In this document: positions 1 through 64,000 of the stretch, piece by piece
Layout of the letters: the number at the start of each line of letters is the position of its first letter
How positions within the stretch are numbered: the stretch's first letter is position 1
Assembly (NCBI GenBank): GCA_945913025.1
Contig: CAMECJ010000002.1
Coordinates: 124,001-188,000, forward strand
Length of the DNA stretch: 64,000 nt
From: an uncultured Elusimicrobia bacterium
GTDB taxonomy: Bacteria; Elusimicrobiota; Elusimicrobia; Elusimicrobiales; Elusimicrobiaceae
Direction: 5' to 3'
The notes under the pieces: generated by a model
What the model saw: only the letters and a program-made list of their open reading frames with translations
What the model was told of the DNA's origin: nothing
Databases searched by the model: none
Translations under genes and position numbers: made by a program

Positions 1-1
1 C

Positions 2-952
2 CCGATTAAAGACAACGCCGCCGTAAAACTCGGCGCGTTTATGGGCGCCTGCAACGTCAACCATTCAAAAGATAAACTGACACTTTTAACCCCTTCCGAT
101 TTTGCCACGTTCGGTTTATGGGCGGAACAGCTGGTAGCTGAATCCACCGGTAAAGAAGGCAAAGGTATCGTTCCCGTGGCAGGCGAACCGCTTCGCAAAA
201 ATTTCGACTACCGCGAGGACCGCTTCTTCGTGCACCTTTCTACCGGAAGCGAGGACGACAAACGCGTCAGCGCCGTTTCCGACGATTTGGCCAAACGCGG
301 TTACCCCGTAATGACGATTGAACTGCCTAATACCTACTACTTGGGCGCGATGTTCCTCTTGTGGGAAATTGCCACCGCCGCCGCAGGAGCCATCTTGAGC
401 ATTGACCCCTTCGACCAACCCAACGTACAGGAAGCTAAAACACTGGCCAAAAACATTTTAGCCGAACTCAGCGCGGGCAAAATTCCTGCTGAAATCAACG
501 CTCCCCTGCTCGTTTCCAAAGATATCGCGGGAGACGTGAAACTGAGTACGCTGGCGCAAGATTTATATTCCATTTTGGAAAGCAACGATTATGTAGCTGT
601 ACTGCCTTATTTGAACCCGTCTAAAGACGTGGACGAAGCGGTACTCGCCCTGCGCGATAAAATTATGGAACGCACCAAACGCGCCGTTTTGTTCGGTTAT
701 GGTCCGCGGTATTTACACTCTACCGGCCAGCTCCATAAAGGGGACGGCAACAACGGCGTATTTTTGATTTTATCCGCCGACCCGAAAAACGACGTCAAAA
801 TTCCGGGGCAGAATTACACGTTCGGCCAACTCTGCAACGCGCAGGCTCTGGGCGATTTTCAGGCGCTGGAATCCAAGGGCCGCCGCGTCATTAAAGTACA
901 CTTGGCGCAGCCTGTGGCGGAAGGAATTAAAAAAATCAGCGACCAGTTCTAA
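2..952 (+). CDS. pgi: Glucose-6-phosphate isomerase, C-terminal part (cut by window start)
   Basis: The frame is open from the first bases of the window, so the true start lies upstream; the ATG at 41 is probably internal. The protein resembles the isomerase part of the transaldolase/glucose-6-phosphate isomerase fusion family. Supporting motifs are FVHLSTGSE, a LGAMFLLWEIATAAAG segment and the SIDPFDQPNVQEAK signature, which carries the conserved FDQPNVQ block. The enzyme interconverts glucose-6-phosphate and fructose-6-phosphate in the cytoplasm. Whether a transaldolase domain precedes it cannot be seen here. A hairpin terminator follows directly at 965-1000. Confidence 0.82.
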   Translation, partial: PIKDNAAVKLGAFMGACNVNHSKDKLTLLTPSDFATFGLWAEQLVAESTGKEGKGIVPVAGEPLRKNFDYREDRFFVHLSTGSEDDKRVSAVSDDLAKRGYPVMTIELPNTYYLGAMFLLWEIATAAAGAILSIDPFDQPNVQEAKTLAKNILAELSAGKIPAEINAPLLVSKDIAGDVKLSTLAQDLYSILESNDYVAVLPYLNPSKDVDEAVLALRDKIMERTKRAVLFGYGPRYLHSTGQLHKGDGNNGVFLILSADPKNDVKIPGQNYTFGQLCNAQALGDFQALESKGRRVIKVHLAQPVAEGIKKISDQF

Positions 953-964
953 CCTTGCCATCTT

Positions 965-1000
965 AAAAGGGCGGTCCGCTTTTTACGGCCGCCCTTTTTA
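965..1000 (+). terminator. Rho-independent terminator after pgi
   Basis: An AAAAGGGCGG stem pairs with CCGCCCTTTT and is followed by a T-rich stretch. It sits 13 bases after the pgi stop and just before miaB. Confidence 0.7.
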
Positions 1001-1009
1001 TTTATCACT

Positions 1010-2239
1010 ATGAAAAAAGTTTTTATTCAAACCTACGGCTGCCAAATGAATATCGCCGATTCGGAAGAAATGTTCGCCCATCTCGCCGCGCGCGGGATGA
1101 CGCATACCGACAATTTGGACGAAGCCGATGTGGTACTTATCAACACCTGCACCGTGCGCGACCACGCCGAACACCGCGCCGTTTCGTTTTTGGGCAGACT
1201 GGGCGCGTGGAAAAGGGAAAAATCCGGACGCCGTGTAATTTTTGCCGGCTGCGCCGCACAGCGTTTGGGGGAAAAATTAAAAAAACATTACCCCTTTTTA
1301 GATATTCTTTCCGGCGCCAAAAACATTGAAAACTTTGGCGACACGCTGGACAACAGCGGCCTTTTTCCCGCCGAGTCCCCCCAAGGCGAACTTCTCAAAC
1401 CGAATTTGACGGGATACGTCACCATTATGCGCGGGTGCAATTTTGCGTGCACCTACTGCATTGTTCCCACGGTGCGCGGCCCCATTAAATGTTTGCCGCA
1501 GGACGAAATTTTGGAAGCCGTCCGCCGAAAAACCGCCCAAGGCGCCAAAGAAATTATGCTGTTGGGGCAAACCGTCAACGCTTATACCGACGGGAACACC
1601 TCATTTGCCGACCTGTTAAACCGCGTAAGCGAAGTTTCGGGTGTACAGCGCGTGCGCTTTACCAGCCCGCACCCCATTTATTTTACGCCCGCGTTTTTGG
1701 AAGCCGTCAAAAGCAATCCCAAAATTGCCCGTCACGTACATCTGCCCGCCCAAAGCGGTTCTTCCAAAGTATTAGCCGAAATGAAACGCGGCTATACGCG
1801 CGAAACGCTTTTGGAAAAAATACGGGCGTTAAAGGAAATCGGTATGAACATCTCCACCGATTTGATTGTCGGGTTTCCGACGGAAACGGAAGCGGACTTC
1901 GATCAAACCTTGACGCTTGTGGAAGAAGCGGGGTTTTCCGCCGCGTTTTGTTACAAATACTCCCCCCGCGAAGGTACGCCGGCGGCCAAGATGACACTCC
2001 ATTCAGACAAAATACTGGAACAAAGGCTTGAGATTTTGTTAAATAGAGTAAGAGGACTTGCGGAACGCGCGTATCAAGGGCAAATCGGCACGGAGCAGGA
2101 AGTGTTGATGGAAAGCGAAAACAAGGGCCGATCGTCGGGCAACTTTTGGGTAAAGACTCATAAAAACTATCCGGCGGGAAGTTTGGTAAAAGTAAATATT
2201 GAGAAAGCAGACGGAACTTTATTATTTGCGAGGGACTGA
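1010..2239 (+). CDS. miaB: tRNA-2-methylthio-N6-dimethylallyladenosine synthase MiaB
   Basis: 409-residue radical-SAM methylthiotransferase that adds a 2-methylthio group to i6A37 of tRNAs. The N-terminal UPF0004 domain starts TYGCQMNIADSE with cluster cysteines C11, C47 and C81. The radical-SAM CxxxCxxC motif is C143, C147 and C150 (RGCNFACTYC). A C-terminal TRAM-like region follows. Length is slightly short for the family (about 430-470). Its substrate-making partner MiaA lies 1.3 kb downstream, separated by a pilZ gene and a pilin locus. A PilZ gene follows after 2 bases. Confidence 0.93.
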   Translation: MKKVFIQTYGCQMNIADSEEMFAHLAARGMTHTDNLDEADVVLINTCTVRDHAEHRAVSFLGRLGAWKREKSGRRVIFAGCAAQRLGEKLKKHYPFLDILSGAKNIENFGDTLDNSGLFPAESPQGELLKPNLTGYVTIMRGCNFACTYCIVPTVRGPIKCLPQDEILEAVRRKTAQGAKEIMLLGQTVNAYTDGNTSFADLLNRVSEVSGVQRVRFTSPHPIYFTPAFLEAVKSNPKIARHVHLPAQSGSSKVLAEMKRGYTRETLLEKIRALKEIGMNISTDLIVGFPTETEADFDQTLTLVEEAGFSAAFCYKYSPREGTPAAKMTLHSDKILEQRLEILLNRVRGLAERAYQGQIGTEQEVLMESENKGRSSGNFWVKTHKNYPAGSLVKVNIEKADGTLLFARD

Positions 2240-2241
2240 TT

Positions 2242-2712
2242 ATGACGAAGAAAAAGAATTTTTCCGAAAAACGCAAACATCCGCGTATGCCGGTAATCAG
2301 CAATTTGATTGAACCGGTCAACTTACACTACAAAACCGAGGACGGAAAGGAAACATCGCTTGTCGCCATTTTGGCGGATTTATCCGCTTCCGGTATGCGG
2401 ATGATCAGCTTTTTGGGCGCACCGCTGGCGGACCGTTTTGCTATCAGCCTCCAACTTCCCGGGGCGGGAAAAATGGAAGTAAGGGCTAAGCTGGCGTGGG
2501 TAAAACAGCGCGAAAACATCTACACCATTGGGATTGAATTTGTCAAAATGGCGGATAAAGACGCCAAACTCATCAGCGAAATGGCCGACGATTTTAACGA
2601 TTGCGACACGCGCATTTTGTTAAAACTGCCCGACGTGTGCGTACCGGATTGCAAATGCAATAAAATCTGCAATAAAATCCAGAAAGACGAAAGCCTTTTT
2701 GAGAACAAATAG
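2242..2712 (+). CDS. PilZ-domain protein (c-di-GMP-binding candidate)
   Basis: 156-residue single-domain protein. Near residue 12 it has the arginine switch (RKHPRMP), and in the middle the DLSASGMRM block that matches the PilZ D/NxSxxG motif. Both are the usual c-di-GMP contact motifs, so binding is likely by family knowledge. The C-terminal end is cysteine-rich (CVPDCKCNKICNK), which is not typical of PilZ and might bind metal. The gene starts 2 bases after miaB and is probably co-transcribed. A bidirectional terminator separates it from pilin A. Any link to pilin control is only suggested by proximity. Confidence 0.8.
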   Translation: MTKKKNFSEKRKHPRMPVISNLIEPVNLHYKTEDGKETSLVAILADLSASGMRMISFLGAPLADRFAISLQLPGAGKMEVRAKLAWVKQRENIYTIGIEFVKMADKDAKLISEMADDFNDCDTRILLKLPDVCVPDCKCNKICNKIQKDESLFENK

Positions 2713-2736
2713 TTCCGACAAACACTCCGCAAATAG

Positions 2737-2766
2737 AAAACCGGCGCCGTATGCGCCGGTTTTTTA
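2737..2766. terminator. Bidirectional terminator between pilZ gene and pilin A
   Basis: An AAAACCGGCG/CGCCGGTTTT stem with a short loop and T runs on both strands separates two convergent genes. Confidence 0.75.
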
Positions 2767-2774
2767 ATACGTTT

Positions 2775-3221
2775 TTACTTAACAATGGTCCAACGATTAC
2801 TGCCAGTACTGGTATCCGCTCCCAAATGTTTACACATCTGTTTTGCCCATTCAAACGCATCTCCGCCGCTTTCCGTACCACAAGCAATAGAACCGCCGAC
2901 TGTTTGCCAGCGGTAAAAAAGAATATACGGCTTTGTCTTGCTGGTTGCATAAACAGAAAATTCTGTAGAGATATTATAGATAAAATGTTTGCTTTTCGGC
3001 ACCGCCACATCCAACTCCGTGAAATCGGACGCATATGCGCCATTTGCCATATAATACACTTCTTGCGCGTCCCGCAACGTTTTAAGGACGGCCAAAGCCT
3101 CGGCGGCGCGCGCTTTTTCCACCGCCCATTCATACTGCGGAAGTGCCACCGCCGACAATATGCCAATGATTAAGACAACGACTAATAACTCTATTAACGT
3201 AAATCCTTGATTTTTATACAT
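2775..3221 (-). CDS. Type IV pilin-like protein (pilin A)
   Basis: 148 residues. The prepilin leader is MYKNQG, with cleavage expected between G6 and F7 of [17 protein letters not shown], followed by the conserved ALPQYEWAVEKARAAEA alpha-1 segment. E at +5 of the mature protein is present. The C-terminal half is variable but keeps cysteines in IACGTESGG and QMCKHLG; the latter C-[KR]-x-[LF]-G motif recurs in most pilins of this window. No assembly genes are nearby. It is transcribed against its neighbours, from the poly-T promoter at 3386-3412 through a leader that holds a palindromic element. Confidence 0.9.
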   Translation of the reverse strand: MYKNQGFTLIELLVVVLIIGILSAVALPQYEWAVEKARAAEALAVLKTLRDAQEVYYMANGAYASDFTELDVAVPKSKHFIYNISTEFSVYATSKTKPYILFYRWQTVGGSIACGTESGGDAFEWAKQMCKHLGADTSTGSNRWTIVK

Positions 3222-3267
3222 GGGACATATCTCCCCTTCATACGGTTTGGCGGCTTACGGTACTAAC

Positions 3268-3345
3268 GTCATTCCCGAGTGTTGTAATCGGGAATCTTGT
3301 TGTTACGTAACGACAAGATTCCGTACTAAAACACTACGGAATGAC
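3268..3345. repeat. Extragenic palindromic element, copy 1
   Basis: An imperfect palindrome bounded by GTCATTCC and GGAATGAC, with its centre at GTTACGTAAC. Related copies lie at 5518-5573, 29912-29988, 49338-49414, 51486-51562 and about 62147-62210, mainly in or next to pilin leaders. Confidence 0.75.
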
Positions 3346-3385
3346 ACAATGAAAGGAAAAAAGCCGCCGAATTGGAATTATCCCC

Positions 3386-3412
3386 ATGGTATCAAAAAAA
3401 AAAACAAGTCAA
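3386..3412 (-). promoter_or_regulatory. Poly-T spacer promoter of pilin A
   Basis: On the minus strand this reads TTGACT (-35), TG, a run of 11 T, GA, then TACCAT (-10), giving a 15-nt spacer. The same module precedes seven pilin genes. The promoter assignment is by consensus similarity, without transcript data. Confidence 0.6.
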
Positions 3413-3483
3413 GGCCCTGAGACTGGGGGCTCCCCTCTTGTCCGCGATCCTCTGATGAATCGAGCTACACCGTTTTAGATATG
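3413..3483. repeat. Three-copy motif upstream of pilin promoters, copy 1
   Basis: Shares CTCTGAT..., GAGCTACAC and TTTTAG...TATG with 29620-29688 and 51840-51911. On the minus strand it contains GTAGCTCGATT...CAGAGG, which recalls a tRNA D-arm, but no T-arm is present. Confidence 0.55.
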
Positions 3484-3540
3484 CCGCTATCCCGCGAAAC
3501 AGCTTTCCAAACCCACTCCCATAAAAAGTACAATATAAAT

Positions 3541-4476
3541 ATGCAACCTATCGTCCTCTGCGGCCCGACCGCATCCGGCAAAACCGAACTGGCGCTTGAA
3601 CTGGCGCGCCAGACAGACGGAATCATTCTATCCGCCGATTCGCGCCAAGTGTACAAACGCCTCACCGTCGGCACCGCTAAACCTGCGGGCGCTTGGCAAA
3701 ACGGCGCGTACAGAGTGGACGGGGTACCGTATTATCTGGTGGATTTTTTGGACGTAACGGACACCTTTAACGCTGGCGCATTTAAAGCGCGCGCCGGAGA
3801 AATTATACAGAAAAATCCCGCCCGCCAAATTATTTTTGCCGGCGGAACGGGAATGTATCTGCACGCATTTTTTGTGGGAATGGATGAACTGCCTCAAAGC
3901 ACGCCCCAAACGCGCGAAATACTCCAAAAACTGCTTACCGAACACGGCAAAGAAGCCTTGCACAATGTTCTACGAGAAAAAGATCCCTCTTCCGCCGCCG
4001 CTATTCCTGCCGGAAACGTCCAGCGCACGATGCGCGCCTTGGAACTTTATATGCTCACGGGTAAACCGGCCAGCGAACTCAAAAGCGGAAAATTTTTCAA
4101 ACTGCCCGATGAAAAATCATCCTTTTGGGTGTACTTGGATTGGGAGAAAGAAGCGTTAAACGAACGCATTGCGCGGCGCACGGAGCAGATTTTTGACGGA
4201 ATGACCGAAGAAGCCCGCACACTTCTTGCCGAAGGATACACAGCAGATACCTCCGCTTTAAAAAGTCTGGGCTATCCGCAAGCAATCGCGTTTTTAAAAG
4301 GGGAACTTTCGCGCAAAGACGCGGTGGAACGTGTCGCCACGCTTACGCGCCAATACGCCAAACGGCAGCGCACATGGTTTAACCGCTATGCGAACGCCCT
4401 GCGCATACCGCTTGCCTGCGCGGCGGATTTTGACGCAAAAAAAATTGCGCGGGACATTTTATCCCGCGGCAAGTAA
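3541..4476 (+). CDS. miaA: tRNA dimethylallyltransferase MiaA
   Basis: 311 residues from the ATG at 3541; an in-frame ATG at 3481 exists but adds non-family sequence ahead of the P-loop. The enzyme transfers a dimethylallyl group to A37 of tRNAs reading UNN codons, making the substrate of MiaB. Seen motifs: P-loop GPTASGKTELA near residue 7, LSADSRQVY (DSxQ motif), and FAGGTGMYLHAFF. The length is normal for the family. The region just upstream is occupied by the pilin A promoter and repeats on the other strand. Confidence 0.92.
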   Translation: MQPIVLCGPTASGKTELALELARQTDGIILSADSRQVYKRLTVGTAKPAGAWQNGAYRVDGVPYYLVDFLDVTDTFNAGAFKARAGEIIQKNPARQIIFAGGTGMYLHAFFVGMDELPQSTPQTREILQKLLTEHGKEALHNVLREKDPSSAAAIPAGNVQRTMRALELYMLTGKPASELKSGKFFKLPDEKSSFWVYLDWEKEALNERIARRTEQIFDGMTEEARTLLAEGYTADTSALKSLGYPQAIAFLKGELSRKDAVERVATLTRQYAKRQRTWFNRYANALRIPLACAADFDAKKIARDILSRGK

Positions 4477-4477
4477 A

Positions 4478-4585
4478 TCATTTATCCAGTAGTTCGTTGA
4501 GTTCTTTGGCACCGTGCGCGCGAAGCAAGGCGACCTCCGCCGTTAAACCGTGCTTTTCTTCGTATTGCAATGCCAAGGCATAAAA
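4478..4585 (-). pseudogene. Possible 3' remnant of an unidentified gene
   Basis: On the minus strand an open frame ends with a TGA at 4478-4480 and reads back as ...YALALQYEEKHGLTAEVALLRAHGAKELNELLDK. The composition looks like genuine protein, but there is no start codon or ribosome site. Upstream the frame runs straight into the terminator hairpin of pilin B (4589-4612). One explanation is a gene whose 5' part was replaced when the pilin B cassette arrived. The family was not recognised. Confidence 0.3.
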
Positions 4586-4588
4586 AAA

Positions 4589-4612
4589 TCCGCCCCCAAA
4601 CTGCGGGGGCGG
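4589..4612 (-). terminator. Terminator of pilin B
   Basis: A TCCGCCCCC/GGGGGCGGA stem followed on the minus strand by a run of seven T. Confidence 0.75.
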
Positions 4613-4635
4613 AAAAGGCAAATACCTTCAAACGC

Positions 4636-5268
4636 TTACAGACCAGTACCAGCAGCATCGGGTTTAGTACAAGCAGCCCCTGCCGCAAATGTGGCCATCG
4701 TCGCCGCAGTTCCCTCAGCGGCAGCTGTACCATCTGCGGTAGCTTCCGTACCATCACTGCAGCATTCTTTGGAATATTCATCAATACCGCAGAAATCCGC
4801 ACATAAAGCTTGACCGTTTTCATCTGTTCCGCGGCAAGAAGTACCCGAATTTGCATAATAGCGGGACAATACATACTTATATTGCAACGTTCCACCTGTT
4901 TGTGGTTCGCGGGTGGCTACGACATTGCCCTTATCATATGCGTCGTTTCCCGTTCCCGTTGCCAACGTAATGGCAAACCCGTTTCCACCGCCATCGGCCG
5001 GATCACCCTTGGTGTGATAGGTCGATCCCGTAGAGCCTTTGGGAGAAACGTCCAGCCCCGTATATTTGGTGGCATACTTGTTGATCTGCAAGTACTTGCG
5101 CTGCTGCGCTTGCGCAATGTTGCCCATCAAGCTTACGGCTTCGCTCATACGGCTGCGTTCCACCGCTTTGAAATACTGCGGCAGCGCCATCGCGGCCAAA
5201 ATACCGAGAATGAGCACCACAACTAAGAGCTCAATCAACGTGAACCCTTTGTTATTATTCTTAATCAT
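4636..5268 (-). CDS. Type IV pilin-like protein (pilin B)
   Basis: 210 residues, the longest pilin here. The leader is MIKNNNKG, followed by [17 protein letters not shown] and ALPQYFKAVERSR. The N-terminal 35 codons and the whole 5' flank are nearly identical to pilin G at 61334-61903. The two also share TYHTKG and GGNGFAITL, with diverged sequence between. The C-terminal third is alanine-rich with several cysteines (TSCRGT, ALCADFCG, KECCSD). The end is low-complexity (AAEGTAATMATFAAGAACTK). It is followed by a strong terminator and driven by the poly-T promoter at 5359-5386. Confidence 0.9.
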   Translation of the reverse strand: MIKNNNKGFTLIELLVVVLILGILAAMALPQYFKAVERSRMSEAVSLMGNIAQAQQRKYLQINKYATKYTGLDVSPKGSTGSTYHTKGDPADGGGNGFAITLATGTGNDAYDKGNVVATREPQTGGTLQYKYVLSRYYANSGTSCRGTDENGQALCADFCGIDEYSKECCSDGTEATADGTAAAEGTAATMATFAAGAACTKPDAAGTGL

Positions 5269-5358
5269 TTTTCTCTCCTTTCTACTAGTTTTCTTTATGG
5301 CGGCCCGATTTGGGATACTGTAGGAGTTTTTATATAACCCAAACCGGACCGTTACCCC

Positions 5359-5386
5359 ACTGTATCAAAAAAAAAAAACAAGTCAA
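5359..5386 (-). promoter_or_regulatory. Poly-T spacer promoter of pilin B
   Basis: Minus strand: TTGACT, TG, a run of 12 T, GA, TACAGT; the spacer is 16 nt. Identical in sequence and tract length to the pilin G copy. Confidence 0.6.
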
Positions 5387-5517
5387 GGCTTTCTTCTTTT
5401 GGTATCGACAAAAAGTAAGCAAAAAAGATTTTCTATTCTTTTTCTGACAGAAGGAAAAGAAACAAAAAGACTGCCCGCACGCGTCCATAAAAAGCAGTCC
5501 TTACGCAGCGTATTTAT

Positions 5518-5573
5518 ACGGAATCCCGTTGTTACGAAACAACAGATTCCGGATTACAACTTTCCGGCATGAC
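5518..5573. repeat. Extragenic palindromic element, copy 2
   Basis: Imperfect palindrome centred on GTTGTTACGAAACAAC, with flanks matching the other GGAATC/GATTCC elements. It is part of the repeat shared with the pilin G locus. Confidence 0.65.
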
Positions 5574-5806
5574 GGCAAGGGGGCCGAAAAACGCAGGGTA
5601 ACGTGCAGAAAGAACGCATGTAAAACGGCACCAAGCCTTCGGAAATCACCTTGTGGGAGACGGCTGGAGAATATCACTTTATTTGTCCATATACTGTGCA
5701 CTCCTGCTTGCCTAATACAACGCCTTCTGCACGCCACACTCAACGCCAACCAATTTTTTAACCGAAAATCCGGCGCATACCGCCGGAGAAGTGCTATAAT
5801 GGGAAT

Positions 5807-6448
5807 ATGGAAAACAGTTTGTTTAATTTTGATAAACACCAAGCGTTAGCGTTGGAGACCAATTTTCTATTGGGGATAGACGAAGCTGGACGCGGCCCGC
5901 TGGCGGGGCCGGTGGTAGCCTGTGCGTGTTATATTCCCCCCTCGTTGGCCTCCTCTTTCCAAGACGTAAACGACAGCAAAAAATTAACGGAACGCAAGCG
6001 TGACGAACTGTTTGACCGTTTAACCCATTCCGACATTTTATACGGCGTAGGTTTCTCTTCCGCCGCCGAAATCGACCATTTGAATATTTTACAAGCCACC
6101 TTTTTGGCAATGCGCCGCGCCGCACAAAAATTTTTAAACACGCCGGGAGCAGTCGCACTTATCGACGGCCCGCTGCCCGCCGCCGGCCTGACCATCCGCC
6201 AACAACCCGTGGTGGACGGAGACGCCAAATCGCTCGTTATCGCGGCGGCGAGCGTAATCGCCAAAGTAACGCGGGACCGTTATATGGCCGCGCTTGATAA
6301 ACTCTACCCCAATTATGGTTTTGCCGGACACAAGGGCTACGGCACCGCCAAACACCTGCAAGCCTTGCGGGAATTGGGCCCCTGTAAGGAGCACCGCCGT
6401 TCTTTTGCGCCCGTACGGAAGCTGATTACGACCACTATTTTACCATGA
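5807..6448 (+). CDS. rnhB: Ribonuclease HII
   Basis: 213 residues. It cleaves the RNA strand of RNA-DNA hybrids and removes misincorporated ribonucleotides. The family signature GIDEAGRGPLAGPVVA near residue 23 holds the first catalytic Asp-Glu pair. DGDAKSLVIAAASVIAKVTRD and YGFAGHKGYGT cover the remaining conserved blocks. The end overlaps the start of the yraN-like gene by 4 bases, indicating translational coupling. Confidence 0.93.
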   Translation: MENSLFNFDKHQALALETNFLLGIDEAGRGPLAGPVVACACYIPPSLASSFQDVNDSKKLTERKRDELFDRLTHSDILYGVGFSSAAEIDHLNILQATFLAMRRAAQKFLNTPGAVALIDGPLPAAGLTIRQQPVVDGDAKSLVIAAASVIAKVTRDRYMAALDKLYPNYGFAGHKGYGTAKHLQALRELGPCKEHRRSFAPVRKLITTTILP

Positions 6449-6804
6449 ACACAAAAGCTATTGGAGCGCAAGGCGAAGAACAGGCCGCCCGCTATCTGCA
6501 AGCAAAGGGGTGGAGTATATTGGAACGTAATTTTTCTGCCCCCTACGGGGAGCTGGACCTTGTTGCCAAAGACGGGAAAACGCTTGTATTTGTAGAAGTC
6601 AAAACGCGCGCCTACAGCGCCTATGGCGGCCCGCTGATGGCCGTTACTCCGGCCAAACAAAAACGCTTGGCGTTGACCGCTGCGTCATACATTAAAGCCA
6701 AAAGCGTAAAATGTGACGGTATCCGATTTGACGTGCTATGCGTCCTGCCGCAAGGAATTGAACACGTGCCCAACGCGTTCTTCCCCGAACGGACGACTTT
6801 ATAG
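6445..6804 (+). CDS. yraN: UPF0102 (YraN-like) endonuclease-fold protein
   Basis: 119 residues of the UPF0102 family, a Holliday-junction-resolvase-like fold of uncertain function. Typical blocks are GAQGEEQAARYLQAKGW, the GELDLVAKDG acidic site and LVFVEVKTR. It overlaps rnhB by 4 bases, an arrangement common for this pair in many bacteria. A GGAGG ribosome site for the next gene (punA) lies at its end, so rnhB-yraN-punA form one operon. Confidence 0.9.
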   Translation: MNTKAIGAQGEEQAARYLQAKGWSILERNFSAPYGELDLVAKDGKTLVFVEVKTRAYSAYGGPLMAVTPAKQKRLALTAASYIKAKSVKCDGIRFDVLCVLPQGIEHVPNAFFPERTTL

Positions 6805-6813
6805 GAGGAAGTT

Positions 6814-7635
6814 ATGACCCAACTTGATCAGGTAAAAAAAGCAGCCGCCTACATCTTAAAAAAGACAAAAAACTTCAAGCCGGAAATCGCCCTCATCACG
6901 GGTTCGGGCTTGGCGGGTTCCATTCCGCCGTTGGAAAAGGAAATTAAAATTCCGTATTCGTCTATCCCCGGATTTTTAAAAAGCACCGTTCCCGGGCATA
7001 CGGGCAACCTCGTTTTCGGCGTATATAAAGGAAGAAACATCGTGGTTATGCAGGGACGGTTCCACTATTACGAAGGCCACCCGATGAAAGATTTGGCTCT
7101 GTCCATCCGCACGTTAAAACTGCTGGGCGTGGAAAAACTGCTCGTTTCCGCCGCCGTAGGGTCAATGGACAAAAAACTAAAACCCGGGTCGCTGTGCGTT
7201 TTAAAAGACCACATCAATTTTATGTGCAACAATCCGCTCATCGGCAATCACGATCCTGCCTTCGGACCAATGTTCTTTGACCTTTCCGAAGCGTACGACA
7301 AAACAATGCGCAAAACCGCGTTGGCCGCCGCCAAAAAAGCGGGTATCAACGCGGGCGAAGGCGTTTATCTGGCCGCCACCGGCCCGAATTTTGAAACGCC
7401 GTCTGAAATCAAAATGTTCCAAAAATGGGGTGCGACGGTGGTTGGTATGTCCGTCGTGCCGGAAGTGCTCGTCGCGCGCCAGTGCGGGATTTTGGTGCTG
7501 GGCCTTGCTTGGGTAAGCAATATGGGCTGCGGCATTGAGAAAAAACCGCTCTCCCACGCGCAAACTATCAGCGAAACGAAAAAGATTGAAGGCAAATTCA
7601 AAAAATTGTTGGAACTGTTGTTCGTCAAATTATAA
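6814..7635 (+). CDS. punA: Purine nucleoside phosphorylase (inosine/guanosine type)
   Basis: 273 residues of the trimeric PNP/MTAP family, which phosphorolyses inosine and guanosine to base plus ribose-1-phosphate. Motifs seen: ITGSGLAG phosphate loop, PGHTGNLVFG, the GRFHYYEGHP block, SAAVGSMDKKLKPGS, and ATGPNFETPSEIKMF before GMSVVPEVLVA. The start is well supported by the GGAGG ribosome site 7 bases upstream. Strong terminator downstream at 7644-7673. Confidence 0.9.
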   Translation: MTQLDQVKKAAAYILKKTKNFKPEIALITGSGLAGSIPPLEKEIKIPYSSIPGFLKSTVPGHTGNLVFGVYKGRNIVVMQGRFHYYEGHPMKDLALSIRTLKLLGVEKLLVSAAVGSMDKKLKPGSLCVLKDHINFMCNNPLIGNHDPAFGPMFFDLSEAYDKTMRKTALAAAKKAGINAGEGVYLAATGPNFETPSEIKMFQKWGATVVGMSVVPEVLVARQCGILVLGLAWVSNMGCGIEKKPLSHAQTISETKKIEGKFKKLLELLFVKL

Positions 7636-7643
7636 CTAACGCT

Positions 7644-7676
7644 TCCCGCGCGGAAGAAACGCCGCGCGGGATTTTT
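7644..7676 (+). terminator. Terminator of the rnhB-yraN-punA operon
   Basis: TCCCGCGCGG/CCGCGCGGGA stem followed by TTTTT. Confidence 0.8.
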
Positions 7677-7684
7677 CCGTTTTT

Positions 7685-9118
7685 ATGGCAAAAGACATTA
7701 AACGCCTCGGTAAAGAAACGCTCGTTTACGGCACCTCCACGGTGCTCGCGCGTTTGCTTAATTTCTGCCTCGTTCCCTTTTATACCTACTATTTACTGCC
7801 CGACCAATACGGAATTGTAGCCACCGTATTTGCGGCGGTGGCCTTGTTTAACGTTGTATTTTTATTTGGAATGGACCAAAGCTATCTGCGCTTTGCCAGC
7901 GACGCGCCCGATAAAAGCAAAGTGTTCCGCCAATGTTTTTACGGCGTACTGTTAAACGGCGTCGGACTGGGGCTTTTGTTATGGCTGTTTGCCGCGCCTG
8001 CGGCGCGACTGATTGGCATTCCTGTTGGAACCGCGCCGCTTGTGCGGCTGGCGGCGGTCATTTTACTGTTGGACGTGCTGAATATGATTCCGTTTACCAA
8101 GCTGCGCTTGGAACGGCGCGCGTGGTATTTTGCGGGCGTGAGAACGGTATCCATTATCGTAAACGTATTATGCAATATCGTCTTTATTGCCCTGCTGCAT
8201 CGCGGCATTGAATCAATTTTATGGGCCAACGTGTTTGCGTCTTTGGCGTCGCTTATTTTACTCAGCCCGATTGTGTGGCAGGAACTCAAGCAAGGCCGCG
8301 CGTTTGAATTTGAACCCAAGCTGGAAAAAGAACTCTTTGCATTTGCGTGGCCGTTTGTACCGGCGGGAATCGCCAGCCTTTTGGTAAGCGTTATCGACAA
8401 ACCGATTTTGGTGCGCTTGGTGGGGCCGGAACAGGTGGGCGTCTATCAGGCCAATTTTAAAATCGGCGTATTTATGATGTTGATTGTTTCTATGTTTGAC
8501 CAAGCGTGGCGGCCGTTCTTTCTGGCGCACGCCAAGGACGCGGATGCCAAAGAGACATTTGCGCGGGTGCTGTCGTGCTTTGCGGCGGCGGCCTCGTGGT
8601 TTTTACTGGGGCTTGCGCTCTTAATGCCCGTTATCATTAAAAGCAATCTGTTTGGCAATTTCCATTTAATCGCCCCCGCCTATTGGGGAGGGCTTTCCAT
8701 CATTCCGTTTGTGCTGACGGGATATTTTTTCTACGGGATGTACATCAATTTTATGGTCGGCCCCGTGCTGACGAAAAAAACAAAAGTGCTGATGTGGATT
8801 ACGCTGTTGGGCGCCGCCGTCAGCATAACAACCAACTTAACGCTCGTCCCGCATTTGGGAATTATGGGAGCGGGCTGGGCCGTGATGTTGAGTTACGCGG
8901 CAATGGCGTGCGCGCTGTTTACTTTTACGCAAAGGGTTTATCCCGTTAAATATGAATACAAAAAACTGGCCGGTATACTGTTGGTATGCGCGGCAACAGC
9001 GTGGATGTGCCATTGGGCGGGGCGGGGCGGCTTTAGCGCACAGTTACTGACGAAAATCTTTTTACTGACGCTGTATCCGCTTTGGATGTGGCTGATTATT
9101 AAAAAAGCCAATTCATAA
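7685..9118 (+). CDS. Polysaccharide flippase (Wzx/MATE-like)
   Basis: 477-residue integral membrane protein with about 12-14 hydrophobic segments. The N-terminus (KRLGKETLVYGTSTVLARLLNFCLVPFYTYYL) is typical of oligosaccharide flippases of the MVF/MOP superfamily, as is the later FAWPFVPAGIASLLVSVIDKPIL segment. By family it moves lipid-linked sugar units across the inner membrane. A WecA/MraY-like transferase and an FAD sugar-enzyme-like protein lie just downstream across a lipoprotein gene, so the area may contribute to a surface glycan. The substrate is unknown. Confidence 0.82.
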   Translation: MAKDIKRLGKETLVYGTSTVLARLLNFCLVPFYTYYLLPDQYGIVATVFAAVALFNVVFLFGMDQSYLRFASDAPDKSKVFRQCFYGVLLNGVGLGLLLWLFAAPAARLIGIPVGTAPLVRLAAVILLLDVLNMIPFTKLRLERRAWYFAGVRTVSIIVNVLCNIVFIALLHRGIESILWANVFASLASLILLSPIVWQELKQGRAFEFEPKLEKELFAFAWPFVPAGIASLLVSVIDKPILVRLVGPEQVGVYQANFKIGVFMMLIVSMFDQAWRPFFLAHAKDADAKETFARVLSCFAAAASWFLLGLALLMPVIIKSNLFGNFHLIAPAYWGGLSIIPFVLTGYFFYGMYINFMVGPVLTKKTKVLMWITLLGAAVSITTNLTLVPHLGIMGAGWAVMLSYAAMACALFTFTQRVYPVKYEYKKLAGILLVCAATAWMCHWAGRGGFSAQLLTKIFLLTLYPLWMWLIIKKANS

Positions 9119-9135
9119 CGCCACTCAACTGAATT

Positions 9136-9213
9136 TGGAAAATTGTTTATCCTAATAAGCAAGAATGGGCAGAAAAATACTTTCTGCCCGTTCTGCGAAT
9201 TATAGAAGATAAG
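9136..9213. repeat. Intergenic hairpin repeat (filled copy) and terminator
   Basis: An AGAATGGGCAGAAA/TTTCTGCCCGTTCT stem lies at 9162-9194, flanked by TGGAAAATTGTTTATC (9136-9151) and TTATAGAAGATAAG (9200-9213). The same two flanks occur at 46086-46120 with only 5 bases between them. Related hairpins lie at 30016-30048 and 62261-62293. It can act as a bidirectional terminator between convergent genes. Confidence 0.7.
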
Positions 9214-9227
9214 TACAGTTGTTATCC

Positions 9228-9857
9228 CTACCGCACGCTGATAAGCGTCATGTCTAGGGTAATATTCCCATCCTTATACGTCAGTTCGTGCGGAATTTGA
9301 ACCTCTCCCTGTGCATCCGCCGGCGCATATTCGTTATAAAACAATTCCCCCGTATTGAGCAGCGTTACGCTCTCGGCCGCATACGGATATACAGCCCCCT
9401 GCGCATACAACAACCGCGTTTTAACCTCTTTCCCTTGATACGTTACCGTCGTTTTGCCGTCTTTTACGCGGCGGTTCTTGTAAACGCCCACGTCCGACAG
9501 CAGCGCGTTTAAAAATTGCGTAATGCGTCCGCGTACGACGGCGGTATCCGCGTCCTTAAATAAATAACGGTATGCTACGCCCTCAGGGCTGACCACCGCG
9601 TGCAGCACGCGGTACGCTGCGCCCGTCATTACCATTACGTCGTAATCCTCTTCTCCGATTTTTTTAATCCGCAAGACTCCTTCCAAATAATCTTCGTTCA
9701 TTTGCCCTGCCACTTTAAAGGCAGCCTGCGTACGCCCGTTCGTAAAATAATTTACCTTTTTGTATTCGCGCACATCCGGCGGAATTTGTTTTACCTGATG
9801 CCCTGCGCACGCACATAAAAAAAGAGCAAACGAAAATATTAAAAATTTTTTAAGCAT
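9228..9857 (-). CDS. Unrecognised lipoprotein
   Basis: 209 residues from the ATG at 9857, which has a GGAGGAAG ribosome site; a longer frame upstream reads through the divergent gene and is rejected. The N-terminus is a lipoprotein signal (KKFLIFSFALFLCACAG) with a lipobox cysteine at about residue 17, so the product is probably membrane-anchored in the envelope. The rest is a mixed alpha/beta sequence without a motif I recognise; LolB-like and DUF3261-like folds are possibilities only. It diverges from the wecA-like gene, with 33 bases between the starts. Confidence 0.65.
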   Translation of the reverse strand: MLKKFLIFSFALFLCACAGHQVKQIPPDVREYKKVNYFTNGRTQAAFKVAGQMNEDYLEGVLRIKKIGEEDYDVMVMTGAAYRVLHAVVSPEGVAYRYLFKDADTAVVRGRITQFLNALLSDVGVYKNRRVKDGKTTVTYQGKEVKTRLLYAQGAVYPYAAESVTLLNTGELFYNEYAPADAQGEVQIPHELTYKDGNITLDMTLISVR

Positions 9858-9890
9858 AAACTTCCTCCTTATTATGATATTATAATTATT

Positions 9891-10919
9891 ATGTCCACTC
9901 TTGTCCTCTATCTCTTGTGTGCGTGTACGTCGTTTGCAATCACAACAGCCACTTTGCCCGTTTTGCGAAAAACGGCCGCTAATGCATTTTTGGATGTGCC
10001 GAACGAACTCAAACAGCACGCAGGAAATGTGCCCGTTTTGGGCGGATGCGGAATTTTACTGGGGATTACCGGCAGTTTAATCCTAATCCGGCTGACGACG
10101 GCGTTCCCCTCCGGCACATTGCACACGCTGCGCGGTGTGATTATTGGCGGCGGGCTTATTTTTTTGATGGGGCTGGCCGATGACCTAAAAAAGCCAAAAG
10201 GCATCAGCGTCCCCGTCAAACTGCTGATTCAGGCGGCGGCCACCGCGTCTTTAATTTATTACGGGGTGGCAATTCACGCATTTACCTCGCCGTGGATTTC
10301 CTATCCGCTTACGTTTCTGTGGGTGGTCGGGCTGACAAACGCTTTTAACCTCTTGGACATTATGGACGGATTATGCGTCAGCCAAGCCGTCGTCTGTACG
10401 CTGGGACTGGCAATCATTACGCTGCCTTCCGAATATGTGTACGTCAATTTTGCCGCACTTGCGCTCTTGGGTGCGTGTCTTGCGTTTTGGCCGTACAACC
10501 ACGCCAAAAAACACAAAATTTTTCTGGGTGACAGCGGATCTAATTTACTGGGTTTTTTAATTGCCGCGCTGTCTATCGGTACGGGCTATTGCGAAAAATC
10601 CGACTGGGGCTTTTTGGCTCCCCTGTTTATTTTGGCCGTGCCGCTTTTTGATACGGCCTTCGTTACGCTTGCACGCCTGATAAAAGGAAAAAATCCGATG
10701 AAAGGCAGTAACGACCACGCCGCCCTGCGCCTTAAAAAACGGGGGTGGAGTGCGCCCCTCATTTTGCTTATGTTTTCTCTCGCCGGAGTAACCGCCAACG
10801 CATTTGCGTTTATGCTGACGCATTGCTGCATCCAAATTGCCTTGGTGCTTTTCCTTGCGGCGGGAGCGTTTGGCGCGCTCGTTACACGTTGGCTGTTACG
10901 CATAAACACGGACTTATGA
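9891..10919 (+). CDS. wecA: Undecaprenyl-phosphate sugar-1-phosphate transferase (WecA/MraY family)
   Basis: 342 residues with about 10 membrane segments. The enzyme joins a UDP-activated N-acetylhexosamine phosphate to undecaprenyl phosphate, the first step of many surface glycans. Motifs: GLADDLKKPKG with the DD pair at residues 97-98, NAFNLLDIMDGL (NxxNxxDGxDGL-like), and KIFLGDSGSNLLGF. A C-terminal loop carries a histidine-containing KGSNDHAALRL. The stop codon overlaps the next start (ATGA), coupling it to the FAD enzyme. Confidence 0.87.
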   Translation: MSTLVLYLLCACTSFAITTATLPVLRKTAANAFLDVPNELKQHAGNVPVLGGCGILLGITGSLILIRLTTAFPSGTLHTLRGVIIGGGLIFLMGLADDLKKPKGISVPVKLLIQAAATASLIYYGVAIHAFTSPWISYPLTFLWVVGLTNAFNLLDIMDGLCVSQAVVCTLGLAIITLPSEYVYVNFAALALLGACLAFWPYNHAKKHKIFLGDSGSNLLGFLIAALSIGTGYCEKSDWGFLAPLFILAVPLFDTAFVTLARLIKGKNPMKGSNDHAALRLKKRGWSAPLILLMFSLAGVTANAFAFMLTHCCIQIALVLFLAAGAFGALVTRWLLRINTDL

Positions 10920-12199
10920 TACACGTACACACGCTTATTTTGGGCGGCGGACTGACGGGACTCAGCACCGCTTATCACTTGCAGAAAATCGGCCGGACGG
11001 ATTATTTACTGGCCGAGCGGGAAAGTGTTTGCGGCGGGCTGTGCAAAAGCGTTTATAAAGACGGTTTTACGTTTGACTATGCCGGCCACCTGCTGCACTT
11101 GCACACACCATACGGCAAGAAACTCGTCCGTATGCTTCTAAAGGCCAACTTGCTTCGCCAAGAACGGCGCGCGTGGATTTATACAAATAATGCCCGCGTC
11201 CCCTTCCCCTTTCAGGCTAATTTATTCGCTCTGCCGCCGGACGTACGCCAAGCGTGCGTGGACGGACTGGTAAAAGCCGCAAAAGCCCCGCCAAATACGG
11301 CTCCAAAAAATTTTAAAGAATGGTGTATAAACGCATTTGGCAAAGGCGTTTACCACGCGTTCATGCGCCCGTACAATACAAAACTCTGGGGCCGCGCGCC
11401 CGAAGAAATGACCGCCGATTGGTGCGGCCCGTTCGTACCGCTTCCCGCGCCGGACGAAATTATCAAAAGCGCGCACAAACCGCCGCGCAAAAAATTCGGT
11501 TACAATAATTATTTTTACTATCCGCAGACGGGCGGCTGTCAGGCGCTTGTAAACGCACTCGCCAAGCGCGTTACCAATCTGCGGCTTAATTCTCCCGTTT
11601 CCCACATTAGTTTGCGCAAAAAAACGGCTGTGATTAACGGAGAAACCGTTTCGTTTGACTATCTGGTAAATACGCTTGCGCTGCCCGCATTTTTAAAATT
11701 AGTGACGGACGAACCCGCGCTCACGCGCGCGGCGGAAAAATTAACCGTCCAACCTGTTACCGTCTATAATTTGGCGGTGCGCGGGGCCGGCAAACAACCT
11801 TTTAGCTGGATTTACTGTCCCGATGATAAAGACCCGTTCTTCCGCGTGGGTATGCAAAGTTCTTTTTCCCCCAATAACGCGCCGGAGAGCTGCCGCGCCT
11901 ATTATGTGGAATTGTCAGGAAAGATTCCGCAAATGCCGGCCGCCGAAAAACGTATTTGGAACGCGCTCCTCCAAAAAGGTATAATAGATACAAACGACGA
12001 AAAACTGTTTTCCTTTTGGCAATTTTTACCTTTCGCCTACGCCGTTTACGATAAAAACCGCGCAAAAACCGTACAACAAACGCTCGCCCGCTTGGAAAAA
12101 CGCGGCTGTTTTTGCGCCGGACGATACGGCAAGTGGGAGTATTCTTTTATGGAAACTTCCCTGTTGCAAGGCTTGGAAACCGCAAAAAAACTTGTATAA
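10916..12199 (+). CDS. FAD-dependent oxidoreductase (UDP-galactopyranose mutase / protoporphyrinogen-oxidase-like)
   Basis: 427 residues from the ATG at 10916, which overlaps the wecA-like stop; a longer frame inside wecA is not used. The N-terminus HTLILGGGLTGLSTAYHL is a dinucleotide-binding GxGxxG fold, with a following acidic residue in LLAERESVCGG. FDYAGHLLHLHTP and YFYYPQTGGCQALVNAL match the amine-oxidase/UGM-like flavoprotein group often found in glycan clusters. Given the coupling to a lipid-sugar transferase, a role in surface sugar modification is more likely than heme synthesis. The substrate is not determined. Confidence 0.75.
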   Translation: MIHVHTLILGGGLTGLSTAYHLQKIGRTDYLLAERESVCGGLCKSVYKDGFTFDYAGHLLHLHTPYGKKLVRMLLKANLLRQERRAWIYTNNARVPFPFQANLFALPPDVRQACVDGLVKAAKAPPNTAPKNFKEWCINAFGKGVYHAFMRPYNTKLWGRAPEEMTADWCGPFVPLPAPDEIIKSAHKPPRKKFGYNNYFYYPQTGGCQALVNALAKRVTNLRLNSPVSHISLRKKTAVINGETVSFDYLVNTLALPAFLKLVTDEPALTRAAEKLTVQPVTVYNLAVRGAGKQPFSWIYCPDDKDPFFRVGMQSSFSPNNAPESCRAYYVELSGKIPQMPAAEKRIWNALLQKGIIDTNDEKLFSFWQFLPFAYAVYDKNRAKTVQQTLARLEKRGCFCAGRYGKWEYSFMETSLLQGLETAKKLV

Positions 12200-12208
12200 T
12201 GAGGTGTT

Positions 12209-13339
12209 ATGAAAGTTCTCGTTTTTGGGGGCAGTTTTGACCCCGTACACAAAGGCCATGTATCCCTGTTCCGCCGCGCGATAAAAGTCATCGCGCCGGA
12301 CGTTGCGCACATCGTGCCGGCGTACCACTCCCCGTTTAAAGCCAAGTCGCCCACGCCTTTCCGTTTGCGGATGAAAATGCTCAAACAAGCATTTAAAGGC
12401 ATCGGCAAAAATGTGGTATTTGATGATTACGAACTCAAACAAGGCGGCAAAACATACACCTACCAGTTGGTGCAATACCTTAAAAAATTATATAAAAATC
12501 CTGAAATTTACCTGCTTGTCGGTACCGACTGTCTCAACGATTTGCACAACTGGAAAAACCCCGATTTCATTTTTAAAAATGCCGTCGTGGTGGCCGGAAA
12601 ACGCAAGGGCTATGACGAAAAACCCGCCGGATTCCGCCACGTATTTTTGCCCGGATTTTTCCCCAAACTTTCGTCCAGCCGCGTGCGCGCGCACATTTTG
12701 GCCTGCGGGGACGTTCCGGACACCGTGCCCGCGTCTATCGCGCCCATCATACGCGCCAATAAACTCTACGGACTTGAAGTGCATGAATGGTTAAAATCCC
12801 ACTTAAAAACGAACCGCTACCTGCACTCCAAAAACGTGGCGGAAATGGCCGCCGCTTTAAGCGATATTTACGACGTAAACGTAGAAGCCGCCGTCCGCGC
12901 GGGAATTATGCACGACGCGGGGAAAGGATTCTCGGGGCCCGAACTCATCGCGTTTTGCACAAAACGTAAAATCAGAGTGCCGTTTTTCGACGATATCTGC
13001 AAACAAGAGCCGTCGCTCCTGCACAGTTTTGTTTCCCGCTGGATTGCCCAAAACCATTTCGGCGTAAAGGACAAAGACGTACTGACCGCCATTTCCGAAC
13101 ACACCTTGGGCAGTTTGAAGATGAGTACGCTTTCTAAAATTTTATTCGTGGCAGATATTTCGTCCAAAGACCGCAAATACAAAGATGCGTTTGTCATCCG
13201 TAACTTAGCCTTGCAAGACTTGGATAAGGCGCTTTTGTACGCGGCCAACCGCAAACTGCTGTTTACTATTGACTCGCAAAAATGGCTTTGTCCCTTGGGT
13301 ATCGACTTATGGAACCATCTTATCAAGCAAGAAAAATAA
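12209..13339 (+). CDS. nadD: Fused nicotinate-nucleotide adenylyltransferase (NadD) and YqeK-like HD hydrolase
   Basis: 376 residues with two domains. Residues 1-190 are NadD: GGSFDPVHKGH nucleotidyltransferase motif at 7-17, LVGTDCLNDLHNW, and the SSSRVRAHI (xxSSTxIR-like) motif. This domain makes deamido-NAD from nicotinate mononucleotide. Residues 195-376 are an HD domain (H235-D236 in GIMHDAGKG) of the YqeK type, a family hydrolysing diadenosine tetraphosphate. The two are usually separate adjacent genes. LytR_C and rsfS genes follow, matching the common nadD-yqeK-rsfS neighbourhood. Confidence 0.9.
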   Translation: MKVLVFGGSFDPVHKGHVSLFRRAIKVIAPDVAHIVPAYHSPFKAKSPTPFRLRMKMLKQAFKGIGKNVVFDDYELKQGGKTYTYQLVQYLKKLYKNPEIYLLVGTDCLNDLHNWKNPDFIFKNAVVVAGKRKGYDEKPAGFRHVFLPGFFPKLSSSRVRAHILACGDVPDTVPASIAPIIRANKLYGLEVHEWLKSHLKTNRYLHSKNVAEMAAALSDIYDVNVEAAVRAGIMHDAGKGFSGPELIAFCTKRKIRVPFFDDICKQEPSLLHSFVSRWIAQNHFGVKDKDVLTAISEHTLGSLKMSTLSKILFVADISSKDRKYKDAFVIRNLALQDLDKALLYAANRKLLFTIDSQKWLCPLGIDLWNHLIKQEK

Positions 13340-14220
13340 CCGACAGACTGCTGTTGCTTACGCTTCTTGCCGCCATGGCGGGCGCGGCGGTAACGCAGTT
13401 TGCTTCTCCCCTGGCGATGAACCTGGCCGGCGGCAGAAAGAGTCCCGTTGAAGTCGTCGTGCTGACGGAACCGGCAATGTTTATTTCTTACACTCCCCAA
13501 ACACGCAAAGCCTCTGTGCGCGTGCTAAGCAACAAACTGCACCAAAAGAGTCCGCGCGAACGTGCTAAAAAGCTGCTGCAAACGGAACATATTTCCGCCC
13601 AAAATATCAAATTTTTTGAACCCGCCCAAACCAACCGAGACCGTTTTTGGAACGGTTTTAAACACGCGTTGTCCTCTTGGCGGTACAATCCGTTTTTGGC
13701 CGCGGGTGCGGGGTGGAATTATCTGTCCGCCTACCACCGCCGGCGGACCGATTTATCCCCTTCTGAATTTGCGCTTCTTGCCTTGGAACTGACCCAACTG
13801 GAGCCAAGCGATTTTGCCGTTACATTCCCGCCGCGCAAAAAACGCTCCTCCCGCAAAGCGGAACCCGTTCCCGCCGTCGTTCCCGAAATCATAGATATGG
13901 CTCCGCGGGCAGAAAAAGACCGTCCGATTATTGTGGAAGTGTTAAATGCCTCCGGACGCAAAGGGCTGGCTTTGGAATTAACGCAATACCTGCGCGAACA
14001 GAACGAAAAAGGTCTCCTGCGCGTAGACGTGCTGCAATACGATAATTATCCCACCGCACAAGAAACTTCTTGGCTGGAGAACTACAGCGGCAGAATGGTG
14101 CAGGTAAAGCAGTTGGGACAGGCCGTGGGCCTCAACGGGGAAATCCGCACGGGTTCCGCCCCCAACGTTATTTGCGACACGCGCGTCATCTTGGGTAAAG
14201 ATTTCCGTATGCCGCTGTAA
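13309..14220 (+). CDS. LytR C-terminal-domain envelope protein
   Basis: 303 residues from the ATG at 13309 (an in-frame ATG at 13282 would add 9 residues); either start overlaps the end of nadD. One N-terminal hydrophobic segment (DRLLLLTLLAAMAGAAVTQF) makes it a bitopic membrane protein. The C-terminal 100 residues match the LytR_cpA_psr C-terminal domain: VEVLNASGRKGLALELTQYL, VDVLQYDNYPT and the closing VILGKDF. The catalytic LCP domain is absent, so it is not itself a cell-wall glycopolymer ligase. It sits between nadD and rsfS, a common location for such proteins. Confidence 0.78.
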   Translation: MEPSYQARKITDRLLLLTLLAAMAGAAVTQFASPLAMNLAGGRKSPVEVVVLTEPAMFISYTPQTRKASVRVLSNKLHQKSPRERAKKLLQTEHISAQNIKFFEPAQTNRDRFWNGFKHALSSWRYNPFLAAGAGWNYLSAYHRRRTDLSPSEFALLALELTQLEPSDFAVTFPPRKKRSSRKAEPVPAVVPEIIDMAPRAEKDRPIIVEVLNASGRKGLALELTQYLREQNEKGLLRVDVLQYDNYPTAQETSWLENYSGRMVQVKQLGQAVGLNGEIRTGSAPNVICDTRVILGKDFRMPL

Positions 14221-14291
14221 CTCTCCCCTTACGGCTAAAAAAATGCTAGACTAAATTGATTGCTTTATATACCGTTTTAATGAGGTGGAAA

Positions 14292-14822
14292 ATGAATATA
14301 AAAGAACTCGTTTGTCTGGCGGCGAGACTGGCTGATGACAAAAAAGCCGAAAACATTAAAGTAATTGATTTGTGCGGATTATCCTCTCTGTGCGACTTTA
14401 TTCTTATCGCCACCGCCAATTCCAAGCCGCATCTGGACGCGGTAGAAGAAGAGATCAGCAAAAAACTCAAAGAAAAAGGTTACTATAAAACCAACCGCGA
14501 CGGAGCAGAAAGCAACCAATGGCGCGTGAGCGACTACGGTGGATTTCTCGCCCATATTATGACACAGGAAGCGCGTGATTTTTATGCGCTCGACAAAATC
14601 TTCAGCTTCGGCAAAGAAATTGATTTTAAAAAACCCGTCAAAAAAACGGTAAAGAAAGCGGCTGCCAAAAAGACTGCCGCCAAAACGACGGCAAAAAAAA
14701 CAACCGTAAAGAAAGCCGCTCCAAAAACCACGGCTAAAAAAGCAGCCGCCTCCAAAAAAACTTCCGTTAAGAAAACGGCCGCTAAAAAAAATACCGCTAA
14801 AAAAGCTGTTACCAAAAAATAA
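14292..14822 (+). CDS. rsfS: Ribosome silencing factor RsfS with histone-H1-like tail
   Basis: 176 residues from the ATG at 14292, which has an AGGTGG ribosome site. Residues 1-112 are a complete RsfS/Iojap domain (KVIDLCGLSSLCDFILIATANS, the WRVSDYGGFLAHIM block, YALDKIF) that binds ribosomal protein L14 and blocks subunit joining. Residues 113-176 are an unusual tail made almost only of Lys, Ala and Thr in AAKKT-like repeats, resembling bacterial histone-H1-like proteins. The tail is likely disordered and nucleic-acid-binding. Its coding DNA has short A runs that could slip. Confidence 0.88.
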   Translation: MNIKELVCLAARLADDKKAENIKVIDLCGLSSLCDFILIATANSKPHLDAVEEEISKKLKEKGYYKTNRDGAESNQWRVSDYGGFLAHIMTQEARDFYALDKIFSFGKEIDFKKPVKKTVKKAAAKKTAAKTTAKKTTVKKAAPKTTAKKAAASKKTSVKKTAAKKNTAKKAVTKK

Positions 14823-14824
14823 AA

Positions 14825-16417
14825 ATGTTAGAAAAACTAAAACAAGACGTTACGTTGAAACTTGCCAACGCGGAATATTTTAAAGGCTCGGAAATCCCAG
14901 CCGTCGAATTTTCCGCCGCGCCCGCCCATACCGGTGCGGACCTGTCAATGACGTGGGCTTTGGCAGCCGCCAAAAAACTGCGCAAAAACCCGATGGAAAT
15001 CGCCAAAGAAGCGTGCAAAGCCTTGCGCGAGATGACCGTTGTGGCGGACGCGCAGGTTACCGCTCCCGGGTTTATTAACATCAAACTGGATGACAAATTT
15101 ATCATTACCACGGCGGCCGACCGCCGTTTAAAAGACCGCGAGTGCGACTGCGCCAAACATAACATTTTAATTGAATTTGTTTCCGCCAATCCCACCGGCC
15201 CCCTGCATGTGGCCAGCGGACGCGGCGCCAGCTTGGGCGACAGCTTGGTAAAAATTCACCGCGCGCTCGGTTACTCGTGCGACAGCGAATACTACGTCAA
15301 CGACGCCGGCAACCAAGCCGAACTGCTGGCCGTATCCGTCAAAGCCCGCAAAGAAGGCAAAGAACCGCCGGAAAACGGATACCACGGCACCTATTTAATT
15401 GATTTGGCCAAACGGATGCCCGCAGACCTGCCCGAAGAACAATACGGCCGCTGGGCAATGGAAGAACTGATTAAAACCCAGCAGCAGGACATGAAGGATT
15501 TCCACGTCGATTTTACGCGCTGGTTCCGCGAATCCGATTTGCACAAAGAAGACGCCCCCAAAAAAGCGCTTGAAGCGTTAAAAGCCCAAGGCTACACGTA
15601 CGAAAAAGAAAACGCCGTTTGGTTCGGCTCCACCAAAGACGCCGAAGCGCAGGACGACAAGGACCGCGTACTCGTGCGCAAAGACGGCCGCCCGACTTAC
15701 TTTATGGCCGATATCGCCTACCATAAAAATAAATACGACCGCGGCTATAACACGCTTATAGACATTCTGGGCGCGGATCACCACGGCTATGTACCACGTA
15801 TGAAAGCCGCCGTGCACGCGCTTGGTAAAGAAGAAAAATCCTTCGTGCCGATTATTCACCAGCTCGTCCATCTGACCGAAGGCGGCCAGCAGGTAAAAAT
15901 GTCCAAACGCGCGGGGCGCTTTATCACGCTTCGCGAGCTTATGGACGAAGTGGGAACGGACGTGTGCCGCTTTTTCTTCGCCAGCCGCACCCCTAACGCC
16001 CATATGATTTTTGATATGGACTTAGCCAAAAAACGCACGAACGAAAACCCCGTTTTCTACGTGCAATACGTACACGCGCGCATCCATTCCATTTTTAAAG
16101 CGGCCGCCGAAAAAGGCTTTACCGAATACAACAATGCCCCCACTATCCTTACGCCGCAGGAACGCACACTGATGCTTAAACTGATTTGGTTCAAACAAGT
16201 GCTGCGCAGCTGCGTGGCCGATTTAAGCCCCCACCATTTAACAACATACCTTATCGAACTGGCGGGTCTGTTTCACGCGTTCTACGACAACTGCCGCGTG
16301 CTGGACGAACAAAACCCGCAGCAGACAAAAGCCCGTTTGTTCATCTGCCAACGGGTAGCGGAACGCATTAAAAAAGGACTGGAATTTATCGGCGTAAGCG
16401 CGCCGGAAGAAATGTAG
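14825..16417 (+). CDS. argS: Arginine--tRNA ligase
   Basis: 530 residues, class I. After the N-terminal Arg-S domain it has SANPTGPLHVASGRGASLGD with the HIGH-like motif HVAS near residue 128. The ADIAYHKNKYDRGYNTLIDILGADHHGY block follows, then KMSKR near residue 358 (VKMSKRAGRFITLRELMDEVG). The C-terminal DALR anticodon-binding domain is complete. It starts 2 bases after rsfS and ends before a strong hairpin at 16439-16488. Confidence 0.95.
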   Translation: MLEKLKQDVTLKLANAEYFKGSEIPAVEFSAAPAHTGADLSMTWALAAAKKLRKNPMEIAKEACKALREMTVVADAQVTAPGFINIKLDDKFIITTAADRRLKDRECDCAKHNILIEFVSANPTGPLHVASGRGASLGDSLVKIHRALGYSCDSEYYVNDAGNQAELLAVSVKARKEGKEPPENGYHGTYLIDLAKRMPADLPEEQYGRWAMEELIKTQQQDMKDFHVDFTRWFRESDLHKEDAPKKALEALKAQGYTYEKENAVWFGSTKDAEAQDDKDRVLVRKDGRPTYFMADIAYHKNKYDRGYNTLIDILGADHHGYVPRMKAAVHALGKEEKSFVPIIHQLVHLTEGGQQVKMSKRAGRFITLRELMDEVGTDVCRFFFASRTPNAHMIFDMDLAKKRTNENPVFYVQYVHARIHSIFKAAAEKGFTEYNNAPTILTPQERTLMLKLIWFKQVLRSCVADLSPHHLTTYLIELAGLFHAFYDNCRVLDEQNPQQTKARLFICQRVAERIKKGLEFIGVSAPEEM

Positions 16418-16438
16418 GCCCAAAAACGTCTTTTATTT

Positions 16439-16488
16439 ACAGTAAGAAAAGTCTCTCTCCTTTTGGGAACGGAGATTTTTCTTACTGT
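16439..16488 (+). terminator. Terminator after argS
   Basis: ACAGTAAGAAAA pairs with TTTTCTTACTGT, with an inner CTCC/GGAG stem; T-rich on both strands. Confidence 0.65.
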
Positions 16489-16511
16489 GGTATTATATAA
16501 GGGGAAATTAT

Positions 16512-19500
16512 ATGAAAAAACACATCCGTTTTATCACGGCACTTTTACTTCTGCCGTTTACCTTGCCGGCGCAAGACTTTCCGCAGGCCGAGGAAGATTT
16601 TGCCAAAGGCGATTTTACCAAAGCACTTTCCCAGTATGAAAAAATTATCCAAACCGCTACGGGAAGCGACCTGTTGCAAGCCCAGCTGCGCAAAGCTGCC
16701 TGCCAATACGGTTTGGGCGAATACGTGAACGCTTATAAAACGATGTACGCATATCCCCTGCCGGAAAACGACCTTTGGAAAGCGCGCTTTCTGCTCTACC
16801 GCGCCCAAATGGCGCAGCGTGCGTCCAACCTGTACCGTCCGATTTTAAACGACGGCGAAATTTTAACCGAATCGGCCCAAAAAGATCCCGCCCAATGGAC
16901 GGAAAACCAATGGAACGCCCAAATCGACAAAGATTACAAAACCCTCTGGGCCTTGCGCGCCGCGCTGATTAACGCGCCGATAGAACACGAAAACTTGATT
17001 TTAAACGTAAAAGATACCGATACGCGCCGCATCCCCACCTTATTTGATTTTACAGTACAAAGTTGGCTGCAGTACTTGAAAACCCAAGACGTTCAGCCCA
17101 TCCCGTTTTCGAAAGAATCCTACGCCTATTTAGACGGTGCCGCCCTGTTAGATAAAAATAACCGCCGCGCGCAAAACGCGCTTCAGACGGCGGAAATTTT
17201 GGAAACGGCCTATCTCTTGGACGGAAAAAACCGCCAAAACGCCAAAATCTTCTGGAAAACGGATTACATTAAACTCCCCCTTAATAATGACGCTTTCGCT
17301 GTTAAAAATCAACAACAAGCGTTACAGAATGCCGTTACCCAACTGGATTTAGTAAGCGGAAAAACCGCCGTACAACAAAGCTGGTGGAGCAAACTAAAGG
17401 GCTATATAGCTCCCTCACCCGGCACCGCATACGCCCGCGGTTACGCCGCGCTGCAAACCGCCCGTCTGCAATTTAACCACAAACAAGCGCCCGAAGCGCT
17501 GCAAACGTGCGAATTTGCGTTGGCGAATCTGCCCGCCTCTTATTTTACGCAAGAATGCGCGGATTTAAAAGAAACCATTACCCGCGTTTCTTTAAACTTG
17601 CAAAACTTAAACGAACCAATCAACCGCCAAATCCCGTCTTTAAAAATAACGGGCCGCAACCTGCACAACGCTTACTTGCGGCTGTACAAAACCTCTTTGG
17701 ACGAACTGACCGGACTCTACCGCAAAACAAGCGGAAGGGGTACGCTCAATTCGTGGGACTATTTATCCCGCTTAAATGAAAAAACTCTCGCTGTATTTTT
17801 GGACTGCACCCCTTTGCATACACAAACCGTTTCCGTCCCTTACCAGGAAGTCTATAAAAAACAAACCGCCGTTTTTAGGCTGCCCGAACTGGAAACGGGT
17901 TTTTATGTGGCGGCCGTTTCTTACGACGAAAATTTTGACCCCAAAACCGCTCCCGTGGAAGCGATTGTATTAAATGCAACGGACTTGGCTTTCTTTACCA
18001 CCGTCGCCATTGAAGCAGACCCCGCCGATTATACCGCCGTTTTGGGTGCGAAAGACAAAAACTTGCGGCCCAATGTATTTCATCTCTATACCGTCAATTT
18101 AAAAACGGGCAAACCGGAGCCCGCCGCCCAGCTTGATATGTTTACCAACTGGCAGGGTGCGCGCCAAAAGGCACAAACGGATCAACACGGTTACGCCGCA
18201 TTCCAGCGTCCCGTTACCGTTACTGCAGCCAAACACCGCAACTCCCAGTATATTTTAAACACCCTCGCAACAAAAGACGGCTCCGCCGCTTATTCCGCAC
18301 GTACGCTGTATTTCAACTTTTATAATAACGAGCCCGTCAAACTTTTTGCCCAAACGGACCGGCCCGTCTACCGCCCCGCCCAGAAAGTGCGCTTGTCCGT
18401 CAACGCGTTCCAAACGCTGCCGCGCGGACTTAAAACGCTCGGCGGACGGAAGGTTACGTTTACCATTAAAGATCCAAACTATAAAACCGTCTTTACTGCA
18501 TCCTCCGTATTGGACGAACTGGGTACGGCACAAGCCGAAATGACACTACCCGAAAGCGATCTTTTGGGCCGGTATGAAGTAAATGTATCGCTTGTGGCCG
18601 ACGGACGCACATACCGTGCGCATCATTCGTTTACCACCGAAGAATATAAACGCCCCGATTACGAGCTGACGCTTTCCGCGCCGGAAAAAGCGTTGGAATA
18701 CGGCAAGACCGCCGTCGTAACGGGTACGGCCAAGTATTATTTTGGTTCGCCTCTGCAAAACGCGCAAGTCAAATACACCGTCCAACGGCAAGACTATCTT
18801 CCTCCCTTCTATTGGTGGCTGCGCATCTTCCGCCGCCCAAGCGAAACGATAGCACAAGGTGAAACGAAAACGGATGAAAAAGGCAACTTTAAAGTGGAAT
18901 TTACCCCCACAGCCGCAGAAAAAAACGAAGAATTTGCCGAATACATAGTCAAAGCCGAAGCGTTTGACGAAAGCGGACGCGCCATTAACGCCGCCCGCTC
19001 CTATAAAGTAAGCGCCAAGCCGCATTTGTTCCAAGTGGAATTTACGCAAGGTTTTTATGACGCAGGAACCGCCGGAACGCTCGCCAAAATCAATTTAACG
19101 GATGCGGACGGGCACAGCGTGTCGGGTAAAATCACGGCGGAAGCCGTACGCCTTAAAAACGAATTTCCTCCCGCAACAGAACCCGATCAAGACGGCGAAA
19201 GCGACGTTATAGATGAAGTATACTATTACAACACGCCCGACACGTTAAGCTTGGATGATTACTATAGAAACGCAAAAGCCGGACAAACCGTATTTAAACA
19301 GGAACTCAACTTTAAAACGGCAGGAGAGCAAATGCTCAGCCTTCCCGCACTGCCGGAAGGAGTATACCGTTTAAAACTCTCGTCAGCCAAAGCCGCGCCG
19401 CAAGAAATGGTGTTTGTAGTCGTCAGCGAAAATTCCGCGCTTAACTTGCCGGAAGTAACACTTGTCCAACACCCGCAATATTTCCCCGGCGAAACGATGC

Positions 19501-22500
19501 GCGTTCTCATCGGTGCGGGCAAACTCCCCGGTTCCAAACGCGTGGAAATCTATCAAAACGGCGGCAAATTTTTGTATAAGAAAGATTTGCTTGGCGGCGG
19601 CGTAAGCGTGTATTCGCTACCCGTAACAGACCAGCTGCGCGGCGGCGTGTCGCTGGTATGGTTCGGCGCGGGCAATTACCAAATTTTCCGCGGGGAAACT
19701 TCGGCGAATGTTCCATTTGACGACAAAGAACTCGCCGTCACGTTTATACCGCCGGAAACGGTCCGCCCGGGGCAAACCGTCAGTTGGAAGTTGTCGGCTA
19801 AAAATGCTTTTGGGGCCCCTGTAAACGGACACGCCAATATTACGGTGTACGATAAATCACTTGATTATTACATTAAAAATACTCCGTCCGTAGCGTTTAA
19901 CATCTTGTACCCCCAAAGACAGGGACCGGCGGATTTTACCTACAGCAATGTATTTGCCGGCAGCATTTCCTGCAACCGTATGCCTGTGGAAAGCAAAAAA
20001 CGCTTAAACGAAATCCTTCTGCCTGCGCTAAACCTTCAAATGAGCCGCCAGCATTTCTTCTTAGGAGTGCATAAAAGTATGAATATGGCACGCAGCGCCG
20101 CGCCGATGACGGCATCGGCCGGTTCCGCCAAACAAGAAGCGGCCCTTGCAGCAGAAGAAACCTCTTTTGATACGGCGGATTTCGCGCTTAACGATTCCTA
20201 TCACGATACGGAAGCTGATTTTGGTACGGCGCAAACGACCGAATCTGACAACGGCGCACCGCAAACGGTTGAACCGCGCACGGATTTTTCCGAAACGGCC
20301 TACTTTAATTCCCAACTGCCCGTAACGGGCGGACAGGCAACGGTAAAATTTACGATGCCGCAAAGCCTGACCGCGTGGAACATCTTCGGATTCGTACTGA
20401 CCAAAACCGCCGGTTTCGGCGCGTTTACGGCGCAAACCCTCACCCAGAAAGACTTTATGGTCCGCCTGCAGACGCCGCGTTTCTACCGCGAAGGCGACAC
20501 CGGCGTCATCCAAGCGGCCGTTACCAACTTAACGAAAAAGAAACTGGCCGTACAAGTAACGCTTTCCGTGCAGCAAGACGGCAAAAACGCGCTGGCAGCT
20601 TTCGGGCTGACCAATACGCCGAAAACCGTTTCCGTGGCGGCGGAGTCCACCCAGTTCGTCACGTGGGAAATTGCCGCGCCTTCCGCACCTGCGCTCTATA
20701 CGCTGACGGCTGCCGCCCGCGCCGGAAAATCGGCCGATGCGGAGCAAAAAACGCTCCCCGTTCTGGCGGGCAAAACCCGTCGGCTGGCCACCGTCAACAA
20801 AGCGCTCAAAAACGGCAAAAACACGCTGACGCTCGACGAATTGGACAACGTCGACCCCAAGGACGTGGAAACGATCGCGCTGACGGTAAACCCGAGCCTC
20901 GCGCTTTCAGTGCTTAGCTCAATGCCCAACCTGCTTACGTCCCCGTACAAAGACTTGGTTTCCACCTTAAACCGCTACGTGCCGCTGGCGGTAGTCAACA
21001 AGTTCTATACCACGTACCCGCAGCTGAAAGAAGCCGTCAAAAAACTCCCCAAACGCAACGGACGCACCGCCGCTTGGGATGAAAAGGACCCCTTGAGACT
21101 GACGCTTCTTGAACAAACGCCGTGGCTGCGCCAAGCCCAAGGACGCAAAGAACACGCAGACAATATCATTGATTTGTTCAACGCGCAACTCGTTTCGTCC
21201 ACGCTTGCCAAAGAAATGAAACAAATCGCCAAATTTCAAAATGCAAACGGCGCGTTTACGTGGTTTGCGGGCGGACCGGACGATGATTATTTGACGCTCT
21301 ATGCGCTCTCGCAATTTGCGCAGGCACTCGCTTACGACGCCCAAATTCCGCAGACGGAAGCCACAAAAGCGTTTGCGTATATCGTCCCCCGAATCGAAAA
21401 ACGATTGCAGGAAGATAAAGAAGGCGCCGTCGGTGCGGTTTCCTACGCGTTGTATGCGGCGTATACGCTGTCCGCCTTTCCGCCGCATTGGGCGCAAACG
21501 GCCGAAGCCAAGCCGTATATCAAACGCTGGACCGACTATGCGGACAAACAATCCCGCTTTATGACGCCCTTAGGCCAAATTTACGCCGCCGCCGTCTACC
21601 ACCGTTTGGGAGACGACGTTAAAGCCGCGCGGTATTTAGAAACGGTACTCTCCCGTATGAAACAGGATGATTTGTCCGGAGCGTACTTTGCGCCCGAACC
21701 GCAAAGCTGGATTTGGTACAACGACACGCTGTCCACCCAAACCGTTACGCTGCAAACCCTGCTCGAAATGAAACCTGATTCGGACAAAATCGACCCAATG
21801 ACACAATGGCTGTTATTCAACCGCCAAGTAAACGACTGGACCGACACCAAAGCCGCCGGGCAGGCCGTATTTACGCTGTTAAACGTAATGAAAGCCAAAG
21901 GGGCGTTATCGCTCCCCTCGTCCTACAACATTAATTGGGCGGGTGAGCAAAAAGCGTTGACCTTTGAACCGTTTGACTGGACCAAAGACCTTCAATTTAC
22001 GCGTACGGGAAGCGAAATTACCCCCGCCGCGTTTACGGCTACGGTCGCCAAACAAGGCAAGATGACCGATTTTGCTTCTTTAAGCGCAGTCTATCAATCT
22101 TCGGACGCCAAGGCCTCGCCCAAAGGGATTCTTAACGTATCGCGCGAATACTTCCTGCGTAAACAACAAGGAGACGAAATTCAACTGCGCCCGATTAAGG
22201 ATTTGTCGGAAGTGACCGTCGGAGATGAAATAGACGTGCGCTTGACGCTGACCACCAACAGCGCGTTTGAATACGTCCACCTGCAAGATCCCAAACCCGC
22301 CGGATTTGAAAGCGAAGAGCTGCTTAGCGGCTGGGAATGGGGCAACGTACGCTTCTACCGCGAAAACCGCGACGCAGCCACCCATTTTTTCATTAATTGG
22401 CTCCCGAACGGTACGGTAACGATGCACTATATCCTGCGCCCGACGGTATCCGGAAAGTTCCACGCGCTTCCCGCTCAGGTGCAATCGATGTACGCGCCCG

Positions 22501-22547
22501 AGTTCGGCGCACACTCCGCAAGCGAAACGCTGAGTGTAACCAAATAG
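16512..22547 (+). CDS. Alpha-2-macroglobulin-like envelope protein, thioester lacking
   Basis: 2011 residues with a signal peptide (KKHIRFITALLLLPFTLPAQ). The N-terminal region (about 20-370) is helical and TPR-like. MG-type beta domains begin around 615 (DRPVYRPAQKVRLSV is the classic MG2 entry). The A2M-family motif SLTAWNIFGFVLTKTAGFGAF is near 1285, followed by an alpha-helical toroid (ANGAFTWFAGGPDDDYLTLYALSQF). The GCxEQ thioester expected near 1470 is absent; that place reads SPYKDLVSTLNRYVPL. A protease-trapping periplasmic or surface role is likely, but by a thioester-independent mechanism. GAGG-type ribosome site and its own terminator. Confidence 0.87.
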   Translation: MKKHIRFITALLLLPFTLPAQDFPQAEEDFAKGDFTKALSQYEKIIQTATGSDLLQAQLRKAACQYGLGEYVNAYKTMYAYPLPENDLWKARFLLYRAQMAQRASNLYRPILNDGEILTESAQKDPAQWTENQWNAQIDKDYKTLWALRAALINAPIEHENLILNVKDTDTRRIPTLFDFTVQSWLQYLKTQDVQPIPFSKESYAYLDGAALLDKNNRRAQNALQTAEILETAYLLDGKNRQNAKIFWKTDYIKLPLNNDAFAVKNQQQALQNAVTQLDLVSGKTAVQQSWWSKLKGYIAPSPGTAYARGYAALQTARLQFNHKQAPEALQTCEFALANLPASYFTQECADLKETITRVSLNLQNLNEPINRQIPSLKITGRNLHNAYLRLYKTSLDELTGLYRKTSGRGTLNSWDYLSRLNEKTLAVFLDCTPLHTQTVSVPYQEVYKKQTAVFRLPELETGFYVAAVSYDENFDPKTAPVEAIVLNATDLAFFTTVAIEADPADYTAVLGAKDKNLRPNVFHLYTVNLKTGKPEPAAQLDMFTNWQGARQKAQTDQHGYAAFQRPVTVTAAKHRNSQYILNTLATKDGSAAYSARTLYFNFYNNEPVKLFAQTDRPVYRPAQKVRLSVNAFQTLPRGLKTLGGRKVTFTIKDPNYKTVFTASSVLDELGTAQAEMTLPESDLLGRYEVNVSLVADGRTYRAHHSFTTEEYKRPDYELTLSAPEKALEYGKTAVVTGTAKYYFGSPLQNAQVKYTVQRQDYLPPFYWWLRIFRRPSETIAQGETKTDEKGNFKVEFTPTAAEKNEEFAEYIVKAEAFDESGRAINAARSYKVSAKPHLFQVEFTQGFYDAGTAGTLAKINLTDADGHSVSGKITAEAVRLKNEFPPATEPDQDGESDVIDEVYYYNTPDTLSLDDYYRNAKAGQTVFKQELNFKTAGEQMLSLPALPEGVYRLKLSSAKAAPQEMVFVVVSENSALNLPEVTLVQHPQYFPGETMRVLIGAGKLPGSKRVEIYQNGGKFLYKKDLLGGGVSVYSLPVTDQLRGGVSLVWFGAGNYQIFRGETSANVPFDDKELAVTFIPPETVRPGQTVSWKLSAKNAFGAPVNGHANITVYDKSLDYYIKNTPSVAFNILYPQRQGPADFTYSNVFAGSISCNRMPVESKKRLNEILLPALNLQMSRQHFFLGVHKSMNMARSAAPMTASAGSAKQEAALAAEETSFDTADFALNDSYHDTEADFGTAQTTESDNGAPQTVEPRTDFSETAYFNSQLPVTGGQATVKFTMPQSLTAWNIFGFVLTKTAGFGAFTAQTLTQKDFMVRLQTPRFYREGDTGVIQAAVTNLTKKKLAVQVTLSVQQDGKNALAAFGLTNTPKTVSVAAESTQFVTWEIAAPSAPALYTLTAAARAGKSADAEQKTLPVLAGKTRRLATVNKALKNGKNTLTLDELDNVDPKDVETIALTVNPSLALSVLSSMPNLLTSPYKDLVSTLNRYVPLAVVNKFYTTYPQLKEAVKKLPKRNGRTAAWDEKDPLRLTLLEQTPWLRQAQGRKEHADNIIDLFNAQLVSSTLAKEMKQIAKFQNANGAFTWFAGGPDDDYLTLYALSQFAQALAYDAQIPQTEATKAFAYIVPRIEKRLQEDKEGAVGAVSYALYAAYTLSAFPPHWAQTAEAKPYIKRWTDYADKQSRFMTPLGQIYAAAVYHRLGDDVKAARYLETVLSRMKQDDLSGAYFAPEPQSWIWYNDTLSTQTVTLQTLLEMKPDSDKIDPMTQWLLFNRQVNDWTDTKAAGQAVFTLLNVMKAKGALSLPSSYNINWAGEQKALTFEPFDWTKDLQFTRTGSEITPAAFTATVAKQGKMTDFASLSAVYQSSDAKASPKGILNVSREYFLRKQQGDEIQLRPIKDLSEVTVGDEIDVRLTLTTNSAFEYVHLQDPKPAGFESEELLSGWEWGNVRFYRENRDAATHFFINWLPNGTVTMHYILRPTVSGKFHALPAQVQSMYAPEFGAHSASETLSVTK

Positions 22548-22558
22548 GTTTTTAAACG

Positions 22559-22592
22559 AAAACGGTCTCCCTTTTGCGGGAGGCCGTTTTTG
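22559..22592 (+). terminator. Terminator after the macroglobulin gene
   Basis: AAAACGGTCTCCC/GGGAGGCCGTTTT stem with a six-base loop and a following T run. Confidence 0.8.
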
Positions 22593-22704
22593 TATCAAAT
22601 ACGCAGCACAGACACACAATATTTATCATTATTTTTCGTCTAAATTGCCTTGAAAAAAAACCTTTCGTATATTATAATAAAGTATACATTTTAAAGGAGT
22701 GTTT

Positions 22705-25209
22705 ATGTCCGATGCATTATCCGTTTTAAGCCCCATAGATGGGACTACCGTTCCCCTGGAACAAACGCCTGATCCCGTTTTTTCCGAACTTATGCTGGGA
22801 GACGGCCTAGCCATAGACCCTTCTTCCAACGCCGTACTCGCCCCCTTTGATGCCACCGTTTTAAACGTCAATAAAAACAATCACGCCGTAGTTTTATCCT
22901 ATAAAGGAATTGAACTTTTAGTACACGTAGGATTGGAAACCGTCGCCCTGAAAGGCGAAGGTTTTAAATCCTTTGTAAAAGCAAAAGACCAAGTAAAAGC
23001 CGGACAAAAATTGCTGGAGTTTAATTTACCGCTTCTGCGCCAAAAAGCGGCCAGCCCGCTAGTTTTAGTGGTCGTTACTTCTCCGGAAGGAACACCCGCC
23101 GCAGGAAAAGCCTCCGGTCAAATAAAAACGGGCCAAACGCTTTTTTCCGTGCCTTTGCCCGAAGAAAAACAAGAGCAGACACTCCCTGCCGGTGCGTTTG
23201 TGGAATCGGCTCCGCTTACGCTGATTAACGTACACGGCTTACACGCGCGGCCGGCGGCGGTACTGGCTAAACTGGCGGGAAAATATCCGCATTTAATCCA
23301 AGTCGTCCACAAAAATAAAACCGCCGACGCAAAAAGTATTGTTGCATTAATGGGGTTGGCACTTTCGTACAATGACAGCGTTACCCTGCGCGTATCCGGC
23401 CCGAAAGACCAAGCCCTTCAAACGCTTGCCCTGTTGGAAGAAGCGTTTAAAAACGGATTCGGCGAAAAACCGTCCGGCGGGTTTACGCTTTCCTCCTCCG
23501 AAACAAAGACGCAAGCGGATTTTTCTACCCCCGTTACCCTGCGCGGTCTGTGCGCGTGCGGCGGCCTCTCCCGCGGAAAAGCATTTCCACTGACGGTAAA
23601 AAACCTGTCGTTTGAAGAAAACGCCCAAAACCCGCAAGCAGAAAGCGAGCTTTTGGAACAGACGCTTCTTACGCTGGCGCAAAAACTGGAAAGCCAAATT
23701 GCCGCCGAAACCAACTCCGAATCGCGCGACATTTTAAACGCGCATCTGCTTTTGGTAAAGGATCCGCTGTTGGCCGATGCCGCGCGCAAAACCATCTGGC
23801 AAGGCAAAACCGCCGCGTTTGCGTTTAACTCCGCTATCCGCCGCAGCGTGGATATTCTCAAGAAAACAAACAACCGCTTTTTAATGGAACGCATTGCGGA
23901 CTTAAAAGACATCCGCCGCGAGGTGCTTACGCTGTTAACGGGCGCGGCAAGACATACGCCCCAAGTTCCGCAAGGCGGCGTAGTAGTGGCGCAAGACCTG
24001 CTTCCGTCCGACGTAGCCTGCCTGCCGGAACATACAGCCGGCGTCCTGCTGGCAGCCGGTTCCCCCACCGCACACGCCGGAATTTTACTGCGAAACCGCG
24101 GGATTCCCGCACTGGTACGCGCAGGAGACACTGTCTTGCAGATTCCTCCGCAAACCGATATTTTGATTGACGCCGACGCAGCCAAAGCTATTGCCGCGCC
24201 GGACGAAACCCAAATCCGCGAATTTACGGACCGTTTAAACCGCTTTGGCGAAGAAACCCAAGCCGCCGACGCTGCCGCCTGCGAACCGGCCTGCACGCAA
24301 GACGGCGTGCGCATTTTAGTGGAAGGGAACGTCTCCGGTCCGGCCGAAACGGGGCGCGCCGCCAAAAGCGGAGCGGACGGAATGGGCCTCGTACGCACTG
24401 AATTTTTATTCCAAGGCCGCGCCTTTATGCCCACGGAAGACGAACAGCACTCCGTCTACCAGGCAGTGCTTGACGCGGCGGGCGGAAAAACCGTTACTTT
24501 CCGCACGTTAGATGCCGGCGGAGATAAACCGCTGCCGTTCGTGGACATCGCGCCGGAAGAAAACCCGATCGTCGGCATACGCGGCGTACGCGCATTTTCC
24601 AAAAACCAAGCGTTCTTCCGTACGCAGCTGCGTGCGCTTCTCTCCGTACGTCCGCTTAAAAATATCCGCATTATGCTGCCGATGATTACCTTTGCCGAAG
24701 AAGTGGATTTCTTCAAAACTCTGATTGCCGAAGAATCCGCCGCACTGGGTATTAGCGAATCCGTGCAAACGGGCATTATGGTGGAAGTTCCTTCCGCCGC
24801 CTTGACGGCGGAACGGCTCGCGCAAAAAGCGGATTTCTTTTCGCTTGGCACCAACGATTTAACGCAATACACGCTGGCGATTGACCGCGGACACAAAGAA
24901 CTCAGCGCCAAGGCCGACCACCTGCACCCCGCCGTATTAAAATTGATTGATATGACGTGCCAAGGTGCGCAAAAACACCACAAGCCCGTGGCCGTATGCG
25001 GCGCAATGGCGGGCGACGCGGCTGCCGTGCCGCTTTTAATCGGGCTGGGCGTAACGGAGCTTGCTGTCGGAGCGGGCGCGGTGGCGCGGACCAAAGAACT
25101 GGTGCGCCGCCTGGACAAAACCCAATGCCAAGAAACCGCCAAACACGCATTAACCTTGGCCGACGCACAGGAAGTACGCGCAATCGTCCGCGCAAAATTT
25201 GGCGTATAA
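22705..25209 (+). CDS. nagF: PTS phosphotransfer protein EIIA-HPr-EI
   Basis: 834 residues from the ATG at 22705 (AAGGAG site 5 bases before; a GTG two codons earlier is possible). Three domains in order: a glucose/GlcNAc-type EIIA (phospho-His74 in LLVHVGLETVAL), HPr (His180 in VHGLHARPAA), and enzyme I with His457 in GSPTAHAGIL and the PEP-binding GTNDLTQYTLAIDR motif. It carries phosphate from PEP to the membrane permease. The arrangement equals NagF of Pseudomonas. It is the first gene of the GlcNAc operon with the EIICB permease, nagB and nagA. Confidence 0.93.
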   Translation: MSDALSVLSPIDGTTVPLEQTPDPVFSELMLGDGLAIDPSSNAVLAPFDATVLNVNKNNHAVVLSYKGIELLVHVGLETVALKGEGFKSFVKAKDQVKAGQKLLEFNLPLLRQKAASPLVLVVVTSPEGTPAAGKASGQIKTGQTLFSVPLPEEKQEQTLPAGAFVESAPLTLINVHGLHARPAAVLAKLAGKYPHLIQVVHKNKTADAKSIVALMGLALSYNDSVTLRVSGPKDQALQTLALLEEAFKNGFGEKPSGGFTLSSSETKTQADFSTPVTLRGLCACGGLSRGKAFPLTVKNLSFEENAQNPQAESELLEQTLLTLAQKLESQIAAETNSESRDILNAHLLLVKDPLLADAARKTIWQGKTAAFAFNSAIRRSVDILKKTNNRFLMERIADLKDIRREVLTLLTGAARHTPQVPQGGVVVAQDLLPSDVACLPEHTAGVLLAAGSPTAHAGILLRNRGIPALVRAGDTVLQIPPQTDILIDADAAKAIAAPDETQIREFTDRLNRFGEETQAADAAACEPACTQDGVRILVEGNVSGPAETGRAAKSGADGMGLVRTEFLFQGRAFMPTEDEQHSVYQAVLDAAGGKTVTFRTLDAGGDKPLPFVDIAPEENPIVGIRGVRAFSKNQAFFRTQLRALLSVRPLKNIRIMLPMITFAEEVDFFKTLIAEESAALGISESVQTGIMVEVPSAALTAERLAQKADFFSLGTNDLTQYTLAIDRGHKELSAKADHLHPAVLKLIDMTCQGAQKHHKPVAVCGAMAGDAAAVPLLIGLGVTELAVGAGAVARTKELVRRLDKTQCQETAKHALTLADAQEVRAIVRAKFGV

Positions 25210-25232
25210 CCCACAAACACCGGAGGACTTTT

Positions 25233-26675
25233 ATGAACGCCGTAAAACATTTTGCCGCCCAAGCGGGCGGTGCGCTTGTTAAACTGGGCAAAGCGCTTAT
25301 GCTCCCCATCGCCGTACTGCCTATCGCCGGACTCCTGCTCCGGCTGGGCCAGCCGGATTTGTTAAACATTGCGTTTATCAGCCAGTCGGGCGCGGCCGTA
25401 TTTAACCACCTGCCCGTCATTTTTGCCGTCGGCGTGGCAGTCGGTTTTGCCAAAGAAAGCCACGGCGCGGCGGCGCTCGCGGCCTTTATCGGCTACGTGA
25501 TTATGACCGCCGCCCTAGAAGCGCTTGATCCGTCCATTAATATGGGCGTGCTGGGCGGCATTTTGGCGGGCGTTATCGCGGGCGCGCTGTACAATAAATA
25601 CAAAGACATCAAACTGCCTTCTTACTTGGCCTTTTTCGGCGGACGGCGTTTTGTGCCCATTATTACGGGCGCGGCTTGTTTGCTGGCCGCGGGCGCGGCA
25701 TATTTTATTTGGCCACCCATCGGACGCGCCATTTCCGCATTCGGGGATTGGACGATTGCTTCCGGAAACGTCGGGCTGTTCTTCTACGGACTCGCCAACC
25801 GCCTGCTTATTCCGCTTGGCCTGCACCACATTTTAAATAACTTCGTATGGTTTCAATTCGGCGATTTCGCCACCGTACAAAACGGTATTGATACCGTCGT
25901 ACACGGCGATTTGACCCGCTTCTTCGCGCGCGACCCGCAAGCGGGAGCCTTTATGGCGGGATTTTTCCCCGTAATGATGTTCGGCCTGCCCGCCGCCTGT
26001 TTGGCGATGATTAAAACCGCCGATTCCAAACGCAAAAAAGCCGCCGCCGGCATTTTACTCTCAATGGCCTTAACATCCTTTTTAACAGGAATTACGGAAC
26101 CAATTGAATTTGCGTTTATGTTCTTGGCGTTTCCGCTTTACGTATTGCACGCCGTACTGACCGGATTATCTATGGCGCTGATGAACATTTTGGACGTAAA
26201 ACTCGGATTTACCTTCTCGGCGGGACTTTTTGACTACCTGTTAAGCGGCGGCATCGGCAAAAACGCGCTGATGTTAATCCCCGTGGGGCTGGTCTACGGG
26301 CTGATTTATTATTTCCTGTTTGTATTCGTCATTACGAAATGGAATTTAAAAACTCCCGGGAGGGAAGAAGAACCCGCAGCCGAAGAAGCTGTTGCCGAAC
26401 GGCCTCAGCCGGAAACGGCAACGGCGCAAGATACTCCCTTAACGCGCGGACAGCAGTATGTACAGGCGTTAGGCGGGAAAGAAAACATCGCCTCGCTGGG
26501 AGCCTGTGCCACGCGGCTAAGGCTGGAGGTCAAAAATCCGGATCTTGTAAATACAAACACATTAAAACAACTGGGTGCGCGCGGCGTGGTAAAAGGCGCG
26601 GCAGGAAGCGTGCAGGTGGTTATCGGGCCGGAAGCCGATATGCTGTGCGACGAAATAAAACCTTATTTAAATTAA
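25233..26675 (+). CDS. nagE: PTS N-acetylglucosamine-specific EIICB permease
   Basis: 480 residues from the ATG at 25233 with a GGAGG site. Residues 1-370 are a hydrophobic EIIC domain (KLGKALMLPIAVLPIAGLLL, the PLGLHHILNNFVWFQFG block, FLTGITEPIEFAFMF). After a Pro/Glu/Ala linker, the EIIB domain carries the phospho-cysteine C425 in SLGACATRLRLEV. It imports and phosphorylates GlcNAc or glucose. The missing EIIA is supplied by the upstream fused protein, and nagB and nagA downstream favour GlcNAc. Confidence 0.92.
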   Translation: MNAVKHFAAQAGGALVKLGKALMLPIAVLPIAGLLLRLGQPDLLNIAFISQSGAAVFNHLPVIFAVGVAVGFAKESHGAAALAAFIGYVIMTAALEALDPSINMGVLGGILAGVIAGALYNKYKDIKLPSYLAFFGGRRFVPIITGAACLLAAGAAYFIWPPIGRAISAFGDWTIASGNVGLFFYGLANRLLIPLGLHHILNNFVWFQFGDFATVQNGIDTVVHGDLTRFFARDPQAGAFMAGFFPVMMFGLPAACLAMIKTADSKRKKAAAGILLSMALTSFLTGITEPIEFAFMFLAFPLYVLHAVLTGLSMALMNILDVKLGFTFSAGLFDYLLSGGIGKNALMLIPVGLVYGLIYYFLFVFVITKWNLKTPGREEEPAAEEAVAERPQPETATAQDTPLTRGQQYVQALGGKENIASLGACATRLRLEVKNPDLVNTNTLKQLGARGVVKGAAGSVQVVIGPEADMLCDEIKPYLN

Positions 26676-26690
26676 ACGGAGAAAAGCGGT

Positions 26691-27512
26691 ATGCGGTTAG
26701 TAGTTACAAATATGAATTTGGGCCTTTGGGCCGCGGCGTACATTAAAGAAAAGATCAACGATTTTCAACCTACGCCCGAAAAACCTTTCGTGCTGGGGCT
26801 TCCCACGGGCGGCACGGTGGTGGATATGTACGCCAATTTGCGTTTGTTTTATAAAGAGGGCCTTCTTAATTTTCAAAACGTCGTTACATTTAATATGGAC
26901 GAATACGCCGGCCTGCCGCCCGATCACCCCCAAAGCTACCACAGCTATATGCGCCGCCACTTGTTTGACGAAGTAAACCTCCGCCCCGAAAACACCCATA
27001 TTTTAAACGGACTTGCCGCGGATCCGCAAGCGGAATGTAATGCGTTTGAAGCCCAAATCGCCAAGTTGGGCGGGATAGATTTATTCGTCGGCGGCATAGG
27101 TCAAAACGGGCACATCGCTTTTAACGAACCGTACTCCGCGTTTAACACGCGCACGCGGCTTGTAGAACTGACGCCCGATACGCGCCGTGCCAACGCGCGT
27201 TTTTTTAATAATGACCTGGCCCGCGTGCCCGAAAAAGCGCTGTCGGTGGGAATCGGCACGGTAACGGACGCAAAAGAAGTATTGTTTTTAGCTTCGGGCG
27301 AAAAAAAGGCGCAGGCCGTCGCACGGCTGATGCAAGAGGGCCAAGATCTTGCGTGGCCGCTAACCGCCTTAAAATTGCACCCGAAAGCCACCCTGCTCGC
27401 CGACCCGAAAGCTTGTTCTCTACTTACAGGAACACCGCGCCAAACACTTGACCGTCTAATGAGCGAACAACCTAACGAAGCGCATTGGACATTGGAAACG
27501 GAGGAAGCGTGA
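26691..27512 (+). CDS. nagB: Glucosamine-6-phosphate deaminase
   Basis: 273 residues. It converts glucosamine-6-phosphate to fructose-6-phosphate and ammonia. Family blocks: VLGLPTGGTVVDMYANL, FNMDEYAGLPPDHPQSYHSYM (catalytic Asp), and DLFVGGIGQNGHIAFNEP with the catalytic Asn-Gly-His. The 3' end overlaps the GTG start of nagA, and the spacing to nagE is 15 bases, so translation is coupled along the operon. Confidence 0.95.
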   Translation: MRLVVTNMNLGLWAAAYIKEKINDFQPTPEKPFVLGLPTGGTVVDMYANLRLFYKEGLLNFQNVVTFNMDEYAGLPPDHPQSYHSYMRRHLFDEVNLRPENTHILNGLAADPQAECNAFEAQIAKLGGIDLFVGGIGQNGHIAFNEPYSAFNTRTRLVELTPDTRRANARFFNNDLARVPEKALSVGIGTVTDAKEVLFLASGEKKAQAVARLMQEGQDLAWPLTALKLHPKATLLADPKACSLLTGTPRQTLDRLMSEQPNEAHWTLETEEA

Positions 27513-28669
27513 GCGCCTCTTTTGTTCTTCAAAATGTCCGCGCCGTACTGAAAGACGGCCTCTTGCCAAACGCTTCCATTTGGGTGGAAAACGGGTATAT
27601 CCGCCGTATCTTTCAGGCGGAAGAAACCTTGCCGCAACCCCTTTGCGCTTTGCCGCATACCGACGGACAGAACGCCTTGGCGCTGGCCGGATTTATTGAT
27701 GTACACATTCACGGTTTTGCGGGATTCGGGCCGGAACAGGCAACCGCGCAGGCGTTGTGGGAAATGTCAGCCCGTCTGGCGCGTGAAGGCGTTTGCGCGT
27801 TCTGCCCTACGCTGTATTGCGCAAAACCGCAGGAAATGGAGCAGCTGCTCCGTACGCTCGCGCCGGCCCTCGGCAAAGAAACGGGCGCCAAAATTTTAGG
27901 CTTTCACTTGGAAGGCCCCTTTATTTCTCCCGCCAAGCCCGGGGTAATGAAACCGCAGGACATCGCCCCCGCGGATATAAATGTTTTCAAACGGCTGTAC
28001 GACGCGGCGGAAGGGAAAATTGCGGCTATGACGCTGGCCCCCGAACTGGCCGGTATCGGGCCCGTAATTGAGTTTTGCTTGGAGCGCGGCATTTTGCCGC
28101 AAGCCGGACATACCAACGCTACATATAACGAATTTCTAACGGGCGCCGCGCGCGGCGTCACGCACGCCACGCACCTGTTTAACGCGATGAGTCCGTTTAC
28201 CCACCGCGCCCCCAACGCCGCCGGAGCGGTACTGTTGCACCCCAAGATTTCGTGCGAAATCATTGCCGACGGCGTACACGTCCACCCCGACGTAGTATCA
28301 TTTCTAAAACGCGTAAAACCCATAGAAAATATCGTGCTGGTAACGGATGCGTTAAAACCTACGGGGCAGACCGAAGGCCCCTTTATCGCCAACGGAGAAG
28401 AAGTGATTTTTGACGGCGGCGTGTGGAAACGCAAAGCGGACGGCGTAATCGCCGGCTCCGCGCTAACAATGGCGCGCGGCGTGAAGAATTTAGTGGATTT
28501 CGGGTATACGCTTGATGAAGCCGCGGCCTGTGCGTCTGCCAATCCGGCTCGGCTGATGAAACGGCCCCAAACGGGCCGCTTAGCCGAAGGGTTTACGGCG
28601 GACATTGTTTTATTGGACGGGAATTTTAAGCCCGTAAAGACGTTTATTCAGGGACGGGAAGTAAAATAA
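27509..28669 (+). CDS. nagA: N-acetylglucosamine-6-phosphate deacetylase
   Basis: 386 residues from a GTG at 27509, which overlaps the nagB stop (GTGA) and has a GGAGG site 4 bases upstream; an ATG at 27485 would lie inside nagB with no such site. An amidohydrolase-fold enzyme removing acetate from GlcNAc-6-phosphate. Metal motif GFIDVHIHGFAG, GFHLEGPFISPAKPG, and the histidines in QAGHTNATYNEF and GVTHATHLFNAM are in place. Last gene of the operon. Confidence 0.94.
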   Translation: MSASFVLQNVRAVLKDGLLPNASIWVENGYIRRIFQAEETLPQPLCALPHTDGQNALALAGFIDVHIHGFAGFGPEQATAQALWEMSARLAREGVCAFCPTLYCAKPQEMEQLLRTLAPALGKETGAKILGFHLEGPFISPAKPGVMKPQDIAPADINVFKRLYDAAEGKIAAMTLAPELAGIGPVIEFCLERGILPQAGHTNATYNEFLTGAARGVTHATHLFNAMSPFTHRAPNAAGAVLLHPKISCEIIADGVHVHPDVVSFLKRVKPIENIVLVTDALKPTGQTEGPFIANGEEVIFDGGVWKRKADGVIAGSALTMARGVKNLVDFGYTLDEAAACASANPARLMKRPQTGRLAEGFTADIVLLDGNFKPVKTFIQGREVK

Positions 28670-28758
28670 AAGGAGGTTGCTCTACGCTTCCCCCTAAAAA
28701 TTAAAAAAAGCCGACTAAGTTGCGGAGGTTATTCACTTGCTCATTCTCCCCCTCCGGA

Positions 28759-29238
28759 CTATTCCGTCCAACAATCCGTACAATCCCCCGCACCGGGCCA
28801 CGAAATACAGCGGGCGTTTCCGTGAGAGTTAAATCCAAATTTTTTACACCACGTATTACTGGAAGTTTCAAAACACGTTCTGCGTCCTTCATTAAAAGAC
28901 AGCACATAATAAGGAGAGGTTTTTCGGCTATATGCCGCTGGACGGCCGTTTTCAATAAAATACTGAAAATATTTCGTATTAAAAGATGTTCCCGACACAT
29001 CTGCTCCGTTTTCGTCCTTAAAAGAAACACTCAATTCTTCAAATGGATAATCTGCGTTGGTTGTTCCTGCTTCCATATTTTTTATTTCCAATGCGTCTTT
29101 AATGGACTTCAACGTCGTCCACGCTTCCGCCGCGCGGGATTTTTCCACCGCCGTCGTATACTGCGGCAACGCTACAGACGACAAAATACCGATAATTAAT
29201 ACAACGACCAATAATTCAATCAGTGTAAAACCTTTCAT
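28759..29238 (-). CDS. Type IV pilin-like protein (pilin C)
   Basis: 159 residues from the ATG at 29238 (GGAGGG site upstream; a longer frame to 29340 is leader sequence). It has the shortest leader of the group, MKG, followed by [16 protein letters not shown] and ALPQYTTAVEKSRAAEAW. The C-terminal half carries six cysteines (RRTCFETSSNTWCKKFG, ARCISW, GDCTDCW), including the recurring CKKFG motif. It is transcribed toward nagA and driven by the poly-T promoter at 29355-29381. Its leader is shared with pilin F. Confidence 0.9.
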   Translation of the reverse strand: MKGFTLIELLVVVLIIGILSSVALPQYTTAVEKSRAAEAWTTLKSIKDALEIKNMEAGTTNADYPFEELSVSFKDENGADVSGTSFNTKYFQYFIENGRPAAYSRKTSPYYVLSFNEGRRTCFETSSNTWCKKFGFNSHGNARCISWPGAGDCTDCWTE

Positions 29239-29253
29239 TTTATTTCCCTCCAT

Positions 29254-29354
29254 CAAAAAAGTCATCCCAATTCGTTTCTGCACTGGAACTACCGATTTTA
29301 AGCGAACAAACCCTAATCGGGAGATCTCGCACAGAAACACTACGGAATAACCCT
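29254..29354 (-). repeat. Pilin leader block shared with pilin F
   Basis: About 100 bases match 51612-51713: GTCATCC, CGTTTCTG, AATCGGGAGATC, CACAGAAA and GGAATAACC appear in the same order and spacing. Confidence 0.7.
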
Positions 29355-29381
29355 ATCGTATCAAAAAAAAAAACGGGTCAA
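29355..29381 (-). promoter_or_regulatory. Poly-T spacer promoter of pilin C
   Basis: Minus strand: TTGACC, CG, a run of 11 T, GA, TACGAT; the spacer is 15 nt. Confidence 0.6.
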
Positions 29382-29619
29382 GGCTTTCTTCTTACTTTTT
29401 GTATCGCCAAAAAGTAAGCAAAAAACTCGCAGGCCAGATCCTATAAAACGCACTCTCGGCGGATGTTTTTACAACTCGCTCCGCTCAAACAAGTAAAAAC
29501 ATTTTTCCGCCTTAAGGCGTTTTATAAACAGGATATAGGCCTGCAAAAGGCAACGGCAAACGCTTTTTATAAACAGGCTAAGGGAGGAACATACAGCAAC
29601 ACGAGTTTTATAGACGGGT

Positions 29620-29688
29620 CAAGGGGAAGCTGGGCCCCCTTTCCCACCGCACTCCTCTGATTACTTGAGCCACACTATTTTAGAAATG
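29620..29688. repeat. Three-copy motif, copy 2
   Basis: Same pattern as 3413-3483 (CTCCTCTGATTACTTGAGCC, ACACTATTTTAG), adjacent to a TTGACCCG sequence without a T run. Confidence 0.55.
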
Positions 29689-29911
29689 ACGCGAACGAAT
29701 GAACGGCAACAAATAAGCGGGAGAGCCCATGCTGAAACATCACGGGATGACTTTATCAACAGACTAGATTCCTGATTACAACCTTCCGGAATGACGCGGC
29801 GCATGGTTCCGCAATGACCTAAAAGGTGTTTCCGGAATGACGCGGCGCGTGGTTCCAGAAAGACATCGCGAGGGCTTCCCAAATGACGACAATTACACCA
29901 TTCATTAAGCC

Positions 29912-29988
29912 GTCATTCCGTAGTGTCCTTATACGGGATCTCGTCGTTATGAAACAATAGAGTCCTAACTATAACCCTCCGGCATGAC
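29912..29988. repeat. Extragenic palindromic element, copy 3
   Basis: Runs from GTCATTCCG to GGCATGAC around a CGTCGTTATGAAAC centre; close to the element at 51486-51562. Confidence 0.7.
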
Positions 29989-30015
29989 ATAACTGTATCA
30001 GCGGCCAAAATAGCA

Positions 30016-30048
30016 AGAACGGGCGGAAAATAATTTTTCGCCCGTTCT
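30016..30048. repeat. Intergenic hairpin repeat / terminator
   Basis: An AGAACGGGCGGAAAA arm pairs with TTTTCGCCCGTTCT. Same family as 9162-9194 and 62261-62293; it lies just past the stop of the OsmC gene. Confidence 0.65.
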
Positions 30049-30074
30049 ACAAATTACGCAGTTGATACTAGCCG

Positions 30075-30461
30075 CTATTTAACACTTACGTTAAAAGCAA
30101 TGTCCTCCCGTAAGCTGTTATGCACCGGACACTCCTGCGCCGCCTGCGCATAAAATGCTTTTTGATCCTCTTTCAAGCATTCAGGAAATGAAAATTTGAC
30201 TTTTATCGCAGTTATGCGGGTATGTTTATCGTCAAATACCGGTTCTAATGTTACTTCCGCTCCGCTTACGTCTTCCCCGCGTTTGGATGCAATAAATCCC
30301 AGCTTCGTCATCATGCACGCTCCTAGTGCGGCACATAACAATTCCCCTGGGTTCATCTCACTGCGCGGATCAATAAAGGCGGTTTTTACGTGCGCAGCGG
30401 AATCCACTAAAATTCCCGTCGTTTCTAAATTTTTGCCTAATGTCGTTTTGATAATTGCCAT
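30075..30461 (-). CDS. OsmC family protein
   Basis: 128 residues, OsmC/Ohr fold. The family's two reactive cysteines are present as AALGACMMTKLGF and AAQECPVHNSLR. Such proteins reduce organic hydroperoxides through the cysteine pair. A second OsmC protein sits at 35569-35967 and differs considerably, so they are separate family members, not a recent duplication. A hairpin terminator follows on its own strand. Confidence 0.85.
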   Translation of the reverse strand: MAIIKTTLGKNLETTGILVDSAAHVKTAFIDPRSEMNPGELLCAALGACMMTKLGFIASKRGEDVSGAEVTLEPVFDDKHTRITAIKVKFSFPECLKEDQKAFYAQAAQECPVHNSLREDIAFNVSVK

Positions 30462-30537
30462 ATTTATTCCCCCTTCAAGATACTATTAGAATAAGAATGT
30501 GTTTATTCTATGGCAACCATTTTTTTATATTAGACGG

Positions 30538-31578
30538 TTACGGTAATTTGTATGTAATATGCCGCATTTCCCGTTGGTTGTTGCGGATGGAAAAGTGGAG
30601 CTCATCCCCTGACAGCAATTCAAAATCTCCAAACGCCAGTTCGCAATGATCATCGGAATATGGATGGGGATAATTACGCAGTTCTTGGACAAAAACTATT
30701 TCCCCGTCGCGAAGAACCGATACGGCATACACTCTTTCAGACGGAAGCAACTTGCCGATTGACCAACCTCTAAACGATAAATCGCGCGAAAAACTGTAGC
30801 CGTTTTCTAAATAGCGGTTGAGCAAAAGCGGTAACCCCTTGGACATATTGACGGCAAAACTCCGCGGCAGTCCCTCTGCTACTTCACAGCTGCCGACATG
30901 CATTCCTACAACATTCCATTGGCCATCTATCTGCTGAACGACGGGAGATCCGCAGTAACCGTTGATATTAAACGGATTGTTTACGTCTTCCCCAAAGATA
31001 CGGCGGTCCGCCGTCAGCCCAAAACCTTCCGCATTAAATAGATAACGTTCCATCGGCAAAATTTCTTCCAGACCAGAAACGCGTCCATAAACGTATCCAA
31101 ACGAATACGCCTCTTTATTTAACATCGGCGCTCCGATGGAAAGCGGCTGCACAAACGGCGCTTCCTCCTGCGGAAACTCTGCCAAAGAAATATCCAGCGA
31201 ATGCCACCCTGCGTTGCCGTTCGCAACTATACTGATTTCACGTTCTACCGGCTGCCGGTTTTCCCCTATAAAACGGATTAAACGCCGCGAACCGGCAACT
31301 CCACCGATATGATACGGCATCGCCACCCATAAACGCCGATGAGAACTAACGATAAACCCCGTCCCCAACACTTCCGACGCACCGGGGCGGGAAATTTGCA
31401 CCAATCCGCGGGAAACTTGGCTTATTAATTTTCTTTGCGTAAAGGCCTGACGCGCCAATTGAATACTCCGAACCGACACAATACTCTTCACTCCGCGCGC
31501 CAAACCGCCCTGCGCATATAATGAACCACACGCAAGATAACAACACAACAGTAAAAATAAACATTGAAAAACCTTCAT
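30538..31578 (-). CDS. Secreted trypsin-like serine protease
   Basis: 346 residues from the ATG at 31578; the first residues form a signal peptide (VFQCLFLLLCCYLACGSLYAQ). A chymotrypsin-fold triad can be placed: His90 in VAMPYHIGG, Asp129 in GWHSLDISLAEF, and Ser211 in NGYCGSPVVQ, where the usual GDSG is GYCGS. A disulfide could link C209 with C231 in HVGSCEV. There is no PDZ domain, so it is not a typical DegP/HtrA. The C-terminal 90 residues are a beta-rich unknown domain. No immunity or secretion genes are adjacent. Confidence 0.72.
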   Translation of the reverse strand: MKVFQCLFLLLCCYLACGSLYAQGGLARGVKSIVSVRSIQLARQAFTQRKLISQVSRGLVQISRPGASEVLGTGFIVSSHRRLWVAMPYHIGGVAGSRRLIRFIGENRQPVEREISIVANGNAGWHSLDISLAEFPQEEAPFVQPLSIGAPMLNKEAYSFGYVYGRVSGLEEILPMERYLFNAEGFGLTADRRIFGEDVNNPFNINGYCGSPVVQQIDGQWNVVGMHVGSCEVAEGLPRSFAVNMSKGLPLLLNRYLENGYSFSRDLSFRGWSIGKLLPSERVYAVSVLRDGEIVFVQELRNYPHPYSDDHCELAFGDFELLSGDELHFSIRNNQREMRHITYKLP

Positions 31579-32037
31579 ATAGCTATTGTGACAGATTTTT
31601 GTCCAACGTACCAGAGTCAAAAGTCCTATTCGCCGCTAGGACCTCAGATCCTAGGTTTACATTCGGCCTGTTTTGTAAAGTTTCAAAAAAATGCTGGCCA
31701 AAGAACGCCAAAATTATTATTATAAATTATATTTAGTATAAGGAGTATAGTAAATACACGATAAGCCTTAAACGCGGCTTACAAAAAATTTAATTCTGTT
31801 TTTGGAACCGTATGCGGAATACGGTGCGCTGACGGGATACCGGCGGCACATTTTCCCTCCAAAAACAGCCGATTCAGACACAGTATATCCGAGCTGATCC
31901 CTTGGGTGTACTGTGTCGAGTGCTTCCCGCCATATTTTATATGGCGGGGGCCGCGGCTGTTATGATTTGGGTTAGGGAAAATGGCTCAAACATAACAGCC
32001 GTTTTTGTTTGCCCGAAAACAGAATAAGGAGAAAAAA
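31579..32037. other. Intergenic region holding a structured RNA candidate
   Basis: The left part (31579-31740) is AT-rich and must contain the protease promoter (-) and a + strand promoter near the TATTATAAATTA stretch. The right part forms a chain of stems described as a separate feature. No protein gene is supported. Confidence 0.6.
31790..32008 (+). ncRNA. Structured RNA or 5' leader ending in a terminator, upstream of pilin H
   Basis: Several perfect stems follow one another. CTGTTTTTGGA (31796-31806) pairs with TCCAAAAACAG (31858-31868), enclosing ACCGTAT/ATACGGT. GACACAGTA (31877-31885) pairs with TACTGTGTC (31909-31917). CCCGCCATA (31926-31934) pairs with TATGGCGGG (31940-31948). CGGCTGTTATG (31954-31964) pairs with CATAACAGCCG (31991-32001), extended by TTTGGG/CTCAAA, and TTTTTG follows. 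It matches no riboswitch class that I can recognise. It may be an independent small RNA or an attenuator controlling pilin H. Confidence 0.55.
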
Positions 32038-32544
32038 ATGAAGAAATCGGGCTTTACCTTAATTGAATTATTGGTGGTGGTGTTAATTATTGGTATTTTG
32101 GCGGCGGTGGCGTTGCCGCAGTACCAAAAAGCGGTGTTTAAGTCAAAATGGACCGAAGCTATGATGAATTTAAAAACACTAAAGAATGCAATAGAAGTGT
32201 GTGAGATGACAAATGGCAGAGCAAATTCATCAAATCCGAGTCATCCTTGTTTTGATAGTTCAAATCTTGATATTTCTTTGGGGGAGGAAGACGGAGGGAA
32301 TTTCCATGGAAGAAATTTTATTTATCATATAGATAGAGGCGCGCTTAGTTCCGATAGTACTATAGCTGCAGGCGCTCATCCTTCTTTTGGCGAGAATCGA
32401 GGCCGCTACGATCTGTGCCTATGTATATATGATGATGGACATTTTGCAATGAATCAAGCTGATTGTATTGATGATAGTTCGCCCAGTTTTGATTATGCGA
32501 AAGCTTTGAATATACAAAAAGATGAAGATTGTACCTGCTGTTAA
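32038..32544 (+). CDS. Type IV pilin-like protein (pilin H)
   Basis: 168 residues from the ATG at 32038 (AAGGAG site); the frame could extend to 32005 without support. Leader MKKSG, then [17 protein letters not shown] and [17 protein letters not shown]. It is the only pilin on the + strand here and the only one without the poly-T promoter; instead a structured RNA with a terminator precedes it. The coding DNA is visibly more AT-rich than its neighbours. The C-terminus is acidic and Cys-rich ([22 protein letters not shown]). It lacks the CKxLG motif of its relatives. Confidence 0.88.
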
Positions 32545-32760
32545 CAGTCAAAATCGTTTATCAATGCATGAACAGTAGATGATAACTCGCTTTTTGTGAA
32601 GAACTTGATATTTTTGACTCTAAAGAAAATAAAACAAGGTCAAAAAAAGAAGGATGCTTTCAAAAAATAGGTTCTCATTAGAACATACAGGGAACGACTT
32701 GCACTCCGGTTTGTTTTTTGACAGGCCAATTCTCCATATCGGAGCTCGCCCCTGCGGTTC

Positions 32761-32885
32761 GCGCCTCAAACAAAAACATCGCTCCGCCTTTCTCGTCCTA
32801 ACACGGCATAAAGCAGTTTATGCCGCTCTCGGGGGCCCATGCCAATAAAAAAGCACCCAAACGGGTGCTTTTTTAAATGGCTCCC
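32761..32885. repeat. Direct repeat, copy distal to tRNA-Asn
   Basis: Matches 32966-33090 with about three mismatches and a 205-base offset. It includes the tRNA terminator and the last eight bases (TGGCTCCC on the + strand) of the tRNA-Asn gene, then diverges. Confidence 0.85.
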
Positions 32886-32965
32886 ATGCCTCGGCTTCCG
32901 GTAAAATTCCTGACGGAATTTTCCTGCAGCCCGGGCTCGCGGTTTTTGCCTTTCGGCGCAACCAC

Positions 32966-33090
32966 GCGCCTCAAACAAAAACATCGCTCCGCCTTTCTCG
33001 TCCTAACGCGGCATAAAGCAGTTTATGCCGCTCTCGGGGGCCCAAGCCAATAAAAAAGCACCCAAACGGGTGCTTTTTTAAATGGCTCCC
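32966..33090. repeat. Direct repeat, copy joined to tRNA-Asn
   Basis: Second copy of the 125-bp repeat; its right end runs into the 3' end of the intact tRNA-Asn gene. Confidence 0.85.
33051..33078 (-). terminator. Terminator of tRNA-Asn
   Basis: A GCACCC/GGGTGC stem with T6 on the minus strand, a few bases after the tRNA CCA. A second copy is at 32846-32873 in the duplicated segment. Confidence 0.75.
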
Positions 33091-33157
33091 CGAGTAGGAC
33101 TCGAACCTACAACCTACCGGTTAACAGCCGGTCGCTCCACCATTGAGCTATCGGGGA
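33083..33157 (-). tRNA. tRNA-Asn(GTT)
   Basis: Read on the minus strand: acceptor TCCCCGA pairs with TCGGGGA, D-arm TAGCTCAATGGTGGAGC, anticodon loop CTGTTAACC (GTT), T-arm with GGTTCGAGTCC, discriminator G and an encoded CCA. Full cloverleaf, 75 bases. Confidence 0.97.
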
Positions 33158-33214
33158 AAAATTTGTTTTTTGTGCGTCTCATTCTTACTACATAGATATT
33201 GTATGAAATAATTT

Positions 33215-34456
33215 TTATTTTGTAAACAATTTCTTTTGCTCCGACGATAAAACCTCCCAAAAATCTTCTTTCTGCCGCGCCAAAACGCTCACAAAAACAA
33301 GCGCGCCGAATAAAAACAAAAGCCCTTCCAGCATCGGCGCAAGTCCGCCCGCGTGTATCCACGCGGCCAAGCCCAATACACACACGCTTTCCACCGCATA
33401 CGTCAGCGCCGCAAACAATCCCAATGTTTTGCTTCTTCGTTCAGGCGAAGTCCGCAGCAAAATAACGCTCTTTATCATCGCCAAAAACGCGCCGAACGGC
33501 AGCCCGCATAACGATGTCGCCCCCAGCACCACCCAAGCGGGAAGCGGAAAATATAACACCGCCACCGATAAAAAATATCCCAAATAATTAAACGTCAGCA
33601 ATTTGAAAAAAGTAAATCTTTCCGCGCGGGCGGCAAATACGAACGCGCCCAGAAACGCGCCGAGACCAAACGATGCGCCGAGCAGACCCAAATAAACCGA
33701 CGAAAATCCGCGTTCATAAATATAGGTAGGCAATAAAACTAACTCCCAAGACTGCCCCAAAATAAACGTCGGCACGGTAAACAGAATGGGCAGCCACAGC
33801 ATACGGTCGGCGCGGACGGCCCGCCACACTTCCCCGTACGACGGCGACGCGCGCAGCTGACGCGGTTTACGGTGCGAAAACATCACAAGGCACAGCGTCA
33901 CGATGAGCGCGCAGAATACGGCGCACCACACCCAAGCGGCCAGCAGCCCGTACAAGGCAATTACCGCGCCGCACAGCACCGGCCCCAACACGGACATGAA
34001 CCCGTCAAACGCCTCCACCAACCCTGCTGTTTTGGACAGCGGTACGCCCGCATAGCGCGAAAACGTGGGCGACAACGCCGTACGCGCCAATTCCGCCGGC
34101 GCATCAAACACGGAGCTGATAAAAACAATTCCCCCCACCAAACAAGGATAATCCTTGCCGAAAAAAATCAATACGGGAATGGAAGACAGGAGCAAAAACT
34201 GGACCGCTTCACACGAAAGCATGGCTTTAGAACGGCCGATTTTTTCAATAAACCGCGCGCCGAAAACGGCTGAAAAGATATTGGGCAGGAGCGAACAGAA
34301 CCCCACAAATCCCGTCCACAGCACGCTGCCGGTGGAGGACAACACATACCACGGCAGCAAAAGCTGCATAAACTGGTTCGTCAGCGACGACAGCGCATTC
34401 GTCGCCAAAATCAGCCGAAGCGGCGTTTTTACGGAATTTTTAGTGCTATTTAGCAT
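33215..34456 (-). CDS. Major facilitator superfamily transporter
   Basis: 413 residues with about 12 hydrophobic segments. The first loop has FGARFIEKIGRSKAML, which resembles the MFS motif A (GxLaDrxGRkxxl). It is related to the EntS/MFS_3 exporters that carry macrolides or enterobactin, but the substrate cannot be inferred. It diverges from the dnaJ-like gene with about 50 bases between starts. tRNA-Asn lies downstream on the same strand. Confidence 0.82.
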   Translation of the reverse strand: MLNSTKNSVKTPLRLILATNALSSLTNQFMQLLLPWYVLSSTGSVLWTGFVGFCSLLPNIFSAVFGARFIEKIGRSKAMLSCEAVQFLLLSSIPVLIFFGKDYPCLVGGIVFISSVFDAPAELARTALSPTFSRYAGVPLSKTAGLVEAFDGFMSVLGPVLCGAVIALYGLLAAWVWCAVFCALIVTLCLVMFSHRKPRQLRASPSYGEVWRAVRADRMLWLPILFTVPTFILGQSWELVLLPTYIYERGFSSVYLGLLGASFGLGAFLGAFVFAARAERFTFFKLLTFNYLGYFLSVAVLYFPLPAWVVLGATSLCGLPFGAFLAMIKSVILLRTSPERRSKTLGLFAALTYAVESVCVLGLAAWIHAGGLAPMLEGLLFLFGALVFVSVLARQKEDFWEVLSSEQKKLFTK

Positions 34457-34507
34457 ATTGCATCCTAGAAAAAATTATATAAAATGATAACTGTAAAGGG
34501 GGATTTT

Positions 34508-35476
34508 ATGGCAGAGTATAAAGACTATTATAAAATTTTGGGCGTAAATAAAAACGCCTCGGACGCAGAAATCAAAAAAGCGTTTAAAAGTATGGCGCGC
34601 AAATACCATCCGGATATGCATCCGGAATCGGAAAAAGCCAAAATGACCGAAAAATTTAAGGACATCAACGAGGCTTATACCGTCCTGTCCGATAAACAAA
34701 AACGCACCATTTACGATCAGGTCGGCGAGCAAGGCTACCAGGATTACGCCCGCGGCGGGGGCACATCGTCCCGCACGCGCGCCGGCGGAGCCAACCCGTA
34801 CCAACAATATCAGCAATACTCCTACGGCGGCGGGCAGGACTTTGGCGGTTTTGGCGGAGCGCAGGGCTTCTCCTCCGGCGGAGGCAACGCGGATTTCAGC
34901 GATTTTTTCCAAAGCATTTTCGGCGGAATGGGCGGCGGCGGGTTTGCCGGATTCGGGCAGAATTTCGGCCGCAGCGCAGCCTCAGGCCAAGCGGCGGGCG
35001 ACGTGGAAGCCGAACTGGCCCTTAACTTGGAGGACGCCCACCGCGGCGGCAACATGCAGCTGACGCTGCCTAGCGGACGCACGGTGACGGTTAAATTTCC
35101 GGCCGGCGTAAGCGAAGGCAAAAAAATCAAACTCAAAGGAATGGGCAATCCCACGCGGCGCGGCAACGGAGACTTGTATTTAATCATCAAAATCCGCCCG
35201 CACGCGATGTTCCGCCTGGAAGGAGAGAATTTACACGTTCCCGTGACCATTATGCCGTGGACGGCGGCCTTGGGCGGTACGATTTTCGTGCCTACTTTGG
35301 ACGGCCCCGTTAAAGTAAAAATTCCGGCCGGCACGCACAACGGCAAAAAGCTCAAACTAAGCGGCAAGGGACTCAGCGCAAAAGGCAGCCTGTACGTTAC
35401 GCTGACGATAGACGTCCCCCGCACGCTGACGCGGGAACAAAAAGAGCTGTTCACACGCTTGGCGCAAACCGCTTAA
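34508..35476 (+). CDS. cbpA: DnaJ-class co-chaperone (CbpA-like, no zinc finger)
   Basis: 322 residues from the ATG at 34508 (GGGGG site; an in-frame ATG at 34484 precedes the ribosome site). The J domain ([22 protein letters not shown]) has the HPD triad at 34-36. A Gly/Phe-rich linker (about 85-160) and DnaJ C-terminal substrate domains ([35 protein letters not shown]) follow. The CxxCxGxG zinc repeats of DnaJ are absent, as in CbpA. It would stimulate DnaK; no dnaK or grpE is near. Confidence 0.88.
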
Positions 35477-35487
35477 ACGCGGAGACT

Positions 35488-35517
35488 AAAAAACGCGGTC
35501 AAACGGCTGCGTTTTTA
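35488..35517 (+). terminator. Terminator after the cbpA-like gene
   Basis: AAAAAACGC/GCGTTTTT stem closing a 12-base loop, ending in a T run. Confidence 0.6.
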
Positions 35518-35568
35518 TACAACCGTAAAAAGTATAATATGAATACGTTTTAACAAGGAGAATTTAAT

Positions 35569-35967
35569 ATGACTACCATTACTTGCACATATACGGGCGA
35601 CGGAGAAACCAAACTCGTCCACGGCCCGACCGGCTCTGTTCTGGAAACCGACCTTCCGCCCGACAACGGCGGTAAAGGGCGCCGTTTTTCTCCCACGGAT
35701 TTACTGGCCTCGGCTTTTGCTTCATGCATACTGACGATTATGGGTAAAATGGCCGCTGTACGCAAAGAAAATTTTGCGGGAACCCACATCTCTATTGATA
35801 AAGTGATGGCTGACAAACCGCGCCGCGTAGCCGAATTTGTATTGGACATTACGTTTCCCGCCCACTTTACCGACGAGCAGAAGAAACTGTATCTTTCCGC
35901 CGTCAATACGTGCCCCGTCCACCAAACGCTCCATCCGGACGTAAAAGTGACGGTCAACGTCAAATAA
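35569..35967 (+). CDS. OsmC family protein (YhfA/OsmC-like)
   Basis: 132 residues with an AAGGAG ribosome site. It has the OsmC fold blocks RFSPTDLLASAFASCILTIMG and VNTCPVHQTLHPDV, the latter holding the second reactive cysteine. By family it reduces organic peroxides. Own promoter region and terminator (35982-36012) make it monocistronic. Confidence 0.86.
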   Translation: MTTITCTYTGDGETKLVHGPTGSVLETDLPPDNGGKGRRFSPTDLLASAFASCILTIMGKMAAVRKENFAGTHISIDKVMADKPRRVAEFVLDITFPAHFTDEQKKLYLSAVNTCPVHQTLHPDVKVTVNVK

Positions 35968-35981
35968 CCGCTCTGTGTGAC

Positions 35982-36012
35982 AAATCCCCGACGGCCCAAG
36001 TCGGGGATTTTT
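35982..36012 (+). terminator. Terminator after the OsmC gene
   Basis: AAATCCCCGAC/GTCGGGGATTT stem followed by TTTA. Confidence 0.8.
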
Positions 36013-36088
36013 ATGGCTTTACCGTTATTTTGTAATATTTTAGAAATTCCTGCGTATTAATAGATGACGGCTCCAAACAGGAACGCTT

Positions 36089-36586
36089 ATGAATTTTGAG
36101 GATTATTATAATACCTTCTTTACGCGCGTGTACAACTATGCACGGTACCGTTCTTCCGGCCCGCAGGAGGCCGAAGATTTAACCTCGTGCATCTTTGAAA
36201 AATTGTACCAACGCTTTGAAGAGTATAATCCGCAAAAAGCGACGTTGGAAGTATGGACGTTTATGCTGGCCGGCAGCGCGGCGGCGGACTATTTCAGACG
36301 CAAAAAAATCCGCCGTTTTTTCTCGCTGAGCACGGAGCAGGAGGCCGAAATCCCCTCAGGCGAAACGGCAGCCGGCGCGTTGGAACAAGCCGAAGCCGAA
36401 CAACAGCTGCACCACGCCCTCCTTAAGCTGACGGATAAAGAGCGGGAAATTGTCAACCTGCATTTTTACCAACGGCTGAAACAGCGCGAAATCGCCGCCG
36501 CAACGGGCATGACGCCAAGCAATGTGGGCGTTATCCTGCACCGATCCGCCAAAAAATTAAAGCAGTTTTTAGAAAACGGAATATGA
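36089..36586 (+). CDS. ECF-type RNA polymerase sigma factor
   Basis: 165 residues. Sigma region 2 is visible in NYARYRSSGPQEAEDLTSCIFEKLYQRF with the aromatic WTFMLAGSAAADYFRRKK end. Region 4 is LTDKEREIVNLHFYQRLKQREIAAATGMTPSNVGVILHRSAKKLKQFL, a helix-turn-helix. There is no region 3, as expected for group 4 sigmas. The stop overlaps the next start by 4 bases, and that product is a short membrane protein, so the pair looks like a sigma with its membrane regulator. The target may include the downstream repeat protein. Confidence 0.88.
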   Translation: MNFEDYYNTFFTRVYNYARYRSSGPQEAEDLTSCIFEKLYQRFEEYNPQKATLEVWTFMLAGSAAADYFRRKKIRRFFSLSTEQEAEIPSGETAAGALEQAEAEQQLHHALLKLTDKEREIVNLHFYQRLKQREIAAATGMTPSNVGVILHRSAKKLKQFLENGI

Positions 36587-36885
36587 AAAGAACAGCAGCC
36601 TGTAAAGAACTTCAAGCGGGGTTTACGCCGCTTCCCAATTCCCGCACGCGCGTATGGAACCGTTTGCAAACCAAGCGCCGCGGGATAGGGGAGCGTCCCG
36701 CCGTGCGTTGGGCGTTTGCCGCGTGCGTAACGCTGATTACCGTTTGGATCGCAGCCGTTTGGACGCCCCGAAGCAGGGAACCGATGCGGGCCGCGCTTAT
36801 CGCCACCGCCTCTTTCAACCAGCGTTACGGCGAAGCCGGACCGCGCGGGCAGGAATACAACCCGCATTATATTCCGTTTCAATAA
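36583..36885 (+). CDS. Small single-pass membrane protein, candidate anti-sigma factor
   Basis: 100 residues. A basic cytoplasmic N-terminus of about 42 residues is followed by one membrane segment (WAFAACVTLITVWIAAVW) and a 40-residue outer tail. There is no recognisable anti-sigma zinc motif. The role is inferred from the 4-base overlap with the sigma gene and the common sigma/anti-sigma order; it may instead be a small envelope protein. The outer tail ends in GQEYNPHYIPFQ with no domain assignment. Confidence 0.55.
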   Translation: MKRTAACKELQAGFTPLPNSRTRVWNRLQTKRRGIGERPAVRWAFAACVTLITVWIAAVWTPRSREPMRAALIATASFNQRYGEAGPRGQEYNPHYIPFQ

Positions 36886-36898
36886 AAAGGAGAAAATT

Positions 36899-37711
36899 AT
36901 GATTAGAACAATAACCCTTGCCGTTGTAACCGTGCTGGCGCTGCCCTTGTTTGTATTGGCCGCCCAATTAGAGGACTGCCAAAACGCCTTCCCGCGCGAA
37001 AAACTGAGTCTGACACAAGACGACACAAATCTCCCCTTTGAAAACGACCCGAATGTATTGGGCCAATGGGAAACCGTGGATTTTGTAAAATCGCCGGACA
37101 AATTTACGCCGGCCGCGCCCCGCTACACACCGGAAGATTTATTTTTAAAAGAAATGATTTTCCTGCCGGAAGGAAGAATGGCCGGTTCCCCCCAAACGTG
37201 GACGAAAGGTTTTGTGCTGCATGAGGGCGACCGGACCGCTTCCGCCTACGAAATTAAAAAAATAGACGGACAAGAATATATGTTCTTGGAATGGAAAAGC
37301 GGAGATTACACTTGTTTGGGCCGCAAACCGTACTATTACGTTTTAAAAAAATCCGCCGACTTGCGCACAGACGACGTCAACCTGCCGTTTAAAAACGATA
37401 AAAAAGTATTGGGCAAATGGCGCGCAGTGGATTTTGTGTTTAAACCGGAGGACTTTACGCCCGAACAAAAATACTGGCGCGGAGATTTATATTTAAAAAC
37501 GCTTACCTTCCTTCCTAAAGGCAAAACGCCGATGTCGCCCGCCATTACGTGGACGAATGGTTTTGTACTGCACCACGGAGATAAAACGGCCTCCGCATAC
37601 AAAATCAAAAAAATCAACGGGAAAGAATATCTGTTTTTTGAATGGAAGAGCGGAGATTACCTCTTTCGCGGTGAAAAACCCGCCTACTACGTGTTAGAAC
37701 GCGCCCAATAA
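36899..37711 (+). CDS. Secreted protein with two BlaR1-associated repeats
   Basis: 270 residues with a signal peptide (IRTITLAVVTVLALPLFVLAAQ). The mature part is a tandem duplication of about 110 residues: DDTNLPFENDPNVLGQW...KSGDYTCLGRKPYYYVLK and DDVNLPFKNDKKVLGKW...KSGDYLFRGEKPAYYVLE. From memory this repeat is found at the C-terminus of BlaR1/MecR1-like M56 sensor proteins and in small secreted proteins; its ligand is unknown. AAGGAG site; 13 bases after the small membrane gene, so probably one operon with the ECF sigma factor. Terminator at 37716-37752. Confidence 0.7.
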   Translation: MIRTITLAVVTVLALPLFVLAAQLEDCQNAFPREKLSLTQDDTNLPFENDPNVLGQWETVDFVKSPDKFTPAAPRYTPEDLFLKEMIFLPEGRMAGSPQTWTKGFVLHEGDRTASAYEIKKIDGQEYMFLEWKSGDYTCLGRKPYYYVLKKSADLRTDDVNLPFKNDKKVLGKWRAVDFVFKPEDFTPEQKYWRGDLYLKTLTFLPKGKTPMSPAITWTNGFVLHHGDKTASAYKIKKINGKEYLFFEWKSGDYLFRGEKPAYYVLERAQ

Positions 37712-37715
37712 GCCT

Positions 37716-37752
37716 TTTTGCCCGCACGTTGTTTGCCGCGTGCGGGCAAATT
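37716..37752 (+). terminator. Terminator after the sigma/repeat-protein operon
   Basis: TTTTGCCCGCACG/CGTGCGGGCAAA stem with an 8-10 base loop. Confidence 0.75.
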
Positions 37753-37768
37753 TATATAATAAGGGTAT

Positions 37769-39154
37769 ATGGCAAAAATCAACTGGCGCGAAGCATACGC
37801 CAAAACAAAAGAATTTATTCAGGTTTCCTTCAAAAAATATACGCTGTTTTTGGTGCATTTGACGCCGCACCAAAATATTGCGCAAACGGTTCTTTCCTAT
37901 ACCATTTTAGGCTGGATTATCCTTTCTCTGCCGTTTATGAACACGACGGACGTGTCGTTTTTGGACAATCTGTTTACCTCCGCCTCCGCCGTTTCCACAA
38001 CGGGACTCAACAGCGTCAATTTTGCAGATTCCTATACATTTTTAGGCAAACTGGTGGTGTTAATCCTCATCCAAATCGGCGGGGTGGGATATATGACGTT
38101 TTCCTCGTTTGTGTATTTGTCTTTTTCCGAGCGGCACCGCCTGCGTAAATACCAGCAGGAAAATGTATCCGCCGAAGTTTCGCTGCCCAAGACGTTAAAA
38201 CTGTCCGATTTTTTATGGGCCGCTATGGTATTTACAGCCGTGGCGGAAATGATCGGCGCGGTATTTTTGTTTAATTATTTCCGTCATAACAATTACGGCA
38301 TTTTTGACGCCGCGTGGTACAGCGTTTTTCACAGCGTATCGGCGTTTTGTACGGCAGGCTTCTCGCTCTGGAATAACAGTTTGGAAAACTTTGCCGACAG
38401 CAAGACGATGAATATCGTCATTTCCTGCTTGGCGCTTTCCGGCGCAATGGGTTTTATTGTGGTGACGGACGTATTTAATTTCATCCGCCGCAAATCCAAG
38501 CAAATTTCGTTTACCACCAAAATTATCGTCATTACCACGGTGTGTATGGTGGCTTTCGGCACTTTTACGCTGTTCGTTACCACCCCCGGGATGACGCTGT
38601 TGGAAGCCTTTTTTCAGTCCGCCAACGCGATGACCACCGCAGGATTTAACACCGTGAGCGTGGGTGGATTATCCTCGTGTGCGCTACTTATTTTAATCCT
38701 TTTAATGAACATCGGAGGATCCCCCTCCGGTACGGCGGGCGGAATGAAAACCACCACATTTTGCAGTATGCTCGCCATTATGTATAACCGCTTGCGGTTG
38801 AATACGCGCGTGGAGTTCTTGGGCCGAAGGTTTCCGCTGCTGCGTTTGTATGCGGCCACCTCTATGTTTTTGGTATATGCGTTCTTTTTGTTTGTCAGCG
38901 TGTTTTTGCTGACATGGACAGAAGACTTGCCGTTTATCGGCCTTGTGTTTGAATCTTCCGCCGCGCTGGGTACGGCGGGGCTGTCTACGGGGCTTACCTC
39001 CCAATTATCCGCGCTTGGAAAACTAATCATCATCGCCACGATGATTGTGGGACGTATCGGCGTAGTTACCTTCGGGATGGCGCTCTTGGGCCACGATAAG
39101 GACGAAGAAGAAGAGGAGAATAAGCCCGTCAAAACCGAGGACGTGGCGGTATAG
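37769..39154 (+). CDS. ktrB: Potassium uptake channel subunit (KtrB/TrkH family)
   Basis: 461 residues with four pore repeats. Selectivity-filter-like turns are SAVSTTGLNSV, SAFCTAGFSLW, NAMTTAGFNTVSVGG and AALGTAGLSTG. The repeat contexts, such as IGGSPSGTAGGMKTTTF, match the KtrB/TrkH superfamily. The C-terminus is an acidic cytoplasmic stretch (KDEEEEENK). It should import K+ with sodium or proton coupling and need a KtrA/TrkA RCK regulator, which is not present in the window. rimO follows after 8 bases. Confidence 0.88.
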   Translation: MAKINWREAYAKTKEFIQVSFKKYTLFLVHLTPHQNIAQTVLSYTILGWIILSLPFMNTTDVSFLDNLFTSASAVSTTGLNSVNFADSYTFLGKLVVLILIQIGGVGYMTFSSFVYLSFSERHRLRKYQQENVSAEVSLPKTLKLSDFLWAAMVFTAVAEMIGAVFLFNYFRHNNYGIFDAAWYSVFHSVSAFCTAGFSLWNNSLENFADSKTMNIVISCLALSGAMGFIVVTDVFNFIRRKSKQISFTTKIIVITTVCMVAFGTFTLFVTTPGMTLLEAFFQSANAMTTAGFNTVSVGGLSSCALLILILLMNIGGSPSGTAGGMKTTTFCSMLAIMYNRLRLNTRVEFLGRRFPLLRLYAATSMFLVYAFFLFVSVFLLTWTEDLPFIGLVFESSAALGTAGLSTGLTSQLSALGKLIIIATMIVGRIGVVTFGMALLGHDKDEEEEENKPVKTEDVAV

Positions 39155-39162
39155 AGGAGTGT

Positions 39163-40449
39163 ATGAAATTTTATTTAATCAGTTTGGGCTGCCCCAAAAA
39201 CTTAACCAACAGCGAAGAATTTTCCGCCCGCCTTTTAGCCAAAGGCCACGAAATGGTTTTTACCCCCGAAGAAGCGGACGAAATTATCATCAATACCTGC
39301 GGATTTATTGATTCCGCCGTGCAGGAAGCCAAGGGAGAAATCCGCTGGGCGTTAGCGCAAAAAAAAGCGGGTGTCGTCAAAAAAGTGGCCGTTACGGGGT
39401 GCTTGGTAGAACGGTTTAAAGAAACTGTGGCAAAAGAATTTCCGGAGATTGACACGCTGTTTTCCATTTCCGCACAGGAAACCGTGGAAGAAGCGCTTAC
39501 AAAACAAGGTGTTATTTTGGAACCTCTTTCAAAATCCCTGTATCTGCCGGAATACAAAATGAGTTTAACGGCCCCGCACACTGCCTATTTAAAAGTGGCC
39601 GACGGCTGCAACAACCGCTGCGCCTATTGCACCATTCCGTTTATCCGCGGCGCATACCGTTCAAAACCGATGGAGGACATACTGCGCGAGGCTGAACTAA
39701 TGACGCAAAACGGCGTAAAAGAAATTTCACTTATTGCACAGGACACCACCTCGTACGGAACAGATTTATACGGCAAGCCGCGCCTGACGGAATTGCTGGA
39801 AAAACTGCTTAAAATCCGCGGGCTCGGCCGGCTGCGCATTATGTACGGCTATCCCCACCGCGTAACGAAAGAACTCGCGCGTTTAATGGCGGGAACGGAC
39901 AAAATTTTCCATTATCTTGACATTCCCCTCCAACACATCGCCGACCCCGTGTTAAAGCGGATGAACCGCCATTGTAACGCCGCGCAAATCCGCGCCACCC
40001 TGGATATGCTCAAAACCGAAGTGCCGGATATCTCACTGCGTACGAATTTTATTGTAGGATTTCCGCAGGAAACGGAAAAAGATTTTAACGAACTTCAACA
40101 ATTCGTCCAAGAATACGAGTTTGACAATATGGGCGTGTTTGAGTATTTCCGCGAACAAGGCACCGCCGCTTACGATATGGAACAAATCCCGCAGGAAATA
40201 AAAGCGGAACGCTCCGCAGCGCTGGTGGAAACGCAAAGCCGCGTGATAGACCGCATTAACAAACGGTTGATCGGCACCACGTTAGAAGCGATTGCCGACG
40301 GGCCGGACTTCGGGCGCACCTATAAAGACGCGCCGGACATCGACGGCAAAGTAACGTTTACAAAACCGGTGGAAACGGGGCGTATTTTTAAAGCCCGCGT
40401 GGTGGCGGCGGAAGGTTACGAACGCAAACTGGAACCGCTGGCAGATTAA
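39163..40449 (+). CDS. rimO: Ribosomal protein S12 methylthiotransferase RimO
   Basis: 428-residue radical-SAM methylthiotransferase acting on an aspartate of ribosomal protein S12. The start YLISLGCPKNLTNSE is characteristic of RimO as opposed to MiaB. Auxiliary cluster cysteines are C10, C46 and C80. The radical-SAM motif is C149, C153 and C156 (DGCNNRCAYC). The TRAM domain is at the end. Weak stem-loop downstream. With miaB at 1010, the window holds two paralogous methylthiotransferases, which is normal. Confidence 0.94.
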   Translation: MKFYLISLGCPKNLTNSEEFSARLLAKGHEMVFTPEEADEIIINTCGFIDSAVQEAKGEIRWALAQKKAGVVKKVAVTGCLVERFKETVAKEFPEIDTLFSISAQETVEEALTKQGVILEPLSKSLYLPEYKMSLTAPHTAYLKVADGCNNRCAYCTIPFIRGAYRSKPMEDILREAELMTQNGVKEISLIAQDTTSYGTDLYGKPRLTELLEKLLKIRGLGRLRIMYGYPHRVTKELARLMAGTDKIFHYLDIPLQHIADPVLKRMNRHCNAAQIRATLDMLKTEVPDISLRTNFIVGFPQETEKDFNELQQFVQEYEFDNMGVFEYFREQGTAAYDMEQIPQEIKAERSAALVETQSRVIDRINKRLIGTTLEAIADGPDFGRTYKDAPDIDGKVTFTKPVETGRIFKARVVAAEGYERKLEPLAD

Positions 40450-40456
40450 TAATGCA

Positions 40457-40486
40457 CAAAAGTTCTGCTAATCTTGGAACTTTTTG
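40457..40486. terminator. Bidirectional hairpin between rimO and pilin D
   Basis: CAAAAGTTC/GAACTTTTTG stem with a 10-11 base loop between two convergent genes. Confidence 0.55.
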
Positions 40487-40494
40487 ATTTCCGG

Positions 40495-40983
40495 CTAATT
40501 AATTAAATAATATCCGTTTCCGATACTGCTTCCGAAAGAACGGCAGATATAATGTTGTTGTTCGGTATAAGCAATACACCACCGTTGTCCGGCCAGTTGC
40601 TGTGGACCTCTTAATAAATAAAATTCTAAATAGGGCCCTTTTGGACTGCTGCCATAACAAGAAGTCGTTACACTGCTTCCTCTGCCGTCGGCGCAGGAAT
40701 ACTCATATCCCCCTTGATTACGGGTATTAGGCACCGTTATATCCAGTTCATCCAATTGCGCCGTATAATATCCATTGGCCATATAGTAACGTTCCTGCGC
40801 CTCCGTAATGGCCTTTAATCCCATTATTCCTTGTACCGCTCTAGATTTTGCCACCGCTCTAGTATATTGAGGTAACGCAACTGCGGACAAAACACCGATA
40901 ATTAAAACAACAACCAGCAACTCTATAAGCGTAAATCCGGCATTCTTATCCCCGTAAGGAGAATTTTGATTAATTTTGTTCAT
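40495..40983 (-). CDS. Type IV pilin-like protein (pilin D)
   Basis: 162 residues. The leader MNKINQNSPYGDKNAG is 16 residues, then [16 protein letters not shown] and ALPQYTRAVAKSRAVQG. The C-terminal half carries cysteines in YSCADGRG, TSCYGSS, RWCIAY and YICRSFG; the last is the group's C-[KR]-x-[LF]-G motif. The -10 of its poly-T promoter ends 7 bases before the ATG, so the message would be leaderless. No ribosome site is visible. Unlike the other minus-strand pilins there is no palindrome in front. Confidence 0.88.
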   Translation of the reverse strand: MNKINQNSPYGDKNAGFTLIELLVVVLIIGVLSAVALPQYTRAVAKSRAVQGIMGLKAITEAQERYYMANGYYTAQLDELDITVPNTRNQGGYEYSCADGRGSSVTTSCYGSSPKGPYLEFYLLRGPQQLAGQRWCIAYTEQQHYICRSFGSSIGNGYYLIN

Positions 40984-40989
40984 ATGTAA

Positions 40990-41016
40990 AATGTATCAAA
41001 AAAAAAAACGGGTCAA
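40990..41016 (-). promoter_or_regulatory. Poly-T spacer promoter of pilin D
   Basis: Minus strand: TTGACC, CG, a run of 11 T, GA, TACATT; the spacer is 15 nt. The predicted transcription start falls on or next to the ATG. Confidence 0.6.
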
Positions 41017-41084
41017 GCCCTCATAATACTTAACCCATTTCTACCAAAAAACGCTTTTCGTTTAGATTATGGTATGATAGAAAT

Positions 41085-41822
41085 ATGACCTACGCTTTCA
41101 AAAATACTTATTTTTCCGCCGTTTCAGCCGTTTTGGCAAAAATAGAGCAGACCCAAATGCCTGCATTGGAAGAAGCGGCGCGCCTGACTGCCGACGCTTT
41201 GGCAAACGACGGCATCATTCATACGTTTGGCTGCGGACACAGCGCCAGCGCAGCCGTCGAACCTTTTCACCGCAGCGGCTGTTTCGCCGCCGTAGATGCT
41301 ATTTTGGATATTGGACTAATGTTCCACAACGGGGCCGCTTGCGCCACCGCGCTGGAAAGAACGGAAGGATATGCGGATACCGTTCTTATGCGCCATACGT
41401 TTCAGCCGCACGACATCCTTTTTATTTTTTCCAATTCCGGCCGAAACCCTGCGGGCGTAGACGCCGCTCTTTACGCCAAGAAAGCAGGCGTAAAAACCAT
41501 TGCCGTTACAGCAGCGGGTGCACACGCAAACAGTTCTTCCCGCCATTCAAGCGGACTTTTATTAAAAGATGCAGCCGATTTAACGCTAGACAACTGCTGC
41601 TCCTCCAACGAAACCGCTTTAGAAACAGCCGGTGTTCAAACGGGGCCCGTTTCTACCGTCGCGGCTTCGTGCTTGTTTCACGCGGTGCTCGTACGCGCTG
41701 CAGAGTTGTTGGCGGAAAAAGGAGCGGAACTGCCCGTCTACAAAAGCAGCAACGCAGGAGGGGACGCGCACAATGCCCGCCTGGAAGAAAAGTATCGGGG
41801 GAGGATTAAGCACTTAAAATGA
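41085..41822 (+). CDS. SIS-domain phosphosugar-binding protein (UPF0309-like)
   Basis: 245 residues with one sugar-isomerase (SIS) domain: IIHTFGCGHSASAAVEPF, LFIFSNSGRNPAGVDAALYAKKAG and VKTIAVTAAG make up the phosphosugar-binding loops. Members bind phosphorylated sugars as isomerases or regulators; the exact substrate is unknown. The stop overlaps the next start (ATGA), linking it to the membrane HExxH protein. N-acetylmuramate or amino-sugar metabolism is possible, but MurQ-specific motifs were not clearly seen. Confidence 0.75.
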   Translation: MTYAFKNTYFSAVSAVLAKIEQTQMPALEEAARLTADALANDGIIHTFGCGHSASAAVEPFHRSGCFAAVDAILDIGLMFHNGAACATALERTEGYADTVLMRHTFQPHDILFIFSNSGRNPAGVDAALYAKKAGVKTIAVTAAGAHANSSSRHSSGLLLKDAADLTLDNCCSSNETALETAGVQTGPVSTVAASCLFHAVLVRAAELLAEKGAELPVYKSSNAGGDAHNARLEEKYRGRIKHLK

Positions 41823-42511
41823 TTTCCACATTGCGCGAAATTTTATTCCGGTTGGATCCGCACCGCCAAAGTTTTCTGTTTTTCAAATGGAACTTTTGGC
41901 GGGTTTTGTGCGTCGCGGCGGCCGTTTGGTGCGTATTTCAATGGCAGGGCGGGGGATTTATTAAAACTTTGCAGGATAATATTTTTATTTATTTTCCCAA
42001 TTACCTGATTCACGAATTTGCGCACAATATCGTCGGCAGAATTGCGTTTATGGGAGCCTATATGTTTTCCGGCTCCTGCGCGGGCGCCGCGCAGGAATGT
42101 TATCCCGTTGCCAGTTGGCTGACCACGCTGGCCGGAAACGGAGTGGAAACGCTGGTACCGACCCTCTGCATATTGTTTTTTCTGCAGCTGCAAGGAGGGC
42201 GTTTGGTACTGCCCCCGCTGTTGTATTGGTGCGGCACCACTTGGTACGACGCGGCGCGCTATGTGTCCGACGCGCGCGCCAGCAAATTGCCGCTGACCTC
42301 TTCCGATATGATGACAAACTACGCTCCGGGTACGGTTAAAGGAGATTGGCATTATATTTTACAACCCATCGGACTGTTGGATTACGACCTGATCATCGGG
42401 CAAATTTTTTATGCCCTTGCGGCATTCTGTTTAGTAATGGCAATTTATTCGCTGTGGTATTATTGGACGCATAACGAGGAAATGCTGCTCAATACACATC
42501 GGGAATATTAA
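41819..42511 (+). CDS. Integral membrane protein with HExxH motif (M50-like candidate)
   Basis: 230 residues with about 5-6 hydrophobic segments. At residues 65-69 a membrane-embedded HEFAH sequence matches the HExxH zinc motif, as in site-2-protease-like or related M50 membrane proteins. Later polar residues in GNGVETLVP and WYDAARYVSDA could supply further ligands. The family is not identified; a peptidase activity is only suggested by the motif. It is translationally coupled to the SIS gene. Confidence 0.55.
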   Translation: MISTLREILFRLDPHRQSFLFFKWNFWRVLCVAAAVWCVFQWQGGGFIKTLQDNIFIYFPNYLIHEFAHNIVGRIAFMGAYMFSGSCAGAAQECYPVASWLTTLAGNGVETLVPTLCILFFLQLQGGRLVLPPLLYWCGTTWYDAARYVSDARASKLPLTSSDMMTNYAPGTVKGDWHYILQPIGLLDYDLIIGQIFYALAAFCLVMAIYSLWYYWTHNEEMLLNTHREY

Positions 42512-42523
42512 ATTTTCCGCCCG

Positions 42524-43126
42524 TTATTGTTTCACATAGGGTTTGATTGCCTTATACACTTTTTCCGCCACTTTTTCGTATCCGGCGGCATTGGGGTGAA
42601 CCATATCGGATTTATACCGCCGGTCGTGGAAAATCCCTTTCAAAATCGCGGGCACAAAAACGGCTCCCTTTTCTTCAGCCAACCTTTGATACGCCTTGGT
42701 ATATTCCCCCATTCCGGGGCCGCCCGTATCCACGATAACGGCCACCGCGCCCGCATTTTGCACCGCTTCCACCATTTGCGCTACGGCGCGCACGGCTTCT
42801 TCGCAAGACATTCCGCGCATATAATCATTCGCGCCAAATTCAATCAGCACGATATGCGGACGGTGTGCCAACACATCCGGCAGGCGGGTTGGAGCATTGA
42901 CCGCCGTATCGCCGGATAAACCTAAATTTATAACGGGCCGTCCCAATTTTTTCGCCAATACGTCCGGATACGAAGCGCCTTTCGGCGCACCGTAACCGGC
43001 GGTTAAACTGTCCCCGAACGCCACGACGGCGGTATAGGGATTGTGCAGGTTTTTTATTTCGGGCGGAGTCTTCATAAAGTACCACGCGCAAACAATCAGC
43101 GCAGCAGGTAAAATCCATTTTTTCAT
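42524..43126 (-). CDS. GDSL-type esterase / lysophospholipase (TesA-like)
   Basis: 200 residues with an N-terminal hydrophobic signal or anchor (KKWILPAALIVCAWYF). SGNH hydrolase blocks: Ser in VAFGDSLTAGYG, Gly in INLGLSGDTA, Asn in EFGANDYMRG, and the Asp-His pair in DMVHPNAAGYEKVAE. It probably hydrolyses acyl esters in the periplasm or at the membrane. Convergent with the HExxH gene, 12 bases apart. Confidence 0.87.
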   Translation of the reverse strand: MKKWILPAALIVCAWYFMKTPPEIKNLHNPYTAVVAFGDSLTAGYGAPKGASYPDVLAKKLGRPVINLGLSGDTAVNAPTRLPDVLAHRPHIVLIEFGANDYMRGMSCEEAVRAVAQMVEAVQNAGAVAVIVDTGGPGMGEYTKAYQRLAEEKGAVFVPAILKGIFHDRRYKSDMVHPNAAGYEKVAEKVYKAIKPYVKQ

Positions 43127-43206
43127 AATTTATTATAACAAAACAATCCGTACGCGCGCGAACGGAACGGGGTTGACTTTTTACGCTTTTATTATAGAAT
43201 AAAAGT

Positions 43207-43641
43207 ATGAACATGCCACTAACACCCAAAGAGCAGGAACAATTATTGGACGCGGCCCAACGGGCGCGCGAAAACTCCTATTCCCCCTACTCTAAGTTTA
43301 AAGTGGGGGCCGCCGTACTGACGGAAAACGGGGAAATTTTCTCCGGCACCAATATTGAAAACGCCTCATACGGCTTAACCGTCTGCGCCGAACGCAACGC
43401 CATTTTTGCCGCCGTAGGCGCGGGTAAACGCAAATTGCGCGCCTTGGCGCTTATTACCCAAAAACTGCCGGATCTGGATTTCAACTCCCCTTGCGGCGCG
43501 TGCCGCCAAGTGATGAGCGAATTTCTTGCGCCCGATGCGCCTATTTATATGGCGGTGCTGGACGGAACCCGCCGCACCGTTTTTTGCAAACGCTTGGCGG
43601 AAATAATGCCGTTTCCGTTTGATAAATTTTCGGAAAAATAA
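43207..43641 (+). CDS. cdd: Cytidine deaminase
   Basis: 144 residues, homotetramer-type cytidine deaminase. The zinc-binding motif is complete: CAERNAIF (Cys, catalytic Glu) and PCGACRQV (two Cys). SPYSKFKVGAAVL and GTNIENASYG give the substrate-binding region. It converts cytidine and deoxycytidine to uridines in pyrimidine salvage. A second ATG at 43213 could be the start. Confidence 0.95.
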   Translation: MNMPLTPKEQEQLLDAAQRARENSYSPYSKFKVGAAVLTENGEIFSGTNIENASYGLTVCAERNAIFAAVGAGKRKLRALALITQKLPDLDFNSPCGACRQVMSEFLAPDAPIYMAVLDGTRRTVFCKRLAEIMPFPFDKFSEK

Positions 43642-43674
43642 TATCCCGCGCCGCGCGGGAAAGGGAGACCCTGT

Positions 43675-44613
43675 ATGTCAAACGCGCAGTACAAAGGACT
43701 TGCCGCAAAAATTTTGGAAAACGATTTGTTAAAACTTACCTTCCTGCCCGATTACGGCTGCAAACTGGCCAGTTTGCTTTCTAAAAAAACCGGACGGGAA
43801 TTTTTATTCCAATCCGCCAAAGAAACCTTGGAAATACCGCCCTACGGCGCGCCCTTTTCCGCTTACGATTCCAGCGGATTTGACGAAGTGTTTCCGTCTA
43901 TAGACCAAGCCCCGTATCCGTACGGCCCGTGGAAAAACCTCCCCGTGCCGGACCACGGCGAAGTATGGGCAATGCAATGGGAAAGTGCGTTTGCGGCGGA
44001 CGGGAAAAGCGCAAAATCCGTCGTAAAAAGCGAACGCTTCCCGTATATTTTATCCCGTACGGCCACGCTTGAAAACAACGCAATTTTATTTGAATACGAA
44101 GCCGAAAACACGGCGGACGAACCGTTTGAATTTATTTGGACGCCGCATTGTCTGCTGGCCTGCTCCCCCGCCACGCATCTTTTAATCCCCGACGGATTAA
44201 CCCAAGTGATGACGGTGGAACACTCCACCAAACGGCTGGGACCGTGGGGCACTCTGCACACTTATCCGCTGACGACCGACGTAAACGGCCGCCCCTTGGA
44301 CCTTTCCGCCACGGAACCCATTTCCGCCCAAAACTGCGAAAAATTCTACTTTACCGCCCCCAACACCGCCGGCTGGTGCGGCATAGAACACGCCGACACG
44401 GGCGAACAATTAATCTACGAATATCCCGCCGACAAAGTACCGTACTTGGGCGTATGGAAAACGCAGGGCGGCTACCGCGGGGATTACAACATCGCCTTGG
44501 AACCGTGTACGGGCGTGTATGACGACATATACGTTGCGCATAAAATCCGCCGCGCGTCTGCCATTCCCCCGCACGGCAAATATACTTGGACGCTAAAAAT
44601 GACCGTCCGCTGA
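43675..44613 (+). CDS. galM: Aldose 1-epimerase-like protein
   Basis: 312 residues of the galactose-mutarotase-like beta-sandwich superfamily. GYNSD-type motifs are not obvious, but LPDYGCKLASLLSKKTGREFLFQ, SSGFDEVFPSIDQ and the later FIWTPHCLLACSP histidine block follow the family order. It should interconvert alpha and beta sugars. It is followed after 35 bases by galK, supporting a role in galactose use. The symbol is by context. Confidence 0.72.
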   Translation: MSNAQYKGLAAKILENDLLKLTFLPDYGCKLASLLSKKTGREFLFQSAKETLEIPPYGAPFSAYDSSGFDEVFPSIDQAPYPYGPWKNLPVPDHGEVWAMQWESAFAADGKSAKSVVKSERFPYILSRTATLENNAILFEYEAENTADEPFEFIWTPHCLLACSPATHLLIPDGLTQVMTVEHSTKRLGPWGTLHTYPLTTDVNGRPLDLSATEPISAQNCEKFYFTAPNTAGWCGIEHADTGEQLIYEYPADKVPYLGVWKTQGGYRGDYNIALEPCTGVYDDIYVAHKIRRASAIPPHGKYTWTLKMTVR

Positions 44614-44648
44614 TTTTTACACCGGATAAAACCGGAAGGAGATCCTTT

Positions 44649-45821
44649 ATGAACCAACAGGCCTTACGCAGTAAATTTAATGAAGTCTTTCAAAAAGAAA
44701 AACTATATTTTTTCGCCCCGGGCCGCGTCAATCTTATCGGCGAACATACGGACTATAACGGCGGACATGTTTTCCCGTGCGCGCTTTCGTTCGGCACGCA
44801 TTGCGTGTTCTGCAAACGCGACGACGACAAAATCCGCCTGCACTCCTTAAACCTGCCGGAAAAAGGCATTATCGAAGCCGATTTAAACCATATTGAATAC
44901 AAAAAAGAACAGGACTGGGCGAACTATCCCCTCGGTATGATTAAAACTATCCAAAACCACGGCTACAAGCTGGATCACGGCTTTGAACTGTTATTTTGGG
45001 GCGATATTCCCAACGGTGCGGGGCTTTCGTCCTCGGCCTCTATTGAGCTTGCTACGGCGGTGGCGATGAACAAAGCGTTTAACTTGCATATTCCGCAGGT
45101 GGAACTCGTCAAAATGGCGCAGGAAGACGAAAATAAATTCGTCGGGATGAACTGCGGGATTATGGACCAGTTCGCAAGCGGTATGGGCAAAGAGGACCAC
45201 GCCATTCTGCTGGACTGCAACACGCTGGATTATGAGTATGTGCCGCTGAACCTGCGCGGAGTGTCTATCGTCATCATCAACAGCAACAAAAAACACGCGC
45301 TTGTTACGTCCGAATATAACACACGGCGCAAAGAATGTGAACACGCCTTAAAAGAACTGCAACAAAAACTCCCCATTAAAGCTTTGGGTGAACTTACGAT
45401 CGAACAATTTGAACAAAATAAACACCTGATTACAAGCGAAGTGGAACAACGCCGCGCCAAACACGCCGTGTATGAAAACCAACGCACGCTGCAAGCAGCC
45501 GCCGCGCTTAAAAAAGGCGATTTGGCGACGTTTGGCAAACTGATGAACCAGTCCCACGTTTCCCTGCGCGACGATTACGAAACGAGCGCACCGGAACTGG
45601 ATCTTATTGCCGAAACAGCTTGGAGCGTAGAGGGCGTATTGGGTGCGCGCATTACGGGCGGCGGATTCGGCGGCTGTTCGGTGGCCTTAGTCAAAGATGA
45701 AGCCGTCAAACCGTTAATGGACGCCGTGAACCGCATTTATCCACAGAAAACGGGGCTCAAGGCGGATTTTTATATTGCATCTGCGGGCGGCCCTGCGCGC
45801 CAAATGGAAAAGAGATATTAA
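44649..45821 (+). CDS. galK: Galactokinase
   Basis: 390 residues from the ATG at 44649 (AAGGAG site); the longer frame begins inside the previous gene. GHMP kinase with the galactokinase signature PGRVNLIGEHTDYNGGHVFPCAL near residue 25. The phosphate loop is PNGAGLSSSASIELA, and GGGFGGCSVALV lies at the end. It phosphorylates galactose at C1 for the Leloir pathway. The intergenic region behind it contains a tandem repeat and a long inverted repeat before galE. Confidence 0.95.
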   Translation: MNQQALRSKFNEVFQKEKLYFFAPGRVNLIGEHTDYNGGHVFPCALSFGTHCVFCKRDDDKIRLHSLNLPEKGIIEADLNHIEYKKEQDWANYPLGMIKTIQNHGYKLDHGFELLFWGDIPNGAGLSSSASIELATAVAMNKAFNLHIPQVELVKMAQEDENKFVGMNCGIMDQFASGMGKEDHAILLDCNTLDYEYVPLNLRGVSIVIINSNKKHALVTSEYNTRRKECEHALKELQQKLPIKALGELTIEQFEQNKHLITSEVEQRRAKHAVYENQRTLQAAAALKKGDLATFGKLMNQSHVSLRDDYETSAPELDLIAETAWSVEGVLGARITGGGFGGCSVALVKDEAVKPLMDAVNRIYPQKTGLKADFYIASAGGPARQMEKRY

Positions 45822-45846
45822 GTCGCTGTTAAGTTGCCCGAATTTT

Positions 45847-45914
45847 TACGAAGTAAACTAATATTTCTTTTAAATTTGGAACACAGAATACCACAATATG
45901 ACGTAATATGATTT
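45847..45914. repeat. Tandem repeat, unit 1 (galK-galE spacer)
   Basis: Nearly matches 45928-45995 base for base at an offset of 81, sharing AAATTTGGAACA and CGTAATATGATTT. Confidence 0.85.
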
Positions 45915-45927
45915 ACTGTAAATAATA

Positions 45928-45995
45928 TACGAAGCACACTAATATTCCTTTCAAATTTGGAACATAGAATGCCACAATAGGACGTAATATGATTT
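45928..45995. repeat. Tandem repeat, unit 2 (galK-galE spacer)
   Basis: Second unit of the pair, with fewer than ten differences from unit 1. Confidence 0.85.
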
Positions 45996-46006
45996 TTCAG
46001 ATTTGA

Positions 46007-46080
46007 GGGATTTTTTCGCCGCAAGTTTGGCCGCGGCGTAATGGCAGTTACGTAAGGCCAAAGTCGGTGAAAAAATCCCC
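46007..46080. repeat. Long imperfect inverted repeat before galE
   Basis: GGGATTTTTTCGCCG at the left pairs with CGGTGAAAAAATCCC at the right, with an inner AGTTTGGCC/GGCCAAAGT stem. It could act as a terminator in either direction or mark a small repeat element. Confidence 0.6.
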
Positions 46081-46085
46081 AAATA

Positions 46086-46120
46086 TGGAAAATTGTTTAT
46101 CGGATTTTATAGAAGATAAG
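46086..46120. repeat. Empty site of the intergenic hairpin repeat
   Basis: TGGAAAATTGTTTATC and TTATAGAAGATAAG are 5 bases apart, while at 9136-9213 the same pair encloses a 48-base hairpin segment. Confidence 0.6.
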
Positions 46121-46137
46121 AACAGGAGTTTTACAAA

Positions 46138-47112
46138 ATGAAGAATATTTTAGTAATAGGCGGAGCCGGCTACATCGGCTCCCACACCGTCAAAATGCTG
46201 GCCGAAAAGGGCTACAATCCCGTCGTGTTTGACAACCTTTCCAAAGGCCACCGCGAAGCCGTAAAAAACTATCCCTTTGAACTGGGCGATTTGGGCGACA
46301 AAGCGCGCCTTGCCGAAGTTTTCAAAAAACATCACATTGAAGCCGTCATGCACTTTGCAGCGTTTATTGAAGTAGGCGAAAGCGTCAAAGAGCCGTCCAA
46401 ATACTACCACAACAACGTCGCCAAGGTGCTAAATCTATTGGACGCTATGGTGGAAAACAACGTTAAATACTTTGTATTCTCCTCCACAGCCGCCACGTTC
46501 GGCGAACCCGTCAAAGAAAAAATCGACGAAACCCACCCCCAACTGCCCATTAACCCGTACGGCAACACCAAACTAATGGTGGAAAAAATGCTGGAAGATT
46601 TTGATACGGCCTACGGTTTAAAATCCACCGCCTTACGCTACTTTAACGCCAGCGGCGCGGACGATTCGGGCGACATTGGCGAATCGCACACGCCGGAAAC
46701 GCATTTAATCCCCATCGTCCTGCAAGCGGCCGCAGGGAAACGCCCGTCCATTAAAATGTTCGGGAGCGACTACCCCACCCCCGACGGCACCTGCGTGCGC
46801 GATTACGTGCACGTCAACGATTTGGCGCGCGCGCATATCTTGGCTTTAGAAAAAATGTTTAAAGATAACGTAAGCGAACGCTTTAACCTGGGCAGCGGAA
46901 ACGGCTTTTCCGTGGCCGAACTCGTTAACGAAGCCAAAAAAATTACGGGAATTGATTTTAAAGTGGAAACCGCGCCGCGCCGCGCGGGAGACCCTGCCGT
47001 ACTGGTGGCGGACAGCACTAAAGCGCAAAACGTATTGGGTTGGAAGCCAGAATATAACCTCACGCGCATTATTGAAACGGCGTGGAATTGGGAACAACAC
47101 CGCAAATTTTAG
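46138..47112 (+). CDS. galE: UDP-glucose 4-epimerase
   Basis: 324 residues, short-chain dehydrogenase fold with the NAD-binding motif GGAGYIGSHTVKML at the N-terminus. The catalytic region is SSTAATFGEPV with NPYGNTKLMVEK (YxxxK). It converts UDP-galactose to UDP-glucose. An AGGAG site precedes the ATG. galT follows after 8 bases; with galK upstream this completes the Leloir pathway. Confidence 0.94.
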   Translation: MKNILVIGGAGYIGSHTVKMLAEKGYNPVVFDNLSKGHREAVKNYPFELGDLGDKARLAEVFKKHHIEAVMHFAAFIEVGESVKEPSKYYHNNVAKVLNLLDAMVENNVKYFVFSSTAATFGEPVKEKIDETHPQLPINPYGNTKLMVEKMLEDFDTAYGLKSTALRYFNASGADDSGDIGESHTPETHLIPIVLQAAAGKRPSIKMFGSDYPTPDGTCVRDYVHVNDLARAHILALEKMFKDNVSERFNLGSGNGFSVAELVNEAKKITGIDFKVETAPRRAGDPAVLVADSTKAQNVLGWKPEYNLTRIIETAWNWEQHRKF

Positions 47113-47120
47113 GGGAAAAT

Positions 47121-48626
47121 ATGGATATTAATCTACTGATTGACCAGTTGGTTTCTTACGCCGTGAACGAAAAACTCCTGCCCGCGCGCGACCGCGCCTG
47201 GGCCGTCAACCGTCTATTGGAAATTTTGCACTTGTCCGACTATACCCCCAGCGGGTTTAAAGGCCAAACGCCCGCGTATCCGTGCGAAATTTTAAAAAAC
47301 ATCTGCGACTGGGCCGCCAAACAAGGCCTTATTTCGCCCGACACCGTCACCCAGCGGGATTTGTTTGACACCAAACTGATGGGCGTATTTGCTGCGCGCC
47401 CGTCCGAAGTAACAGGCGAATTTTTCCGCATCCATAAAAAATCCCCCAAAACGGCCACAGACAAATTTTATCACGACGCGCGCGCCCTCGACTACATCCG
47501 CACGGAACGCGTCGCCAAAAACTTGGCGTGGAAAGCCCGCACCCCGTACGGAAATTTGGACGTTACCATCAATATGTCCAAACCGGAAAAGGACCCGAAA
47601 GACATCGCCGCCGCGCTCAGCGTCAAAGCGTCCTCTTACCCGTCGTGCCTTTTATGCAAAGAAAACGAAGGCTACGCCGGACGCATTAACCACCCCGCGC
47701 GCCAAAACCTGCGCCTCGTGCCGCTTGATTTGTTAAAAGACGGCGAACCGTGGTATTTGCAGTATTCCCCCTATGTGTATTACAACGAGCACTGCATTTT
47801 CCTTTCCGGCAAGCACGAGCCGATGAAACTTACCAAAAAAAGTTTTGCGCGGCTGCTTAACTTTGTGGATTTTCTGCCGCATTATTTTATCGGCTCCAAC
47901 GCCGATCTGCCGATTGTGGGCGGTTCCATTTTAACGCACGACCATTTCCAAGGAGGCCGATATGTGTTCGCTATGGAAAAAGCCCCTGTGGAAACCGCAT
48001 TCAAAATGGCGAAATTCCCGCGCGTGAAAGCCGGCCTCGTCAAATGGCCGATGAGCGTCATCCGCTTAAACGGAAGCAAGAAAGATTTGATAGAAACCGC
48101 GGATTATATCCTTAAAAAATGGCGCGCTTACAGCGACCCGAAAGCGGATATTTTAGCCAAAACAAACGATACACCGCACAACACGGTAACGCCGATTGCC
48201 CGGCGGCGCGGCAAAGCGTTCGAGCTGGACTTGGTGCTCCGCAACAACCGCACGACGGAAGAATTTCCGCTCGGCATTTTCCACCCGCACGCGGAAGTGC
48301 ACCATATTAAAAAGGAGAACATCGGCCTTATCGAAGTGATGGGACTCGCCGTTTTACCCGCGCGGCTTGCTAAGGAACTGGCGGACCTCGCGCCGCTGCT
48401 TATTAAAAAAGATATGGCGGCCATACGCAAGAGCGAAACGCTTAAAAAACACGCGGACTGGGCAGAGGAACTGCTTCACAAGCATACGTTTACCAAGGAT
48501 AACGCCGACGGAATCTTGCGTGCGGAGGTAGGCAAAGTATTCGCCAAAGTATTGGAATACGCGGGCGTTTACAAACGCACGCCCGAAGGCAAAGAAGCGT
48601 TTGGAAGGTTTATTAAAAAGTTGTAA
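47121..48626 (+). CDS. galT: UDP-glucose--hexose-1-phosphate uridylyltransferase, type 2
   Basis: 501 residues from the ATG at 47121 (GGGGAA site). It belongs to the second GalT family common in Firmicutes. SSYPSCLLCKENEGYAGRINHPARQNLR and SPYVYYNEHCIFLSGKHEPM are typical blocks, as is GGSILTHDHFQGGRYVFAMEK with the His-x-His site. It moves UMP between UDP-glucose and galactose-1-phosphate. The choice of type 2 is notable outside Firmicutes and may reflect transfer. Strong bidirectional terminator downstream. Confidence 0.92.
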   Translation: MDINLLIDQLVSYAVNEKLLPARDRAWAVNRLLEILHLSDYTPSGFKGQTPAYPCEILKNICDWAAKQGLISPDTVTQRDLFDTKLMGVFAARPSEVTGEFFRIHKKSPKTATDKFYHDARALDYIRTERVAKNLAWKARTPYGNLDVTINMSKPEKDPKDIAAALSVKASSYPSCLLCKENEGYAGRINHPARQNLRLVPLDLLKDGEPWYLQYSPYVYYNEHCIFLSGKHEPMKLTKKSFARLLNFVDFLPHYFIGSNADLPIVGGSILTHDHFQGGRYVFAMEKAPVETAFKMAKFPRVKAGLVKWPMSVIRLNGSKKDLIETADYILKKWRAYSDPKADILAKTNDTPHNTVTPIARRRGKAFELDLVLRNNRTTEEFPLGIFHPHAEVHHIKKENIGLIEVMGLAVLPARLAKELADLAPLLIKKDMAAIRKSETLKKHADWAEELLHKHTFTKDNADGILRAEVGKVFAKVLEYAGVYKRTPEGKEAFGRFIKKL

Positions 48627-48633
48627 GAATGAG

Positions 48634-48668
48634 CGGAAATCCCCAAGTATGTAACTTGGGGATTTCCG
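48634..48668. terminator. Bidirectional terminator between galT and pilin E
   Basis: A perfect 15-bp stem, CGGAAATCCCCAAGT/ACTTGGGGATTTCCG, with a 5-base loop. Confidence 0.8.
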
Positions 48669-48699
48669 TAATATACAAAACAAAGATATAAGCAATTCT

Positions 48700-49287
48700 T
48701 TACTGTGCGATATCACACGAAGAGGACCCGCACAAGTTTTTACACAGCTTATTCCCAAAATCCTTATTTCCCGAACATACAAGACGGAAAGTACTATCAT
48801 CTTCTACAGCAAGCGCCAAGAGATAATCAGCCGCACCAACATCCCAATTAGAAGTTTTAGGTATAATAAAAATTCCGCCAAGCCCTAAAATAAACTGAAA
48901 GTTTTGACTTTCCGCTCTCATTCCATCCGCATCCACAACAGATGCTCCCGCCCCCTCAAACCAAGCCTCTGTTAGTTCTGCATTGGTCAAAGATGCCCCC
49001 TCCAAGTTAGTTATCGTTATATTCTGCTTTACTTTATGTAATACCGTATACACTTCCGTCAAACGGCTTTTTTCTACCGCCACCTGATACTGCGGCAGCG
49101 CCACCGCCGACAATATGCCGATAATTAATACGACGACTAAAAGTTCTATTAAGGTAAAGCCTTTTGCCTTGCTGTCATTCCGGCCATGGAGCCGGAATCC
49201 AGGCTGTTTATTAGGTGTTGTTCTCGTTTGATATGGATGCTGAAACGGCGACCCGCAGGGTTTCAGCATAGCGACATTTTTATACAT
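48700..49287 (-). CDS. Type IV pilin-like protein with palindrome-derived leader (pilin E)
   Basis: 195 residues. The leader is unusually long, 43 residues ([20 protein letters not shown]... to SKAKG), before [16 protein letters not shown] and [16 protein letters not shown]. Residues about 5-38 are encoded by a palindromic element inserted in frame between MYKN and KG. The C-terminus ends [17 protein letters not shown] with the recurring C-K-x-L motif. No alternative start lies between the element and KGFTLIE. Driven by the poly-T promoter at 49452-49479. Confidence 0.87.
49173..49274. repeat. Palindromic element inside the pilin E coding region
   Basis: Two hairpins: GTCATTCCGGC paired with GCCGGAATCC (49174-49200), and GATGCTGAAAC paired with GTTTCAGCATAG, the latter ending near 49270. 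It is in frame with the pilin and encodes most of its extended leader. Confidence 0.8.
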
Positions 49288-49451
49288 AGGAAATATCCCC
49301 CCCTTATTATGTTTTGGCGGCTTTCTCGTTGCATTGAGTCATTCCCGAGGGTTGTAATCGGGAATCTGCCTTGTTCTAAGGAGTAGCTCCCCGACAAAAA
49401 CATTCGGGGCTGACGCAATCAAAATAAACCGCCAAACCTTCAATTATCCCC

Positions 49452-49479
49452 ATGTTATCAAAAAAAAAAAACGGGTCAA
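49452..49479 (-). promoter_or_regulatory. Poly-T spacer promoter of pilin E
   Basis: Minus strand: TTGACC, CG, a run of 12 T, GA, TAACAT; the spacer is 16 nt. Confidence 0.6.
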
Positions 49480-49504
49480 GGCCTTTACATTTTGCTCAAA
49501 AAAT

Positions 49505-49524
49505 TATAGAACAAAATATAGAAC
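49505..49524 (+). promoter_or_regulatory. Direct repeats upstream of the LexA-like gene, candidate operator
   Basis: TATAGAAC occurs twice (49505-49512 and 49517-49524), 12 bases apart, about 30 bases before the start. Spacing of about one helix turn suggests a repressor site, perhaps autoregulatory. It does not match the classical LexA boxes. Confidence 0.4.
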
Positions 49525-49551
49525 AATATAAAAAGTTTAAAGGAGCGCGGT

Positions 49552-50160
49552 ATGAAAGCCCTTCACCCCAAACAAGAAGAATTGTTGGAAATTTTGAAAA
49601 CGAACATCTCGGACCCGCTGACGATGGAAGAACTGGCCGACCGCTTAAACGTAAGCGGCAAAAGCGTGGTGTTCCACCATATCAAACAGTTGGAAAAGAA
49701 AGGCTACCTAAAACGCAACCCCGCCAATCCGCGCGATTATATTATTTTGAAAGATCCGGAGCGCAACGTCATTTATCTTAAAATGTACGGTATGGCCAAA
49801 TGCGGGCCGGAAGGAACGATTTTAGACGGAGAGCCGACGCGCATCGTACCGGTGGACCCGAGTATGGTGTATTTTCCCGCGTGCAAAGGGTTTATGGTGG
49901 AAGCCAAGGGCGATTCTATGGAACGCTTAATCGCGCCGCACGACTGGCTGATTGTGGAACAAAGCCGCCAGCCGAAAAATAAAGACGTGGTGGTCTGCGT
50001 CAACAACGGTGAAGTAATGGTTAAACGGTTTACGCAAGACGGGGAAAACGTAATTTTGCAATCCGAAAACCCCGCCTATACTCCCATCGTGGCGGACAAA
50101 ACGTCTTTCCACGTGGAAGGGATTGTGCGAAGCATCATTAAACGCAGTTTTAATTGCTAG
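49552..50160 (+). CDS. lexA: LexA-like S24 transcriptional repressor
   Basis: 202 residues. The N-terminal winged helix (residues 1-65) differs from standard LexA but is a helix-turn-helix (MEELADRLNVSGKSVVFHHIKQLEKKGYL). The C-terminal S24 peptidase domain has the self-cleavage site Cys84-Gly85 (AKCGPEG), the catalytic Ser122 in KGDSMERLI and Lys158 in EVMVKRF. Cys-Gly is the UmuD type of cleavage site instead of Ala-Gly. It would be cleaved upon RecA activation. Strong RBS (AAAGGAG). Confidence 0.83.
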   Translation: MKALHPKQEELLEILKTNISDPLTMEELADRLNVSGKSVVFHHIKQLEKKGYLKRNPANPRDYIILKDPERNVIYLKMYGMAKCGPEGTILDGEPTRIVPVDPSMVYFPACKGFMVEAKGDSMERLIAPHDWLIVEQSRQPKNKDVVVCVNNGEVMVKRFTQDGENVILQSENPAYTPIVADKTSFHVEGIVRSIIKRSFNC

Positions 50161-50210
50161 ATCCTGCCGTCCCGGGCGCCGAAACCTGGGGCGATTAGTC
50201 GTAACCTCAC

Positions 50211-50238
50211 AAGGGCCGTTCTTGCTGGAACGGCCCTT
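50211..50238 (+). terminator. Hairpin between lexA and ogt
   Basis: Perfect AAGGGCCGTTC/GAACGGCCCTT stem. It lacks a T run on the + strand, so termination is uncertain. Confidence 0.5.
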
Positions 50239-50266
50239 GCAAAAAATTAAATTTCTCCGGCAGAAT

Positions 50267-50806
50267 ATGCACTATAAAACAACTTATCACTCCCCGCTCG
50301 GCAAAATGACGCTCGCCAGCGACGGACAGAATCTGACCGGTCTGTGGATTGACGGTCAAAAGCATGCTGAAAGCACCCTTGGCGGACGTATAGAAGAAAA
50401 AAGCGATTTGGCAATTTTCAAGCAAACCAAAAACTGGTTGGAGCGTTATTTCCGCGGTGCGCGGCCGGCGATTTCGGAACTTCCGCTTGCCCCTGCGGGA
50501 GGAGCGTTCCGGCAAGCTGTATGGAAAATTCTGCGGGAAATTCCTTACGGGCAAGTGATGACGTACGGGGAGATTGCCAACCGAATCGCCCGAGAAAAAG
50601 GGCTTGCCAAAATGTCCGCACAAGCCGTCGGGCAAGCGGTGGGGCATAACCCGATTTCGGTTATTATTCCCTGCCACCGCGTGGTTGGTGCGAACGGGAA
50701 TTTGACGGGCTACGCGGGCGGCATACACTTAAAAATCCGCCTGCTCGCGCATGAAGGCATAACTATGGATAATTTCTTTATGCCCCGACAAGGCACGGCG
50801 CGATAA
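50267..50806 (+). CDS. ogt: Methylated-DNA--protein-cysteine methyltransferase
   Basis: 179 residues from the ATG at 50267; the frame upstream crosses the hairpin and is rejected. The active site PCHRVVG has the acceptor Cys136. EIPYGQVMTYGEIANRIA and GYAGGIHLKIRLLAHEG complete the alkyltransferase fold. It removes O6-alkyl groups from guanine in one irreversible turnover. Location next to a LexA-like gene fits a DNA repair theme. Confidence 0.93.
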   Translation: MHYKTTYHSPLGKMTLASDGQNLTGLWIDGQKHAESTLGGRIEEKSDLAIFKQTKNWLERYFRGARPAISELPLAPAGGAFRQAVWKILREIPYGQVMTYGEIANRIAREKGLAKMSAQAVGQAVGHNPISVIIPCHRVVGANGNLTGYAGGIHLKIRLLAHEGITMDNFFMPRQGTAR

Positions 50807-50845
50807 CAATCCGCCGACTCACGCCTTAAACCGTATCCGCGCTGC

Positions 50846-51439
50846 TCAGCGGACCCACATTGTATATCCTTCGCCATAATTGGAATCCGGATATTGATAA
50901 TTCAATGGTTTTCCCAATGAACGGCATACGTTTTCCGCCACCTGATTCGCTTTATAGGGGTAACATATCACTCCTTGCTCGGGACGAAACGATTGCCATT
51001 CCAATATATATTGCCCATCTCTTCTAATATAAGCCCCCAGACGGGCAAAAATTTTCAGTTGTCCCCCCCGCCAGTTACAGTAGTCTCCATCAGGGTTAGA
51101 GACTTCGGACGCACACGGCAAGGTAATATCCAGTTCATCAAACCGAAGTGCATACGTTCCGGTCGCCATTTTAACAATTTCCTGTGCATTGAGCACACTG
51201 ACAAGCAGTTGCAGATCATTACTTAAGCGGGCTTTCATCACCGCTTTTTGGTATTGCGGCAATGCTACCGCTGCTAATATACCGATGATTAAAACAACCA
51301 CCAATAATTCAATCAGCGTAAAACCTTTCGCTTTATCGTCATCCCGGACGCGGCTCCGTGCTCCAGTCTGTTTATTAAGCCTTGTTCCCCTCTGATAGGG
51401 ATGCTGAAACGAGTTCAGCATGACGGCTTTTTTATACAT
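50846..51439 (-). CDS. Type IV pilin-like protein with palindrome-derived leader (pilin F)
   Basis: 197 residues. The leader is 39 residues (MYKKAVMLNSFQHPYQ... to DDDKAKG), followed by [17 protein letters not shown] and [17 protein letters not shown]. As in pilin E, the residues between MYKK and KG come from an in-frame palindromic element. The C-terminal half contains LPCASEV, DYCNWRGG, GVICYPYK and NVCRSLGK, the last being the recurring C-R-x-L-G motif. It has a 270-base leader from the poly-T promoter at 51714-51741. Confidence 0.88.
   Translation of the reverse strand: MYKKAVMLNSFQHPYQRGTRLNKQTGARSRVRDDDKAKGFTLIELLVVVLIIGILAAVALPQYQKAVMKARLSNDLQLLVSVLNAQEIVKMATGTYALRFDELDITLPCASEVSNPDGDYCNWRGGQLKIFARLGAYIRRDGQYILEWQSFRPEQGVICYPYKANQVAENVCRSLGKPLNYQYPDSNYGEGYTMWVR
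51338..51424. repeat. Palindromic element inside the pilin F coding region
   Basis: GTCATCCCGG... and TGCTGAAAC...TTCAGCATGAC hairpins; the same type as 49173-49274. It encodes the MLNSFQHPYQ-type leader extension. Confidence 0.8.
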
Positions 51440-51485
51440 GGAATATCTCCTATATTATGGTTTGGCGGATTACTTGTTATTATTG

Positions 51486-51562
51486 CGTCATCCCGTAGCG
51501 TCCTTATACGGGATCTCGTCGTTATGAAACGACAGATTCCGGATTACTACCCTCCGGAATGA
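51486..51562. repeat. Extragenic palindromic element, copy 5
   Basis: GTCATCCCGTAG to CGGAATGAC around CGTCGTTATGAAACG, closely matching 29912-29988. A partial extra GGAATGAC end follows to 51585. Confidence 0.75.
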
Positions 51563-51611
51563 CCTAAAGGGTGTTTCCGGAATGACACCACAAAAGCAAA
51601 CCGCCAAACCT

Positions 51612-51713
51612 ATTAAAAAAGTCATCCTGAGTCGTTTCTGCCCAGAATCTACCAATTTTGACAAAATAAACCCCAATCGGGAGATCCCACACAGAAATCC
51701 TCGGAATAACCTC
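51612..51713 (-). repeat. Pilin leader block shared with pilin C
   Basis: Matches 29254-29354 in motif order and spacing. Confidence 0.7.
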
Positions 51714-51741
51714 ATGTTATCAAAAAAAAAAAACGGGTCAA
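51714..51741 (-). promoter_or_regulatory. Poly-T spacer promoter of pilin F
   Basis: Minus strand: TTGACC, CG, a run of 12 T, GA, TAACAT; the spacer is 16 nt. Confidence 0.6.
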
Positions 51742-51839
51742 CCCCCTTGCAGGGGCAGGCATTCCGGCCTGGCCGGAGTTTCGTAATAGACGGTAGCTTG
51801 TAGTTAGAAGGGAACAACATAGGGGGTATCCGCCTGTCT

Positions 51840-51911
51840 GCAAGACCCCAGAGGCTGGGCCCACGATTGTCTGCTCTCTTTTGACTACTGGAGTCACACT
51901 ATTTTAGTTAT
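51840..51911. repeat. Three-copy motif, copy 3
   Basis: Same pattern (GACTACTGGAGTCACACTAT, then TTTTAGTTATG), upstream of the pilin F promoter by about 100 bases. Confidence 0.55.
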
Positions 51912-51942
51912 GCTTCGAATACATGGACGACGACAAAAAACA

Positions 51943-52106
51943 GGATATCCCGACACCCTGCGGGCCGCCAAACTTTTCGAGATGACTTTTTACATAAAAA
52001 GCCAATTAAATATCATCTCCACAGCTGCACGCAGGGTGTGGCCCATGGGGGCAGTCTACAGAGAGTGTTGCCCGCAGGTTCGTAATATGGGAGTTTGTCA
52101 ATATCC
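51943..52106. ncRNA. Closed structured segment, possible small RNA
   Basis: GGATAT (51943) pairs with ATATCC (52101). ACACCCTGC (51953) pairs with GCAGGGTGT (52031). GAGATGA (51979) pairs with TCATCTC (52013), enclosing CTTTTT/AAAAAG. GGGCA (52048) pairs with TGCCC (52069). Together they make a multi-branched fold of about 164 bases on either strand. No known RNA family was recognised and the direction is undetermined. Confidence 0.35.
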
Positions 52107-52140
52107 AAAAAACACCGTCTGATAGAAAACCTCAACACAC

Positions 52141-52176
52141 AAAAAACCCCCGCAATTTACTTGCGGGGGCTTTTTA
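52141..52176 (-). terminator. Terminator of the membrane glycogen-binding-like gene
   Basis: CCCCCGCAA/TTGCGGGGG stem with T runs on both strands. Confidence 0.75.
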
Positions 52177-52194
52177 CTCAAAGCTATAAAACAG

Positions 52195-52884
52195 TTATTC
52201 CACAATCAACACCGAGCGGCCGTCTTTTTCTTCAGCGTACGGATCCCGTGTATTCACGCCGTCGACAATGTATAAAAACTTATATGTCCCGGGGGCGATG
52301 GAAAGCGTTGTTTCCCAATAACCGTTTTTCTTCTTAAGCGCCTGCGGTTTGGACATAGTAAACCCGCTGACAATAGAAACTTTATCGCCTTCGCCAAACC
52401 AGCGGAACGTCACGCGGCGGTATTTGGAGCTTTTGGGATTTACGGCCACAATAATGCTCTTTTTGGTTTCGGCGGCGGGTTTTTCTTCGGTCGCAGCTTT
52501 CGGCTCTTCCGCTTTGGCGGGTTCGGCGGGAACAAGTGCCGTCATCGGCACTTCCACAGGCGCGGCTGCAGGTTTTTCTTGCGGTACGGCAGGCTGCACT
52601 TTTTCGGATTTAGGTTCCGCGGGAACGGCGGCCACGGAAGTGGTTTCAATCGGAGTTACGGTTTCCACATCCACAACGGGCAACTGTTCTTCACCGGACA
52701 CATTGGAAATATCGGCCGGTTGTTCCGCACGCACCTGCGCCCCGTTAAACAGACTGACGGAAAAATGCTTGTACAGGAAAAACCCGAACACGCACATAAA
52801 AATAATGTCCACGATGATAAGGAAAAGCCAAAGGTCTTTGTTTCCGGCGGGTTTTACGTCTAAATCCAGATTTTCGTTTTCCAT
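52195..52884 (-). CDS. Membrane-anchored protein with C-terminal CBM48/AMPK-type glycogen-binding-like domain
   Basis: 229 residues in three parts: a short cytoplasmic N-terminus and one membrane helix (LWLFLIIVDIIFMCVFGFFLY), a Pro/Ala/Glu/Lys-rich linker (about 55-145), and a C-terminal beta domain. The last part reads RRVTFRWFGEGDKVSIVSGF, YWETTLSIAPGTYKFLYIVDG and DPYAEEKDGRSVLIVE. That is the pattern of the early-set/CBM48 domains in glycogen-debranching enzymes and AMPK beta. A sugar-binding surface role is inferred; it has no enzyme domain. tRNA-Gly lies just upstream. Confidence 0.7.
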   Translation of the reverse strand: MENENLDLDVKPAGNKDLWLFLIIVDIIFMCVFGFFLYKHFSVSLFNGAQVRAEQPADISNVSGEEQLPVVDVETVTPIETTSVAAVPAEPKSEKVQPAVPQEKPAAAPVEVPMTALVPAEPAKAEEPKAATEEKPAAETKKSIIVAVNPKSSKYRRVTFRWFGEGDKVSIVSGFTMSKPQALKKKNGYWETTLSIAPGTYKFLYIVDGVNTRDPYAEEKDGRSVLIVE

Positions 52885-52902
52885 AGTTTTCCCTGAAAGA
52901 AA

Positions 52903-52973
52903 AGCGGGCGAAGGGAATCGAACCCTCGTCTAAAGCTTGGGAAGCTTCCATTCTACCATTGAACCACGCCCGC
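52903..52973 (-). tRNA. tRNA-Gly(CCC)
   Basis: Minus strand: acceptor GCGGGCG pairs with CGCCCGC, D-arm GGTTCAATGGTAGAA, anticodon loop TTCCCAA (CCC), T-arm GGTTCGATTCC. Discriminator T. CCA is not encoded, unlike the tRNA-Asn in this window, so the adjacent CCA-adding enzyme must finish it. Confidence 0.95.
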
Positions 52974-53039
52974 AATAAACATCTGCTGCACTTTTATTTT
53001 AGCAAAGTTTCCCGTCCGGCACAACTATTTTATGCGCCG

Positions 53040-54578
53040 CTATTTCCGAACCGTTTTTTTAACGGGAGCAATGTGCTGGCCGCGCACGTCCAGCGTTTTT
53101 AAAAACGCAAGCGCGCTTTCGCGGTCCGCTACCGATCCGTCCACCTGAGCGTCGGCCACCGCATCTAAAATCTCGCCGATTTTGGGGCTTGGAGGCAAGG
53201 ATAAAACGTCCATTACGTCCCGCCCCGTAATTATCCGCGCGGGACGGACTTTTTTCGGTTGGTCAAAAAATTTCTTAAAAAGCAGATTCAGCACTTGGAT
53301 ATGACGCAGCGTCTTGCCGATATTGGCCGTTTTTTGCGCTTGGGAAATTGTCATCATCGGCTCTGCGCTTTTGGGCATAATGCGTTTTAACTGTGCATCG
53401 GTTACGTAACTGGCGTAATCGGCCCAGCACAAAAGAAGCATCGGCACGGCGGCTTCACCCAAATCGCGGAAAAAGTGGAATGCGCCGCGGTCGGTGATTA
53501 CATCGTTGCTGGCCAAATTGCTGGGGCGTAAATGTTCGCCGATCATCGCGCAAATCAGGCGCATATCGGCGCGGGAATAGTGCAGCCGCTCCAAAATGAC
53601 TTTCGCCATTTTGGCGCCTTTTTCCTCGTGATAAAAAAACCGCAGACGGTCGCCTTTTACTCTGGCGGTAGCGGGCTTGGCTACGTCGTGCAACAGGGCG
53701 GCCATTTTAAAAAGCGGCTTGTTGGCGGCCACAATCTCCAGTTTTTTGGCGTATTTGCTAAACGCCTTGGGCAAATTGTCTAAAAGATATTCCATACGGC
53801 GGAACACGTCCAGCGTATGTTTTAACACGCCGCCTTTGCCGTAATATACTTCGGCGCAGGTGCGCTGCGCTTCCAGTTCCGGGAAAATCGCGGTCAACAG
53901 GCCGTACTTATCCATCAACATTAAATTTTCGTACGCCTTAGACGTGGAAAACAACCGCAGCAGTTCTTCCTGCACGCGTTCCCCCGCAGGCTGTGAAATC
54001 AGCGCGGCGTCCTTTTTAATTTGTCTCAGCGTACTTTCGTCTATTTTAAAACCGAGTTCCGCCGCCGACCGGAACGCACGCAGCATGCGCAGCGGATCGT
54101 CCTTAAACACGCGCGGGTTGTTCATGCGGATAATTTTATTGGACACATCTTGCAACCCGCCGGACAAATCAACAATTAAATCTTTTTTAAGTTTGGTAAG
54201 CCGGATTTTAGAGCAGCCTTCTTTCTGTTTTTTGATTTGGATTTCCGGCCGCGCCGAAACAGGATATGCCAGCGAATTAAATGCAAAATCACGGCGCAAA
54301 AGGTCCGCCTTCAAATCGTTGCCTTGATAAGAAGTTAAATCAATTTGGACTTTATCCTTATGCGTAACAAGCCGCCACACGCCGAACTCCGCGTCCATTT
54401 CAAACGCGGCGGCTTTTAGTTTTTTGGCAAGCGCTAAAGCGGCGGGCTTTACATCCTGCGGCGGGAGGGCAAGGTCGATGTCCGACGAATCCTTGCGCAT
54501 CAAACTGCCGCGCACGATTCCCCCCACGTAGTGGGCGGACGGCACAACATCAGCCAAAACACGCGCCAAATCAGCCAA
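53040..54578 (-). CDS. cca: CCA tRNA nucleotidyltransferase / poly(A) polymerase family with HD domain
   Basis: About 512 residues if the TTG at 54578, preceded by GGAGG, is the start; a GTG at 54599 is also possible. Both overlap the end of the previous gene. Class II nucleotidyltransferase: YVGGIVRGSLMRKDSSDIDLA catalytic head with the DxD motif, RRDFAFNSLAY, and the KDDPLRMLRAFRSAAELGF block. An HD domain (ALLHDVAKPATA) follows. It adds or repairs the CCA end of tRNAs, needed here for tRNA-Gly. Confidence 0.88.
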   Translation of the reverse strand: MADLARVLADVVPSAHYVGGIVRGSLMRKDSSDIDLALPPQDVKPAALALAKKLKAAAFEMDAEFGVWRLVTHKDKVQIDLTSYQGNDLKADLLRRDFAFNSLAYPVSARPEIQIKKQKEGCSKIRLTKLKKDLIVDLSGGLQDVSNKIIRMNNPRVFKDDPLRMLRAFRSAAELGFKIDESTLRQIKKDAALISQPAGERVQEELLRLFSTSKAYENLMLMDKYGLLTAIFPELEAQRTCAEVYYGKGGVLKHTLDVFRRMEYLLDNLPKAFSKYAKKLEIVAANKPLFKMAALLHDVAKPATARVKGDRLRFFYHEEKGAKMAKVILERLHYSRADMRLICAMIGEHLRPSNLASNDVITDRGAFHFFRDLGEAAVPMLLLCWADYASYVTDAQLKRIMPKSAEPMMTISQAQKTANIGKTLRHIQVLNLLFKKFFDQPKKVRPARIITGRDVMDVLSLPPSPKIGEILDAVADAQVDGSVADRESALAFLKTLDVRGQHIAPVKKTVRK

Positions 54579-56193
54579 GGGAGTCCTCCACTTCCGCACC
54601 GCCGCGCGCGGCCAGTTTGGCCACGGCATCTTTACGCAGTTCGCGTTTGAGCACCTTGCGCAAGGCGTTTTTGGGCAGCGATTCTACAAACTCAAAATCG
54701 CGCGGACGTTTGTAGTTATCCAAATGCGTTTTTAAAAATTTCCGAAATTCGGCAGGGTCTATTTCCGTACCTTCTTTTTTGACGGCGTAGAGTTTTACAA
54801 ATTCGCCGCCGCGGCCGTCCGGCACGCCAATAACGGCACATTCTTCAATGGCGGGGTGTTCGCAAATGACGGCTTCCACCTGCGCGGAAAAAACCTTCAG
54901 CCCCTTGATGATAATCATATCTTTTTTACGGTCTTTGATAAAAATAAATCCGTCGTCGTCAATTTCCACGATGTCACCCGTCTTAAACCAACCGTCTTCG
55001 GTAAACGCGTCGTGCGTGGCGGTTTCGTTGCCCCAATATCCCTTAAATACGTTGGGGCCTTTAACGCATAATTCGCCCTCTTTGTTGCGGGGCACTTCGT
55101 TTCCATCGTCGTCCACCACAAGCGTGCTGACAGCGGGTATGGCAGGGCCGACGGATTTAATTTTTTGGAGCTTTTCCGTATTTACGCTTACAACGGGGCT
55201 TGTTTCGGTAAGGCCGTAGCCTTCCAATATCGGCACGCCGATTTTTTCTTCAAACCGGTCTTTAATTTCCTGCGTCAACGGCGCCGCGCCGGATACGGCA
55301 AAGCGTACGTTTTTAAACGGCCAAAAGCGCAAATACAACCGTTTTAAACCTTTGGCTTCTTTGGAAAGTACGGCGTAAATTTGCGGTACAGCCAAAATAA
55401 TGGTAACTTTTTCCGATCCCATCGCCCCCAGCCATTTACTGGCGGGCATTACGTTGGCCACAATGACCACTTTCAAATTCAGGTACAGCGGAATGACCAC
55501 GCACGCCGTCCACGCAAACGAGTGAAACATCGGCAATAAGCACAAAAAGCAGTCTTCGTCCGTTACTTTAAAAATCTGCGCGCAGGAAATAACATTAGAT
55601 GCCAAATTTCCGTGTGTCAGCATCGCCCCTTTTGGAAGCCCCGTCGTACCGGAGGTATAAAGGATAAAAGCCAAATCGTCCAGCTCCGCCTGCGCGGAGG
55701 CGGTTTCATCGTGCGGGACGGATTTTTCAATTTCCTCCCAGAACTTTTGCACGCACGGAGTATCCGCAGCGGAAGAAGGAATCTCGTCCGTCGTAAAAAT
55801 ATATTTTACTTCAGGCGTACTCGGCAGCGCCTTTACATAATGGCGGATAAATTCCGCCTGCGTAACCACTGCCTTGGCGCCCGAATTGTTTAAAATATAT
55901 TGGATTTCTTCCTGCTTGGTTACCATAAAATTAACGGGAATACTGACCGCGCCCAATTTATAAAGGCCGAAATTCGCCACCACCGTATCAATCGCGTTGC
56001 GGTGGACGATGGCCACGCGGTCCCCTTTGCGGATGCCGTGTTCAAAAAACATATCGGCGGCGCGGTCCACCTGCATTAAAAGTTCGTGATAAGAGACTTC
56101 CTTTCCCGTTCCCGCCTCCACCAACGCGGTTTTGTCCGGAAAGCGGAACGCGCTGTCGGATAATGCGGTATACAAATCTTTGCGGCGAATCAT
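54571..56193 (-). CDS. AMP-dependent acyl-CoA synthetase (long-chain fatty acid CoA ligase-like)
   Basis: 540 residues from the ATG at 56193 (AGAGG site). ANL-superfamily motifs: ILYTSGTTGLPKGAMLTHGN (phosphate loop), EGYGLTETSPVVSVN, GWFKTGDIVEIDDDGF and KDMIIIKGLKVFSAQVE. C-terminal lysine in KNALRKVLKREL. It activates a carboxylic acid, probably a fatty acid, as acyl-AMP then acyl-CoA. Downstream it overlaps cca; upstream is the peptide ABC transporter operon, so it may be co-transcribed. Confidence 0.87.
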   Translation of the reverse strand: MIRRKDLYTALSDSAFRFPDKTALVEAGTGKEVSYHELLMQVDRAADMFFEHGIRKGDRVAIVHRNAIDTVVANFGLYKLGAVSIPVNFMVTKQEEIQYILNNSGAKAVVTQAEFIRHYVKALPSTPEVKYIFTTDEIPSSAADTPCVQKFWEEIEKSVPHDETASAQAELDDLAFILYTSGTTGLPKGAMLTHGNLASNVISCAQIFKVTDEDCFLCLLPMFHSFAWTACVVIPLYLNLKVVIVANVMPASKWLGAMGSEKVTIILAVPQIYAVLSKEAKGLKRLYLRFWPFKNVRFAVSGAAPLTQEIKDRFEEKIGVPILEGYGLTETSPVVSVNTEKLQKIKSVGPAIPAVSTLVVDDDGNEVPRNKEGELCVKGPNVFKGYWGNETATHDAFTEDGWFKTGDIVEIDDDGFIFIKDRKKDMIIIKGLKVFSAQVEAVICEHPAIEECAVIGVPDGRGGEFVKLYAVKKEGTEIDPAEFRKFLKTHLDNYKRPRDFEFVESLPKNALRKVLKRELRKDAVAKLAARGGAEVEDSLG

Positions 56194-56239
56194 AAGCACC
56201 TCTTATTTAATTAGTAAATCTTTCTTTTATTTTAGTATA

Positions 56240-57115
56240 TTACACCTGTCTGGGGTCCAAAATATCGCGGAAAGCGTCCCCGAGAAGGTTCCAACCGAGC
56301 ACAAACAGAAAAATCGCGCCGCCCGGGGCAACGACGGTATACCAATACGCAAACGGATTTTGCGCCGTCCCGAGCACCCAGTTGCGCGCCATCGCGATTA
56401 ACTGCCCCCAATCGGCTGTGCCGGCCTGCGCGCCTAAGCCCAAAAATGACAGAGAAGCCGCCGTCAGCACCACATAGCCGATATCCAAACTGGCTACCAC
56501 GACGGACGGATAAATAGAATTAGGCAGAATATGCCTGAGTAAAATACGCGGCCCGCGCGCGCCGAGCGTCCGTGCGGCGGTAACATATCCGCGTTGTTTG
56601 ACGGACAAAATGTCTCCGCGAATCAAACGCGCGTAAGACGGCCACGCCACAGCGGTAAGGGCAATCATCATATTTTTAATATCCGGCCCCAACATAGCGG
56701 CAATAACCATCGCCAGCACCAAAGACGGCACGGCAAATACGATGTCCGTCAGGCGCATCAGCGTTTCATCCGTTTTTCCGCCGAAATACGCCGCCGTCCC
56801 GCCGACAAACAAACCGATTAAAAACGCAAAAAACGTAACCGTTACGCCCACTTTAAATGCAAGACGCGTGCCCCATACCACACCATAATACAAGTCGTAC
56901 TGCTGTTCGGTGGTGCCAAACCAGTTTTGGGCGGACGGCGGCTGCGGCGCGATTTGATAATTTTTCTGCGGCATCTGATACGGATTATTTTGATTGTAAA
57001 CGGGAGCCAACAGCGGCGCAAACAGCGCCACCAACGCAAAAAACAGCACGAGGGAAAACCCGACGAGCGAAGTTTTATTCGTAAAAATACGTTTAAAAAT
57101 ACGGTTTTTCAGCAT
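56240..57115 (-). CDS. oppC: Oligopeptide ABC transporter permease (OppC/DppC-like)
   Basis: 291 residues with 6 membrane segments; the N-terminal long loop (VYNQNNPYQMPQKNYQ) is typical for DppC/OppC. The BPD_transp_1 EAA-type loop is AARTLGARGPRILLRHILPNS, which docks to the ATPases. Likely partner of the OppB-like gene 3 bases upstream. It belongs to the minus-strand operon oppD-oppF-peptidase-oppB-oppC. Confidence 0.88.
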   Translation of the reverse strand: MLKNRIFKRIFTNKTSLVGFSLVLFFALVALFAPLLAPVYNQNNPYQMPQKNYQIAPQPPSAQNWFGTTEQQYDLYYGVVWGTRLAFKVGVTVTFFAFLIGLFVGGTAAYFGGKTDETLMRLTDIVFAVPSLVLAMVIAAMLGPDIKNMMIALTAVAWPSYARLIRGDILSVKQRGYVTAARTLGARGPRILLRHILPNSIYPSVVVASLDIGYVVLTAASLSFLGLGAQAGTADWGQLIAMARNWVLGTAQNPFAYWYTVVAPGGAIFLFVLGWNLLGDAFRDILDPRQV

Positions 57116-57118
57116 AAT

Positions 57119-58144
57119 TTAGTCCAGCCGTATGCGCGGATCCACCGCCGTATATAAAATATCCGACAGCAAATTGCCGATGACAAACAGCACCGCCACC
57201 ATTAAGGAGAACCCCAAAATGCCCGCAATGTCGAGCTGCTGCGCGGCCAGCACACCGAAGCGGCCGATCCCGGGGTAATCAAAAATGGTTTCCACAATTA
57301 CCGTTCCGCCCAAGAGGCGGATAAACTGAATACTGGCCAGCGTGATGACGGGAATAATGGCGTTTTTGCCCGCGTGTTTATAGACGACGGCCGTTTCCGG
57401 CAAGCCTTTTGCGCGCGCGGTGCGGACGTAATCTTTATTTAATTCCTCAAGCATACTCGAACGCATTACGCGCACCATCAGCGCAAACGAACCGATACAC
57501 AGGGTTACCGACGGCAGCACCAGGTGGGACAATACATCTCCGAACACGCGCCAGTCGCCGTTTAGTACGGCGTCCAACAGCAAAAGTCCGGTATACGTTT
57601 TAAACGACCCGCCGTGGATAACCATATCCGTATGAAAGGAATACCCGCCCGTAGAAAACCAGCCGAGTTTGCCGTAAAACACCATTAACAGAAGCAGCCC
57701 CAGCACAAAAATCGGGAGCGAAAACCCGCCCACGCTGACCATACGCGCCGCAATATCCTGCCAACCGTCTTTATGTACGGCGGACGTGCTGCCGAACCAT
57801 ACGCCGAAAAACACGACAAGCAGAATGGTTACAAACGCCAGCTGAATCGTGGCGGGCAGATACTCTTTAATTGCGCGGGCTACGGGCATATTGGCGCTGG
57901 GGCTGTAGCCCAAATCGCCGCGCACTACATTACCCAGCCAGCGGCCGTATTGCTTAAACACACTGTCGCGCAAGCCGTACCGGCGGATGACTTCTTCAAG
58001 CGAGCCCATTTGGCGCGGGTCTTTTACGTACAGCGACGCGCGCATTTCGGGGCTTAACCGCTGCGTGAGAAAAAAGAGCAAAAACGTAACGCCCAAAATC
58101 ACGAGCGGCAAAAGAAGAAGCCTGCGGGTAATGTAGCGGAGCAT
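57119..58144 (-). CDS. oppB: Oligopeptide ABC transporter permease (OppB/DppB-like)
   Basis: 341 residues. The N-terminus MLRYITRRLLLLPLVILGVT is typical of DppB. The EAA-type loop is RTARAKGLPETAVVYKHAGKNAIIP, followed by the characteristic GGTVIVETIFDYPGIGRFG. It forms the membrane channel with OppC. The gene before it encodes an M20-type peptidase, 9 bases away. Confidence 0.9.
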   Translation of the reverse strand: MLRYITRRLLLLPLVILGVTFLLFFLTQRLSPEMRASLYVKDPRQMGSLEEVIRRYGLRDSVFKQYGRWLGNVVRGDLGYSPSANMPVARAIKEYLPATIQLAFVTILLVVFFGVWFGSTSAVHKDGWQDIAARMVSVGGFSLPIFVLGLLLLMVFYGKLGWFSTGGYSFHTDMVIHGGSFKTYTGLLLLDAVLNGDWRVFGDVLSHLVLPSVTLCIGSFALMVRVMRSSMLEELNKDYVRTARAKGLPETAVVYKHAGKNAIIPVITLASIQFIRLLGGTVIVETIFDYPGIGRFGVLAAQQLDIAGILGFSLMVAVLFVIGNLLSDILYTAVDPRIRLD

Positions 58145-58153
58145 AAATTCCTT

Positions 58154-59302
58154 TTACTTTTTATAAGCCAGCAAGGTGCCGAGCGCAATGTGAAACGCGG
58201 CGAAAAATTCCTTCAGCAGCAGGTATTCTTTCGTCGTGTGATAACCGCGCACGCCCGTACCCAAATTGGGCAGCGTAAACCCCTTTCCGGCCAGTACGTT
58301 GGCGTCGCACCCGCCGCCGCACGCAACAGGTTTTAACGAAATCCCAAGCTGTTTGGCCGCGGCCACCGCGCCCTTTACCACCGGATGCGTTTTGGCAATA
58401 CGCACCGCGGGGTAGCGTTCTTCGGCTACGAATTTTAATTCGGGTTTGCAGATTTTTCCGTCGATTTTTTTCGTAAAGCGTTTGACGGCTTTTTCGAAAG
58501 CGGCCTTCATATTTGCGGTTTGCTTGGCCAGTTTTTCGTTCACCAAGCTGCGCGCTTCGCCTTTTAAATATACTTCCGGCATCACGACGTTGGTCGCCTG
58601 ACCGCCTTGGATAATGCCAAAGTTAGCCACGGTATCTTTATCAATGCGGCCCAGTTTCATCTGCGTCAGCGCATAGGCGGCCACTTCCACGGCGGAAATG
58701 CCCTTTTCGGGAGAAACGCCCGCGTGCGAGGCAAGCCCTTTAATCCACACTTCAATCGTGTTGACGGCCGGCCCCTGCACGAGGACGGAATCCACTTCTT
58801 CACCGTCTAAAATCACGCCTTCCCGGCCTTTGATTTTTGTGCAATCCAAATTTTTAGAACCGAACATTCCCACTTCTTCGGAAAGCGTAAACACGGCTTC
58901 CACGGGCGGATGAGGAAGTTTTTGTTCTTTTAAGGTGCGTAAAATTTCCAAAATAATCGCCACACCCGCCTTGTCGTCCGCGCCCAAAACGGTGGTGCCG
59001 TCGGAGGTAATGCGGTCTTTTTTCACCACGGCTTTTACGCCCTTTCCCGGGGTTACCGTATCTAAGTGCGCGCAAAGAATAAACGGCGCGCTGTTAACCG
59101 TTCCGGGCAGGTAGCCGATCACGTTGCCTTTTGCGGTCGTTTTATATTTTTTTCCGGCGTTGTCCACCGCAACGCGGCAGCCGATTTCTTTCAGTTCCCG
59201 CGCGACCAGTTCCTGCATCGCGCCTTCGTTATACGATTCACTGTCCGTTTGCGCGAGTTTTACAAACGTCTCAATCAGTCTTTTTTCGTTTAATTTAATC
59301 AT
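58154..59302 (-). CDS. M20-family peptidase (PepT/tripeptidase-like)
   Basis: 382 residues from the ATG at 59302, which overlaps the previous ATPase stop by 4 bases. Zinc-binding blocks are CAHLDTVTPG, LGADDKAGVAIILEIL (metal bridge) and FTLSEEVGMFGSKNLD (catalytic Glu). GVRGYHTTKEYL carries the last histidine. Dimerisation domain is in the middle (KGLASHAGVSPEKG). It should cleave short peptides in the cytoplasm, directly after import by the surrounding Opp genes. Confidence 0.85.
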   Translation of the reverse strand: MIKLNEKRLIETFVKLAQTDSESYNEGAMQELVARELKEIGCRVAVDNAGKKYKTTAKGNVIGYLPGTVNSAPFILCAHLDTVTPGKGVKAVVKKDRITSDGTTVLGADDKAGVAIILEILRTLKEQKLPHPPVEAVFTLSEEVGMFGSKNLDCTKIKGREGVILDGEEVDSVLVQGPAVNTIEVWIKGLASHAGVSPEKGISAVEVAAYALTQMKLGRIDKDTVANFGIIQGGQATNVVMPEVYLKGEARSLVNEKLAKQTANMKAAFEKAVKRFTKKIDGKICKPELKFVAEERYPAVRIAKTHPVVKGAVAAAKQLGISLKPVACGGGCDANVLAGKGFTLPNLGTGVRGYHTTKEYLLLKEFFAAFHIALGTLLAYKK

Positions 59303-60276
59303 AAATTCTCCTGTTTTCCGGCGGAGGTTACTCCGCACGCGCACCAATGGCGCGGATAAATTTCCGACAGCTCAAAAGCCTTCGTTTCACAGGCGGCGCA
59401 CGATTGCGCGCAGCGCGGCGCGAACGGACACGCCCAATCTGCCCGTTCCGCGCAAACGGAAGCGGTTTGCGAAACGTCAAAAGGAGCTCCCCCAACGCGG
59501 GGCACCGCCGCCAACAGTGCGCGGGTGTAGGGATGAAGCGGATTTGCAAACAACTCTGCCGCTGCGGCGCGTTCCACAATGCGCCCTTTATACATCACGG
59601 CGATTTCGTCGCACAAAAAGCGGGCGACGGCAAAATCGTGCGTGACAAACAGCATAGCGATTTGCCGCTCCCGCCGGATTTTTTTAAGCAAATTCAAAAT
59701 CTGCGCCTGCACGGACACGTCCAGCGCGGAAACGGGTTCGTCCGCCACCAAAATTTTAGGGTTCAGCGCAAGCGCGCGCGCAATACAGATGCGCTGGCGC
59801 TGTCCGCCGGAAAACTCGTGCGGATAGCGTTCCAAAAACGTCTCGGACAATCCGACGGACGATAATAAATCTTTCAAAAACGCGCCGCGTTCGGTACGGT
59901 CTTTTTGCAGACCGTGGATATCAAGCGGTTCGCTTAAAATTTGGCGTATGCTCATACGCGGGTCCAAACTGGCGTACGGATCCTGATACACCACCTGCAT
60001 TACGCGCCGCACGTCTTTCCACTCTGCTTTAGAAAGTTCCGCCGTGTTTTTTCCGTCCGCCAGTACAACGCCGGACGTCGGCTTCTCAATGCCTAAAAGC
60101 ACTTTGCAAAGCGTTGTTTTTCCGCAGCCGGACTCGCCGACAAGCCCCAACACGCCACCGGCGGGTACGGATAAACTGACGTCCTTTAAAACGGGAAACT
60201 TCTCCCCCTTTCCGAACAGCCACTTGCGCCGGAAATACGTTTTATAAAGATGTTTGATTTCCACGCACGCGCTCAT
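59299..60276 (-). CDS. oppF: Oligopeptide ABC transporter ATPase (OppF/DppF-like)
   Basis: 325 residues from the ATG at 60276 (GGAGG site). Walker A GLVGESGCGKTTLCK, Q-loop VYQDPYASLDPRM, ABC signature FSGGQRQRICIARAL, Walker B KILVADEPVSALD, and H-loop in VTHDFAVARF. C-terminal oligo_HPY domain with a Cys motif (CPFAPRCAQSCAACE) expected for an iron-sulfur-binding OppF/D. It overlaps both neighbours by 4 bases. Confidence 0.92.
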   Translation of the reverse strand: MSACVEIKHLYKTYFRRKWLFGKGEKFPVLKDVSLSVPAGGVLGLVGESGCGKTTLCKVLLGIEKPTSGVVLADGKNTAELSKAEWKDVRRVMQVVYQDPYASLDPRMSIRQILSEPLDIHGLQKDRTERGAFLKDLLSSVGLSETFLERYPHEFSGGQRQRICIARALALNPKILVADEPVSALDVSVQAQILNLLKKIRRERQIAMLFVTHDFAVARFLCDEIAVMYKGRIVERAAAAELFANPLHPYTRALLAAVPRVGGAPFDVSQTASVCAERADWACPFAPRCAQSCAACETKAFELSEIYPRHWCACGVTSAGKQENL

Positions 60277-61238
60277 TTTTCCTCCAGCCAACAGCGCACC
60301 TGACGGCCGTCCTTTTCAAACAGCGGAGGCAGGCTCGCGCGGCATTTTTCAAACGCTTTTGGGCAGCGCGGCGCAAACGGACAGCCCGCGCCGCATTCTC
60401 CCGCTACAGGAGGGTTTCCGGCAATGGCGGGCAATTCTTCGCGCGTTTCATTTAACGAAGCCAAAGACGCCAACAACCCCTGCGTATACGGGTGCAAGGG
60501 GCGTGCAAATAACTCGGCCGCGGGGGCTTTTTCCATACACAGGCCGCCGTAAAGGACCAGAACGTCGTCGGCGATTTGCGCGGCGAGCGCCAAATTGTGC
60601 GTAATAAAAACAACCGCCGTTCCCGCCGCGCGCTGAAGTTTTTTCACAAGCCCCAAAATCTGCGCCTGAATGGTAACATCCAACGCAGTGGTGGGTTCGT
60701 CCGCAATCAGCACCTCCGGCGAAAGCGCAAGTGCCATTGCAATCATCACGCGCTGGCACATACCGCCCGAAAATTGAAAGGGATATTCGTCCAATCGTTT
60801 TTCCGCATCCGCAATTCCCACGCGCGAAAGCAGGACGGCGGCTTCCCGCCGCGCGTCCGGACGGGAAATCTTACGGTGGGCGCGAAGCGTTTCCGTCAGC
60901 TGTTCCCCGATGGAAAGCACAGGGTTTAAACTGGCGGAAGGGTCCTGAAAAATCATTGAAATTTTATTGCCGCGCACCGCTCTGAGGGCGGAAGGAGAAA
61001 GGGAAAGCAAATTTTTGCCGTTAAAAAGGATTTCTCCGCCGCTGATGTGCGCCGTCTGCGGCAAGAGTTGTAAAAGGGATAAAGCGTGTACCGTTTTGCC
61101 GCTGCCCGATTCCCCCACCACCGCCAGTACGCGCCCTTTTTCAAGAGAGTACGAAAGCCCGCGCAACACGGCAGCGGTGCGCTTGTCTACGGTAAACTCC
61201 ACCCGCAAATCGCGGACGGCCAATACGGGAGCGGTCAT
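60273..61238 (-). CDS. oppD: Oligopeptide ABC transporter ATPase (OppD/DppD-like)
   Basis: 321 residues from the ATG at 61238. Walker [16 protein letters not shown], signature [15 protein letters not shown], Walker [15 protein letters not shown]-terminal oligo_HPY domain with [14 protein letters not shown]. First gene of the minus-strand operon that continues with oppF, the M20 peptidase, oppB and oppC. The periplasmic peptide-binding protein is not part of the operon or of this window. Confidence 0.92.
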
Positions 61239-61284
61239 ATTATTATTATAGCAATTACGGACGACGCCCGCCCGTAACAAAAAA

Positions 61285-61312
61285 CCGCCCCCCTAAACAG
61301 CGGAGGGCGGGG
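61285..61312 (-). terminator. Terminator of pilin G
   Basis: CCGCCC/GGGCGG stem followed on the minus strand by six T. Confidence 0.7.
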
Positions 61313-61333
61313 TGAGATTTCTATACAACTGCA

Positions 61334-61903
61334 CTATTCGCCTTCGCCTTCGCTTGCGCCGTCCGTAATATCATCTGCATAATATTCCGGATTTTTAGTA
61401 GTGTTAGTATAATCAGTATACGTATCTTGTCCGCCGAAGTCCGCACACAACGCCTTATCATCGTCTTCGCTAGCACCGGCAGCGGGTTTACACATTGCAC
61501 GGCCGGGGCTATCATACTTTCTATAGATGGTATATTTATACTGGCCAGACCCTTCACGCACGGCACGTACACCAGACTTATTACCCGTATTAGTTGCATT
61601 ACCAACTAAGGTAATGGCAAAACCATTTCCACCGGCACCTTTGGTATGGTACGTAGCCGTGTCATCTGCATTTGCAGGAGCCACATCCAAGGCACTCCAA
61701 GCAGTGGTATATCTACCGGTTTTCATTTTATAACGCTGTTGGGCATTAACCACCGCTCCAATTAGCGTCTCCGCCTCTGCAACACGGCTGCGTTCTACCG
61801 CTTTGAAGTACGCCGGCATTGCCATCGCGGCCAAAATACCGATGATGAGCACTACAACTAAGAGCTCAATCAACGTGAACCCTTTGTTATTATTCTTAAT
61901 CAT
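61334..61903 (-). CDS. Type IV pilin-like protein (pilin G)
   Basis: 189 residues. Leader MIKNNNKG, then [17 protein letters not shown] and AMPAYFKAVERSRVAEA (PAY instead of PQY). The 5' part and flanks match pilin B. Shared inner motifs TYHTKG, GGNGFAITL and ALCADFGG show a common ancestor. Cysteines occur in AMCKPAAG and ALCADFGG. The end is acidic (ITDGASEGEGE). Driven by the poly-T promoter at 61994-62021 and terminated at 61285-61312. Confidence 0.9.
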   Translation of the reverse strand: MIKNNNKGFTLIELLVVVLIIGILAAMAMPAYFKAVERSRVAEAETLIGAVVNAQQRYKMKTGRYTTAWSALDVAPANADDTATYHTKGAGGNGFAITLVGNATNTGNKSGVRAVREGSGQYKYTIYRKYDSPGRAMCKPAAGASEDDDKALCADFGGQDTYTDYTNTTKNPEYYADDITDGASEGEGE

Positions 61904-62210
61904 TTTTCTCTCCTTTCTACTAGTTTTCTTTATGGCGGCCCGATTTGGGATACTGTAGGAGTTTTTATATAACCCAAACCGGACCGTTACCCCACTGTAT
62001 CAAAAAAAAAAAACAAGTCAAGGCTTTCTTCTTTTGGTATCGACAAAAAGTAAGCAACAAATCTTCTTTCTTCTTTTTCTGACAGCAGAAAAAGAAACAA
62101 AAAGACTGCCCGCACGCGGCCATAAAAAGCAGTCCTTACGCAGCGTATTTATACGGAATCTCGTTGTTACGAAACGACAGATTTCGGATTACGACCTTCC
62201 GGAATGACCT
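61860..62210. repeat. Long dispersed repeat, copy 2 (pilin G 5' cassette)
   Basis: Covers the first codons of pilin G, its leader, promoter and upstream repeats. Nearly identical to 5224-5573, diverging slightly in the stretch after AAAAGTAAGC. Confidence 0.85.
61994..62021 (-). promoter_or_regulatory. Poly-T spacer promoter of pilin G
   Basis: Minus strand: TTGACT, TG, a run of 12 T, GA, TACAGT; the spacer is 16 nt. Confidence 0.6.
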
Positions 62211-62260
62211 AAAGGGTGTTTCCGCAAGAACACAAGTTTTAGTTTCAGCGGACAAAAGTA

Positions 62261-62293
62261 AGAACGGACGGAAAAACACTTTCCGTCCGTTCT
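62261..62293. repeat. Intergenic hairpin repeat / terminator
   Basis: AGAACGGACGGAAA/TTTCCGTCCGTTCT stem. Family of 9162-9194 and 30016-30048; downstream of the GT9 gene on its strand. Confidence 0.65.
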
Positions 62294-62320
62294 GCGAATT
62301 ATGAAAGATAACATCAGTTG

Positions 62321-63532
62321 TTATTCAAATTTCTCCTTAAACCATTTGATAACCCATTCCGGTTTATAGTCAATAATCTTGCGGTTGTGCGGCGTGTAAC
62401 TCTCCGGCGGCGCAATAATCTGTTTTTTGCGCGGCAAGAGCGGATAAACGTAATTTGTCACTACCTCAATATTGGGATACCACAAATTGTGAACTTTTTT
62501 ATCCACCCAGTGCTGCAAACCTAAATTGGGCAAATTGAGCCCCGCCGAAGCCGCCCAAAATACGGAATTAACCGCTATCACATACAGCGCAAACTCCGCC
62601 TTGAGCAGTGACAGCAAATGCCACGTTTGATTAATGGAAAATTTCTTGATATCTATTTCCAAATAGTCCGCGTTTTCCACAGGGCCGCCTTTCGTAACAC
62701 TCATCACAAAATACCCTTCTGCAATTAATCCCTCCGCCAGTGCGCGCATATGCGGGTATACGTAATTGGAACCGCGGGAATCAAGCTGTAAAAATACAAT
62801 GCCCTTTGTTCCCCGCGCTTTTAAGCGCACAGCCTCCAAGGTTTCGGCTACTACAGGAGCGATCGTTTTCGGGAAATACATCACGGGCGCGGGAACGTCT
62901 TTCGGCGCGGGAAGAGAGAAAGTTTCAAACAAACTCGTCACGCGGTGCGGGACGTGGATACCGTATTCGTAATATACGGGAACGGCCAGAAAATCTTCCG
63001 GAATGTTTTTGAATGCTTGCGAATAATCGTAGTTTTTCCAAATCAGCGGGTGGCGCGTTCCCTCAAAATAAAACACTTTATCAAAGTGCGGATTTTCTTC
63101 CAAAAGTTTGCCCACCAGCGGAGAGTTGTTGCGGTCAAACTTGGCCCCCACGTGTGCGTGAAACGAAAGGTTGGGATATTTCTTTTTAAGCGCGGCCAGC
63201 ATGGGCGTAGTATACAAATAATCGCCGATTCCCATAAAAAAAATGAGAGCCACGCCTTTTAGCTTCGGGTTGACGGCAAGGGCCTTGTCCAAATCATAAA
63301 ATACGTGTTCGTGGCGGTAAAGCGGACGTTTGATGCGGTGCCATTCTTTATTAACGGGCAAAGTTTCCCGCACGGGCTTACCGTGTACGTGTTTTTTGTC
63401 GAACTGATACCATACGGGCGTATGGGTATGAAGAAAAAAGAAAATCTTGTGAAACAGCCACCGGAGCGCTTCGTAACAAACGCACACTTCGCGGTGGGAA
63501 CACATCAAATTACGCCATTTATATTCTTGCAT
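62321..63532 (-). CDS. Glycosyltransferase family 9 (heptosyltransferase-like)
   Basis: 403 residues if the ATG at 63532 is used; the next ATG is at 63505 and a longer frame reaches 63580. None has a clear ribosome site. The core shows the GT9 pattern: ALIFFMGIGDYLYTTPMLAALKKKYPNLSFHAHVG, then in the C-terminal half GIVFLQLDSRGSNYVYPHMRALAEGL and INQTWHLLSLLKAEFALYVIAVNSVFWAASAGLN. Acts on lipopolysaccharide core or another glycan by family. The N-terminal 80 residues are extra relative to usual family members. Confidence 0.72.
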   Translation of the reverse strand: MQEYKWRNLMCSHREVCVCYEALRWLFHKIFFFLHTHTPVWYQFDKKHVHGKPVRETLPVNKEWHRIKRPLYRHEHVFYDLDKALAVNPKLKGVALIFFMGIGDYLYTTPMLAALKKKYPNLSFHAHVGAKFDRNNSPLVGKLLEENPHFDKVFYFEGTRHPLIWKNYDYSQAFKNIPEDFLAVPVYYEYGIHVPHRVTSLFETFSLPAPKDVPAPVMYFPKTIAPVVAETLEAVRLKARGTKGIVFLQLDSRGSNYVYPHMRALAEGLIAEGYFVMSVTKGGPVENADYLEIDIKKFSINQTWHLLSLLKAEFALYVIAVNSVFWAASAGLNLPNLGLQHWVDKKVHNLWYPNIEVVTNYVYPLLPRKKQIIAPPESYTPHNRKIIDYKPEWVIKWFKEKFE

Positions 63533-63652
63533 ATAATAAGTATAGCAGTTATTCTTCCGCGTTTGCCAAATATAACCCAAAGTTATACAATATATACAAG
63601 TCGGAGTATCCCTCCGTACTGCCGCGTTTTGCGCGGCGTTTTACCGTTTTAA

Positions 63653-64000
<348 letters not shown>

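What the first reader, a model, noticed from the sequence alone, without database searches (positions are those of the whole stretch)
3386..3412. Poly-T tracts as -35/-10 spacers before seven dispersed pilin genes: candidate phase-variable promoters
The same module lies on the coding strand of pilins A-G: TTGAC[CT], two bases, a T run, GA, then TAnnnT. Positions are 3386-3412, 5359-5386, 29355-29381, 40990-41016, 49452-49479, 51714-51741 and 61994-62021. T runs are 11, 12, 11, 11, 12, 12 and 12, giving spacers of 15 or 16 nt against an optimum near 17. Homopolymers inside promoter spacers are an established phase-variation device (for example porA, opc and fetA of Neisseria). Slippage by one or two T would switch promoter strength at each locus independently, so a population would carry a mosaic of pilin types. 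I know of no description of this for this group.
Basis: partly seen in the sequence, partly recalled or inferred. Interest (0 to 1): 0.88.

Follow-up and report, generated by a model that had tools for sequence, protein, structure and literature searches.

The report
Poly-T promoter shared by dispersed pilins
A gut bacterium of the phylum Elusimicrobiota puts the same promoter, with a run of about 12 T's between its two recognition boxes, in front of some 70 scattered pilus-protein genes; such a run could be a slip-prone tuning knob for each gene, but nobody has yet shown that it slips.

Summary
All seven modules lie exactly where stated (none in 100 shuffles). In the whole genome the module occurs about 78 times and precedes 72 of 111 prepilin genes. 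Almost every T-run of 10 or more that was examined sits in one. It is confined to Elusimicrobiaceae. It is a real promoter: TGATAnnnT is invariant, and in 87 of 188 relatives' modules the pilin ATG falls exactly 6 nt after the -10, i.e. leaderless transcripts. The T-tract is kept pure. Its length is usually 12 (spacer 16), ranging 10-13 here and 7-15 in relatives. Related pilin promoters with interrupted tracts have spacers of 17-18 instead. That pattern suits a slippage-tuned promoter like Mycoplasma hyorhinis vlp or Bordetella fim. It also suits a fixed T-tract spacer whose best length is 12. Against rapid switching: some species are almost uniformly T12, and orthologous tracts keep their length in 6 of 8 pairs. 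No reads, isolates or transcripts could be examined. Verdict: real, specific, new to this group; phase variation plausible but unproven. Passing find: an undescribed structured leader RNA upstream of other pilins.

The parts
3386..3412 (-). Promoter module A: TTGACT-TG-T11-GA-TACCAT, spacer 15
2775..3221 (-). Pilin A (148 aa; N_methyl, ComP_DUS)
5359..5386 (-). Promoter module B: TTGACT-TG-T12-GA-TACAGT, spacer 16; flanks nearly identical to module G
4636..5268 (-). Pilin B (210 aa; N_methyl, ComP_DUS)
29355..29381 (-). Promoter module C: TTGACC-CG-T11-GA-TACGAT, spacer 15
28759..29340 (-). Pilin C (listed from a GTG, 193 aa; the true start may be a later ATG; N_methyl)
40990..41016 (-). Promoter module D: TTGACC-CG-T11-GA-TACATT, spacer 15; start codon exactly 6 nt after the -10, so the transcript is probably leaderless
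40495..40983 (-). Pilin D (162 aa; N_methyl, ComP_DUS)
49452..49479 (-). Promoter module E: TTGACC-CG-T12-GA-TAACAT, spacer 16
48700..49287 (-). Pilin E (195 aa; N_methyl)
51714..51741 (-). Promoter module F: TTGACC-CG-T12-GA-TAACAT, spacer 16
50846..51439 (-). Pilin F (197 aa; N_methyl)
61994..62021 (-). Promoter module G: TTGACT-TG-T12-GA-TACAGT, spacer 16
61334..61903 (-). Pilin G (189 aa; N_methyl)

Best explanation
The module is a dedicated sigma-70-type promoter (-35 TTGAC, extended -10 TGATAnnnT) whose spacer is almost entirely a T homopolymer. It drives about 70 pilin genes scattered singly over the chromosome. The tract most likely acts as a slip-prone strength setter: gain or loss of a T moves the spacer between 14 and 17 nt, so each pilin can drift between weak, medium and strong expression independently and the population carries a mosaic of pilin levels. 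Shown: promoter geometry, pilin specificity, tract purity, length differences between loci and between some close orthologs or tandem copies, and 17-18 nt spacers when the tract is interrupted. Inferred: slippage at useful rates in living populations, and the effect of spacer length on transcription.
For: 78 modules were found in 430 kb of the genome (T12 48, T11 22, T10 5, T13 2, T8 1), and 72 of 111 pilins have one. GATA and the T four bases after it are invariant in all 78 (GATA was a selection criterion). Pure spacers far outnumber interrupted ones: 61 pure against about 1 in this genome. ATG lies exactly 6 nt after the -10 in 87 of 188 relatives' modules, which places the transcript start. 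Pilin-linked interrupted tracts across 66 genomes have spacers 17 (8), 18 (6), 16 (1); 245 pure tracts from 9 genomes have mode 16 and about 5% at 17 or more (rank test p about 4e-12). Length differs between near-identical copies: a tandem pair with T10 and T12 and identical flanks (L257), a pair with T12 and T13 (L255), and orthologs at T13/T12 (upstream 99.4% identical) and T11/T12. Precedents: homopolymer tracts in the promoters of all vlp genes of M. hyorhinis (PMC10502178) and in Bordetella fim2/fim3/fimX promoters (PMC1891110); a poly-T tract whose single-base changes alter Spy1336/R28 transcripts in S. pyogenes (PMC7098570).
Against: No within-strain length variation and no expression data were available. 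T12 is nearly uniform in some species (G044 13/13, G039 12/13, G020 12/12 of those listed). Orthologous tracts kept total spacer length in 6 of 8 pairs, against 31% expected if lengths were re-drawn at random (p = 0.014). MutS is present in this genome, which should damp slippage. All spread is seen in one consensus assembly per species.
Confidence: 0.48

Rival explanations
1. Fixed structural element. The T-tract is an integral, constant part of a pilin-specific promoter (rigid, overtwisted A-tract DNA, or a docking site for a protein), and 12 is simply its best length. Length differences between loci reflect ordinary drift or graded fixed strengths, not switching.
For: T12 is the commonest length in every genome tallied and nearly invariant in some. 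Orthologs keep length. By simple twist arithmetic (assumed 10.0 versus 10.5 bp per turn) a T12 spacer of 16 nt equals about 16.6 bp of mixed DNA, so pure tracts should be optimal at a shorter length than interrupted ones, as seen.
Against: T10, T11 and T13 make up about a third of the loci in this genome, and tandem copies with identical flanks differ by two T's. Interrupted, non-homopolymer versions also precede pilins, so a pure tract is not strictly needed.
Confidence: 0.38
2. Recombination edge. The shared -35/T-tract/leader/N-terminal stretch mainly serves as a homology block through which pilin loci convert one another, and the tract is maintained by copying.
For: Paralogs whose leaders are over 92% identical become unrelated exactly at CTTGACCCG upstream, and the match ends 100-340 nt downstream, near or within the start of the gene. 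Orthologous sites with flanking sequence about 85-92% identical can carry quite different leaders.
Against: Any shared segment would give such edges. Conversion does not explain why a homopolymer of this length sits precisely in the promoter spacer, nor the recurrence of the geometry with different flanking sequence.
Confidence: 0.1
3. Artefact or other element: an assembly homopolymer artefact, or the U-tract of an intrinsic terminator.
For: Homopolymers are error-prone; some copies have a G+C-rich hairpin upstream.
Against: The same module and modal length recur in dozens of independent MAGs from different projects. A conserved -35 separates hairpin and tract, GATAnnnT and ATG follow at fixed spacing, and the module is tied to pilins.
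Confidence: 0.02

Closest known systems
vlp surface lipoprotein family of Mycoplasma hyorhinis (homopolymeric A tract in the promoter of every vlp gene; PMC10502178)
   Same: A family of surface-protein genes, each with its own promoter carrying a homopolymer, allowing independent control.
   Different: About 70 dispersed pilin genes in an Elusimicrobiota bacterium instead of about seven lipoprotein genes; poly-T on the coding strand; length variation and expression effect not tested here.
Bordetella fim2/fim3/fimX fimbrial subunit genes (C-stretch in the promoter; PMC1891110)
   Same: Separate fimbrial subunit genes, each with a homopolymer in its promoter.
   Different: Poly-C and a fim box there; here a canonical TTGAC -35 and an extended -10. 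Type IV-like pilins rather than fimbrial subunits of that family.
Spy1336/R28-Spy1337 poly-T tract of Streptococcus pyogenes (PMC7098570)
   Same: Poly-T promoter-region tract of 8-13 T in which one base changes transcript level of a surface protein.
   Different: A single locus; length variation shown in over 2,000 isolates, which is missing here.
porA/opc/fetA of Neisseria
   Same: Homopolymer within the -35/-10 spacer region.
   Different: Single genes, poly-G or poly-C.

Membership tests
Phase-variable promoter with a homopolymeric spacer | Pure homopolymer located between -35 and -10 | tested here: met
Phase-variable promoter with a homopolymeric spacer | Lies in front of surface-exposed structures | tested here: met
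   72 of 111 N_methyl pilins in this genome; Pfam on window proteins. Surface exposure itself is inferred from the family.
Phase-variable promoter with a homopolymeric spacer | Tract length varies among cells or isolates of one strain or species | not testable with these tools
   One consensus genome per species, no reads. Between species' orthologs, 6 of 8 pairs keep length and 2 differ by one.
Phase-variable promoter with a homopolymeric spacer | Tract length changes transcription | not testable with these tools
   Only indirect: interrupted tracts have spacers 17-18, pure ones mostly 16.
Phase-variable promoter with a homopolymeric spacer | High-frequency, reversible change | not testable with these tools
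   Near-uniform T12 in some species and retained lengths in orthologs argue against very high rates over evolutionary time.
Sigma-70-type extended -10 promoter | TTGAC -35, TGnTAnnnT, spacer 16-18 | tested here: met
   TGATA and the final T invariant in 78 of 78 (selected on GATA), TTGAC-type -35 in most; spacer mode 16, interrupted 17-18. T11 copies, including three in the window, have 15.
Sigma-70-type extended -10 promoter | Transcription starts about 6-7 nt downstream of the -10 | tested here: inconclusive
   Leaderless geometry, ATG exactly 6 nt after the -10 in 87 of 188 relatives' modules and 3 here; no start-site data.

The most novel reading that the evidence does not exclude
A whole-genome contingency system: about 70 pilin promoters in one small genome, each an independent slip-prone poly-T dial, so that a clonal population samples a very large number of pilin mixtures. 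That would be roughly ten times the size of the M. hyorhinis vlp set and, as far as a search of the held papers shows, the first in Elusimicrobiota.
Probability: 0.4. Interest if true: 0.82.

Novelty: new variant of a known kind. Interest (0 to 1): 0.6.

Why it matters
Gut Elusimicrobiota carry dozens to over a hundred single pilin genes, with no account of how they are controlled. A shared promoter with a tunable spacer on most of them gives a concrete, cheap test (tract lengths in existing deep metagenome reads) of whether a commensal uses slippage to diversify its pili at genome scale. If the tract turns out to be fixed, it is instead an unusual pilin-specific promoter architecture, still useful for reading expression in uncultured species.

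Tried and rejected
Terminator reading: rejected because of the fixed -35 between hairpin and tract and the fixed -10/ATG spacing. Housekeeping-promoter spacers as a yardstick: TTGACA/TATAAT scans over fetched DNA gave only weak enrichment at 16-17, so the optimum was taken from interrupted modules instead. Phage or provirus link: no module in the viral contig collection. MMR loss as a cause of long tracts: mutS is present; mutL and relatives' repair genes were not checked. Strain-level comparison: the collections hold one assembly per species, and records that could be matched were the same assemblies. The first genome paper for Elusimicrobium minutum was not held.

Full report
WHAT IS THERE. 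They are the only T-runs of nine or more in the 64 kb window. The window is contig C2:124001-188000 of a 1.76 Mb, 27-contig genome. Database neighbours with the same module are gut Elusimicrobiaceae MAGs. One of them, UBA1436, is in the same genus by shared contig coordinates; the genus may be the one named Candidatus Avelusimicrobium (inference).

GENOME SCALE. A relaxed pattern finds the module throughout the genome, with 1 match for the reversed control. The same genome has 111 N_methyl prepilin matches. In 430 kb fetched around modules and pilins there are 78 modules followed by GATA: T12 48, T11 22, T10 5, T13 2, T8 1. There are no T9 runs, and the other T8 runs look like unrelated background. 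72 of 111 pilins have a module upstream on the same strand; six modules have no recognised pilin within 700 nt. In the part of the genome-wide T10 list that was printed, nearly every run is a module. So the module is essentially pilin-specific, and most but not all pilins have it.

TAXONOMY. Within the genus, counts range from none to 84 matches per genome, while nearly all genomes are rich in pilins, so lineages differ in how far they use it. In 295 genomes across the phylum all 39 positives fall in two genera of the family; none outside. Viral contigs: none.

IT IS A PROMOTER. GATA (a selection criterion) and the T four bases after it are invariant in 78 modules; with the last T of the tract this reads TGATAnnnT, an extended -10. 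The -35 is TTGAC in most. In relatives, where the leader is often absent, the pilin ATG begins exactly 6 nt after the -10 in 87 of 188 modules with a recognisable pilin start; three copies here, including window module D, have the same layout. Such precise spacing is what leaderless transcripts need and fixes the likely start site. Start sites have not been mapped.

THE TRACT. It is kept pure: in this genome 61 pure spacers against about one interrupted; the other near-T spacers only have a longer lead-in. Across 66 genomes only 26 interrupted versions were found, against 2 for the reversed control; 15 of them precede recognisable pilins. Their spacers are 17 (8), 18 (6) and 16 (1), whereas 245 pure tracts tallied in nine genomes have mode 16 and only about 5% at 17 or more (p about 4e-12). 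Promoters that cannot easily slip therefore sit at the textbook optimum, and slip-prone ones mostly one or two nt below it. Two readings fit: the pure tracts are off-optimum and adjustable, or T-tract DNA is overtwisted so that 16 is its own optimum (about 16.6 bp mixed-DNA equivalent; arithmetic, helical repeats assumed from general knowledge).

DOES LENGTH CHANGE? Near-identical copies can differ: L257 has tandem copies with identical flanks at T10 and T12, L255 at T12 and T13. Among eight orthologous pairs from different species, six keep the same total spacer, two of these despite a base substitution at the tract edge, and two differ by one (T13/T12 at 99.4% upstream identity, T11/T12 at 91.5%). 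If lengths were re-drawn at random from the pool, 31% would match; 6 of 8 has p = 0.014. So length has memory. Species also differ: G044 13/13, G039 12/13 and G020 12/12 listed are T12, while G052, G061 and G007 have 44-50% T12 (partly from truncated lists). These facts neither prove nor exclude phase variation; they argue against very fast switching in all lineages.

SHUFFLING. Paralogous modules with leaders over 92% identical become unrelated just upstream of CTTGACCCG, and the match ends 100-340 nt downstream. The promoter-leader-N-terminus segment therefore evolves partly by exchange between loci, which can also homogenise tract length.

COMPARISON. The nearest working precedent is the vlp family of Mycoplasma hyorhinis, in which every gene has a homopolymer in its promoter and switches independently (PMC10502178, citing Citti and Wise 1995), then Bordetella fim promoters (PMC1891110) and the poly-T tract of S. 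pyogenes R28 (PMC7098570). The anatomical criteria of that class are met here; the defining behaviour (length variation within a strain, effect on transcription, reversibility) could not be tested. I therefore call it 'works like' with moderate confidence and not a proven member. No paper in the held library was found that describes it for this phylum.

SIDE FINDING. A second set of pilins lacks the T-module and instead follows a structured leader of about 210 nt (window 31795-32006). It folds far better than shuffles (z = -9), 29 of 53 predicted pairs show changes on both sides, it ends in an intrinsic-terminator-like hairpin, and it matches no Rfam family. A hypervariable 9-12 nt segment upstream is perfectly complementary to the loop of the terminator hairpin in all 12 aligned copies (non-cognate maximum 6; permutation p = 5e-5). 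Of nine copies outside the alignment or weakly matched that were checked after a covariance-model search, seven have 7-12 nt cognate pairing (the non-cognate maximum in that set is 7, so the weakest are not decisive), and all nine precede a pilin start. The stretches searched were chosen for pilins or T-modules, so pilin association is partly built in.

Noticed in passing
window 31795-32006 (+), upstream of the pilin at 32038; about 11 further copies in this genome and 9 in fetched relatives' loci: Undescribed structured leader RNA before pilins that lack the T-module: four stem domains, a terminator-like 3' hairpin, and a hypervariable 9-12 nt segment perfectly complementary to the terminator loop in 12 of 12 aligned copies (a covarying pseudoknot). 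No Rfam match. Possibly an attenuator or orphan riboswitch-like element.
   Followed up: partly
window 40983-41016; relatives' loci: Leaderless pilin genes: the ATG starts exactly 6 nt after the -10 hexamer in 87 of 188 relatives' modules and 3 here.
   Followed up: partly
e.g. G000 C4:92653 vs C15:20372, C6:78802 vs C6:15889: Pilin promoter-leader segments are shared between loci with a sharp left edge at the -35 and a right edge 100-340 nt downstream, suggesting exchange between pilin loci.
   Followed up: partly
downstream of many modules, e.g. window 29320-29355 (-): REP-like hairpin sequences (TTCCGTAGGGTTTCTGTACGGGATCTCCCG and variants) recur in the long 5' leaders of T-module pilins.
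   Followed up: no
G000 C1:27289, C2:32521, C5:34716, C6:15889, C8:94031, C15:13900: Six modules without a recognisable pilin within 700 nt: decayed pilins, distant pilins or other targets.
   Followed up: no
genomes G004, G016, G085: Congeners or family members with 80 or more pilin matches and essentially no T-modules; how their pilins are controlled was not examined.
   Followed up: no
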